A DNA stretch of 38,331 bases, taken from contig JAUIDY010000058.1 of assembly GCA_030428385.1 (NCBI GenBank), positions 1-38,331 of the forward strand, in the 5' to 3' direction. Every line of letters starts with the position of its first letter. Positions within the stretch are counted from its first letter, which is position 1. The position numbers and the translations under genes were made by a program. This document shows, piece by piece, positions 1-38,331 of the stretch. Below the pieces are notes generated by a model. That model made no database searches, was not told the DNA's origin, and worked only from the letters and a program-made list of their open reading frames with translations. The DNA comes from Rhodothermia bacterium. Lineage in GTDB: Bacteria; Bacteroidota; Rhodothermia; Rhodothermales; JAAAOL01.

Positions 1-273
1 TACAAACAATGGGGGCACTCCATGAGCGCACGCGCCAGATCCATTTGCACCCGGATTCTAAAGCGGTCAGTCTGCTTTACCACTCAGAATCCTACCCATG
101 CAGGAGCAGATCCTCACATGCACTCTATATTTCATCGTTGAAACCGAGGCTCTCGTGGTTTTCCATTTAAGATCGACCTATTCGTCAAGTCCTTCCTCCT
201 TTCAGATCAGCATCTAGTCTTCTGAAGGAATCTCCAACCGGAAAATCACAATAAGGCATAGTATTTACTGAAG
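1..273. other. left-edge stretch with no recognised gene
   Basis: No gene that I recognise lies here. One plus-strand frame is open from the left edge to a TAA at about 168-170 (about 55 codons). A second plus-strand frame is open to a TGA near 144. Either could be the C-terminal tail of a gene entering from the left, but neither resembles a family I know. The downstream end of the minus-strand gene at 274 falls here, and I see no convincing terminator hairpin for it. Confidence 0.25.
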
Positions 274-858
274 TTATGCCCATGCTTTTTGATTTTCAGC
301 GAGGGGCATGCAGCCCTCATACCGGCCCGGTACGGCGACATATTCCAGGGCCTGTGTTGCTCCTGGCTCGGAGGTGAAGTAGCCGAGCAGGGTGAGTTGC
401 TTGATCATGCTGTAATAATGCACATTGGGATCCCCGGGGGCAAGACTCTGTCCGTGTTCACGTGCTTCTGCCTCCAACCCTAACACAAATGCGTGGCGCT
501 GTTCGGGGGTTAGGCTGACAAAATCGCTTGTATGCTGCGCCTGCACTGCCGCCACTAAAGCCGGGAGTCCTGCCTGAAAGATTTGTTGTTCTTCCGGGCT
601 GTAGCATTCCGTGACCATAACGTTTATAAACTCGCCAATTTTGGCTGCCTTTGCACCCGGTGAATCGGGCGTGGTGGGCAGGATGGTTTCTCCAATCTCA
701 TCCAGAAGCGCCACATCCACGTCACTCAGGATTCCCACATACGGGGGCTCCTTGTGCTCAGACGCGGGTGAGGCACAACCGGCAAGAAATGTTTGCGAGC
801 CAATAATGGTACCCCCAAATAACGTCGAAAGGGTTGCGATGGCGTCTCGTCTATTCAT
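274..858 (-). CDS. gluconate 2-dehydrogenase subunit 3 family Tat lipoprotein
   Basis: This 194-residue protein resembles the small subunit of FAD-dependent sugar dehydrogenases (gluconate 2-dehydrogenase subunit 3 family). It begins with a twin-arginine signal (MNRRD, Arg3-Arg4), a hydrophobic stretch and a lipobox ending LAGC, with Cys28 as the probable lipidated residue. In this family the small subunit carries the folded flavoprotein across the membrane by Tat 'hitchhiking' and anchors it. It starts 11 bp after the stop of the upstream GMC oxidoreductase on the same strand, so the two are almost certainly co-transcribed and form one complex. No cytochrome c subunit, often the third member, is present within the window. 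Family assignment is from composition and context; the substrate cannot be read from the sequence. Confidence 0.88.
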   Translation of the reverse strand: MNRRDAIATLSTLFGGTIIGSQTFLAGCASPASEHKEPPYVGILSDVDVALLDEIGETILPTTPDSPGAKAAKIGEFINVMVTECYSPEEQQIFQAGLPALVAAVQAQHTSDFVSLTPEQRHAFVLGLEAEAREHGQSLAPGDPNVHYYSMIKQLTLLGYFTSEPGATQALEYVAVPGRYEGCMPLAENQKAWA

Positions 859-869
859 TATCGCAAGGG

Positions 870-2591
870 TTAGAGATTGCGGGCTTTGAGTCCATTAACG
901 GCATGGTCGGCGGCGCGGGCTGTGAGCGCCATATATGTAATCGACGGGTTTTGGCAGGCTGTAGACGCCATGCACGAACCGTCGGTAACAAACACGTTGG
1001 GCACCGAGTGGATTTGGTTAAAGGCGTTGAGCATGGAGGTCTCCGGATCACGGCCCATTCGTGCAGTACCCATTTCGTGGATGTCGAGTCCCATCGCCTG
1101 TTGGTTATCGATGCGGCGGATGTTTTTGAAGCCACCTGCTTCGAGCATCGCCTCGCCTTCGTCAAGGATGTCCTGCGTCATTCGGTCTTCGTTGTCTTTC
1201 CACTCGCCATCAAACACCACCAGCGGCATCCCCCAATCATCGGTCTGGTCTGGACTCAGGGTGATCTTGTTATCGTAATACGGGAGGCATTCGCCCATGC
1301 CCGTCAAGCCAACCCGCCACGGCCCCGGCCTACTCATCTTCTCTTTGAAGGCTGCCCCGATGGGTTCATCTTCTTCCGTGACCATCCCTTGTCCTCGGAA
1401 GGCGCTGAATGAGTAGGAGTAGCCCCGCACGAAATCGGGATGGTGGTCATCGCCGAAGTTGCGGAAACGAACCAAGTAGGGTCCTCCCGGGCGCCGCCCA
1501 TAATAGTAGTCGCCTTCGTACCCTTCCACCTCGGCGAAGAGCCTTGCCCGGTAGTTATGGGCCATCAGGTAATGCCCTAGCACTTCGTGATCGTTGCCCA
1601 GCCCGTTCGGGAATCGGTTTGAGGTGGAATTCAAGAGGATGAGGGTGGTGTTCACGGTGCTGGCATTAACGAAGATAATCTGGGCATAAAACTCGGTCAT
1701 TTCCTTCGTTTGTGCATCCACCACCCGTACACCAGTGGCGCGCCCCAGCGTTTCGTCGTAAATAATCGAATGAACCACAGAGTGAGGCCGTAGCGTCATG
1801 TTACCCGTTGCAGTGGCGGCTGGAAGGGTGGCAGAATTGCTGCTGAAATAGCCGCTGAAGGGACACCCGCGATGGCAGAGGTTGCGCGCCTGGCAATGGC
1901 CACGTCCCATGTGCGGGACGGACAGGTTGGCCTGACGTCCATGAATCAGATGACGTCCCGGAAAGGCACGCGCCAGGTTTTCTTTAAAATCCTTCTCCAC
2001 ACAGTTCATCTCAAACGGTGGCAGAAATTCTCCATCGGGGAGTTGTGGAAGTCCGTCCTTATTGCCGCTAATTCCGGCAAACCGTTCCACATGCGCATAC
2101 CAAGGTGCAATGTCGTCGTAGCGGATGGGCCAGTCTGCACCAAAACCATCCTTGGCGTTGGCCTCGAAGTCGTGGTTGCTCCAGCGCTGAGTCATCCGCG
2201 CCCACATCAACGACTTCCCCCCCACTTGATACCCTCGAATCCAATCAAACGGCTTTTCCTGAACGTAGGGGTGTTCGTTGTCTTTGACAAAAAAATGCTC
2301 CGTCGATTCTCCAAACGCGTAACACTTGCTCACGATGGGGTTAGCCTCTGCGACCTCGTGGGTGAGTCGGTTACGGTGCTTTAATTCCCAGGGCGGGGTC
2401 ATCGCCGTGGGGTAATCCTTGATGTGCTCCACGTTGCGTCCCCGTTCAAGGACCAGGGTTTGTAACCCCTTTTCACAGAGTTCTTTGGCCGCCCAACCTC
2501 CGCTTATGCCTGAGCCGATAACAATGGCATCGTAGGTTTGGGATTGTTGCGCAACGAGGTTCAGATTCACGGCGCTGTAAGGCTTCGCCAT
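870..2591 (-). CDS. GMC-family FAD-dependent sugar/alcohol dehydrogenase
   Basis: A 573-residue glucose-methanol-choline oxidoreductase, probably the catalytic subunit of a periplasmic sugar dehydrogenase. The dinucleotide-binding motif GSGISG is at residues 26-31, followed by a beta-strand ending in Glu (LVLERG). The C-terminal GMC signature is present, with His505 in HEMGTARMG and Asn548 in CQNPSI as the expected catalytic His/Asn pair. I chose the ATG at 2591 (MAKPYSAV) because the family begins a few residues before the Rossmann strand; an in-frame start at 2657 would add 22 untypical residues. It has no signal peptide of its own, which fits export together with the Tat-signal small subunit just downstream. 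Relatives act as gluconate, sorbitol, fructose or glucoside-3-dehydrogenases; which one is not decidable here. Confidence 0.9.
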   Translation of the reverse strand: MAKPYSAVNLNLVAQQSQTYDAIVIGSGISGGWAAKELCEKGLQTLVLERGRNVEHIKDYPTAMTPPWELKHRNRLTHEVAEANPIVSKCYAFGESTEHFFVKDNEHPYVQEKPFDWIRGYQVGGKSLMWARMTQRWSNHDFEANAKDGFGADWPIRYDDIAPWYAHVERFAGISGNKDGLPQLPDGEFLPPFEMNCVEKDFKENLARAFPGRHLIHGRQANLSVPHMGRGHCQARNLCHRGCPFSGYFSSNSATLPAATATGNMTLRPHSVVHSIIYDETLGRATGVRVVDAQTKEMTEFYAQIIFVNASTVNTTLILLNSTSNRFPNGLGNDHEVLGHYLMAHNYRARLFAEVEGYEGDYYYGRRPGGPYLVRFRNFGDDHHPDFVRGYSYSFSAFRGQGMVTEEDEPIGAAFKEKMSRPGPWRVGLTGMGECLPYYDNKITLSPDQTDDWGMPLVVFDGEWKDNEDRMTQDILDEGEAMLEAGGFKNIRRIDNQQAMGLDIHEMGTARMGRDPETSMLNAFNQIHSVPNVFVTDGSCMASTACQNPSITYMALTARAADHAVNGLKARNL

Positions 2592-2786
2592 AACCACATA
2601 CTGCGTCTGGTGATAAAGAAAGTAGGTTCCCCTCCAGGTGGCGGAGCGAAAGGCCATTCTTGTCCAAGCATTCGATCATCAAGGGAATGCGATGTTGCTC
2701 CCGAAAGTATCGTCTTTTTTAACCAATCGCACCCCCTGTCCGTGCTTTCTTACTCCCAGAAAAGATCGCTCGCCCCATAAAGGAAG

Positions 2787-2818
2787 CGCCTCCATTCTCT
2801 TTTGAAAATGAAGGCGCG
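2787..2818 (-). terminator. hairpin after the nitrite/sulfite reductase unit
   Basis: GCGCCT and AGGCGC form the outer stem, CATT/AATG continues it after one mismatch, and the loop is about 10 nt. On the minus strand it is followed by TTCCTTTAT, a weak T-rich tail. It lies 44 bp past the stop at 2862, so it probably ends the reductase operon. The rest of 2592-2861 shows no gene and should hold the promoter of the GMC operon. Confidence 0.55.
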
Positions 2819-2861
2819 ATCCGTGATTTTAAGGAGCAAAGGACGTCACGACACGTCTTGG

Positions 2862-3455
2862 TTATTCTGCAGCCAGGTCGGCCACGGCCTCATCCGTAGT
2901 CGGTGAAACGGGTTGATGGATCACGATCTGGACGGTAAAGGGAAGCCGCTGATCGTGTTCAGCAGAAGAAAGCTCGAATGTGGCGTCTTCGTAGACGCGT
3001 GCCAACACCTCGCTAAAGGTCTCTTGCACCATTTCCAGCGTCCCGGGTGCATTTGGATAGAGCAGACGATCCAGCAAGGCCACCTCCACTAAATCCGTGC
3101 GAAACGCGATGGATTGCTTCACCGGTGGCCGCGATGTAAGCAGGGCACACCCACGACGCGCCTGCTGGAGCGCCCGTTCAAGCGCGGCAGTAAGATCCTG
3201 CCCCACAGCCCGTTTACGGGTGTAGGCCAGTCCCGGCTTCCCCTTTTCAAAATCGAGGACGTAGTCCGCTTCATGTCCTATAAGCATGATGGCGGGGCCA
3301 TTCGCTACGTGTTTATAATCGACGACATCGATAAGGACTTCGTCCACCGCTTTTTGCTGAATCCAGCGGTGAAAGACCGGAATAAATGCTTCAGGGTCGA
3401 GCGCCTCGCCATCTTCAAAAAAATATTTGACGCGAATACGTTGAGGAGTCATCAT
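2862..3455 (-). CDS. conserved protein of unknown function next to nitrite/sulfite reductase
   Basis: A 197-residue soluble protein starting MMTPQRIRVKYFFEDGE. I have no named family for it. Its N-terminal half reads as a compact alpha/beta domain (motifs VFHRWIQQKAVDEVLIDVVDY and VANGPAIMLIGHEADY). No metal-binding cysteines or membrane segments are visible. It begins 31 bp after the stop of the reductase on the same strand, so it is likely co-transcribed and may help assembly, electron delivery or regulation of that enzyme; this is inference from position only. The start at 3455 was preferred because the longer in-frame opening to 3752 overlaps the reductase by more than 260 bp and reads as low-complexity Arg/Ser shadow sequence. 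A second ATG directly follows at 3452. Confidence 0.75.
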   Translation of the reverse strand: MMTPQRIRVKYFFEDGEALDPEAFIPVFHRWIQQKAVDEVLIDVVDYKHVANGPAIMLIGHEADYVLDFEKGKPGLAYTRKRAVGQDLTAALERALQQARRGCALLTSRPPVKQSIAFRTDLVEVALLDRLLYPNAPGTLEMVQETFSEVLARVYEDATFELSSAEHDQRLPFTVQIVIHQPVSPTTDEAVADLAAE

Positions 3456-3486
3456 AAAAATCCGTTGGAGGAAGAGTTGGGGGAAT

Positions 3487-5814
3487 CTACTTTCCAAAAC
3501 CGGGCGGCAACACCACCTTGCGTTTGGGTGCTTTCTGTACCAAGGCGGCCAATTGCGCCGCCTCGGCCTCAGCCTGCGCCTCACTAATACGGAGTTCGCA
3601 GGCATGCGTCGCCTCGATGAAAAGCTGCGCCTCGTCAATCGTCCGCCTCGCCGTATCGACATCGGGGTTGATGGGCGGTTGCTCGTGTCGCGTGAACAAA
3701 TACCGGGCAAACTTGCCTTTGGCGAACGGATCGAAGAAACGCTTCGAGTCATAGAAGCGGGTCCGAAACTCCTCCACGATACGTTCGGCCTCGTCGCCTA
3801 CATCAAGAAATTCAGTCCGTACGAGTGCTTTTGCCGCCAATAACATTGCCTGATAGGCCAGGTCGTCGGCCCGTACGGCCTCGCCATTTTCCAAGGCAAG
3901 TTGGGCTTCGAAGGCTTCAGACTCGGCTTTCGCGATCTCCATGGAGAAGAGTGACACGACTTCACCGGCACACTCCCCGATCCCAAGGTCGCCCAGGGTA
4001 AAGACCCGAGGATCGCCCCAATCTGAAAAATAGTCGGGCTGCAATTCATATACGGGGGTGTCCATGAAGGGGCGCAGTAGTTCGCGGGCTTCCTTTTTGC
4101 CCAGGCGCGTTGCCCACGATTGGAATCGTTCCCCACGTTCTCGTTCGGCTACATACCGTTCGGTGATGGCATCTACCACCTCCGGAATCCGCTTCGAGGG
4201 GACCGAACCGATAGGGAGGCCATAACTCCCTGCGTTGTTTTGCCATTGCCCGCCCAGCACCACCTGAAAGAACGGCACCTTGTAATTACCGGCTTTACGG
4301 CTGTTGCCAAAAAAGCCAATGTCGGCTACCTGATGCTGCCCACATGAGTTAAAGCAGCCGCTGATTTTGATCTTCAGGTCCTTGATGGCATCCGGCATCG
4401 AGGCGCTTTTCGCCGTAAGGCGTTTGATCAGTTCTCCTGCCAGCCCCCGAGAAGAAGCAATACCAAGCTTACAGGTGTCCGTACCGGGGCAAGCGGTTAT
4501 ATCAACGATGGTACCTGCCCCCGAGTCTCCGAGGTCGATGGCCTTGAGGTCGCGGAATAAGTTTGGAAGGTCCGCTTCGGCCACCCAACGGAACACGATG
4601 TTTTGCTCCACGGTGGTGCGCACGTTGTCGCCCACGTATTTGCGGGCAACGTCCGCGAGTTGGACAAGTTGACGCGAGGTGAGGTCGCCAAGCGGAAGGT
4701 GAACCGTGGCGACGCAATAGCCCTCCTGGCGTTGAGCCAGCACGTTGGTCGCATACCAGATGTCAAATCCTTCTGGCCGTACCTCGCCATTCAGGAAAGA
4801 CGGCGCTTTCAGCGGTTTCTCTCCATAGTGCGGTAAGGTGTCGAGATAGGCCGTCCAACGGTCGTCGTGCGGCAATCCTTCACGTTCCTCAAAAACCAGT
4901 CGCCGAAACTCCTCAATCCCGAGTTTCGCCACGAGAAACTTAATCCGGGCACGATTGCGGTTATGCTTTTCCCCCAACCGGGCAAAAACGCGGGCCATAG
5001 CCTGCGACAAAGGCAATATTTCATCTTCCGTGACAAATTCGCTCAACACCTTGGCTTCATGTGGGACCGCTCCGAGGCCACCGCCAACATAAAACGTAAA
5101 CCCGCGTGTGGGCACTCCGTCGATGTTCTTGATGACGCCCAACAGTCCCAGGTCGTGCATCATGACCAGGCCACAGGCCGTATGGGCACAGCCAGAAAAA
5201 GCCACCTTGAGTTTGCGCCCGAAGTCCTGGGTATCATCGTGCCCCATCAAGAAGTCAGCCATAGCCAACGCATAGGGCGTCACATCGAAGGGCTCTGTTT
5301 TGCAAACACCAGCTAGTTGGCAGCAGGTCACGTTTCGTACCACATTGCCGCAGGCCTCCTGGGTGGTGACACCTGCCGCCGCTAAGCGCCGCATCATATC
5401 GGGCGTGTCTTCAATGTGGACATAATGAAGCTGGATGTCCTGCCGTGTGGTGACGTGCAGAATGCCATCGGCATATTCATCGGCCACCTGCGCGAGCACC
5501 TCCATTTGATCCGGCGCCATCCCTCCGAACGGGATTTTGATGCGTTGCATCCCCGGTGCATCCCACATAGTCCCCGGCCCTTTAACGAGATCACTGTCAA
5601 AATCAATAGGCTGGGTACGCAAGCCGTCGTGGCGCTGACCATTGTCATACCGCTGGCCATAGACGCCTCGGCGCAAGCGCGTTTCGGCGAACACTTTTTC
5701 ATCGAGTTTGCCCTGCTCCATCAAGGCCATTTGCCCCTCGAAGATGTCGATTTGGTGGGCCAAATCGGAAGGCATTTGGTCTTGCAAGGCGTCTTTCCAG
5801 GTAGACTCGTTCAT
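3487..5814 (-). CDS. siroheme nitrite/sulfite reductase with C-terminal extension
   Basis: A 775-residue assimilatory nitrite/sulfite reductase (NirA/CysI family), catalysing six-electron reduction at a siroheme coupled to a 4Fe-4S cluster. The two half-repeats are visible: the N-terminal ferredoxin-like part includes GGMAPDQMEVLAQV and the conserved TTRQDIQLHYV segment. The cluster ligands are in place as Cys442 and Cys448 (CPGTDTC) and Cys487 and Cys491 (GCFNSCG). Usual length is about 550-600 residues. Here roughly 170 extra C-terminal residues (about 600-775) form an alpha-helical, charged extension, possibly HEPN-like. I cannot decide between nitrite and sulfite as substrate: no nitrate-uptake or cysH/cysND genes lie in the window. 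Downstream is a conserved unknown gene. Upstream is a structured leader that suggests controlled expression. Confidence 0.93.
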   Translation of the reverse strand: MNESTWKDALQDQMPSDLAHQIDIFEGQMALMEQGKLDEKVFAETRLRRGVYGQRYDNGQRHDGLRTQPIDFDSDLVKGPGTMWDAPGMQRIKIPFGGMAPDQMEVLAQVADEYADGILHVTTRQDIQLHYVHIEDTPDMMRRLAAAGVTTQEACGNVVRNVTCCQLAGVCKTEPFDVTPYALAMADFLMGHDDTQDFGRKLKVAFSGCAHTACGLVMMHDLGLLGVIKNIDGVPTRGFTFYVGGGLGAVPHEAKVLSEFVTEDEILPLSQAMARVFARLGEKHNRNRARIKFLVAKLGIEEFRRLVFEEREGLPHDDRWTAYLDTLPHYGEKPLKAPSFLNGEVRPEGFDIWYATNVLAQRQEGYCVATVHLPLGDLTSRQLVQLADVARKYVGDNVRTTVEQNIVFRWVAEADLPNLFRDLKAIDLGDSGAGTIVDITACPGTDTCKLGIASSRGLAGELIKRLTAKSASMPDAIKDLKIKISGCFNSCGQHQVADIGFFGNSRKAGNYKVPFFQVVLGGQWQNNAGSYGLPIGSVPSKRIPEVVDAITERYVAERERGERFQSWATRLGKKEARELLRPFMDTPVYELQPDYFSDWGDPRVFTLGDLGIGECAGEVVSLFSMEIAKAESEAFEAQLALENGEAVRADDLAYQAMLLAAKALVRTEFLDVGDEAERIVEEFRTRFYDSKRFFDPFAKGKFARYLFTRHEQPPINPDVDTARRTIDEAQLFIEATHACELRISEAQAEAEAAQLAALVQKAPKRKVVLPPGFGK

Positions 5815-5851
5815 GGGTGGAGGAAGGGTTAAAGGGGTGGTTTAGGCAAAC

Positions 5852-5887
5852 AAAAAAGGCCCATTCCCGATGCGGGAGTGAGCCTTT
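5852..5887 (-). terminator. terminator-like hairpin in the reductase leader (possible attenuator)
   Basis: Read on the minus strand, AAAGGC pairs with GCCTTT and an inner helix (CACTCCCG with CGGGAATG, one wobble) closes on a 3-nt loop. The 3' arm runs into TTTTTTG. This is a good intrinsic terminator, but it sits only 37 nt before the reductase ATG at 5814. A transcript started further upstream would therefore be stopped unless the hairpin is prevented from forming. It could instead simply end transcription arriving from upstream, but then a promoter would have to fit in the remaining 37 bp. Confidence 0.7.
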
Positions 5888-5891
5888 GTGC

Positions 5892-5933
5892 TTGCACGTT
5901 CGGTTGGAGAACCGGGCTGGTGTTTACATGCAA
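5892..5933 (-). promoter_or_regulatory. leader stem-loop upstream of the attenuator
   Basis: On the minus strand TTGCATGT can pair with ACGTGCAA (8 bp, one G-U), and an inner CGGTT-CTCC-AACCG hairpin lies inside it. The structure directly precedes the terminator hairpin at 5852-5887, which is the arrangement of a sensing element followed by an expression platform. It matches no riboswitch consensus that I can recognise. It could also be an incidental fold. Confidence 0.35.
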
Positions 5934-5973
5934 AACCTCACTATACGCTGGAGAGCCCTGGGCATGGGCATAC

Positions 5974-6004
5974 AACACGTGTTATCTACACAACAACACA
6001 TGTT
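5974..6004. promoter_or_regulatory. two palindromic operator-like sites 21 bp apart
   Basis: AACACGTGTT at 5974-5983 is a perfect 10-bp palindrome. AACACATGTT at 5995-6004 is the same sequence with one central change. The two are offset by exactly 21 bp, two helical turns, so dimers bound to both would sit on the same face of the DNA. They lie 160-190 bp upstream of the reductase start, with no other gene close by, so they are candidate binding sites for a regulator of nitrite/sulfite reduction. The regulator is unknown. Confidence 0.45.
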
Positions 6005-6389
6005 CATTTCACCAGGATAGTGGATGGAGGTAGGCATGAAAAGAGGGTGGGTGCCAAGGTTTTCCAAAGTTCGCATAAGACTGTTGGTCTAAGCAAAGGT
6101 TTCGCGTACAACCATCTGTATCAATTCACCATACTGATTTATGAGATCTTGACGATTCCCTACTGATTTAATGAGCAAAACCCAATGGTCTTCTTTTTTT
6201 CTAAGTCTAGCGGCGTAATGGGACCCTCGTCCTGCTTTCTTAAAAGCACGGAGCCTCAATGCGACCCTTAACCTCCACGACAAGTCACTTCACAGTCCGT
6301 TGCTTTCAGATCGACTCATGAATAGAAAAGCGAGCAAGAGAGGGAAGAATGCCTGATACAAAGAGACGTGTTCTGAGAGAAAAGCCAAT
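6005..6389. other. intergenic stretch with one doubtful small reading frame
   Basis: Between the operator-like sites and the HNH gene there is no recognised gene. A minus-strand frame at 6089-6283 (64 residues, TTG start) is rich in Arg/Lys at its front and reads DHWVLLIKSVGN in the middle. It has no ribosome binding site that I can see and no recognised family, so it could be a decayed gene fragment or chance. The promoter for the reductase leader should lie in this stretch, but I find no clear match to the Bacteroidota consensus. Confidence 0.3.
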
Positions 6390-7307
6390 TCACTTACCAA
6401 AAATTTCCTTCTGATGAAAGGCAAGCGCCTCCTGAGAGGGCCAATAGGCCTTTTCGGCGGGCAGTTTTATTCGCGCATATTGAAACTGCTGGTAAGATTC
6501 AGGAAGGCGAATGTTTGTCCGCACGCGGTGTTGGTGCGTGATGGTGATTAGGCCTGCCGCGAACAGGGCATGTAGGTCAGCTCGGAGCAAGAGGCCATTT
6601 TGCACATGGTCACTATCCGGGTTAACGTACGGTTGAATATGGGTGGCCTTGAGGGCGGCCAAACAGGTTTCTCCAGTGATACAACAACTTCTCCGATACG
6701 CTGATCTCAGCCGTTCCTCAAATTCACTGGGGATGTCTTCTTGCTGTGAGCGCCGCGCTTCTCGATCTGCCATGGGCCCATCGACTAGCGTAAAGGGCGT
6801 CAGTTCAATTGGGGTGGCTTCCGTGGGAGCTGAGCGTTTCCGTTTTTGAGTGGTTCGAACCACCCGTTTTCTTTTTAACAACCACGGCGGCTGGCCTTTA
6901 AAAGTGAAGACGGGTCGAGCCGATGCTTCGAGGGTTACCCCGTATTTGTTAAGCGAGACAAACTCCTGGGGGCCCCAGAATTCAGGGGTACGTAGAATCA
7001 CACACCCTAATTCCCCACGGACGCCACTTTGGCTCATACGGTCTTTAAACTCGCGGAACGACCCAACCCCGTTGGCTGCCCCAAACCGATCCCAAGCCGC
7101 ATACAGGGTCATTTGTTCGTACCGCTCAAAAACCCCGTGCCCTGCGATCTGTGCCTCACCTCCTTCAAGGAGAAAATAGACAGGCTCGCCTTTTTTTAAA
7201 GCATTTGTTTCCTCAGGGTAAGGGGTCCAAAAGTTAACTTCTTCATGTTGTTCACCCTGTTGCAGGGCTTTAAACCACTCCTGGTGAATCGGTGCAATCG
7301 CGTACAT
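6390..7307 (-). CDS. HNH endonuclease with PUA/EVE-like N-terminal domain
   Basis: A 305-residue two-domain protein. Residues 1 to about 140 (MYAIAPIHQEWFKAL..., NFWTPYP, YFLLEGG, AAWDRFGAANGV) resemble a PUA-superfamily (EVE/ASCH-like) fold of the kind that reads modified bases. Residues about 200-290 are an HNH nuclease of the HNH_2 type: the paired cysteines of CCITGETC, His in ATHIQPY, Asn in QNGLLL and His in DLHALFAAG. Fusions of such readers with HNH nucleases are thought to cut DNA carrying modified bases, as stand-alone (type IV-like) defence enzymes. No methyltransferase or other defence gene is adjacent, so it would act alone. The start at 7307 begins directly with the domain. Confidence 0.82.
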   Translation of the reverse strand: MYAIAPIHQEWFKALQQGEQHEEVNFWTPYPEETNALKKGEPVYFLLEGGEAQIAGHGVFERYEQMTLYAAWDRFGAANGVGSFREFKDRMSQSGVRGELGCVILRTPEFWGPQEFVSLNKYGVTLEASARPVFTFKGQPPWLLKRKRVVRTTQKRKRSAPTEATPIELTPFTLVDGPMADREARRSQQEDIPSEFEERLRSAYRRSCCITGETCLAALKATHIQPYVNPDSDHVQNGLLLRADLHALFAAGLITITHQHRVRTNIRLPESYQQFQYARIKLPAEKAYWPSQEALAFHQKEIFGK

Positions 7308-7502
7308 ATGGTCAAGCCGAGTTGCTGACGAGGCTCCGCACGTGGCTTTTTTCCGACCTGCACGATTGATTCATCACAAACGCTATCCCCACACCGAGCC
7401 TAAGAAAACCTTTAAATAATAGTCGGCTACTTAGCGATCGGGTTAAGGGTTTTTTCTGAAAAGACTTGAAACGCTCCGTCAGCATCCAGCCCTCTTTTAC
7501 TT

Positions 7503-7530
7503 GGCCCTCCTTTTAAAAATAGAAGGGGCC
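7503..7530 (-). terminator. weak hairpin at the end of the dsbD/microprotein unit
   Basis: GGCC/GGCC and CCTT/AAGG form a short stem around an A-rich loop (GGCCCTCCTT...AAGGGGCC), overlapping the stop codon of the second microprotein. No clear T-run follows on either strand. The downstream 7308-7502 shows no gene. Confidence 0.3.
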
Positions 7531-7643
7531 TACATACAGCCCATCTCTTTGCCTAAAAACAGCAGCAACAGCAGCCCAATAACGAGTAAATACCACCGAT
7601 GAAACCATGCACTCGGGGGCGCTTTTTTGGGGGAATCGTTCAT
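7530..7643 (-). CDS. single-helix membrane microprotein, second of a tandem pair
   Basis: A 37-residue protein starting MNDSPKKAPPSAW, followed by one transmembrane helix (WYLLVIGLLLLLFLGKE) and a short tail ending GCM. The helix is nearly the same as that of the microprotein just upstream: FH-x-WYL-x-V-x-GLLLL-x-x-L-x-KE is shared, so the two arose by duplication. An in-frame opening continues upstream to 7805, but that part overlaps the first microprotein and reads as Cys/Ser shadow. The start at 7643 leaves a 16-bp gap after the first gene. Topology is predicted N-in by the Lys-rich front, although the tail also carries charges. Function is unknown. Position suggests a partner of DsbD or of another membrane complex. 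Confidence 0.65.
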   Translation of the reverse strand: MNDSPKKAPPSAWFHRWYLLVIGLLLLLFLGKEMGCM

Positions 7644-7659
7644 TGTAGGTACCGGTTGC

Positions 7660-7764
7660 TCAACTACGGATTTCTTTCCAGAGGTAGGCGAGCAACAGCA
7701 GCCCGAGGACAAACAGGTACCAGTAGTGAAAGATGAGACTGAGATCCCAGCCGGTTTCTTCCAT
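7660..7764 (-). CDS. single-helix membrane microprotein, first of a tandem pair
   Basis: A 34-residue protein (MEETGWDLSLIFHYW..., TM helix WYLFVLGLLLLAYLWKE, end IRS). It is too short for most gene finders. ATG at 7764, TGA at 7660-7662. GAAGG sits 7 bases before the ATG, giving a plausible ribosome binding site. It lies 74 bp downstream of the dsbD stop on the same strand and is followed after 16 bp by a paralogue. The paralogy of the helix (same WYL, GLLLL and KE positions) is the best evidence that both frames are really translated. I do not recognise the family; small subunits of oxidases or of redox transport complexes have this size and layout. Confidence 0.65.
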   Translation of the reverse strand: MEETGWDLSLIFHYWYLFVLGLLLLAYLWKEIRS

Positions 7765-7838
7765 GGGTCGCCTTCTCTGAATGGGGGGCGTACGAATGGT
7801 AACACATCGAGGGCGCTTCTGCAACGCCGAACGAACGG

Positions 7839-9875
7839 CTACCGGCTGGCTAATTGGTTTTCCTGAAAAGTTGCGGCCCCTTCGTCCAGAAAGGCCACAA
7901 ACTCCGGCACAGCCACGATGCCGCTAACTTTGTCGAGCAGTTGCCGTTCGTGGGGACTCACGATGGCGTAAGTCGGAAGGGCAACCGTGCCGGTCATCCT
8001 AAATTGGAAGCGCTGGAACTCTTCCCCCTGTTCAAGACCGTCCGTAAATAGCCGCAGCAACACAAAATCGCGGGTAAATCGCTCAGAGACATCAGGGCGC
8101 GGAAAAACATTGGCTTCCATCTGACGGCAGTTGGTACAGGTATACCCTGTGAAGTCGATAAAAACGGGTTTGCCCAACTGCTCAGCCTCAGCAAATGCGC
8201 CTTCAATGTCGTCGGTGAACCACCCTTCTTCACCATGAGCATCGTTGTTTCCTGTGGCGATCAATGTTGAAACTAAGCTGACATCGTTCGCCTGCCGGGG
8301 AGGCAAATAGGCATCCAAGGCATTCAAGGGGGCACCAAAAAGTCCCGGAAGCAGGTACAACGACAATCCAAAAAAACCCACCGCTGAAATCAAGCGCCCG
8401 ACACCTACCTGCTCCAGAGCCGCTTCATGTTTGAGACGAAGTTTGCCGATGAGGTACATGCCCGTCAAGAAGAAAACCACGACCGACAGAGCAATGGCGA
8501 GCGGACGCGACAGCACGTTCCACCCCCACACCAGATCGGCATTCGACAAAAACTTGAGTGCCGCCGCAAGTTCAACAAAGCCGAGTACAACCTTGAGGGT
8601 ATTCATCCATGCTCCGGAACGAGGCAGAGCGGAAAGACCACGCGGAAAGAGCGCAAACAGGAAAAAAGGAAGCGCAAACGTGGCACTGTATACCAGCATA
8701 CCGGCAATAGGAAAAGTCCACTCTCCTATCGCTGTAGCAGCCAGCAAGCCGCCAACAAATGGGGCGGTGCATGAAAAACTTACCAGCGTAAGCGTGAAAC
8801 CCATAAACAAAACACCGAGGTACCCTCCCCGCTCGTTGCTTTGTTTGTTGAAGAAGTTTAGCAAGCCACTCGGTAGGCGTAGCTCAAAAAGCCCAAGCAG
8901 CGACAGGGCGAAGACCACAAAGATGAGTCCAATGAATAGGTTGACCCACGGATTTGCGGCTATGGTTTGTGCCCCTGCTGCGCCCACAAAAAGGGCCATC
9001 AGCACCCCGAGGCCGGTAAATGTCAAGACGATGGCGAGGCCGTAGACGGTGGCCATGCGCATCGCCTCGCTGCGATTGTCGGCGTGTTTGGTGAAATAGG
9101 AGACGGTCAGGGGGATCATGGGAAAGACGCAGGGCATGAGCAGCGACGCCAACCCTGCCCCTATCGCCAGCAGCAAAAATCCAAAAAAACCTCCGGCACG
9201 TGATTCCCGGTAATCGCTGACGATTTCAGCAGGAGCCATTTCCGGAGCGGGTGTTGCCTCTGGAGTAGCCTGTGTAGGTGGTTCTAGAGGCAAGATTCCC
9301 CCTTGTTGCAAGGAGGGCGGAGCCGGTACAACCGCTCCCTCAGAGGACGAACCCTCTCCTTCAATCGTTAGATTTGCACTGAAGGTCACATTGGTGGGCG
9401 GCAGGCACAGCTTGTCGTTGCAGATCATAAAATTGATCGTGCCTGACAACGGTAATGCCCCGGGAACGGCCTCCTCGGTGGCTTTCAACGGGACGTAGAG
9501 TTCGGCGCGCCCATTGAAGTACCGCACATCGATGCCAAAATTGGGGTCAAAGCCCTCGTGGGGCTCCAACTGGGTGACGTCACCATTGGCCACCAATCCT
9601 TGCGGCAAGTCATCCATGCGCACCCGAACGCCCCGGCTTGGACGCGGTGAATCGAGGGCGTACATCTTCCACCCCTCGGTGATGTGTCCCGAGAGGGTCA
9701 ACTCCACGGATTCGCCAGGAGCAATGGAAGCGGGATATACACTGGGCGTCCACGTAACCAGATCGGCGGCGGTCTGGTATTCCTGCGCCTGGAGAGTTGG
9801 CGCCCAGCCCATAAGGCTTAGGAATAGAACCAACAAAAGACGAAACATAGACGGTGCAAACACGCGAGGTACCAT
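7839..9875 (-). CDS. dsbD: thiol:disulfide interchange protein DsbD
   Basis: A 678-residue DsbD, which carries reducing power from cytoplasmic thioredoxin across the inner membrane to periplasmic thiol proteins. Three modules are visible. Signal peptide (1-31) and an immunoglobulin-like alpha domain with Cys152 and Cys157 (ICNDKLCLPP). Membrane domain from about 230 with the buried pair Cys249 (LMPCVFPMIP) and Cys369 (SFSCTAPFVGG). C-terminal thioredoxin-like gamma domain with Cys580-Thr-Asn-Cys583. All six functional cysteines are present. A linker at about 175-225 is Pro/Ala/Glu-rich. I chose the ATG at 9875 because AAGGAG lies 5 bases before it; an earlier in-frame start at 9920 has no such site. 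Two microproteins follow on the same strand. Confidence 0.95.
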   Translation of the reverse strand: MVPRVFAPSMFRLLLVLFLSLMGWAPTLQAQEYQTAADLVTWTPSVYPASIAPGESVELTLSGHITEGWKMYALDSPRPSRGVRVRMDDLPQGLVANGDVTQLEPHEGFDPNFGIDVRYFNGRAELYVPLKATEEAVPGALPLSGTINFMICNDKLCLPPTNVTFSANLTIEGEGSSSEGAVVPAPPSLQQGGILPLEPPTQATPEATPAPEMAPAEIVSDYRESRAGGFFGFLLLAIGAGLASLLMPCVFPMIPLTVSYFTKHADNRSEAMRMATVYGLAIVLTFTGLGVLMALFVGAAGAQTIAANPWVNLFIGLIFVVFALSLLGLFELRLPSGLLNFFNKQSNERGGYLGVLFMGFTLTLVSFSCTAPFVGGLLAATAIGEWTFPIAGMLVYSATFALPFFLFALFPRGLSALPRSGAWMNTLKVVLGFVELAAALKFLSNADLVWGWNVLSRPLAIALSVVVFFLTGMYLIGKLRLKHEAALEQVGVGRLISAVGFFGLSLYLLPGLFGAPLNALDAYLPPRQANDVSLVSTLIATGNNDAHGEEGWFTDDIEGAFAEAEQLGKPVFIDFTGYTCTNCRQMEANVFPRPDVSERFTRDFVLLRLFTDGLEQGEEFQRFQFRMTGTVALPTYAIVSPHERQLLDKVSGIVAVPEFVAFLDEGAATFQENQLASR

Positions 9876-9914
9876 CGGATCTCCTTGCTCAATTAGAGAA
9901 ACACCGCCGTCCTC

Positions 9915-9961
9915 AAACAAAAAACGGGGTGTTCGTCACGGGCAAGCGTAACGAACACCCC
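9915..9961 (-). terminator. intrinsic terminator of the rpsF-rpsR-rplI operon
   Basis: GGGGTGTTCGT pairs with ACGAACACCCC, and CG/ACG pairs continue inward around a short loop at 9926-9961. On the minus strand the 3' arm is followed by GTTTTTTG. It is a strong stem 27 bp beyond the rplI stop and immediately upstream of dsbD. Confidence 0.9.
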
Positions 9962-9988
9962 AATTAAAATGTTGCCCTTGAAGGGGAG

Positions 9989-10435
9989 CTAGGCTTCAGG
10001 CTCAACACGAACCTTCAGTTGGGCAGCCACTTCGCTGTGGAGTTTTACCGTAGCCGAGTAAACCCCAATCACCTTGATGTCCTCGTTTAAGGTGATGTTG
10101 CGGCGATCCACCGTGAAGCCTTGCTGGGCCAGCTTGATGGCGACTTGCTGCGGCGTCACGGAGCCGAAGATTCGGTTTTCTTCGCCCACCTTCACCTGTA
10201 CGGTTATTTCTGTTTTCTCCATTTCTGCCTTCACGCGCTCGGCATCGTCTTGCTGCTGGGCACGCTTCCGGGCTTGCTGGCGGTGTTCCTCCTGCCGTGC
10301 ACGAACAACCCCGTCCGTGGCTAGCAGGGCTTTGCCCTGAGGGATGAGAAAATTGCGTCCGTAGCCGTTTTTTACAGTCACGATATCGCCCTCTGCCCCG
10401 AGGTTATCTACGTCTTGAAGTAGGATGACTTGCAT
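9989..10435 (-). CDS. rplI: 50S ribosomal protein L9
   Basis: A 148-residue L9, the two-domain protein that bridges the large subunit near the L1 stalk. The N-terminal rRNA-binding domain begins MQVILLQDVDNLG and contains the signature GYGRNFLIPQGKA at about residues 24-36. A long connecting helix follows (about 40-75, Gln/Arg/Glu-rich), then the C-terminal domain (ITVQVKVGEENRIFGSV...). Length is the family's usual 148-150. It is the last gene of the rpsF-rpsR-rplI operon, 58 bp after rpsR, and is followed by a strong terminator. Confidence 0.98.
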   Translation of the reverse strand: MQVILLQDVDNLGAEGDIVTVKNGYGRNFLIPQGKALLATDGVVRARQEEHRQQARKRAQQQDDAERVKAEMEKTEITVQVKVGEENRIFGSVTPQQVAIKLAQQGFTVDRRNITLNEDIKVIGVYSATVKLHSEVAAQLKVRVEPEA

Positions 10436-10493
10436 GAGAATAAAAATTTGTGCGAACGACCCGTGTTCGTTGCGCTTCGTGATGGGTCAACAA

Positions 10494-10688
10494 TTAGCGA
10501 ACGGCATCAGCCACGAAAGGCAGGAGCGCCAGATGGCGGGCGCGTTTGACCGCCCGGGTGAGTTGGCGCTGGGCTTTCGCCGAGATGCCGGTGACCCGGC
10601 GGGGCAGCAGTTTTCCTTGCTCATTCATGAAGCGCTGCAAGAACTCAATATCTTTATAGTCGATGTATTCGCGTTCGATTTTAGGCAT
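10494..10688 (-). CDS. rpsR: 30S ribosomal protein S18
   Basis: A 64-residue S18, which pairs with S6 on the platform of the small subunit. The core is complete: [25 protein letters not shown] and the helix [22 protein letters not shown]. It is shorter than the usual 75-90 residues because the variable N-terminal tail is almost absent, which is seen in other lineages too. No zinc-binding cysteines are present. It sits 38 bp downstream of rpsF on the same strand. Confidence 0.97.
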
Positions 10689-10726
10689 GATCGATACCAG
10701 GTTTTAGCGTCGGTGAGTCAGGGAGC

Positions 10727-11110
10727 TTAGGCGTCTTTTTCCGCCTCGGCAGGAGCAGCGGCGGCCTCTTCAGCGGCGGCGGCTTTGTGCTGGGCATAAT
10801 GGCGCAACATTTTGGCATCCAGCTTCAGGGTCAGATACCGCATAATGTTGTCTTCGATTTCCATCGCACGCTCCATTTGCTGGATCAACGTGCCCGGTGC
10901 CTCGAAATACATGTTGACGTAGTAGCCGTTGCGTTTTTTGTTGATCTGATAAGCAAGGCGCTTCGACCCCCATTCATCGACTTGCAGGACTTTTCCCTCA
11001 CGCTCTTCGATGTATTTGTTGACGCGTGAGACGATATCCTTGGTTTGGTCCTCATTCAGGACCGGGTTAATGATGTACGTTAGCTCGTACGTGTTTGTCC
11101 GTATTGCCAT
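10727..11110 (-). CDS. rpsF: 30S ribosomal protein S6
   Basis: A 127-residue S6. The family core runs from YELTYIINPVLNEDQ through DEWGSKRLAYQINKKRNGYYVNMYFEAPG to the last strand at about residue 95. It is followed by an Ala/Glu-rich acidic tail (AAAAEEAAAAPAEAEKDA). I chose the ATG at 11110 (MAIRTNTYE) rather than the in-frame one at 11149 because it fits the family N-terminus and has a GGGGA-type ribosome binding site about 8 bases upstream. It heads rpsF-rpsR-rplI. The ssb gene often found between rpsF and rpsR is missing here. Confidence 0.97.
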   Translation of the reverse strand: MAIRTNTYELTYIINPVLNEDQTKDIVSRVNKYIEEREGKVLQVDEWGSKRLAYQINKKRNGYYVNMYFEAPGTLIQQMERAMEIEDNIMRYLTLKLDAKMLRHYAQHKAAAAEEAAAAPAEAEKDA

Positions 11111-11195
11111 AGGTGTTCCCCGTGGGATGACGTAACGTGAAAAGGTCATGCCCCCACGACGTTCGCAGGAGCAGGGAATGCAGAGCGTAATAGAA

Positions 11196-11281
11196 TAGAA
11201 AAACAGCCCGTCTTGTTCTCTCTCCAGCGGTGAAGGTTCGGTTAGAAATGTTTGCTTCTTATAACGAAGAGCAGAACGGGC
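11196..11281 (-). promoter_or_regulatory. structured leader or terminator between prfA and rpsF
   Basis: On the minus strand GCCCGT (11276-11281) can pair with ACGGGC (11206-11211), closing a region with an internal TGCTTC/GAAG-type stem-loop. It is followed by TGTTTTTCTATT. It may end prfA transcription, or act as a ribosomal-protein leader for rpsF: S6:S18-binding leaders are known upstream of rpsF in several phyla. I cannot match the known consensus by eye. Confidence 0.35.
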
Positions 11282-11350
11282 CCAGCAACGAAAGCAAAAG
11301 GCTCACCGGTCGCGGACCGCGTCATGTCCTTATTGCTTCGACTCCTTCCC

Positions 11351-12430
11351 TTATCCTAGCTTGGCCAGCCGTTCGGCATTGTCTGCCGCCCGAAGCGCCT
11401 GCACAATCACGTCCAGGTTGCCATCAATGACGGTGTGCAGTGGGTTGTTTTTGTTATCTCCTTCCAGCCGGTGATCGGTCACCCGATCCTGAGGAAAGTT
11501 GTAGGTTCTAATTTTAGCCGAACGGTCGCCACTGCCCACGGCGCTGCGCCGGGCTTCGTCACGCTCGGCACGGTGCTCTTCCATCTTGATCTCATACAGC
11601 CGCGACCGCAACACCCGCAGCGCCTTGTCTTTGTTTTTGTGCTGGCTTTTTTCATCCTGGCACGTCACCACCAGTCCCGTCGGAAGGTGCGTGATGCGCA
11701 CGGCAGAATCCGTCGTGTTCACACTTTGCCCGCCCGGTCCGCTAGACCGATACACGTCGATTTTTAACTCATTCGCCTGAATTTCCACGTCCACGTCCTC
11801 GGCCTCTGGCAAAACCGCCACGGAGGCCGCAGACGTATGCACACGTCCGCTCGACTCAGTCTGCGGGACCCGCTGTACCCGATGTACACCGTTCTCATAT
11901 TTGAGCGTGCCATAGGCGTCCGGTCCCTCCACACTGAATACAATTTCTTTAAATCCGCCCACGGCCCCCTCGGAGCTATCCATCACATCAACTTTCCAGC
12001 CGTGTTGCTCCACAAACCGCTGATACATCCGGAACAGATCGCCGGCAAAAAGGGCCGCCTCATCTCCCCCGGTTCCCGCGCGCACTTCGACGATGGCGTT
12101 TTTGGCATCTTCAGGGTCTTTGGGAAGCAACTCAAAGCGCAATTCTTCCTCCACGTCGGGCAGATCCTCTTCGATGGCCTCCAGTTCACTCCGTGCCATT
12201 TTCACCAACTCAGGATCGTCCTCCAATTGGATCAACTCGCGCAGGTCGTCCGCCTCCTGCCGCATGCTTTCATACCGGTTGATTACTTTGACGACCGCGC
12301 TCAAGGCAGCATGTTCACGGCCCAACTCGCGCATTTGCCGTACATCGGTGGCGATTTCGGGCTGGGCCATTAAGTTGTTTACTTCGGCAAAACGGCGCTT
12401 AATCTCCTGTAGCGCGTCGAGGTTGAGCAT
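11351..12430 (-). CDS. prfA: peptide chain release factor 1
   Basis: A 359-residue RF1, which recognises UAA and UAG stop codons and triggers peptide release. The codon-reading tripeptide is P189-Q-T191 in RVPQTESSGRVHTSA (PxT class, typical of RF1 and not the SPF of RF2). The catalytic GGQ is at residues 233-235 (SSGPGGQSVNTTDSAVR). An acidic N-terminal coiled-coil domain covers about residues 1-100. The start at 12430 (MLNLDALQEI) matches the family; the longer in-frame opening to 12502 adds unlike residues. The usual partner prmC/hemK is not adjacent. Confidence 0.97.
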   Translation of the reverse strand: MLNLDALQEIKRRFAEVNNLMAQPEIATDVRQMRELGREHAALSAVVKVINRYESMRQEADDLRELIQLEDDPELVKMARSELEAIEEDLPDVEEELRFELLPKDPEDAKNAIVEVRAGTGGDEAALFAGDLFRMYQRFVEQHGWKVDVMDSSEGAVGGFKEIVFSVEGPDAYGTLKYENGVHRVQRVPQTESSGRVHTSAASVAVLPEAEDVDVEIQANELKIDVYRSSGPGGQSVNTTDSAVRITHLPTGLVVTCQDEKSQHKNKDKALRVLRSRLYEIKMEEHRAERDEARRSAVGSGDRSAKIRTYNFPQDRVTDHRLEGDNKNNPLHTVIDGNLDVIVQALRAADNAERLAKLG

Positions 12431-12509
12431 AAAGAAAGGGCGTATGGAATCTGGAAAATTGGGACATAAATGCCTGTGGCACGCAAACGTTCGCCCGTTC
12501 AAGCAGGGC

Positions 12510-15371
12510 CTATCGAAACGTCACGCCCCAGGTCTTCTCTTCCACCCGATAAGCCACCCCAAAACGGAGGTCTACATTAAACGCATAATAGAACCGAAAT
12601 TGGAGTCCCAACCCTCCTCCAACCGAGCTACGATGCGCCCAGTCGGAACTGCTGTGGATGTCATAGACGGTTTCAGCAAACCCGTATGCGTAGAGTACAT
12701 GCAAATAAAGCGGCACCAACACGGAACCGTCTTCGATGAAGCGTAGCGGCTGCACCACCGTCGCACCCATACGGCCAAACGTGCCTGCATCAAGGAAGAC
12801 ATCCTCATGGCCCCGGGGTAAAAAAGTGCTGGCGCTCTCGACGAGCGGTTCGTTCTGCGACAGCAGCCCCGCCTGAAGTTGCACGCCGGTATGAGTGCTT
12901 AGCGACACGGGCAGATATCGAGAAAGGGTGCCCTGTATCACCTGTCGCGGACGTGCCTTGTCCCGGAGGACATCAAGCGTTCCTCTTGTGCGAAGCACCC
13001 ATCCTGTGTTCGGAATCAAATCGCGGCGGTTGGCTTGGAGTCGGTAAGCCCATTGCAAGGAGGGCGACAGGGTGAGGCGATGGTCGTAGGGCAACAGCAC
13101 CTCTCCGGAGCGAAGGCTTATCTGCTCCTGTTCCCATCCGGCTTGTACGGAAGCAACCAGCGAGGTGGTGTAGACATTCGATGCCAATACCACGGGTAAA
13201 CGAACGCCGAAGCCCACTCCGCGCCGTTCCCGAAGCGCAGAATGCAACCGTGTTTCCGTGCCATCATTCACCCGAACCCGTACGGCGGAAGGCGTATCAT
13301 AGGCAACCAAGTACGGACGAAGCAAATACCTTCCTGACTGCACCGCGATGTTGCCCCACACTTGCCCCGCTTGCACATACGCACTGGCTCCATACGCCCA
13401 GCGTTCGAGCGGATCGACGCCCTCTACAGCGAGTCCCGCCCCGAAGCCCAACCCTTGCAATGCCCCATCGTCCGTATCGTAGGCAACGGTTGGGTAAAAC
13501 AACCGGGGGTGAAGATAGGATAAGGGGTGGTAAGGCTCCGGCTCTCTTTCCACGAAAGCCGGCGTGATTACTTGCTCGGATTGATGTTCAGAAGGCTGCC
13601 TACGAACTGGGTGAATATGCGGCGCTTGCTTCGGCTGGAATGGAAGCCTGGAAACGGTATAGGCTTCATGCATGTAGTTCACGAACACAAGCCATTTCCC
13701 ATCGGGTGAAACGCTGGGTTCCAAGGCGCCAAACGGGACATTCGTGAGTTGATGCAGTGCCTCCGTATGGGTGTCTAGGACGTAGACATTGAGGCGGGTA
13801 TCAAAATCAGCGGTAAAGAGCAGGTATCGACTGTCCGGGCTCCATGCGGCGTCGTAGATGTGGGCCTCAGCAAAAACCAGCCAGGGCACCAGAGCAGCCT
13901 TTCCTTCCCCGTCGAACTGTGCCTGATGCAGTCCCTGTTGCCCATTTTTATTCAGTAAGATCGCTATGATTTCCCCATCGGGACTGGGATAGATCGCCTG
14001 ATGTTGAATGCGATCTGAATTAGCGAGGCGATGCGTGCTTCCGTCTTGCTGAACGTCTACCCAGTGCGTATACGGACCGTGGTTTTGAAAAGCCCAAATG
14101 TCGCCTGCTACCTCCACGGGAGCGAACACTCGACCATTGGTCGTCAAACGCGTCGTCTTTCCTGTCGCGAGTTCCATTCTGAAGGCTTCTGCGACGGCTT
14201 GCTTCGACGAAAAGGCATCCCGTACGTAGCGCGAAAAAAGCACATCAGTACGATCCTGATTGATGCTAACCGTCAGGTCCTCCGTGATCCGTTGAGCGCT
14301 GATCAGGTGTTCCTCGCCCGATTCAAGATCAACGTGATAAAACCCTGCTCGCTTCGCGTTGCCGGTAGCATAGACCACCAGGGTTGAATCGGTGAGCCAC
14401 AACGGATGGCGATAGCTTTCGCCTGGCTTCCCCGTTATTTGCTCTAGTAGTTCGGGCCGCAGCTGTGCTGTCCACCATGCCTCCTCGGCAGATTGTACCG
14501 AGTCGCGTAGGCTTCTCCACCAGCTTTGGGGAGAACGGCCTGTTGCCCGTCGGAGCCCAACCCCACTTCCCAACAAGGGAAAACGGTACTGTTGATCCAC
14601 CATATGCTGAAAGAAGCCAAGCCCTTGACGCTGTGCCACATGGGCAAAAAAGTAACTCCCTCCGATATACATGCGGTCGCCCTGCATATCGTATAACGGT
14701 GTTTCCAGCATCTGGGCAAGGCTCCACGGTTTCTCCGCTAGCATGGCCGCCCGAAACTGCATCTGGAACGGAGCATGATGCAAGCGTCCAGCGTTGGGAA
14801 ACAGATTACTTTCGTATTGAACGGCCGCGCCTTCCACCAGGCCACGCGGCATCCACAGTGTCATTGCCCGTACCAGATCCGGCGCGAAGGGACGCACAAG
14901 CGCTCCCACGCCAAAGCCATCCCCGCCTTCTGCGTGGGCCGCGTGGAGCATCTCATGGGGCGTCACGGCCCACAACCAAGACGGAAACCGGGACGAAAGC
15001 CGACTCCCTTTTATCGCCGTCGCTTCGATTTCCTGCCGAAACGGAAAGGGCGTGACAAACCCGTTGGCGACATCGTTATTTCCATTCAGCACCACAGGCA
15101 TCCGAAAAGCACGTTGCCCGCCGACGAAGGCCCGGGACGAATCATAGTGGGCTTCCAGGATGGCGGAGGTTTCCCGTGCCTCGTCCTCAAAGCCCGACTC
15201 GAAAATCACATCGAAACGGGGAGTTTTTAATACCCAATATCCTGCTTCAGGTGGACGGTACGCGGTAGGATAGGCTGGCAGTGCCTGTGCTGCTCCTTCC
15301 TCTACGAAAAGGCCCATTACAAGCCCTATCCCGACAATGAGGAGCATCCGCAAGTAAGGACACGGGGACAT
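12510..15371 (-). CDS. exported HExxH / TolB-like propeller / beta-barrel protein
   Basis: A 953-residue exported protein with three recognisable parts. A signal peptide (about 1-29, ending GAAQA) is followed by a gluzincin-like domain with His139-Glu140-Met-Leu-His143 (TPHEMLHAAH) and a downstream Glu180 (GLVEGAAVQYE) as plausible third zinc ligand, as in peptidase-MA-type proteins. Residues about 330-620 hold WD40/TolB-like blades (WSPDSRYLLFTADFD, VSPDGKWLVFVNYMH). The last 320 residues have alternating aromatic and hydrophobic strands and end EEKTWGVTFR, as in outer-membrane barrels. It would therefore be a surface or outer-membrane protein with a periplasmic protease-like front. The ATG at 15371 was chosen because an earlier one at 15434 falls inside the tRNA terminator. 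Substrate unknown. Confidence 0.75.
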   Translation of the reverse strand: MSPCPYLRMLLIVGIGLVMGLFVEEGAAQALPAYPTAYRPPEAGYWVLKTPRFDVIFESGFEDEARETSAILEAHYDSSRAFVGGQRAFRMPVVLNGNNDVANGFVTPFPFRQEIEATAIKGSRLSSRFPSWLWAVTPHEMLHAAHAEGGDGFGVGALVRPFAPDLVRAMTLWMPRGLVEGAAVQYESNLFPNAGRLHHAPFQMQFRAAMLAEKPWSLAQMLETPLYDMQGDRMYIGGSYFFAHVAQRQGLGFFQHMVDQQYRFPLLGSGVGLRRATGRSPQSWWRSLRDSVQSAEEAWWTAQLRPELLEQITGKPGESYRHPLWLTDSTLVVYATGNAKRAGFYHVDLESGEEHLISAQRITEDLTVSINQDRTDVLFSRYVRDAFSSKQAVAEAFRMELATGKTTRLTTNGRVFAPVEVAGDIWAFQNHGPYTHWVDVQQDGSTHRLANSDRIQHQAIYPSPDGEIIAILLNKNGQQGLHQAQFDGEGKAALVPWLVFAEAHIYDAAWSPDSRYLLFTADFDTRLNVYVLDTHTEALHQLTNVPFGALEPSVSPDGKWLVFVNYMHEAYTVSRLPFQPKQAPHIHPVRRQPSEHQSEQVITPAFVEREPEPYHPLSYLHPRLFYPTVAYDTDDGALQGLGFGAGLAVEGVDPLERWAYGASAYVQAGQVWGNIAVQSGRYLLRPYLVAYDTPSAVRVRVNDGTETRLHSALRERRGVGFGVRLPVVLASNVYTTSLVASVQAGWEQEQISLRSGEVLLPYDHRLTLSPSLQWAYRLQANRRDLIPNTGWVLRTRGTLDVLRDKARPRQVIQGTLSRYLPVSLSTHTGVQLQAGLLSQNEPLVESASTFLPRGHEDVFLDAGTFGRMGATVVQPLRFIEDGSVLVPLYLHVLYAYGFAETVYDIHSSSDWAHRSSVGGGLGLQFRFYYAFNVDLRFGVAYRVEEKTWGVTFR

Positions 15372-15392
15372 GGCAGCAGGGCGTTCGGTCAC

Positions 15393-15429
15393 AAAAAAAG
15401 GCGCTTCGTCCGCAGACAAAACGCCTTTT
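15393..15429 (-). terminator. intrinsic terminator of tRNA-Ser
   Basis: AAAAGGCG and CGCCTTTT flank an 18-nt loop (which can itself form a GTC/GAC pair). On the minus strand the stem is followed by a run of seven T. It lies 22 bp beyond the 3' end of the tRNA. Confidence 0.85.
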
Positions 15430-15451
15430 GGCACAACGGGTTACGTTGCTG

Positions 15452-15537
15452 CGGAGGGGGAGGGATTCGAACCCCCGGTACGCATAGCGCACAACGGTTT
15501 TCGAGACCGCCCCATTCAACCGCTCTGGCACCCCTCC
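15452..15537 (-). tRNA. tRNA-Ser(CGA)
   Basis: An 86-nt class II tRNA. The acceptor stem is GGAGGGG paired with CCCCTCC, discriminator G. The D arm reads GCCAGAGCGGTTGAATGGGG. The anticodon loop CTCGAAA gives anticodon CGA (reads UCG). There is a long serine-type variable arm, and the T loop GGTTCGAATCC is perfect. CCA is not encoded. Confidence 0.96.
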
Positions 15538-15682
15538 GTTTTTGGAGCGCCGTTATACTACACATGCATTCCGGTGGTTCGCAACGGCTGTTCTGCGAAG
15601 ATCGGCGGAAACTGATCCTTGACCTCGTGTTTTTGCATCGGTATGTTGCCCTCCCTTCTCTTTCGACTTTTCTACCTGCGCC

Positions 15683-17665
15683 ATGTCTTCCCCTTCAACC
15701 TCCTGGCTCGACTTTGGGCGGGCGACTTGTTCCGACCTATCGGCTTCTGAATCCCGCGAATGGCTGGTAACGAACGGCCTCGGCAGCTTTGCTGCGGGTA
15801 CCGTTTGCGGCATGCTAACCCGCCGGTATCACGGTCTGCTCATCGCCGCGCTCGATCCTCCTCAGGCCCGTACCCTCCTCGTTTCCAAACTCGAAGCCGT
15901 TGTTCGGGATGGCAGTAGCACGTATGAACTCGGTACCAACCGCTGGACAGGCGGCACCGTCGCGCCAACGGGATACCTGCATCTCGAACGTTTTCACCTC
16001 GAAGGCACCACGCCGGTATGGACGTACGCCCTCGGCGAAGCCTTGCTAGAAAAAAGGGTGTGGATGCAACCCGGCGCACACACAACTTATGTGCAATACA
16101 CCCTCCGTCGAGCCGCCCGACCGCTCCACCTCTCTCTCAAAGCACTGGTTAACTACCGCGACTTCCACAGCATCACCCATGCGGGCGACTGGTCCATGCA
16201 CATCGACGCCGTGGAACATGGCCTCCGTGTGACCGCCTTCGATGGGGCGACGTCGTTCTCCTTGCTTTCTCCTGAGGCAGAGGTTCACCACGCCCATGCC
16301 TGGTACAAAGGCGTCCACCTTGCAGCAGAAGCCTACCGCGGACTGGATGCCGCCGAGGATCACCTCCACGCCGGAAGTTTTGAGCAAGACCTTCAGCCTG
16401 GCGCTTCGATGACCGTCGTGCTCAGCACCGAATCAGCCCCTTCACTGGATGGAGCCACGGCGCTGGGCGTGCGTCGCCACTACGAGCACACGCTCCAGAA
16501 ACAAGCCAACCTGACCGATGCCCCTCCCGAAGTTCAGCACCTGGTCCTCGCCGCCGACCAGTTTGTCGTAAAACGCGAAACCCCGGTTTCCGAAGATGGC
16601 AAGTCCGTCATCGCGGGGTATCCTTGGTTCGGGGACTGGGGCCGCGACACCATGATTGCACTGCCCGGTCTTACGCTTGCGACGGGTCGCCCCAAGGTGG
16701 CAGCCACGATCCTCCGCACCTTTGCTCATTTTGTGGACCAGGGAATGTTGCCCAACCGCTTCCCGGACGTTGGGGAAGAACCGGAATACAACACCGTGGA
16801 CGCGACCCTCTGGTTTATTGAGGCCATTCGCGCCTATCACAAAGCGACAGGCGATGACGAGCTGTTAGGCGACCTCTTCCCCACCCTGCGCGACATCATC
16901 GACTGGCACCAGCGCGGCACCCGGTACCACATACAGGTGGACACAAACGATGGGCTTGTGTATGCCGGGGAGCCGGGTGTACAGCTTACTTGGATGGATG
17001 CCAAGGTGGGCGATTGGGTGGTCACCCCCCGTATTGGGAAACCGGTTGAAATTAACGCGCTCTGGTACAACGCGTTGTCATCGATGGCCGCATTTGCCAA
17101 ACACCTCGGCGAAAAGGGAAGCACCTCCTTTGAAAAAAGCGCGCGAGAGGTAAAACGTAGCTTCGCGCAGTACTGGAACGACGAACGTGGATACTGCTTC
17201 GACGTGATCGACGGGCCTCATGGAAATGAAGCTAGCCTGCGCCCCAACCAACTCTTTGCCGTCTCCTTGGCCCACTCGCCATTGACAAAAGACCAGCAGA
17301 AAGCGGTGGTCGATGCCTGCGCGGCCCACCTCCTCTCGTCGCACGGGCTCCGCAGCCTCGCCCCGAGTGATCCTGCCTTTGCGGGGCACTACGGCGGATC
17401 GCCGTTCGAACGCGATGGTGCCTACCATCAAGGCACCGTGTGGGGCTGGCTTATCGGCCCCTTCGCCCAGGCACACCAGCGTGTCTATAAGGATCCCGAA
17501 GTCACCCGTTCTTTTCTATTTCCTCTCCTTCGACATCTACAAGGTGCCTGCGTTGGAACCATGAGTGAAATCTTCGACGGCAACGCCCCCTTTACTCCAC
17601 GAGGCGCGATCGCCCAGGCCTGGACCGTGGCAGAGGTCCTCCGCATTTGGCACTCAACCTCTTGA
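15683..17665 (+). CDS. glycogen-debranching-type amylo-alpha-1,6-glucosidase
   Basis: A 660-residue cytoplasmic protein of the bacterial/archaeal glycogen debranching family (amylo-alpha-1,6-glucosidase, GDE domains). The N-terminal beta-sandwich domain (about 15-230) begins EWLVTNGLGSFAAGTVCGMLTRRYHGLL, the family hallmark. The C-terminal (alpha/alpha)6-barrel (about 280-655) has FGDWGRDTMIALPGL near residue 316, FPDVGEEPEYNTVDATLWF near 360 and HQGTVWGW near 580, where the acidic catalytic residues of this fold are found. It would hydrolyse alpha-1,6 branch glucose in glycogen or related alpha-glucans. No other glycogen gene is nearby. The start at 15683 places the hallmark at the usual position. 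It is divergent from tRNA-Ser. Confidence 0.92.
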   Translation: MSSPSTSWLDFGRATCSDLSASESREWLVTNGLGSFAAGTVCGMLTRRYHGLLIAALDPPQARTLLVSKLEAVVRDGSSTYELGTNRWTGGTVAPTGYLHLERFHLEGTTPVWTYALGEALLEKRVWMQPGAHTTYVQYTLRRAARPLHLSLKALVNYRDFHSITHAGDWSMHIDAVEHGLRVTAFDGATSFSLLSPEAEVHHAHAWYKGVHLAAEAYRGLDAAEDHLHAGSFEQDLQPGASMTVVLSTESAPSLDGATALGVRRHYEHTLQKQANLTDAPPEVQHLVLAADQFVVKRETPVSEDGKSVIAGYPWFGDWGRDTMIALPGLTLATGRPKVAATILRTFAHFVDQGMLPNRFPDVGEEPEYNTVDATLWFIEAIRAYHKATGDDELLGDLFPTLRDIIDWHQRGTRYHIQVDTNDGLVYAGEPGVQLTWMDAKVGDWVVTPRIGKPVEINALWYNALSSMAAFAKHLGEKGSTSFEKSAREVKRSFAQYWNDERGYCFDVIDGPHGNEASLRPNQLFAVSLAHSPLTKDQQKAVVDACAAHLLSSHGLRSLAPSDPAFAGHYGGSPFERDGAYHQGTVWGWLIGPFAQAHQRVYKDPEVTRSFLFPLLRHLQGACVGTMSEIFDGNAPFTPRGAIAQAWTVAEVLRIWHSTS

Positions 17666-17694
17666 ACACCCCCGGGACGAACGTGTTATATTTG
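17662..17694 (+). promoter_or_regulatory. candidate Bacteroidota-type promoter for the endonuclease gene
   Basis: TATATTTG at 17687-17694 fits the -7 consensus TAnnTTTG of the Bacteroidota housekeeping sigma factor. A TTG at 17662-17664 lies 22 bp upstream, near the usual spacing. The ATG follows 35 bp downstream. Based on consensus match only. Confidence 0.35.
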
Positions 17695-17729
17695 GCCTCC
17701 TCGTCGTCTGCTGATCCACCGATTCCTCC

Positions 17730-18587
17730 ATGCCGCGTCGTCGCAATACCTCTTCTCGAAAGCTCCCAACCAAATGGGTGCTGCTCCTCATCGTTGGTCT
17801 GCTCGTGGTCGGATTTCTGAAGCCGGAGTGGGGCGGAGCCATTAATGACATCATTGGCGCGGACATTTTTCCGGGCGCAACCCCTGCTGCTCCCTCCCCT
17901 CCTGTCGTTGCTGAAGATGTAAACCTGAACACCCTCCCCAATACCCCCAACTCGTTCACCATCGCTAAGCGGCGCCTGTACAACGATGTGTATGTGGACC
18001 GCCGTACGTCTTTTTATTGCGGATGCGAGTACAGCCCGGGGCGGCACGTGGACCTGGCAAGTTGTGGCATGCAGAACCTTTCCTCCATCGAACGCGCCAA
18101 AAATATCGAGGCGGAGCACGTATTTCCAGCCTATCACTTTGGGCAACACCGGGCGTGCTGGCGGGAGCCGCTTTGCACCAACAGCGACGGGGAGCCGTTC
18201 AAAGGGCGCGATTGCTGCGAAGAGATTGACGAAGTGTTCCAGCGGGCACACAACGACCTGCACAATCTGGTGCCTGCCGTGGGCGAGGTGAACGGTGATC
18301 GCAGCAACTACAACTGGGGCATGGTGGAAGGTGAACCCCGCGAATACGGCGCGTGCAACTTCGAGATCGACCGGAGCATCCGGCGTGCCGAGCCCCCGGA
18401 AAACGTCATGGGCGACGTTGCCCGGATCTATTTCTACATGTCCGACACCTACGGCATTAACCTCTCTGACCAAGACCGCCAGCTTTTTACGGCTTGGTCA
18501 CGCCAAGACCCTGTGGATGCCTGGGAGCGCGAGCGCAACGAGCGCATTGCTGCTATTCAGGGCAACCGCAATCCCTACGTGCAATAA
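17730..18587 (+). CDS. membrane-anchored endonuclease I (EndA/NucM family)
   Basis: A 285-residue secreted or membrane-tethered nonspecific nuclease. A basic N-terminus and one transmembrane helix (about 16-31, WVLLLIVGLLVVGFL) precede a linker and the nuclease domain from about residue 78. Catalytic features of the beta-beta-alpha-metal family are present: Glu129-His130 (EAEHVFPA), RAHNDLHNLVPAVGEVNGDRSNYNW at 172-196 with the metal-binding Asn, and the closing ERNERIAAIQGNRNPYV. Several cysteine pairs (YCGCE, CWREPLC, RDCCEE) suggest disulfides, fitting a periplasmic or external location and possibly the nearby DsbD. It probably degrades external DNA for phosphate or nucleotides. It ends 12 bp from the convergent repeat gene. 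Confidence 0.93.
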   Translation: MPRRRNTSSRKLPTKWVLLLIVGLLVVGFLKPEWGGAINDIIGADIFPGATPAAPSPPVVAEDVNLNTLPNTPNSFTIAKRRLYNDVYVDRRTSFYCGCEYSPGRHVDLASCGMQNLSSIERAKNIEAEHVFPAYHFGQHRACWREPLCTNSDGEPFKGRDCCEEIDEVFQRAHNDLHNLVPAVGEVNGDRSNYNWGMVEGEPREYGACNFEIDRSIRRAEPPENVMGDVARIYFYMSDTYGINLSDQDRQLFTAWSRQDPVDAWERERNERIAAIQGNRNPYVQ

Positions 18588-18599
18588 GCCAGTCGTGGC

Positions 18600-19787
18600 T
18601 TACCGATCCATTTCCTGCATAGCCGCCAATTCATCGGCGCTGATGCCGTGGATGCGGAGTTCAATCAACCGATCGATGGAGGCATTCGGAAAACCGGCCT
18701 CATGAATCTGGCGAATGTAGGAGGGGCGAACGCCATGAATTCGCATCGACACCAAGTCGTCGAGGGGAACGTTTTTGTAACCCAATTCTCCTATTTCTCG
18801 GACAAATTCCGGGGTCACTCCGTGGATACGCATCGAGACCAGTTTATCAATGGACGGCCGGCTGTATCCGAGCGCTTCAATTTCGGCAATGTAGGAAGGC
18901 GTGACGCCGTGAATCCGCATACTCACCATCTGGTCGCCCGATACGTGGCTGTACCCCAGGTCTTTGATGCTCCGCAAAAAATCGGCATCGGCGCCGTGGA
19001 TGCGTAACGACACCAGTTTGTCGGCGCTCAGCCGCCCGATGCCCCATGTCCGGGCCTCTTCAACAAACGCAGGCGTGACGCCGTGGATGCGCATACTCAC
19101 CAGTTCATCCGAAGAGAGCCCGTCGTAGCCCAGCGCCGCCATGGTCTCGATGTATTCCGGCGTGACACCATGAATCCGAAACACTATGAGTTTGTCTTCG
19201 TCGAGGTGTTGGTACCCGGCGGCTTGTAACTCACGGATATACGAAGGGGTGACGCGGTGGATGGCGAATGCCATCAGCTTGTCCAGCGACAGGTTCGCAT
19301 ATCCCAAGGTGCGGAGCTCTTCGATAAAATCCGTGGTCACATCGTGCAAGGCCAAGACCAGCAGTTTTTTCGAGTCCACGTCTCGGTAGCCCAGGTCGCC
19401 GAGTTGGCTCACGTAGGTGGCGTTGGCATCAAAGGTGAAATCGCCTGAACCTGCCTCATTCTTGAAACGCCCTTGAAATGTGACGTTGCCCGCTTGACGA
19501 TTTAGCGCAAACTCAACGGGCGTCTCGCCAATGTGGCCTGGCCCCACATGAAGGCCGTCCACTTCGTCCAGCCGCAGGGTGAACCCAAACTGGCTATGGC
19601 TCGACCGTCCCTGGTTACTCGGGCGCATATTGACCCACAAATGCGAGGTGTTGTAGTCATCATCAAAATCAAAGGTTTTGACTTCTCCTATCCAAACCCC
19701 TTCCATTGTTTGTCCTGCAGCGGGCACGGCTGCCGCAAAACCAATTAGGCTAAACAGTAGGACGGCTGATAATTGCTTCATGATCAT
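18600..19787 (-). CDS. exported protein with nine 29-residue repeats, partner of the M56 protease
   Basis: A 395-residue protein with a signal peptide (about 1-25, ending PAAGQ), a beta-rich N-terminal domain (about 28-125, starting MEGVWIGEVK) and nine perfect-length 29-residue repeats at 126-386. A typical unit reads ALGYxxLSxDKLVSMRIHGVTPxY. The C-terminus is short (LAAMQEMDR). The repeats have the same length and pattern as the thirteen repeats of the protease encoded just upstream, but with RIHGVTP where that protein has SRYDVDA. GGAGG lies 7 bases before the ATG at 19787, fixing the start. It follows the protease by 48 bp on the same strand, so it belongs to the repressor-protease operon. 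Exported and lacking membrane anchors, it is a candidate ligand, co-sensor or inhibitor of the protease; that is inference. Confidence 0.82.
   Translation of the reverse strand: MIMKQLSAVLLFSLIGFAAAVPAAGQTMEGVWIGEVKTFDFDDDYNTSHLWVNMRPSNQGRSSHSQFGFTLRLDEVDGLHVGPGHIGETPVEFALNRQAGNVTFQGRFKNEAGSGDFTFDANATYVSQLGDLGYRDVDSKKLLVLALHDVTTDFIEELRTLGYANLSLDKLMAFAIHRVTPSYIRELQAAGYQHLDEDKLIVFRIHGVTPEYIETMAALGYDGLSSDELVSMRIHGVTPAFVEEARTWGIGRLSADKLVSLRIHGADADFLRSIKDLGYSHVSGDQMVSMRIHGVTPSYIAEIEALGYSRPSIDKLVSMRIHGVTPEFVREIGELGYKNVPLDDLVSMRIHGVRPSYIRQIHEAGFPNASIDRLIELRIHGISADELAAMQEMDR
18630..19412 (-). repeat. nine in-frame 87-bp repeats (29 residues each)
   Basis: Residues 126-386 of the exported repeat protein. 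Every unit is exactly 29 residues, each with a Gly-Tyr/Phe at position 8-9 (GY mostly) and a conserved IHGVTP near the end. Repeats 4 and 6-8 are most alike (LVSMRIHGV), repeats 1 and 2 most diverged (ALHDVT, AIHRVT). Confidence 0.92.
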
Positions 19788-19835
19788 GGTTTATCCTCCA
19801 AACTGATTCATTCAGACCATTTGGGGCGCGTGCGG

Positions 19836-22562
19836 CTAGTTGTCGTCGGTTGCGCCGCGCATCTCACGAATGTAGTCACCGTCGATGTCATGTTTGCTCA
19901 GGTCGATGACCCGCTCGACGCTCAGGTTTTCGAGTCCGGCATCCCGCAAGTCGCGTACATAGGCCGCATCCACGTCATAGCGACTCAAATTGATCAAGTC
20001 CTCAATGGATAGCTGACCGAGACCCGCTCCTTGCATTTCACGTACAAACCGGGCATCTACATCAAAGCGGCTCAGGTTAATCAAGGCATCCACGGACATT
20101 TGGGCATACCCCAATTCAGCCAGTGCTTCAATGGTCTCCGGCTCCACATCGTAGCGCGAGAGCTTGATCAAGTCCTCGGTACTCAGGTTCGTGTACCCTT
20201 GCTCATTGAGCGCCCGGATCGCCGCTGGATTCACATCATAGCGGCTCAGGTTGATGAGCGCTTCGGTGGACAAATTGGTGTAGCCGAGTTCCTGCAACGC
20301 AGCAATCTGGTCGGCGTCCACGTCGTACCGGCTTAAATTGACGAGTGCTTCGGTAGACAAATTCGTGTAGCCGATACGGTTTAAGGCTGCGATCTCCTCC
20401 GTATCCACGTCATAGCGGCTCAGGTTGATGAGGGCTTCGGTGGACAAATCGCGATATCCCAATTCCTGCAAGGCTGCAATTTCCCGGGCATCGACATCGT
20501 ACCGGCTCAGGTTGATCAGGTCGGTCACCGTAAGGCTGGTGTAGCCAAGTTCGTACAAGCCCCTGATTTCCTGCGCATCTACATCGTACCGCGCCAGTTG
20601 CAGGTAATCGTTGATGCCCAGATTGGTATAGCCAAGGTCCCGCACGGCAGCGATGGTCTGTGCATCTAGGTCGTATCGCCCTGCCTGAGCCAGGTCGTTG
20701 AGGGAAAGGTTTGTCAGCCCTTCATTGTTTAACTCTTGGATATAGGCGGTATCAACGTCATAGCGGGCGAGGCTGATCAGTTCGCTCATCGACGCGTTCC
20801 CGTAGCCGTTCTCACGAAGCGCCTGCATCAGGGAGGGGTCGAGGTCATAGCGGCCATAGTTGATGAGGGCTTCCACGGAGAGATCGGTAAACCCCGCATC
20901 TTGCAAGCGGCGGATGTACTCCGGCCGCACGTCATATTTAGCCAGCGACGCCACTTCATTTAAGGTCAGATCGGTGTACCCAAGGTCTCGCAATCCCTGC
21001 ATAAACGCGGGGGTCACCCCATAGCGCCGCAGCCGAATGATTTGGTCGAGGGTCAGCGAATCGCTCAGGGCTTCATCGCCAAAAATTGTTTCAAATTGGA
21101 CATGCGGTGCCACGACGGGATCGACATGAACCATTGGATCAACATCAGGATCAACGTCGATATCGAAGTCGTGATCAAAGTCAAAATCGAAGTCATGATC
21201 GAAGTCGAAGTCGTGATCAAAATCAGGCACATCAACGATGACGGGCGGGACATGGACGTCCGGCATATCAAAGCCTGGAATGACATGCATCGGAGGAGTC
21301 GGAGGCACCGAAGGAAGCGGCGGCAAGGGCGCTTGGCTCCGCCCCATCGCCACCCGATCCGTATCGGCGGGAGCGACAGAGGCAACGGCATACCCACCTT
21401 CCCCTTCCAGGGGCGCGGGCTGCATGGCTGCCAGCGGCAGAATCAGCACTCCGAAGAGACCGGCCGTAGCAGCGGCACGCTTCCAACTAAAGGAATAGTC
21501 GCGCTTGTTATCGTCAAGAATCGCCAACAGGCGTCCTTCGAGTTGCGAACGGCGGGCCATCGCAAGGGCAGCGGGCGAGGACCACTCCACCGACCGCAGC
21601 GACTGCGCTGTTTCGAGCAGGGTCTCGGCATAGGCCGACGCCCGCGTGCCTGCTTGCAGCACCAAGTCGTCGCAGGCGCGCTCGCGTTCGATGAGCAACT
21701 GGTTCGATGCCACCCAGGCCAGCGGATTAAACCAATGGAAGGCGCAGGTGAGCTGTGCAAGCAATTGAGTGAGACAGTCGCGCCGTTTAATATGGGCCAT
21801 TTCATGGCGGAGCACCACCTTGCGCCGTTCGGTGCTCCACTGCTGGGCTTCGAGGGGCAGCAAAATTACGGGCCGAATAATTCCCACCGTCAGCGGCACC
21901 GAAGACCAAGGGCTCCAGCGAAGACGTACGAAGTTGGCCACGCCCATCTCAGCAGCGGCAATGTCTGCCAGGTCGTGCCAGGCTTCATCATCGATCAACC
22001 GTGCCCGCCGCACCATGCGACCAACACCAATATGCGCCACAGCGAGCCGCGCCAAAATGGCGAGGGCTACACCCAGCCATATCATCAAAATCCATGTCGT
22101 CCAGTGAAAAGACTGCGCCCAACGGGTGAGCATGGTCGTCACACTCCAGGTAGGAACGGACTGCGTGGCAACAGGAACTGCCGCCGATGTCTCTTCTTGC
22201 TGCGGCTCTGTAACAACAGGAGCGACAGGTTCAACGGGCACAAATCCCTCTACAGGTTCCTCCATTGTGGGAAGCGGAGCAACCGGAGCATTCGCTTGTG
22301 GCACCGGAGCACGGACGGACTCAGCGGGGAGCACCGGGATGGACCAGACCGGGAGTACCTGGGGCAAAAAGGGAAGCAGTAACAATGCCGCGATGCCAAG
22401 TGTCCAGACAAGATGGCGAGAAGCAGCCGCACTACGACGCAACGCCCACGTGATGATCCCGGCAGCAGCCAGAACGAGCAAGCCCTTCACTAGCCAGCTT
22501 ACCAGCAGGATCACGCCCGCTTGCGGATCTGAAAAAAATGATGGGGTTATTAAATCAGTCAT
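19836..22562 (-). CDS. BlaR1-type M56 membrane protease with 29-residue repeat sensor domain
   Basis: A 908-residue membrane metalloprotease of the BlaR1/MecR1 (M56) type. Membrane helices lie at about 16-40, 52-72 and 157-178, with a Pro/Val/Glu-rich loop between. The zinc site is His253-Glu-Met-Ala-His257 with the downstream IERERACDD. A fourth helix is at about 365-381. After it, where BlaR1 carries a penicillin-binding domain, there is a Pro-rich stretch, an Asp/His/Phe segment (about 446-478) and thirteen 29-residue repeats (521-897). In the known family, signal binding outside activates the protease, which then cleaves the BlaI repressor. The gene starts 2 bp after the repressor stop, so translation is probably coupled. 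The signal is unlikely to be a beta-lactam since the binding domain is absent. Confidence 0.9.
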   Translation of the reverse strand: MTDLITPSFFSDPQAGVILLVSWLVKGLLVLAAAGIITWALRRSAAASRHLVWTLGIAALLLLPFLPQVLPVWSIPVLPAESVRAPVPQANAPVAPLPTMEEPVEGFVPVEPVAPVVTEPQQEETSAAVPVATQSVPTWSVTTMLTRWAQSFHWTTWILMIWLGVALAILARLAVAHIGVGRMVRRARLIDDEAWHDLADIAAAEMGVANFVRLRWSPWSSVPLTVGIIRPVILLPLEAQQWSTERRKVVLRHEMAHIKRRDCLTQLLAQLTCAFHWFNPLAWVASNQLLIERERACDDLVLQAGTRASAYAETLLETAQSLRSVEWSSPAALAMARRSQLEGRLLAILDDNKRDYSFSWKRAAATAGLFGVLILPLAAMQPAPLEGEGGYAVASVAPADTDRVAMGRSQAPLPPLPSVPPTPPMHVIPGFDMPDVHVPPVIVDVPDFDHDFDFDHDFDFDFDHDFDIDVDPDVDPMVHVDPVVAPHVQFETIFGDEALSDSLTLDQIIRLRRYGVTPAFMQGLRDLGYTDLTLNEVASLAKYDVRPEYIRRLQDAGFTDLSVEALINYGRYDLDPSLMQALRENGYGNASMSELISLARYDVDTAYIQELNNEGLTNLSLNDLAQAGRYDLDAQTIAAVRDLGYTNLGINDYLQLARYDVDAQEIRGLYELGYTSLTVTDLINLSRYDVDAREIAALQELGYRDLSTEALINLSRYDVDTEEIAALNRIGYTNLSTEALVNLSRYDVDADQIAALQELGYTNLSTEALINLSRYDVNPAAIRALNEQGYTNLSTEDLIKLSRYDVEPETIEALAELGYAQMSVDALINLSRFDVDARFVREMQGAGLGQLSIEDLINLSRYDVDAAYVRDLRDAGLENLSVERVIDLSKHDIDGDYIREMRGATDDN
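19872..21002 (-). repeat. thirteen in-frame 87-bp repeats (29 residues each)
   Basis: Residues 521-897 of the M56 protease. The consensus unit is close to I-A-A-L-x-E-L-G-Y-T-N-L-S-T-E-A-L-I-N-L followed by SRYDVDxxx. Units 6-11 share an almost unchanged LSTEALINLSRYDVD core, pointing to recent internal duplication. Outer units are more diverged. A partial unit precedes (RRYGVTPAF) and one follows (IREMRG). The partial unit at the front carries the YGVTP form, linking it to the RIHGVTP repeats of the downstream protein. Confidence 0.93.
21129..21227 (-). repeat. Asp/His/Phe-rich coding microsatellite
   Basis: Codes for alternating HDFD/DFDF/DIDVDPDVDP in the protease, just outside the last membrane helix and before the 29-residue repeats. 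The DNA is an imperfect 6- and 12-bp tandem repeat of GATCAAAGT/GAAGTC type. The regular Asp and His spacing would suit metal binding. Confidence 0.8.
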
Positions 22563-22564
22563 GG

Positions 22565-22960
22565 CTATTTCCCTTCTTGTTTTGCCTGTTCAATGCGGTG
22601 GGCAAGACGGTCCAATTCGTCCTGTGAGAGTTCTCCCGCCTGGGTATCCAGCAGCGCAGCCATGGCCCGCTCCGTTGAGCCTCCAAAAAAGGCCGTCAGT
22701 AGGTAATTGATGGCGGAACGCTGGGCTTCGTCGCGGGTGTCGGTCGGGAGATACACGTACCGAGGGCCATCTTGCTGATGAGTCAGGTACCCTTTGTCTT
22801 CCAAAATCCGCAGCATGGCGCGCACGCCCGAATAGCTGGGCGGGTCGGGGATACCTTCGCGGACTTCAGCCGCTGATGCCTGTCCCCGCCTATAAATAAA
22901 CGTCATGATCTGGCGCTCGCGGCGCCCGAGTTCCATTGGAGAGTTTTTCTTGCGTGCCAT
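22565..22960 (-). CDS. BlaI/MecI-family transcriptional repressor
   Basis: A 131-residue winged-helix repressor of the BlaI/MecI/CopY family. The DNA-binding domain covers about residues 9-72 (ELGRRERQIMTFIYRRG, SYSGVRAMLRILEDKGYL, PRYVYLP). The C-terminal dimerisation helices carry the family motif TAFFGGS at 89-95, the region where BlaR1-type proteases cut their repressors. I chose the ATG at 22960 (MARKKNSP); an opening to 23026 would run through the upstream operator. The next gene is the M56 protease, 2 bp downstream. Two identical-arm dyads upstream are the likely operator, so the operon should repress itself until the protease is triggered. Confidence 0.93.
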   Translation of the reverse strand: MARKKNSPMELGRRERQIMTFIYRRGQASAAEVREGIPDPPSYSGVRAMLRILEDKGYLTHQQDGPRYVYLPTDTRDEAQRSAINYLLTAFFGGSTERAMAALLDTQAGELSQDELDRLAHRIEQAKQEGK

Positions 22961-22999
22961 GGCGCTACTTTTCCGGTTCACGGTGTTCACAAACGGACA

Positions 23000-23015
23000 T
23001 GCTAGTATTCTAGCA
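23000..23015. promoter_or_regulatory. BlaI-type operator, proximal copy
   Basis: TGCTAG-TATT-CTAGCA, a perfect 6+6 inverted repeat with a 4-bp spacer, 39 bp upstream of the repressor ATG. Its arms are identical to those of a second copy at 23059-23074. BlaI-family repressors bind short dyads of this layout upstream of their own genes. CTAG is a rare tetranucleotide in many bacterial genomes, so four copies within 75 bp are unlikely by chance. Confidence 0.8.
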
Positions 23016-23058
23016 CACCCAAACATAGCAACGCCCTACGGGGGATGCAACAGAAAGA

Positions 23059-23074
23059 TGCTAGTATCCTAGCA
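23059..23074. promoter_or_regulatory. BlaI-type operator, distal copy
   Basis: TGCTAG-TATC-CTAGCA, same arms as the proximal copy with one spacer base changed, 59 bp further upstream. It lies in the gap between the GGGPS-like gene and the repressor. The pair probably brackets or flanks the operon promoter. Confidence 0.8.
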
Positions 23075-23156
23075 TAAATTTTCAAACGTTACATTTGAAG
23101 GGTTTGAACCTACTGCCGCTCTGATCTCCTTCTCTCGGCCTCCAGCGGCCCATCCT

Positions 23157-23930
23157 CTACAACGTTCTTGGAACGGTGCTGTGGGCAGCAGCGGCGAGTT
23201 CTGAAATGAAATGGGTATCCGGTCGGTGTTCAATGGCCGTGCCTACCACGATAAAGCTCGCTCCCGCTTGCACCTTGCGCGCGACCATGTCGGGGGAACG
23301 GAGTCCGCCTCCCACCATCAACGGAATCGAACAAACCTCTGAGATGGCGGCGACCATATCTTCGGGCACCGCCTGATCGGCCCCCGAGCCACCATCAGTG
23401 TAAAGCAACCGCATCCCCATCATCTCGGCAGCCAGGGCCGTGGCGGCGGCCACGTCGGGTTTGTGACGCGGAAGCGGCATGGAATGGCTCATGTATTGCG
23501 CCGTCGTCGCCCGTCCTGATTCCACCAGCATATACCCCGTGGAGATGGGTTCGATACCAAGCCGACGGATAAGCGGAGCGGCATGGACGTGTTGCCCAAA
23601 AAGATATTCTGGATTCCGGCCGCTGATGACCGAGAGGTACAACACCGCATCCAACTCGCCGGAAAGTTGGCTTAGCGTTCCTGGAAAACCAATCAAGGGC
23701 AATGCCGTCGCTTGTCGAATCGCCTGCACATATCGGTCGAGTTCCAGGGTGTGTAGCAGACTTCCACCGACGAACAACGCATCCACGCCCGCCTCGTGAC
23801 ATTGGGCTGCAAAGCGCGGCACGTTTGCCTCGGGCAACTTATCCGGGTCGATCAGCACGATAAATGCTGCGCCTCGCTGCTGCTGCACGTGAAGAAGATG
23901 GGTAAAAACAGACGAGCGCACAGCGGCCAT
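23157..23930 (-). CDS. geranylgeranylglyceryl phosphate synthase-like prenyltransferase (PcrB family)
   Basis: A 257-residue (beta/alpha)8 protein of the GGGPS/PcrB family. In archaea this enzyme joins a polyprenyl diphosphate to glycerol-1-phosphate; bacterial homologues, including those common in Bacteroidota, make related prenyl-glycerol ethers whose use is poorly known. Visible motifs are FIVLIDPDKL (about 22-31, metal-binding Asp), ALFVGGSLL, ISGRNPEYLFG, GYMLVESGRAT, LYTDGGSGA and the phosphate-binding VGGGLRSP and VGTAIEHRP. I chose the ATG at 23930 (MAAVRSSVFTH) because length and N-terminus then fit the family; an in-frame start at 23978 would add 16 residues. No glycerol-1-phosphate dehydrogenase is in the window. 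Confidence 0.92.
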   Translation of the reverse strand: MAAVRSSVFTHLLHVQQQRGAAFIVLIDPDKLPEANVPRFAAQCHEAGVDALFVGGSLLHTLELDRYVQAIRQATALPLIGFPGTLSQLSGELDAVLYLSVISGRNPEYLFGQHVHAAPLIRRLGIEPISTGYMLVESGRATTAQYMSHSMPLPRHKPDVAAATALAAEMMGMRLLYTDGGSGADQAVPEDMVAAISEVCSIPLMVGGGLRSPDMVARKVQAGASFIVVGTAIEHRPDTHFISELAAAAHSTVPRTL

Positions 23931-24072
23931 AATCGAGGCAAGAATGACAATTTTTTGCAGGTGAAAACTAGGCTGCACAGGGTTCTAGTTCAAGACTGCT
24001 CGTTTGAATGACTACAAGTCGGTGTTTGCTGGCCAAATCGTCGTCAATTAAAATAGGACGTGCAAACACGAT

Positions 24073-24513
24073 TCAGGAGTTTTTGAGCCATTCCGCCATA
24101 AATCCTACGACCGCAATAAATACACAAAGGGGCGAATAAAGACGTGTGTCTCGTCTCGCGAACGGAGTTGAATTGATGCTTTTAAAAAAGCCAACATACC
24201 GAAACTCTCCAATGGCACGAAGCAAGAAAATCAGAGGAATCCCCCACCCCACCACCACACGGATGCCGGGTGGAATGAACGATATCGCCTCGCCCAGTGA
24301 AAACAGGTAGAACAACGAAAAAAGGAGGAGCCCCGCCCCCACCACCACACAGTCGCGCCGAGTAGGCTTGATCAATGGATCGCCTTCGGGGGTTGTGGGC
24401 AACGCCGCTTCAAAACCGCGCACTTTTCCCGTCGCCCAGTAAAAATGTACCAGGCTCAAAAAAAGCAGCACTACCCCGTTTAGTATTCCAAAAAACCCAG
24501 TCCAGCTTACCAT
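24073..24513 (-). CDS. DUF3995 membrane protein
   Basis: A 146-residue integral membrane protein with four predicted helices (about 6-26, 58-78, 85-103, 128-143). The pattern LVHFYWATGKVRG near the first helix and the final helix followed by EWLKNS fit the DUF3995 family. Its function is not known. It begins 12 bp after the alaS stop on the same strand and is probably read through from alaS; I see no functional link between them. Confidence 0.8.
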   Translation of the reverse strand: MVSWTGFFGILNGVVLLFLSLVHFYWATGKVRGFEAALPTTPEGDPLIKPTRRDCVVVGAGLLLFSLFYLFSLGEAISFIPPGIRVVVGWGIPLIFLLRAIGEFRYVGFFKSINSTPFARRDTRLYSPLCVFIAVVGFMAEWLKNS

Positions 24514-24525
24514 TCCCGAGACATA

Positions 24526-27363
24526 TTACGCGAGCATAGCTTGAACAACTGCCGGAGCCTGTGCCAACGCCGCATCCAGGTTTTCGGGCTGCTTTCCACC
24601 AGCCGTGGCGAGGTTGGGCCGACCGCCACCGCCACCGCCTACCTGTTTCGCCAACGCGCCTACCAGTTTGCCTGCCTGCACCCCTTGCTTGATCAGGTCG
24701 GGGGATACGGTGGCGACGAGATAAACCTTCTCCCCTTCGGGGTCTATGGTGCCAAGCACGCCTACGCTGCCCTCGCCGAGGCGATCACTTAGTTTTTGCC
24801 CCAGATCCCGCAGCGTGTTCATGTCAGCGTCGGGCACACGCCCGGTAACGAGGCGAGCCGTTCCCACCGTGGCCGCGTTTTGAATGAGGGCGTCGAGGTG
24901 ACTTTCGAGTGTTTGCAGCCGGAGCGCTTCGAGTTCTTTTTCAAGCGTCTTCCGCGTTTCGAGCAAGGAGGCAATTTCTTCGTCGAGCGGCAAGCCACGG
25001 GTTTTAAACTGACCTCGAGCCCGCTCCAACTCGCCCACTTCGCGGTCGATATAAGCCAAGGCATCTTGCCCCGTCACGGCTTCCACGCGCCGTACTCCGG
25101 CGGCTACAGAGCCTTCCGAAAGGAATTTGAGCAGTCCAATCTCGCCCGTTGCATCTACATGGATGCCGCCGCATAACTCCACGGAATAATCCGGGTCGAA
25201 GGTGATCATACGGACGGTATCGCCATATTTTTCGCCGAAAAGCGCCATGGCACCGCGTGACACGGCTTCATCGAAACCGATGCTGGGCTCCTCTTGCTTG
25301 GCGATGTTGCGCTGGATGACTTCGTTGACACGCTGCTCCACCGCCTGAAGCTCTTCCGGGCTGACGCGCTCGAAGTGGCTGAAGTCGAACCGCAGCCGGT
25401 CTGGGGCCACCAGCGACCCTTTTTGCTGGACGTGCGAGCCGAGCGCCTCGCGGAGTGCCGCGTGGAGGAGATGAGTGGCCGTGTGGTGCTTCTTGATACG
25501 TTGGCGGCGCGCTGTATCAACGGCGGCCATGACGGGGGCATCAAGCACCGCAGGCAGTCGATCCACGATATGAACAAAGCGCCCCTTGTCTTTTTGTGTA
25601 TCCAACACTTGAACGATCTCATCGCCAACATACAACCGGCCGGTGTCTCCCACTTGCCCCCCGCTCTCGGCATAAAAGGGCGTCTGATCGAGCACAATTT
25701 CGTAGGTGGGCTCGCCGTCCGGAAGCGCCACCGTACGAACAGCCCGAATGACCGCTTTTTCGACATGCGCGTGGTCGTAGCCGACAAAGGCTTCGTCGCC
25801 CGTGCTGAGGGTTTGCCACGTGTCGGTGTCGCTGTGCACCACGCCGAACGACGCCGCAGCCCGTGCCCGGTCGCGCTGCTGTTGCATACACTCGTTGTAG
25901 CGCTTCATGTCTACCCCGAGCCCTTCTTCCCGCGCCATGAGTTGCGTCAGGTCTACCGGAAAGCCGTAGGTGTCGTGTAGCAGGAAGGCGACTTCTCCTG
26001 GGATTTTTTTCTGCGCTGCCACTTGAGCAAACTGATTAATCAAATCCTCCCGCCCCTCAACTTCCGGGTAGGCTTTTTGCAGCAGATCGAGTGCTTGGCT
26101 GTCCGTTTTGAGCGAGGAAAAGGGCTCATTAGACGTACTGGCTTTGACATAGGGCGCGATTCGTTCGAAAAATTGGATCCCGGTCCCCAGTGTTTCCAGA
26201 AAACTCTCTTCTTCGGCCTTGATCACCCGTTGGATATAATCCTCCCGCCGTACCAATTCGTCAAAGCCACCGCCCATCTTGTCCTTCAGCGGAGCAACGA
26301 GTTGGTACAGAAAGGGCGTCCGCATACCAAGGGTCTGATACCCATACCGCACCGCACGGCGCAAGATGCGGCGAATGACATAGCCTTGCCCTACGTTGCC
26401 TGGAATTACGCCGTCGGCGATGGCGAAGGCACACGTCCGCACATGATCGGCCACGACGCGCATCGCAATGCGAATTTTCTCGCGCTCAGCTTCATCGGTG
26501 GTTTCAATCTGATCGTACCCATTGATTTCTTTGCGCGGCGACAGGTCGGCGAGGGCCTGCAAAATGGGGGCAAAAAGATCGGTGTCGTAGGTGCTGCCGT
26601 TGGTGTCCTGCAGCACGCCGACGATGCGCTCGAAACCCATTCCCGTATCTACGTGCTTGGCCGCAAGGGGCTTAAGCGATCCATCGGGCTGGGCGTTATA
26701 CTGGATAAACACGAGGTTCCAGATCTCCATCACCCGCGGGTCGTCTTTGTTGACGAGGTCGCGGCCCGGCGTCTGGGCCCGTTCTTCATCGCTGCGCAGG
26801 TCCACATGCAACTCTGAGCACGGCCCGCATGGCCCCGTGTCTCCCATCATCCAGAAGTTGTCCTTCGAGTTGCCGTAAAGCACATGTTCGGGAATGATGC
26901 CCGTCTCGCTTTTCCACAGGGCGGCGGCTTCATCGTCGGCTTCCAGCCCCAGCTTATCGTCTCCTTCGTGGACCGTAGCATAAAGGCGGTCTGGCTCCAG
27001 TCCCCACCGATCTACCAGGAGTTCCCATGCCCACTGGATGGCTTCGCGCTTGAAATAGTCGCCAAAGCTCCAGTTGCCCAGCATCTCGAAAAAAGTATGG
27101 TGGTACGTATCGTAGCCCACCTCTTCGAGGTCGTTGTGTTTGCCGGATACGCGCAAACACTTTTGGGTGTCCGCCGCACGGACGTAGGAACGACTGCCCG
27201 TGCCCAGGAAGACGTCCTTGAACTGGTTCATTCCTGCATTCGTGAACAGGAGCGTCGGATCGTCGTGAGGCACCAGCGAGGCACTCCGCACGATTTCGTG
27301 GCCTTTCTCACGAAAAAAGTCGAGAAATTGCTGGCGGATTTGTTCTGAGGTGAGCTGTGGCAT
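24526..27363 (-). CDS. alaS: alanyl-tRNA synthetase
   Basis: A 945-residue AlaRS charging tRNA-Ala. The class II catalytic core begins LTSEQIRQQFLDFFREKGHEIV and contains the FTNAGMNQFKDVFLG motif. The editing domain zinc site is His627-xxx-His631 (HHTATHLL) and Cys731-xxx-His735 (ELCGGIH). The C-terminal DHHA1/C-Ala part ends with the glycine run KQVGGGGGGRPNLATAGG. It is about 70 residues longer than the E. coli enzyme, mainly through an insertion in the catalytic half (region YVKASTSNEPFSS to AAQKK), which is common in Bacteroidota-type AlaRS. The ATG at 27363 is the family start; an in-frame opening to 27489 has no family likeness. It is divergent from the DUF4097 gene. Confidence 0.98.
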   Translation of the reverse strand: MPQLTSEQIRQQFLDFFREKGHEIVRSASLVPHDDPTLLFTNAGMNQFKDVFLGTGSRSYVRAADTQKCLRVSGKHNDLEEVGYDTYHHTFFEMLGNWSFGDYFKREAIQWAWELLVDRWGLEPDRLYATVHEGDDKLGLEADDEAAALWKSETGIIPEHVLYGNSKDNFWMMGDTGPCGPCSELHVDLRSDEERAQTPGRDLVNKDDPRVMEIWNLVFIQYNAQPDGSLKPLAAKHVDTGMGFERIVGVLQDTNGSTYDTDLFAPILQALADLSPRKEINGYDQIETTDEAEREKIRIAMRVVADHVRTCAFAIADGVIPGNVGQGYVIRRILRRAVRYGYQTLGMRTPFLYQLVAPLKDKMGGGFDELVRREDYIQRVIKAEEESFLETLGTGIQFFERIAPYVKASTSNEPFSSLKTDSQALDLLQKAYPEVEGREDLINQFAQVAAQKKIPGEVAFLLHDTYGFPVDLTQLMAREEGLGVDMKRYNECMQQQRDRARAAASFGVVHSDTDTWQTLSTGDEAFVGYDHAHVEKAVIRAVRTVALPDGEPTYEIVLDQTPFYAESGGQVGDTGRLYVGDEIVQVLDTQKDKGRFVHIVDRLPAVLDAPVMAAVDTARRQRIKKHHTATHLLHAALREALGSHVQQKGSLVAPDRLRFDFSHFERVSPEELQAVEQRVNEVIQRNIAKQEEPSIGFDEAVSRGAMALFGEKYGDTVRMITFDPDYSVELCGGIHVDATGEIGLLKFLSEGSVAAGVRRVEAVTGQDALAYIDREVGELERARGQFKTRGLPLDEEIASLLETRKTLEKELEALRLQTLESHLDALIQNAATVGTARLVTGRVPDADMNTLRDLGQKLSDRLGEGSVGVLGTIDPEGEKVYLVATVSPDLIKQGVQAGKLVGALAKQVGGGGGGRPNLATAGGKQPENLDAALAQAPAVVQAMLA

Positions 27364-27568
27364 AGGTATAGGTGACGGGCGGTCGATGATCAAAAGCACA
27401 GATCCAACGAAACTAACTCCGCCTCGGTCCAACATCCGCGCTTGTCGGGCGAAGATGGCGCAAAAAATAGGATGTCTGTGCTTCCACACATCTTCAACTA
27501 GGCGCGTAACATCTAGGAATTGAGAAGCGTATTTCTTCCTTTACCACCGTTCCCACCTGACTACATAC

Positions 27569-28696
27569 ATGACCATGCCGATACGCGTCCTGCTTCTTTC
27601 CTGCACCTTGCTTCTTTTTTTCTCTTCCGTCGATGCCCAAACGAGGCGCAGCAGCCTGCATAACGAAGAGGTCATGGCGGACATGCGGTTTGATGCCTCG
27701 CCCGGCGGGGATTTGGAAATCAAAGTAGGAGACGCCGACGTACGGCACTTCACCGGCAGCGACGAGGCGGTCTTGGTAAAGATCACGTTGTTCGGGCGGG
27801 ACATGGAGCGGGCCCGCGACTTCTACGAGCGTCAGCATTTCGATGTTGGAAACAATGGCAACACCGTTTTTGTGGAGACGGACCCGGAAGAAAACCTCTG
27901 GCGCATGTTTCGAAATGACTGGCGCAACCACCCCCAGATTCTAGTGGAGGTGACGACCCCGGCACAGTTTAATCTGCGGCTTCGCACTTCCGACGGTGAT
28001 GTGTATTTGGAGACCCTGGAAGGCGACATTCACGCCTCCACCTCCGATGGCGACATCCGTGCCGACGGCCTCTTCGGCCCCACGGTGTTACATTCATCGG
28101 ACGGTGACATTGCCGTCAAAAATATGGAGGGGACGAACCTGGAAGCCCACACTTCGGATGGCGACCTTCGGTTTGAAACCGTCTCGGCAGCGACGATCGA
28201 ACTGGAAACGTCGGATGGGGACATCTACGCCCGTACCTTGCACGGTGCGGTAACGATCAAAACCTCCGACGGCGATATTGAAATCGGCGAAATGGAAGGC
28301 GAGACGTTAACCGCCCGTACCTCGGATGGCGACATCCGGTTTGGGTACTTGCTGGCCAACGACGCCCAGGTACGAACCTCAGATGGTGACATCAACCTCG
28401 AACATGTAGAGGGAAGCCTTACCGCCATCGGTGGTGATGGGGATTTATACATCGGCCTGGAAAAACCTTCCGATGTTACCCTTCAAACCAGCGATGGCGA
28501 TATTGAGATCAATGCTCCGGCTTCCCTCGCCGCAGACCTCTATCTGCGCGGGGATGGCGTCTATATCGACCGTGCGTTCGAGTTCTCCGGCCGCATCGAT
28601 GACGACCACGAGCGCGCCGAAGGCCGCCTTGGCAATGGTGGTGCCCCCCTAGAGGCGCGCACCAGCGATGGCTCCATTCGGCTGCACGTTCGCTAA
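27569..28696 (+). CDS. exported DUF4097-type beta-solenoid with TSDGD repeats
   Basis: A 375-residue secreted protein. The signal peptide covers about residues 1-25 (ends SSVDAQ). Residues about 137-375 are a repeat array with TSDGD or SSDGD recurring nine times at 18-20 residue spacing, plus one GDGD and a last TSDGS. Each unit has one strand before and one after the turn, the pattern of the DUF4097 adhesin-like right-handed solenoid. Such proteins are often encoded near anti-sigma or envelope genes; here the neighbours are alaS (divergent) and a thiolase (convergent, stops 5 bp apart). Function is unknown. ATG at 27569 or 27575 are both possible. Confidence 0.85.
   Translation: MTMPIRVLLLSCTLLLFFSSVDAQTRRSSLHNEEVMADMRFDASPGGDLEIKVGDADVRHFTGSDEAVLVKITLFGRDMERARDFYERQHFDVGNNGNTVFVETDPEENLWRMFRNDWRNHPQILVEVTTPAQFNLRLRTSDGDVYLETLEGDIHASTSDGDIRADGLFGPTVLHSSDGDIAVKNMEGTNLEAHTSDGDLRFETVSAATIELETSDGDIYARTLHGAVTIKTSDGDIEIGEMEGETLTARTSDGDIRFGYLLANDAQVRTSDGDINLEHVEGSLTAIGGDGDLYIGLEKPSDVTLQTSDGDIEINAPASLAADLYLRGDGVYIDRAFEFSGRIDDDHERAEGRLGNGGAPLEARTSDGSIRLHVR
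27980..28540 (+). repeat. TSDGD-coding tandem repeats (about 57-60 bp)
   Basis: The DNA motif ACNTCNGANGGNGAYAT recurs about every 57-60 bp and codes for the TSDGDI turns of the DUF4097 protein. Spacing varies by one or two codons, so this is an old, diverged array rather than a recent tandem duplication. Confidence 0.85.
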
Positions 28697-28701
28697 GGCA
28701 T

Positions 28702-29895
28702 TTACACCAACGAAAGCGAGACAGCCGTCCCGCCGCCGGTGCCATGGCAAATTGAGGCCAGCCCGTGCTGCTTGTTCTGCCGCCGCAGCGCATGCAAAAG
28801 CGTAACGACGATGCGGGCACCTGAACACCCGATGGGGTGTCCCAAGGCAATGGCCCCACCATGAACATTGAGCTGGTCATAATTCACGCCCAACTCGCGG
28901 TGGATCAACACGCTGTTAACGGCAAAAGCCTCGTTGTTTTCGAACAAATCGAAGTCGGCAAGGGAGTGCTCCGTGCGGTCTAACAAACGACGCACGGCAG
29001 GCAAGGGCGCTTCGGCAAAACGCCAGGGTTCACCTGCTGCCCAGCTTCCGCCATGCACAACCGCCAGTGGCGTCAACCCCCACTGGTCAACCGCAGCTTG
29101 ACTGGCCACTAGCAAGACCGCTGCGCCATCTGAAATCTGGGAGGAGTTGCCCGCCGTAAGCGTCCCTTCCGGGTTAAAGGCAGGACGCAGCTTACCGAGG
29201 CTTGCCTCCGTTGTCCCTGCCCGAATGCCTTCATCTGCCACAAGCTGGCGGGTCTCGCGACGCTCCCGGTAGTCAAGCGGGGTGATTTCGTCATCAAAGG
29301 CACCGGCTGCCGTGGCGGCTTCGGCGCGCTGCTGCGACATGGCGGCAATGAAGTCGAGATCCGCACGGGTAATTCCTTTGTCCGCAATGAGGCGTTCGGT
29401 CTGGTCACCCATCGCTTCGCCACTCATGGGGTCGGAAAGCCCATCGCGGTACAGCACATCGACGAAGTGATTCCCTCCGTTCCCCACGAGGTACTTCAGC
29501 CCCCAACGGGCCCCGCTGGAAACGTGGAAGCCTGCATTGGTCATGGACTCGACGCCACCTGCCAGGATCAGGTCAGCCTCTCCGGCCTTGATCATGGTTG
29601 CGGCATTCATCAGTGCCATCATGCCCGAGGAACAGACCATGTCTATTGCCATGGCATCGACGTGGGTAGGAATGCCTGCTTTGAACGCTGCCTGCCGAGG
29701 GATGAGTTGTCCATGCCCTGCACGGAGCACATTTCCCATGATGATAAAGTCGAGGGCCCCTCCTTCAATGCCTGCCTGTTCTAACGCGGCTTGCATGACC
29801 GGAGCGGCCAGGTCTGCGGGTTGATGCTGTTGCAAGGCCCCGCCAAAACGACCAATGGCACTGCGGGTGGCTGCAACGATATAAACGGTTTGCAT
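28702..29895 (-). CDS. acetyl-CoA acetyltransferase (thiolase)
   Basis: A 397-residue thiolase. It condenses two acyl-CoA or cleaves 3-ketoacyl-CoA. Active-site residues are present: Cys88 (MVCSSGMMA), the NEAFAV loop, His in GGAIALGHPIGCSGARI and the second Cys383. The last motif reads CHGTGGGTA rather than the usual CxGGGxG, with extra residues between Cys and the glycines, which is seen in some thiolase subgroups. Length fits the biosynthetic acetoacetyl-CoA type (AtoB/PhaA-like), but I cannot exclude a degradative role: no fadB, phaB or mevalonate gene is adjacent. It is separated from the upstream operon by a terminator and is convergent with the DUF4097 gene. Confidence 0.93.
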   Translation of the reverse strand: MQTVYIVAATRSAIGRFGGALQQHQPADLAAPVMQAALEQAGIEGGALDFIIMGNVLRAGHGQLIPRQAAFKAGIPTHVDAMAIDMVCSSGMMALMNAATMIKAGEADLILAGGVESMTNAGFHVSSGARWGLKYLVGNGGNHFVDVLYRDGLSDPMSGEAMGDQTERLIADKGITRADLDFIAAMSQQRAEAATAAGAFDDEITPLDYRERRETRQLVADEGIRAGTTEASLGKLRPAFNPEGTLTAGNSSQISDGAAVLLVASQAAVDQWGLTPLAVVHGGSWAAGEPWRFAEAPLPAVRRLLDRTEHSLADFDLFENNEAFAVNSVLIHRELGVNYDQLNVHGGAIALGHPIGCSGARIVVTLLHALRRQNKQHGLASICHGTGGGTAVSLSLV

Positions 29896-29923
29896 GGTGA
29901 ATAATCCAGGTTAGTGGTTTATG

Positions 29924-29958
29924 TAAAAAGGCGACGTACAAGGAACGTGTACTCCGCC
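29924..29958 (-). terminator. intrinsic terminator after the SnoaL-like gene
   Basis: GGCG/CGCC and GTACA/TGTAC form a stem of nine or more pairs around a 7-nt loop. On the minus strand it is followed by CTTTTTAC. It lies 12 bp past the SnoaL-like stop and separates that operon from the thiolase. Confidence 0.8.
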
Positions 29959-29969
29959 GTGTTATGCCT

Positions 29970-30371
29970 TTAAAAAGGGGTAAAACAATCGTAATTGCGT
30001 TGGCGAGAAATCTTTTCTCCATCGAATTCAAGAAAGACCGCAAATCGAGCCCGCATCGTGTCACCAGCCTGGAGTGATCCAACGGTTAGCGCCAGGATGC
30101 CCGTCCAGGCCACCTCCGCAACCACCTGCTGCCCCTCGCATACCAAATTCTGGATCTGGTACCGCTGAGATTCCATCAGCATCTTCCCCCGTGCAGCCCC
30201 ATCGAGCAACCCCGACAGATCCCGGGTGATGGTCTGAGGCGTCAGGAAGTTGGGAAACTCAACTTGCACTACGTCTTCCGAAAAAAAGGCGGCGAGATCG
30301 GCTCCGGTGACACCTGCTTCCAGGGCTGCAAAATACCGACGGGTACAAGCTACTAGGTCTGGTCCCCTCAT
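29970..30371 (-). CDS. SnoaL-like / NTF2-fold protein
   Basis: A 133-residue protein of the NTF2-like superfamily (SnoaL-like). The N-terminal helix VACTRRYFAALEAG, the SEDVVQVEFPNFLTP strand and the closing RARFAVFLEFDGEKISRQRNYDCF sheet are typical. Such folds serve as small isomerases, hydrolases or binding proteins; the polar pocket residues do not reveal the substrate here. It starts 28 bp after the YyaL-like gene on the same strand and is the last gene before a good terminator, so it is probably the tail of the NUDIX-IF2B/SDR/YyaL operon. Confidence 0.82.
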   Translation of the reverse strand: MRGPDLVACTRRYFAALEAGVTGADLAAFFSEDVVQVEFPNFLTPQTITRDLSGLLDGAARGKMLMESQRYQIQNLVCEGQQVVAEVAWTGILALTVGSLQAGDTMRARFAVFLEFDGEKISRQRNYDCFTPF

Positions 30372-30399
30372 AAAACACGTTCAGGTTGAAAAAGATGGT

Positions 30400-32472
30400 T
30401 CAGGTTGGCAAGGTAGCCTTCGGGGAAAGTAACTTCACCATTTCCTCTACCGAGGTGGTGGGTGCTGCACACCGGTGCTGATGACAGACGTAAGCGGTGG
30501 CTTTTCCATCAAGTGCGCCGTATGAATCTAAAAACGGAGCGATTGCAACCAAGTCGGCTACCGGTCCTGAGGGCCGCAAAACCACCACTTTATGAGGGAC
30601 ATAGTGTTGACGCACCGCCGCAATCATAGCCTGCGTGTCGTCGTTCTCTGGCGTTCCCACGATTACGACCTCAAAGGCATCATCCTCTGCAAATTGCCAT
30701 GCCGTTAACAGGGCGGTAAATCCTGAAGGATGACGGGATACCAGGGGAAGAAACGCCTGATATAACGCTTCTCCTTTTTCTTCATATGTCCCATTTCCCG
30801 TAAGGCGGCTTAGCCGGAGGAGGTTCATGAGGGCCACTGAGTTGCCCGAAGGCAAGGCACCATCCGATCCTTCTTTCTGACGCACGAGCAAGGCCTCGGC
30901 ATCATCGGCCGTAAGAAAATATCCTCCGTGTTCGGCGTCCCAGAAATACTGATCCAACTGCTGCTGGAATTGAATGGCGTCCGAGAGGTACCGTACATCA
31001 AACGTTGTTTCGTAGCAATCCAGCAGGGCGGCAATAAAAAAGGCATAGTCGTCCAGCATGCCTGGCACTCCTGCTTCCCCGCAGCGCCATCGGTGCCACA
31101 GCCGCCCCTCGTCATTCTGGAGGGAATGACAGACAAAACGGGCCCCTTCCACGGCGCGTTCGACGTACAAAGGCTCGTCAAAAACCTGTCCGGCCCGGGC
31201 AAACGCCGAGATCATAAGCCCATTCCAGTCCGTGAGCACCTTGTCATCTTTCTCGGGATGGATACGCTCCTCGCGGTGCTCGAACAGCCGTTGGCGCACG
31301 GATGCCATTGCTGTGCTAAGCGCGGTATCGGTGATCGGTTCTAGGAGAAACGGAATGTTTTCCCCCGTCCGTTGCCGGGTTGCTTCGTCCTCAAAATTTC
31401 CTTCCGGTGCGAAGCTGTACACCTCCATAAACTGCCTACCACGTTCAGGGCCAAGCACCTGTTCGACTTCTTTTCCTTCCCAAACATAAAATTTCCCTTC
31501 CCGACCTTCGCTGTCCGCGTCTTCGGCAGAATAAAAGCCTCCTGCTGAATCGGTCATATCGCGGCTCACATACGTGAGGATGTCGCGGGCGGTCTGTTCG
31601 AAAAGGTGATCGCCGGTTGCCTCAAATGCTTCGGTATAAGCCAGCGCCAGCATGGCCTGGTCATACAGCATTTTTTCGAAATGTGGAAGCCGCCACACCC
31701 GGTCGGTAGAGTAGCGGTGGAACCCATATCCAAGGTGGTCCCAGATCCCTCCCATCCGCATATGGTGTAAGGTTTTTGCCACCATGTCCCAGGCATGTGT
31801 ATTCCCGGTGCGGTGCCCATACCGAAGCAAAAAAATGAGGGTGTGAGGAGAAGGAAACTTGGGCGCGTTTCCGAAACCTCCAAATTGTGAATCGAAGCGC
31901 TCCTCAAGGTGGGTAAAGGCCTTTGCGACCGTGTCAACGGATTCGTTGGGGGTGTTGATTGTAAGCCGACTGCTCTGTTGAAGCAGGTGAACCAACTCCT
32001 CGGCTGTTTCGCCCAGCCGACCGCGGTGGTTCGTCCAGGCTTCCTGTACCCGAGGTATAAAATCGAGCATCCCCAGTCGACCGTGGCGGGTGGTTTTGGG
32101 CAAATACGTGGCGGCAAAAAACGGCCGTTTATCAGGAAATAAAAGCACTGTCAGCGGCCATCCCCCATGCCCCGTCATCATCTGGCACACCGACATATAC
32201 AATTGATCGACATCCGGCCGCTCTTCCCGGTCCACCTTGATGTTCACAAAGGCCTCGTTCATGAGACGGGCCACGGTCTTGTCCTCGAAGGACTCATGGG
32301 CCATGACGTGGCACCAATGGCAGGTCGCATATCCGATGGACAAAAAAACAGGCCGGTCCAACCGTTTTGCCTCCTCAAATGCCGCCTCTCCCCAGGGCCA
32401 CCAATCGACGGGATTGTCTTGATGTTGAAGCAAGTACGGACTGAGGGTCTGCGCGAGGCGGTTGGGCATCAT
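30400..32472 (-). CDS. thioredoxin-fold/six-hairpin protein of the YyaL (DUF255, spermatogenesis-associated 20) family
   Basis: A 690-residue cytoplasmic protein. Residues 1 to about 160 are the DUF255 thioredoxin-like domain: [25 protein letters not shown], then Cys51-His-Trp-Cys54 in [16 protein letters not shown], then [12 protein letters not shown]-like and GGWPLTV. The remainder is an (alpha/alpha)6 barrel similar to N-acylglucosamine epimerases ([38 protein letters not shown]). The family is widespread, with unclear function; redox or sugar-related roles have been suggested. Two adjacent ATG codons (32472 and 32469) could start it. It lies 51 bp after the SDR gene on the same strand. 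Confidence 0.93.
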
Positions 32473-32523
32473 TATCACCAGAGAAGGGGATCTCCCAACG
32501 TTTGAGCCCCGCGAACGTTCGGC

Positions 32524-33285
32524 TCAGCGCCCGCCTGCAACACGAAAAATGGCCCCGGTCGTATAGGACGCTTCTTCTGAGAGCAACCAGAGGATCATCT
32601 GGGCTATTTCCTCTGGCGTGCCAAGCCGTCCGACAGGAATTCCGGCTGCTAACTGCTCAAGTTGAGGAGCCACCCCCGACTGTTCATGAATGTCCGTTGT
32701 TACGATCCCCGGAGCCACAGCCACCACCCGGATGCCTTCTGGTGCCACCTCTTTTGCAAGGCCGAGCGTAAATCCGTCAATGGCCGCTTTGGAGGCGGCG
32801 TACCACACATACGTATGCGGGCTCCCAATCGTCGCCGCTCCAGAGGACAGGTTTACAATGACACCACCTTCGGTGCGGTGGGACATACGGCGTACCGCTT
32901 CCTGGGCACACCAGATGACTCCTAACACGTTTACCTCCAGCACCCGGCGGATCTCATGGGGAGCGGCGTGTACCAACGGTCCGCGTTTCCCGGTTATCCC
33001 TGCATTGTTTACCAGTGCTCGAATAGGTCCCAACGTGGCCTCCACCTGATCGAACATAGCTGCCACGTCCGGCTGCTGGGCCACATCGGCTTGGACGGCC
33101 AGGGCGGTGCCCCCTCCTTGCTGGATTTCTGCCACCAACGCCTCCGCGTGCTTTTTTTCGCGAAAATAGTTTACAGCTACCGCATAGCCTCTCTCGGAAG
33201 CAAGGCGCGCGGTGGCGGCCCCGATCCCCCGGCTTCCACCGGTAACCAGCACGACGTTCTGCACACTGCTTACCACTTTTCCCAC
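32524..33285 (-). CDS. short-chain dehydrogenase/reductase
   Basis: A 253-residue classical SDR with the nucleotide motif TGGSRGIG at residues 15-22, NNAG, the catalytic Ser in VNLSSGA, and Tyr/Lys in WYAASKAA. It ends with the usual GAIFRVAGGR. An Asn-Tyr-Phe-Arg after the second strand suggests NADP(H) preference. The substrate is not readable. It starts with GTG at 33285 and overlaps the end of the NUDIX-IF2B gene by 16 bp, so translation is likely coupled to it. No better start exists before the Rossmann strand. Confidence 0.92.
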   Translation of the reverse strand: MGKVVSSVQNVVLVTGGSRGIGAATARLASERGYAVAVNYFREKKHAEALVAEIQQGGGTALAVQADVAQQPDVAAMFDQVEATLGPIRALVNNAGITGKRGPLVHAAPHEIRRVLEVNVLGVIWCAQEAVRRMSHRTEGGVIVNLSSGAATIGSPHTYVWYAASKAAIDGFTLGLAKEVAPEGIRVVAVAPGIVTTDIHEQSGVAPQLEQLAAGIPVGRLGTPEEIAQMILWLLSEEASYTTGAIFRVAGGR

Positions 33286-34535
33286 TTTGCCAGGGAGCGA
33301 AGTTCGCTCGCGATGTCACCAACTTCTTTCATGCCTACAATTCCATACTCTGTGATCAAGCCGGAAAACAGATGCGCCGGGGTCACCTCAAACAAGGGAG
33401 CCACCACGTTTAAGATGGCCGTTCCGTCGTACACTTCCTCTCGGGAGGCCTCCTCGATGCGTGGGGTGGTTTGTGTACTAATCTTGTCTGATGAGGTAGC
33501 CACATAACAAGGGAAGTGCTGTTGCCGCGCCAACAGGGCGGCGTGGTGGGTGCCCGTTTTGTTCACCACATGACCATTGGCCAAGATCGTATCGGCCCCA
33601 AGCAGCACCACATCGATCTCTGCACCTCCGTGAAAAACGTGGGCCAGTGCCGAGTCGGGCACGAGTGTGACATCAAGACCCGCCCGGCTGAACTGCTCGG
33701 CAACACCTACGGCTTCCCACCCGGGATGCGACATAGCAATCACCACACTCTTCGGTGCCGGATCCGCCTTGAGGATGGCTTGGACGACGGTTTGGGAACG
33801 CGAAAGGGTGAATACCCGGCGTCCTGCAATATAGCTGCCTGCCCGCCGGGTCGCTTCATCATCATCCTGGAAGGCGCGCTCAATGGTGCCCATCACCTGA
33901 ACTTCAATGTCATTTGGTGTAGCCTCGGCCCCTGCTACATGCATGGCGCGATGAATGCGATTCTCCAGGGCTGTCATGGCTGGTCGCACGGACAGCAGTT
34001 CTCGGGCCTGGGTCCGTAATTGGTCACCCGATTCCTCTCCATGAAACACACGCTCCGCCGCTGCATCGCGCAGGATTTCAAGGGCCCGAATGGAAATGTA
34101 GGCAGACCCATGCACCCGGTCATGACGAATCGTCTCCACGGTGGGTGCGACCTGCCTGTAGGACTTCCAAAGACCCGGGACGGTATCTCGATATAATATT
34201 TCGGTTGGACTCACCCACACCGCTTCCTCCGCTTCCTCATCCAGCCGCACCTCGCGTCGGCTGCAGTCGAACAGATAGGGGTGTACCACCCATCGGGTAT
34301 TCAAGGATTCATCCTCAACAGGAAACGCCTTCCCGCGCCGCACCAAGGTCACCGCTTCGTGTAATCCGGTCTCTTCCGCGATTTCTCGCCGCGCAGCGCG
34401 TTCCGGATCGCCTTCCGCATAACCAGCCACCGCGCCCCATTTCCCTTGGTAGGTCCCTACTTTGTCAGATCTCTTGAGCAGCAGCACCGCACTGCGGTTG
34501 CGCAAGAAACACGTAACTACATGTGTCTCCTTCAT
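33270..34535 (-). CDS. NUDIX hydrolase fused to an eIF2B-alpha/ribose-1,5-bisphosphate isomerase-like domain
   Basis: A 421-residue fusion. Residues 1 to about 140 are a NUDIX domain: THVVTCFLRNRSAVLLLKRSDKVG, WGAVAGYAEGD and the box end RREIAEETGL; the loop between the Gly and the REIAEETG helix is two residues shorter than the textbook box. Residues about 165-415 are an initiation-factor-2B family domain, with VIAMSHPGWEAVGVA, DVVLLGADTILANGHVVNKTGTHHAAL and a C-terminal ITEYGIVG. Such domains include ribose-1,5-bisphosphate isomerase and methylthioribose-1-phosphate isomerase as well as true eIF2B. From memory, the same fusion is known in halophilic archaea, so transfer between salt-loving lineages is possible. 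It heads the SDR/YyaL/SnoaL operon and probably works on a nucleotide or sugar phosphate. Confidence 0.88.
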   Translation of the reverse strand: MKETHVVTCFLRNRSAVLLLKRSDKVGTYQGKWGAVAGYAEGDPERAARREIAEETGLHEAVTLVRRGKAFPVEDESLNTRWVVHPYLFDCSRREVRLDEEAEEAVWVSPTEILYRDTVPGLWKSYRQVAPTVETIRHDRVHGSAYISIRALEILRDAAAERVFHGEESGDQLRTQARELLSVRPAMTALENRIHRAMHVAGAEATPNDIEVQVMGTIERAFQDDDEATRRAGSYIAGRRVFTLSRSQTVVQAILKADPAPKSVVIAMSHPGWEAVGVAEQFSRAGLDVTLVPDSALAHVFHGGAEIDVVLLGADTILANGHVVNKTGTHHAALLARQQHFPCYVATSSDKISTQTTPRIEEASREEVYDGTAILNVVAPLFEVTPAHLFSGLITEYGIVGMKEVGDIASELRSLAKWEKW

Positions 34536-34805
34536 GGATTATGAACTCTGTTGGGCAGCACATGACCGAGGGGACCGTCTATACAGGCAAGCGGAAGCGA
34601 ATCACGAAATCAGTCTCAAAAGTGCGTTATTCGCTCCTTCTCTTCACCTAAATCGCTGCGTTGGTTGCTTTGGGGGTTGCCATAAGCATACCGGCGATAA
34701 CCGTGCCATGCATTGCGGAGCCGACGGTGTCCCGCCCGAATGCCCGAAGGTCGAGGATTTGATCCTTGGAAGGACATCGCCACACACGGTCGGCGCTGCC
34801 ATTTG

Positions 34806-35252
34806 CTAGTGCTCAATGGCTGTGCGGATTTGTGCCAGGTGATGCTCGTTGTGCCACGCTACTTTTTCAAATTCATCCTTAAGCGTGCGCCGGCCTGTTT
34901 CACTATGGACAAATCCGTGGTGACCCTTGCTGGTGTAGCACTGCTCGGCATAATACAACACCCCGGCCCGCGTAGCCGCAAACAATTCCTTCGATAACGC
35001 CAAAGAACGGTGGGCGTAATCGAGCCCGCCGGCCCAGGCATCTTGATCAAAGGCCCAGATGACCTGATTGGGTTTGCTAATCACACGCCGAATCCGATCA
35101 AACAAAACCGTCTCTGCATCGGAAAGATGATGCAAGAGGTACTGTACAGTCCATTTACCGGGGCTGTACGTACGGGCCAGGTATTCTGGGGACAGATCAA
35201 AATACCTCAACGTTTCGTCTCGGGACTGGGTTAATTTGGCAAGTAGTTCCAT
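34806..35252 (-). CDS. DinB-like (DinB_2) four-helix protein
   Basis: A 148-residue four-helix protein of the DinB/YfiT-like superfamily. Histidines placed for a metal site are seen in LLHHLSDAE (about 40-48) and in the C-terminal WHNEHHLAQIRTAI. Members of this superfamily are often thiol- or metal-dependent transferases or are of unknown role; DNA-damage induction does not follow from the name. It is divergent from the DUF1080 gene (155 bp between starts). Downstream, 34536-34805 shows no supported gene. Confidence 0.85.
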   Translation of the reverse strand: MELLAKLTQSRDETLRYFDLSPEYLARTYSPGKWTVQYLLHHLSDAETVLFDRIRRVISKPNQVIWAFDQDAWAGGLDYAHRSLALSKELFAATRAGVLYYAEQCYTSKGHHGFVHSETGRRTLKDEFEKVAWHNEHHLAQIRTAIEH

Positions 35253-35407
35253 GTTTTTGGTCAGAGCAGTTTAACAGCGAATGCGGAGAGCGATTACGAC
35301 CCAAGCATGCTTCCCGTTTGTTTTCCCACCGAAGGACAAATCGTACTTGGCTTTTACCGATCGTCTTCGTTCTTTTACCCCTCCACCCCGCAATCGATCG
35401 TTGCTCC

Positions 35408-36220
35408 ATGAAATTTCTTCCCCTGAAGCATGGGCTTCTGCTCAGTTTCGTAGCCTTGTTTCTTTTTTCCTGTGCGGACCCACCTGCTGAACCATCCCCC
35501 CCTCTTCACGCCCAGCAAGCGCCCGTGCTGAACCAACTCACTCCAGACGAAGCGGCTGCAGGTTGGGAATTATTGTTTGATGGCACCACCTTCAATGGGT
35601 GGCGCGGCCTTGGCAGAGACTCCGTCCCCGAAGCCCACTGGATCATCGAAGAAGGGATGCTGCGGAAAGTGGCGAGCGGCACCGTGCCCACCGCCCCGGA
35701 CGGACAACCGATGGAAGGAGGCGATCTCATGACCATTGCGACGTTCACCGATTTTGAACTCGTCCTCGAATGGAAGGTGAGCCCCGGCGCGAACAGCGGC
35801 ATCAAATATAACGTGTCCGAAGCCTTTTCTGTGGCTGCCCCCCCTACCAACGCCGCCCTTGGTTTCGAGTATCAAATTCTGGACGACGACCTCCATCCGG
35901 ATGCCCAGAATGGCCCCACCCGGATCGCTGGGGCCTTGTACGACATGATTCCGCCCGATGAACAAGCCCGGGTGCTCCAGCCCGTAGGCTCGTTTAATAC
36001 CGCACGGATCGTTTTTCAAGGCTCCCACGGCGAGCATTGGCTCAATGGAAAAAAGATTGTGGAGTTTGACCTCGGGACACACCGCTTCGACTCTTTGCTC
36101 GCCGCCAGCAAATATGCTCCGCTTGATGGATTTGCCGACCGTCGGGACGGACACATCGTTTTGCAAGATCATGGGGATGATGTGTGGTTTCGCAACATCA
36201 AAATCCGCCGGCTTCCCTGA
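35408..36220 (+). CDS. DUF1080 lipoprotein (3-keto-disaccharide hydrolase family)
   Basis: A 270-residue exported lipoprotein. The signal peptide ends in the lipobox LFSC (Cys about 21). The mature part is a concanavalin-like sandwich of the DUF1080 family, recognised by WELLFDGTTFNGWRG, DFELVLEWKVSPGANSGIKYNV, FEYQILDD and the final HIVLQDHGDDVWFRNIKIRRL. Family members have been assigned as 3-keto-disaccharide (keto-glycoside) hydrolases. I chose the ATG at 35408 because it begins the signal peptide; an in-frame start at 35318 would add 30 residues before it. It is followed after 27 bp by a MocA-type oxidoreductase and then a TIM-barrel isomerase, a set typical of keto-sugar metabolism. Confidence 0.92.
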   Translation: MKFLPLKHGLLLSFVALFLFSCADPPAEPSPPLHAQQAPVLNQLTPDEAAAGWELLFDGTTFNGWRGLGRDSVPEAHWIIEEGMLRKVASGTVPTAPDGQPMEGGDLMTIATFTDFELVLEWKVSPGANSGIKYNVSEAFSVAAPPTNAALGFEYQILDDDLHPDAQNGPTRIAGALYDMIPPDEQARVLQPVGSFNTARIVFQGSHGEHWLNGKKIVEFDLGTHRFDSLLAASKYAPLDGFADRRDGHIVLQDHGDDVWFRNIKIRRLP

Positions 36221-36247
36221 CCTTCCCTCACCTATTCCTCTATTCTT

Positions 36248-37609
36248 ATGGCTGATCGGATCAATCGCCGCTCCTTCCTCAAACAAACCGCAACGGCCAG
36301 CATGGGCCTCGGGCTCATTGGGAAGCTCCCTCCCTTATTTGGACCCAATGCCCCGAACCAGACGGTGGTGGTAGGCGTGATGGGCCTCAATGGGCGCGGG
36401 CGTGTGCTGGCCGAGACTTTTGCGAAGACCGAAGGCGTGGAGGTGGCCTACCTCTGTGATGTGGATGCCCGGCTCCTCGACCCAACCATTTCCTTCCTCG
36501 TGGATCCACAGGATACGAACCAAGGAGCACGGCCCGGCTTGCAGGAGCGCCGACCTGAAGGCGTCCGCGACTTCCGCCGCATCCTTGATGATGATGCCGT
36601 GGATGCGCTGGTTATTGCAGCGCCCGATCATTGGCATGCTCCGGCAGCGATCCTGGCCCTGGATGCAGGCAAACACGTCTACGTAGAAAAACCGTGCGGC
36701 CACAACCCGCAGGAAGGCGAATGGCTGGTACAAGCGCAGCAGCAATCGGGAAAGCTGGTACAGATGGGCAACCAGCAGCGGTCGTCTCCCGAATCCATTC
36801 AGATCATCCGTGACATCAGGGAGGGCCTCATTGGAAAACCCTATTATGCCCAGTGCTGGTACGCCAACCGGCGAGGCCCCATCGGGACCGGTGCCGTCGC
36901 CGAGGTGCCAGAATGGCTGGATTATGAATTATGGCAAGGTCCCGCTCCACGAACGGCGTACAAAGACAACGTCATTCACTACAACTGGCATTGGATGTGG
37001 AATTGGGGCACGGGCGAAATTTGTAACAATGGCACCCATGAAATTGACATCTGCCGGTGGGCGCTCGGGGTCGATTATCCCGTCCGGGTGTCGTCGGCAG
37101 GCGGACGTTTCCACTTTGAGGACGATTGGGAATTCTACGACACCCAGGTCGCGTCCTACGACTTCGATGGGGGAAAAACGATTTCGTGGGAAGGGAAAAG
37201 TTGCAATCCCAGCCCCATCAAAGACCGAGGCCGGGGCTCGTTGATTCATGGAACAGAAGGCACCGTTCTCATAGACCGCGAAGGGTACGTGGTGTATGAC
37301 CTCGACAATCGAGAAATCTGGCGCCGTACCCGACCGAGCCGCTCCTCGGCCCTGGATACCCGTGGGGGTGACCAACTCACCGATTTTCATGTGGCCAACT
37401 TTGCTGCCGCCATCCGAGATGGCGAAACCCTGAATGCGCCCATTTCGGAAGGGCACATCAGCACCTTACTGTGTCACCTCGGTAATATTGCCCAGCATCA
37501 AGGACGCACCCTCACGTGTGATCCGACCAATGGCCACATCATGGGTGACGAAGCGGCCGAGCAAATGTGGGGCCGCACCTACGAAAACGGCTGGGCTCCC
37601 AAAGTCTGA
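36248..37609 (+). CDS. Tat-exported Gfo/Idh/MocA family oxidoreductase
   Basis: A 453-residue NAD(P)-dependent sugar oxidoreductase. The twin-arginine signal is at the very start (MADRINRRSFLKQ, Arg7-Arg8). The Rossmann motif follows at about 40-53 (VVVGVMGLNGRGRV), then VEKPCGHNP near residue 146 with the catalytic Lys of the EKP motif, and NGTHEIDICRWALG near 262 with the GTHxxD motif. Tat-exported members fold with their nucleotide cofactor before export. They often act on keto-glycosides or in cofactor-recycling (redox-neutral) sugar conversions. It lies between DUF1080 and a TIM-barrel isomerase in one operon. Confidence 0.92.
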   Translation: MADRINRRSFLKQTATASMGLGLIGKLPPLFGPNAPNQTVVVGVMGLNGRGRVLAETFAKTEGVEVAYLCDVDARLLDPTISFLVDPQDTNQGARPGLQERRPEGVRDFRRILDDDAVDALVIAAPDHWHAPAAILALDAGKHVYVEKPCGHNPQEGEWLVQAQQQSGKLVQMGNQQRSSPESIQIIRDIREGLIGKPYYAQCWYANRRGPIGTGAVAEVPEWLDYELWQGPAPRTAYKDNVIHYNWHWMWNWGTGEICNNGTHEIDICRWALGVDYPVRVSSAGGRFHFEDDWEFYDTQVASYDFDGGKTISWEGKSCNPSPIKDRGRGSLIHGTEGTVLIDREGYVVYDLDNREIWRRTRPSRSSALDTRGGDQLTDFHVANFAAAIRDGETLNAPISEGHISTLLCHLGNIAQHQGRTLTCDPTNGHIMGDEAAEQMWGRTYENGWAPKV

Positions 37610-37678
37610 TCCGCCTCCCATGCATGGACCGGCTTTGAAACGGCCCATTTTTTCTCACCCTCAAGCCAGAAACGAACT

Positions 37679-38331
37679 GTGCAGGATTCTACACGACGTG
37701 GTTTTTTAAAAACGGTAGCTGCCAGTGCGGCAGGACTTGGGCTGGCGAGTCCAGGGATTCAGAACGTTCCGGTACCGCCTGTTCCGTTCCCGCAAGAAGC
37801 GCTTCGGCTGGGGATTGCTAGCTATTCCCTTCGTGAACTATCGCGGCCTGACGCTATTGCGGCCATCCAAGCCCTCGGGGCGTCGTATGTGAGTGTAAAA
37901 TCGTTTCACCTTCCCTATGAAGCCTCACCGCGTGAATTGGCTGAGGGACGCAAGGCGTTCGATGAGGCAGGCATCGAAGTGGTGAGCGGTGGTGTTATCT
38001 ATTTACATGAAGAGGACGATGACCATATCCGCCGCCATTTTGAGTATGCCAAACAATGTGGCATGCCTATGATGGTTATCGCCCCGACCAAGGCAACCAT
38101 GCCCCGGATTGAATCCTTTGTCCAGGAATATGATATCCGCGTAGCCATTCACAATCACGGGCCCGAAGACGACCACTTTCCAGGCCCCGCCGATGCCCTT
38201 GCTGTGATTCACGACATGGACCCCCGTGTCGGCCTCTGTGTCGATATCGGTCACACGGCCCGAACGGGCGTGGATGTGCCACAAGCCCTGGCAGAGGCAG
38301 GATCCCGCCTTTTTGATGTCCACCTGAAAGA
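37679..38331 (+). CDS. Tat-exported sugar phosphate isomerase/epimerase-like TIM barrel (partial, cut by window edge)
   Basis: An open frame of 217 codons running off the right end. The likely start is the GTG at 37679, because it directly precedes a twin-arginine signal (QDSTRRGFLKTVAASAAGLGL) and no ATG is available before it. The mature part is a xylose-isomerase-like TIM barrel: LRLGIASYSLRELSRPDAIA, IYLHEEDDD, MMVIAPTKATMP, VAIHNHGPEDDHFPGP, VGLCVDIGHTARTGVD and FDVHLK give the metal-binding Glu/His/Asp pattern of this superfamily. It begins 70 bp after the MocA gene. Exported isomerase-like barrels of this type commonly accompany DUF1080 and MocA genes. Probable role: isomerisation, epimerisation or elimination on a keto-sugar. 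Confidence 0.85.
   Translation, partial: MQDSTRRGFLKTVAASAAGLGLASPGIQNVPVPPVPFPQEALRLGIASYSLRELSRPDAIAAIQALGASYVSVKSFHLPYEASPRELAEGRKAFDEAGIEVVSGGVIYLHEEDDDHIRRHFEYAKQCGMPMMVIAPTKATMPRIESFVQEYDIRVAIHNHGPEDDHFPGPADALAVIHDMDPRVGLCVDIGHTARTGVDVPQALAEAGSRLFDVHLK

Follow-up and report, generated by a model that had tools for sequence, protein, structure and literature searches.

The locus described here raises the question of why a BlaI-type repressor and a BlaR1-type protease should be followed by a gene for an exported protein that is built from the same 29-residue repeat as the outer part of the protease, and of what the two repeat proteins have to do with each other. It lies in a window (the whole stretch of DNA that was analysed) of 38,331 nucleotides from a Rhodothermia bacterium. 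A sequence-only reading of the window had proposed that repeat-to-repeat contact between the two proteins is part of sensing. The trio is a real, conserved system, in which the protease and the repressor are ordinary and the outer domains and the exported partner are unusual.

Layout and domains of the trio

On the minus strand, running from 23074 to 18600, two palindromes are followed by the genes for the BlaI-type repressor, the M56 protease and the exported protein (Table 1). The gap between the stop codon of the receptor and the ATG of the exported protein is 48 bp, as the sequence-only reading had given it, and its assignment of the first gene to the BlaI family is borne out by Pfam. It had also described a BlaR1-type protease with an intact HEMAH site but without a penicillin-binding domain. 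Both points hold, as the motif is in place and Pfam detects neither a penicillin-binding/transpeptidase domain nor a class D beta-lactamase-like sensor domain in the M56 protein. On the same protein the NCBIfam BlaR1 equivalog model gives 81.4 bits, below its cut-off of 400. The N-terminal beta domain of the exported protein, the two operators and a second BlaI/M56 pair in the genome had not been mentioned in that reading.

Table 1. Positions of the features of the operon in the window
Feature	Position	Strand	Basis or remark
Upstream operator palindrome TGCTAGTATCCTAGCA	23059..23074	.	palindrome; motif recurs before BlaI genes of relatives
Promoter-like TTGCA (23050-23046) and TATGTTTG (23027-23020), between the operators	23020..23050	-	similar layout in L050, L057, L063
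Downstream operator palindrome TGCTAGTATTCTAGCA	23000..23015	.	59 bp from upstream operator; motif recurs before BlaI genes of relatives
BlaI/MecI-type repressor	22565..22960	-	ATG at 22960; PF03965 (Penicillinase_R) 91.7 bits, cut-off 22.6
BlaR1-type M56 membrane metalloprotease with C-terminal solenoid, 908 aa	19836..22562	-	PF05569 111 bits, cut-off 31
Zinc-binding HEMAH, residues 253-257	21792..21806	-	sequence motif
Gluzincin motif E294xxxD298	21669..21683	-	sequence motif
Disordered Pro/Asp-rich linker, residues 387-497	21072..21404	-	pLDDT < 50 over 387-492; net charge -23
Receptor outer domain, 14 x 29 residues, two short helices per unit	19854..21071	-	unit list; AlphaFold helices 505-901
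Exported repeat protein, 395 aa	18600..19787	-	signal peptide by hydropathy
Small beta domain, residues about 27-122, six strands	19422..19709	-	AlphaFold model; also inside fused M56 proteins
Exported array, 9 x 29 residues	18612..19394	-	unit list; AlphaFold helices

The M56 protein has the features of the M56/BlaR1-MecR1 family, namely the HEXXH/EXXXD motifs, a Peptidase_M56 domain, four hydrophobic membrane segments (residues 18-36, 51-69, 158-176 and 363-381) and an adjoining gene for a BlaI-type repressor. HExxH is present in all 56 repeat-bearing M56 proteins examined, and E294 and D298 are invariant across 26 aligned relatives. In the AlphaFold model of the receptor (pLDDT 76, pTM 0.50) the protease half is well predicted, residues 387-492 are disordered and the solenoid spans residues 505-901. 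The top solved match in Foldseek is S. aureus BlaR1, the entry with only the transmembrane and protease part (8exr) reaching a TM-score of 0.58 by target length.

The 29-residue period common to both arrays, noted before, lies more than 20 standard deviations above shuffled sequences in each of them: the receptor array shows 189 identities at lag 29 (shuffled mean 30.3, sd 5.3) and the exported array 106 (mean 15.1, sd 3.8). The earlier count of nine exported units is unchanged, whereas that of the receptor units, all in register, rises from 13 to 14. Pfam holds no family for the 29-residue repeats or for the exported N-terminal domain and gives no HEAT match in either protein; matches of the repeats to LytB, GidA and similar families were below cut-off or without a significant stretch and were discarded. 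The exported protein starts with a hydrophobic signal peptide without a lipobox, and its AlphaFold model (pLDDT 92.3, pTM 0.81) consists of the six-stranded beta domain followed by two nine-residue helices per unit.

By fold comparison, the nearest solved arrangement to the array is the TAL-effector/BurrH superhelix (4cj9; rmsd 12.1 A over 279 residues), at a VIA Z of 9.3 where a common arrangement and a relationship look alike. TALE-like proteins are defined by DNA-binding repeats of 33-35 residues with a variable di-residue, whereas the period in the window proteins is 29, and the array is exported, acidic and outside any DNA-binding context. Export and acidity of the proteins led to the rejection of DNA binding by the array, which the weak similarity might suggest.

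An endonuclease I gene (PF04231, 17730-18587) adjoins the gene for the exported protein. It was not counted as part of the system, as it is convergent and none was noticed at the other annotated loci.

Pairing, fusions and a parallel HEAT class

Matches to the exported protein were found in 14 of 114 genomes of the window's order. Five exported proteins from paired loci were aligned, and a scan of 84,980 species genomes with this alignment gave 69 loci, by their record labels mainly from Acidobacteriota and also from Rhodothermia, Planctomycetota, Chloroflexi and Proteobacteria. This agrees with the earlier remark that M56 proteins with similar repeats occur in other environmental phyla. An M56 gene lies directly upstream on the same strand in 47 of the 51 exported-type genes with at least 1.5 kb of upstream sequence, and a BlaI gene as well in 46, a count for which the query was biased towards the paired class and many loci are close relatives. 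The gaps between the M56 and the exported gene range from -46 to 210 bp, with one exception of 1282. Repeat proteins scattered independently of M56 genes, which the sequence-only reading had named as evidence against a partnership, are thus mostly not what is seen.

In three proteins the M56 part, the exported-type beta domain and an array are joined in one chain, once at a locus labelled Planctomycetota (L101) and twice at one labelled Thermoanaerobaculum (L106). The arrays of the two fused proteins that have several units score as exported-type rather than receptor-type. As these fusions show, a module that the window encodes as a separate exported protein makes up the outer domain of the receptor itself in other genomes. 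Six-bladed propeller lipoproteins downstream of M56 genes at two loci (L061, L065) were ruled out by Pfam as homologues of the partner.

In the genome of the window itself the repeat is confined to the operon and to degenerate copies in the second BlaI/M56 pair (L018:3517-7472, G000:C240). In the outer part of that second receptor, DUF4097 and HEAT repeats stand together with some four degenerate units of 29 residues, and the pair is followed by a transposase-like gene. Elsewhere, an M56 receptor of 1440 aa with about 31 repeat matches is encoded at L062:6027-10349, in a genome in which no exported repeat protein was found.

Pfam HEAT models do match in parallel systems of relatives. Three genomes (G023, G025, G026) carry an operon of BlaI, an M56 protein with a HEAT outer domain and an exported HEAT protein, with the trios located at L260:107-3753, L261:1413-5378 and L262:547-3877. 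Unlinked exported HEAT genes in G091, G092 and G098 have an operator upstream. Receptor and exported protein are matched in repeat type in two families that are unrelated, the 29-residue repeat and HEAT.

Predicted operators and their targets

The elements TTGCA and TATGTTTG between the two palindromes are a candidate promoter, which we take to be of the Bacteroidota type. Exact copies of TGCTAGNATNCTAGCA occur twice in the 6.19 Mb genome, both at the window operon, and two-mismatch matches in this genome are not commoner than in the reversed control. Before the BlaI genes of relatives the motif is often found in two copies about 60 bp apart. The repressor shows the features of the BlaI/MecI family, a Penicillinase_R domain and palindromes at its own promoter, the latter being predicted operators.

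Many Acidobacteriota use TACGAA-N4-TTCGTA as operator instead. Exact sites in 16 acidobacterial genomes amount to 19 in total versus 3 for the reversed control; they are single-copy in 14 of the 16, and a BlaI gene lies beside the site in all 14 of these. One-mismatch sites had counts near the control and were used only for the second site at the operon itself. The acidobacterial circuit seems to control mainly itself, and its main product would then be the exported protein.

The looser motif TGCTA-N6-TAGCA is in wider use in the order to which the window belongs. Of 76 sites examined there, 57 lie no more than 150 bp upstream of a reading frame and 11 inside one. For the reversed control the figures are 0 of 16 and 14 of 16, respectively (Fisher p about 1e-8, indicative only because the control is a sample of 16, the sites include those that first drew attention and intergenic DNA is richer in A+T). 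Such sites may be common to several BlaI paralogues. The genes that recurrently have such a site ahead of them in the order encode an 815-residue MacB/FtsX permease, HlyD adaptors, DUF5916 and erythromycin-esterase-like proteins, BlaI/M56 paralogues and exported repeat proteins that stand alone. Among the unlinked exported repeat genes, three (L054, L055, L058) have the operator 5-21 bp before the gene and a fourth (L056) has a one-mismatch operator upstream.

In the genome of the window an operator-like site (G000:C106:12075-12090, L021:4076) lies 48 bp upstream of the 815-aa MacB/FtsX-type permease, and similar permeases in G022, G028, G029 and G091 also have a site near their start. Two DUF5916 outer-membrane-type proteins of this genome are preceded by operator-like sites at 81 bp (G000:C149:13831-13846, L022:3832) and 46 bp (G000:C132:12374, L192:2875), as are similar genes in several relatives. 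Erythromycin-esterase-like lipoproteins of two genomes (L157:2212-3456 and L208:1490-2731, assigned by a Pfam run on the L157 protein) have the operator 21-34 bp upstream.

Common ligand, contact or co-regulation

That the M56 receptor and the exported protein work as partners is well supported at the level of sequence, by the pairing in 47 of 51 cases, the fusions, the operators before unlinked exported proteins and the HEAT/HEAT trio. This part of the earlier proposal stands, whereas direct contact of the repeats during sensing is so far not supported, since each array occurs without the other and both are acidic. Among genomes that are 95-98% complete, G012, G015, G016 and G029 have repeat receptors but no detectable exported repeat protein, and in G091 and G098, conversely, exported repeat proteins are present and no receptor with 29-residue repeats was detected. 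The solitary exported proteins in G091 and G098 have no beta domain. From the receptors that lack a partner it follows that the exported protein is not the sole possible output. Charge complementarity was discarded, because in almost every pair the two arrays alike are net acidic; within pairs their charges correlate (r 0.54, 48 pairs, phylogeny uncorrected).

The best explanation, to which we give about an even chance, is an autoregulated circuit of the BlaI/BlaR1 type that responds to a non-beta-lactam signal and whose exported protein binds the ligand of the receptor. The gene order, the predicted operators, the fusions and the matched repeat types are established from the sequences. It is known for the family that BlaI acts as repressor and is cut by the M56 protease (PMC9834060), and from this and the intact motifs we infer both for the window system. 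The repressor would occupy the two palindromes flanking the operon promoter. The M56 protein would cross the membrane four times, with the zinc protease in the cytoplasm and the 14-unit solenoid outside on its long flexible linker. When a ligand meets the solenoid the protease would be switched on and the repressor destroyed, and the operon, with it the exported protein, would be made. Judged by the operators and by where its gene lies in the operon, the exported protein is most likely the induced output, a periplasmic or secreted binder that would capture the ligand of the receptor.

A precedent is found in BlaR1 itself, as its sensor domain and a beta-lactamase both bind beta-lactams. The sensor of BlaR1 resembles class D beta-lactamases (PMC7593790). 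Receptor and exported protein would have a common ligand, and this would be why they are alike in architecture. A common ligand would explain the fusions, the matching, the solitary occurrences and the parallel acidic charges, and the exported type of the fused arrays fits it as do the correlated charges of the same sign. However, the charge correlation and the matched repeats could also stem from common ancestry or phylogeny, and the disordered linker of about 110 residues makes mechanical signalling as in BlaR1 less obvious. As to the ligand, our guess would be a cationic, envelope-active compound, which fits the acidic arrays and the efflux-type co-targets.

The exported solenoid might instead bind the receptor solenoid as co-receptor, ligand or feedback inhibitor. 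The fusions, the tight gene pairing and the matched classes (29-residue with 29-residue, HEAT with HEAT) speak for such binding as well, but with the solitary receptors, the solitary exported proteins and two acidic arrays against it we regard it as possible, though rather doubtful. Plain co-regulation, where the exported protein is an envelope stress effector (e.g., a periplasmic chaperone or scaffold) and the repeat a duplicated scaffold with neither common ligand nor contact, would suit the diverse envelope targets in relatives (MacB/FtsX, DUF5916, erythromycin-esterase-like, HlyD). It leaves unexplained the fusions that put the exported module in the sensor position and the like-with-like pairing of the HEAT system, and is in our view unlikely. 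That the system is a genuine beta-lactam sensor whose outer domain is merely of an unusual kind is hardly credible: repressor and protease do belong to the BlaI/BlaR1 families, but the receptor has no penicillin-binding domain by Pfam, its BlaR1 score is far from the cut-off and the operator targets examined included no recognisable beta-lactamase.

Whichever of same envelope ligand or mutual recognition applies, a rule may hold across phyla for BlaI-M56 systems, by which the outer solenoid of the receptor and the exported solenoid that is induced share one repeat type; the rule could as easily fail as hold. If true, BlaR1 signalling would have a branch that serves signals other than beta-lactams and has an exported partner of its own.

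Compared with BlaI-BlaR1 and MecI-MecR1 of Staphylococcus and Bacillus licheniformis, the window system has a repressor of the same family (PF03965), an M56 protease with the same HEXXH and EXXXD motifs and four membrane segments, a single operon for both genes with palindromic operators, and an outer sensor that is akin to the secreted protein under control. It differs in that a helical solenoid of 14 units, held on a long linker, takes the place of the penicillin-binding sensor, and in that the output is an exported solenoid protein and not a beta-lactamase or PBP2a. In the open-access literature we found no description of the trio or of the signal sensed by repeat-bearing M56 proteins. M56 proteases that lack a penicillin-binding domain are common among environmental bacteria. 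What the repeat-bearing ones sense can be put to the test with a conserved trio that has recognisable operators, natural fusions and an exported partner, since this partner could serve directly as bait for the ligand. If the common-ligand explanation is true, the BlaR1 design of a sensor and an induced product with a common fold would be general beyond antibiotic resistance of Gram-positives.

An exported protein with a matched receptor suggests a self-controlled alarm for an outside signal. The LiaX-type exported sentinels of LiaFSR in Enterococcus are likewise exported effectors that feed an envelope stress circuit. The likeness is one of analogy only. It would extend to the DUF4097 in the second M56 protein of the genome and to a chloroflexal 29-residue repeat with a SHOCT-like domain, whereas the regulator, a two-component system in LiaFSR, and the fold differ. 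The chloroflexal protein (L118:6282-7585, Caldilineaceae) has the 29-residue repeat after the SHOCT-like domain, lacks an obvious signal peptide and is encoded beside a DUF2089 regulator.
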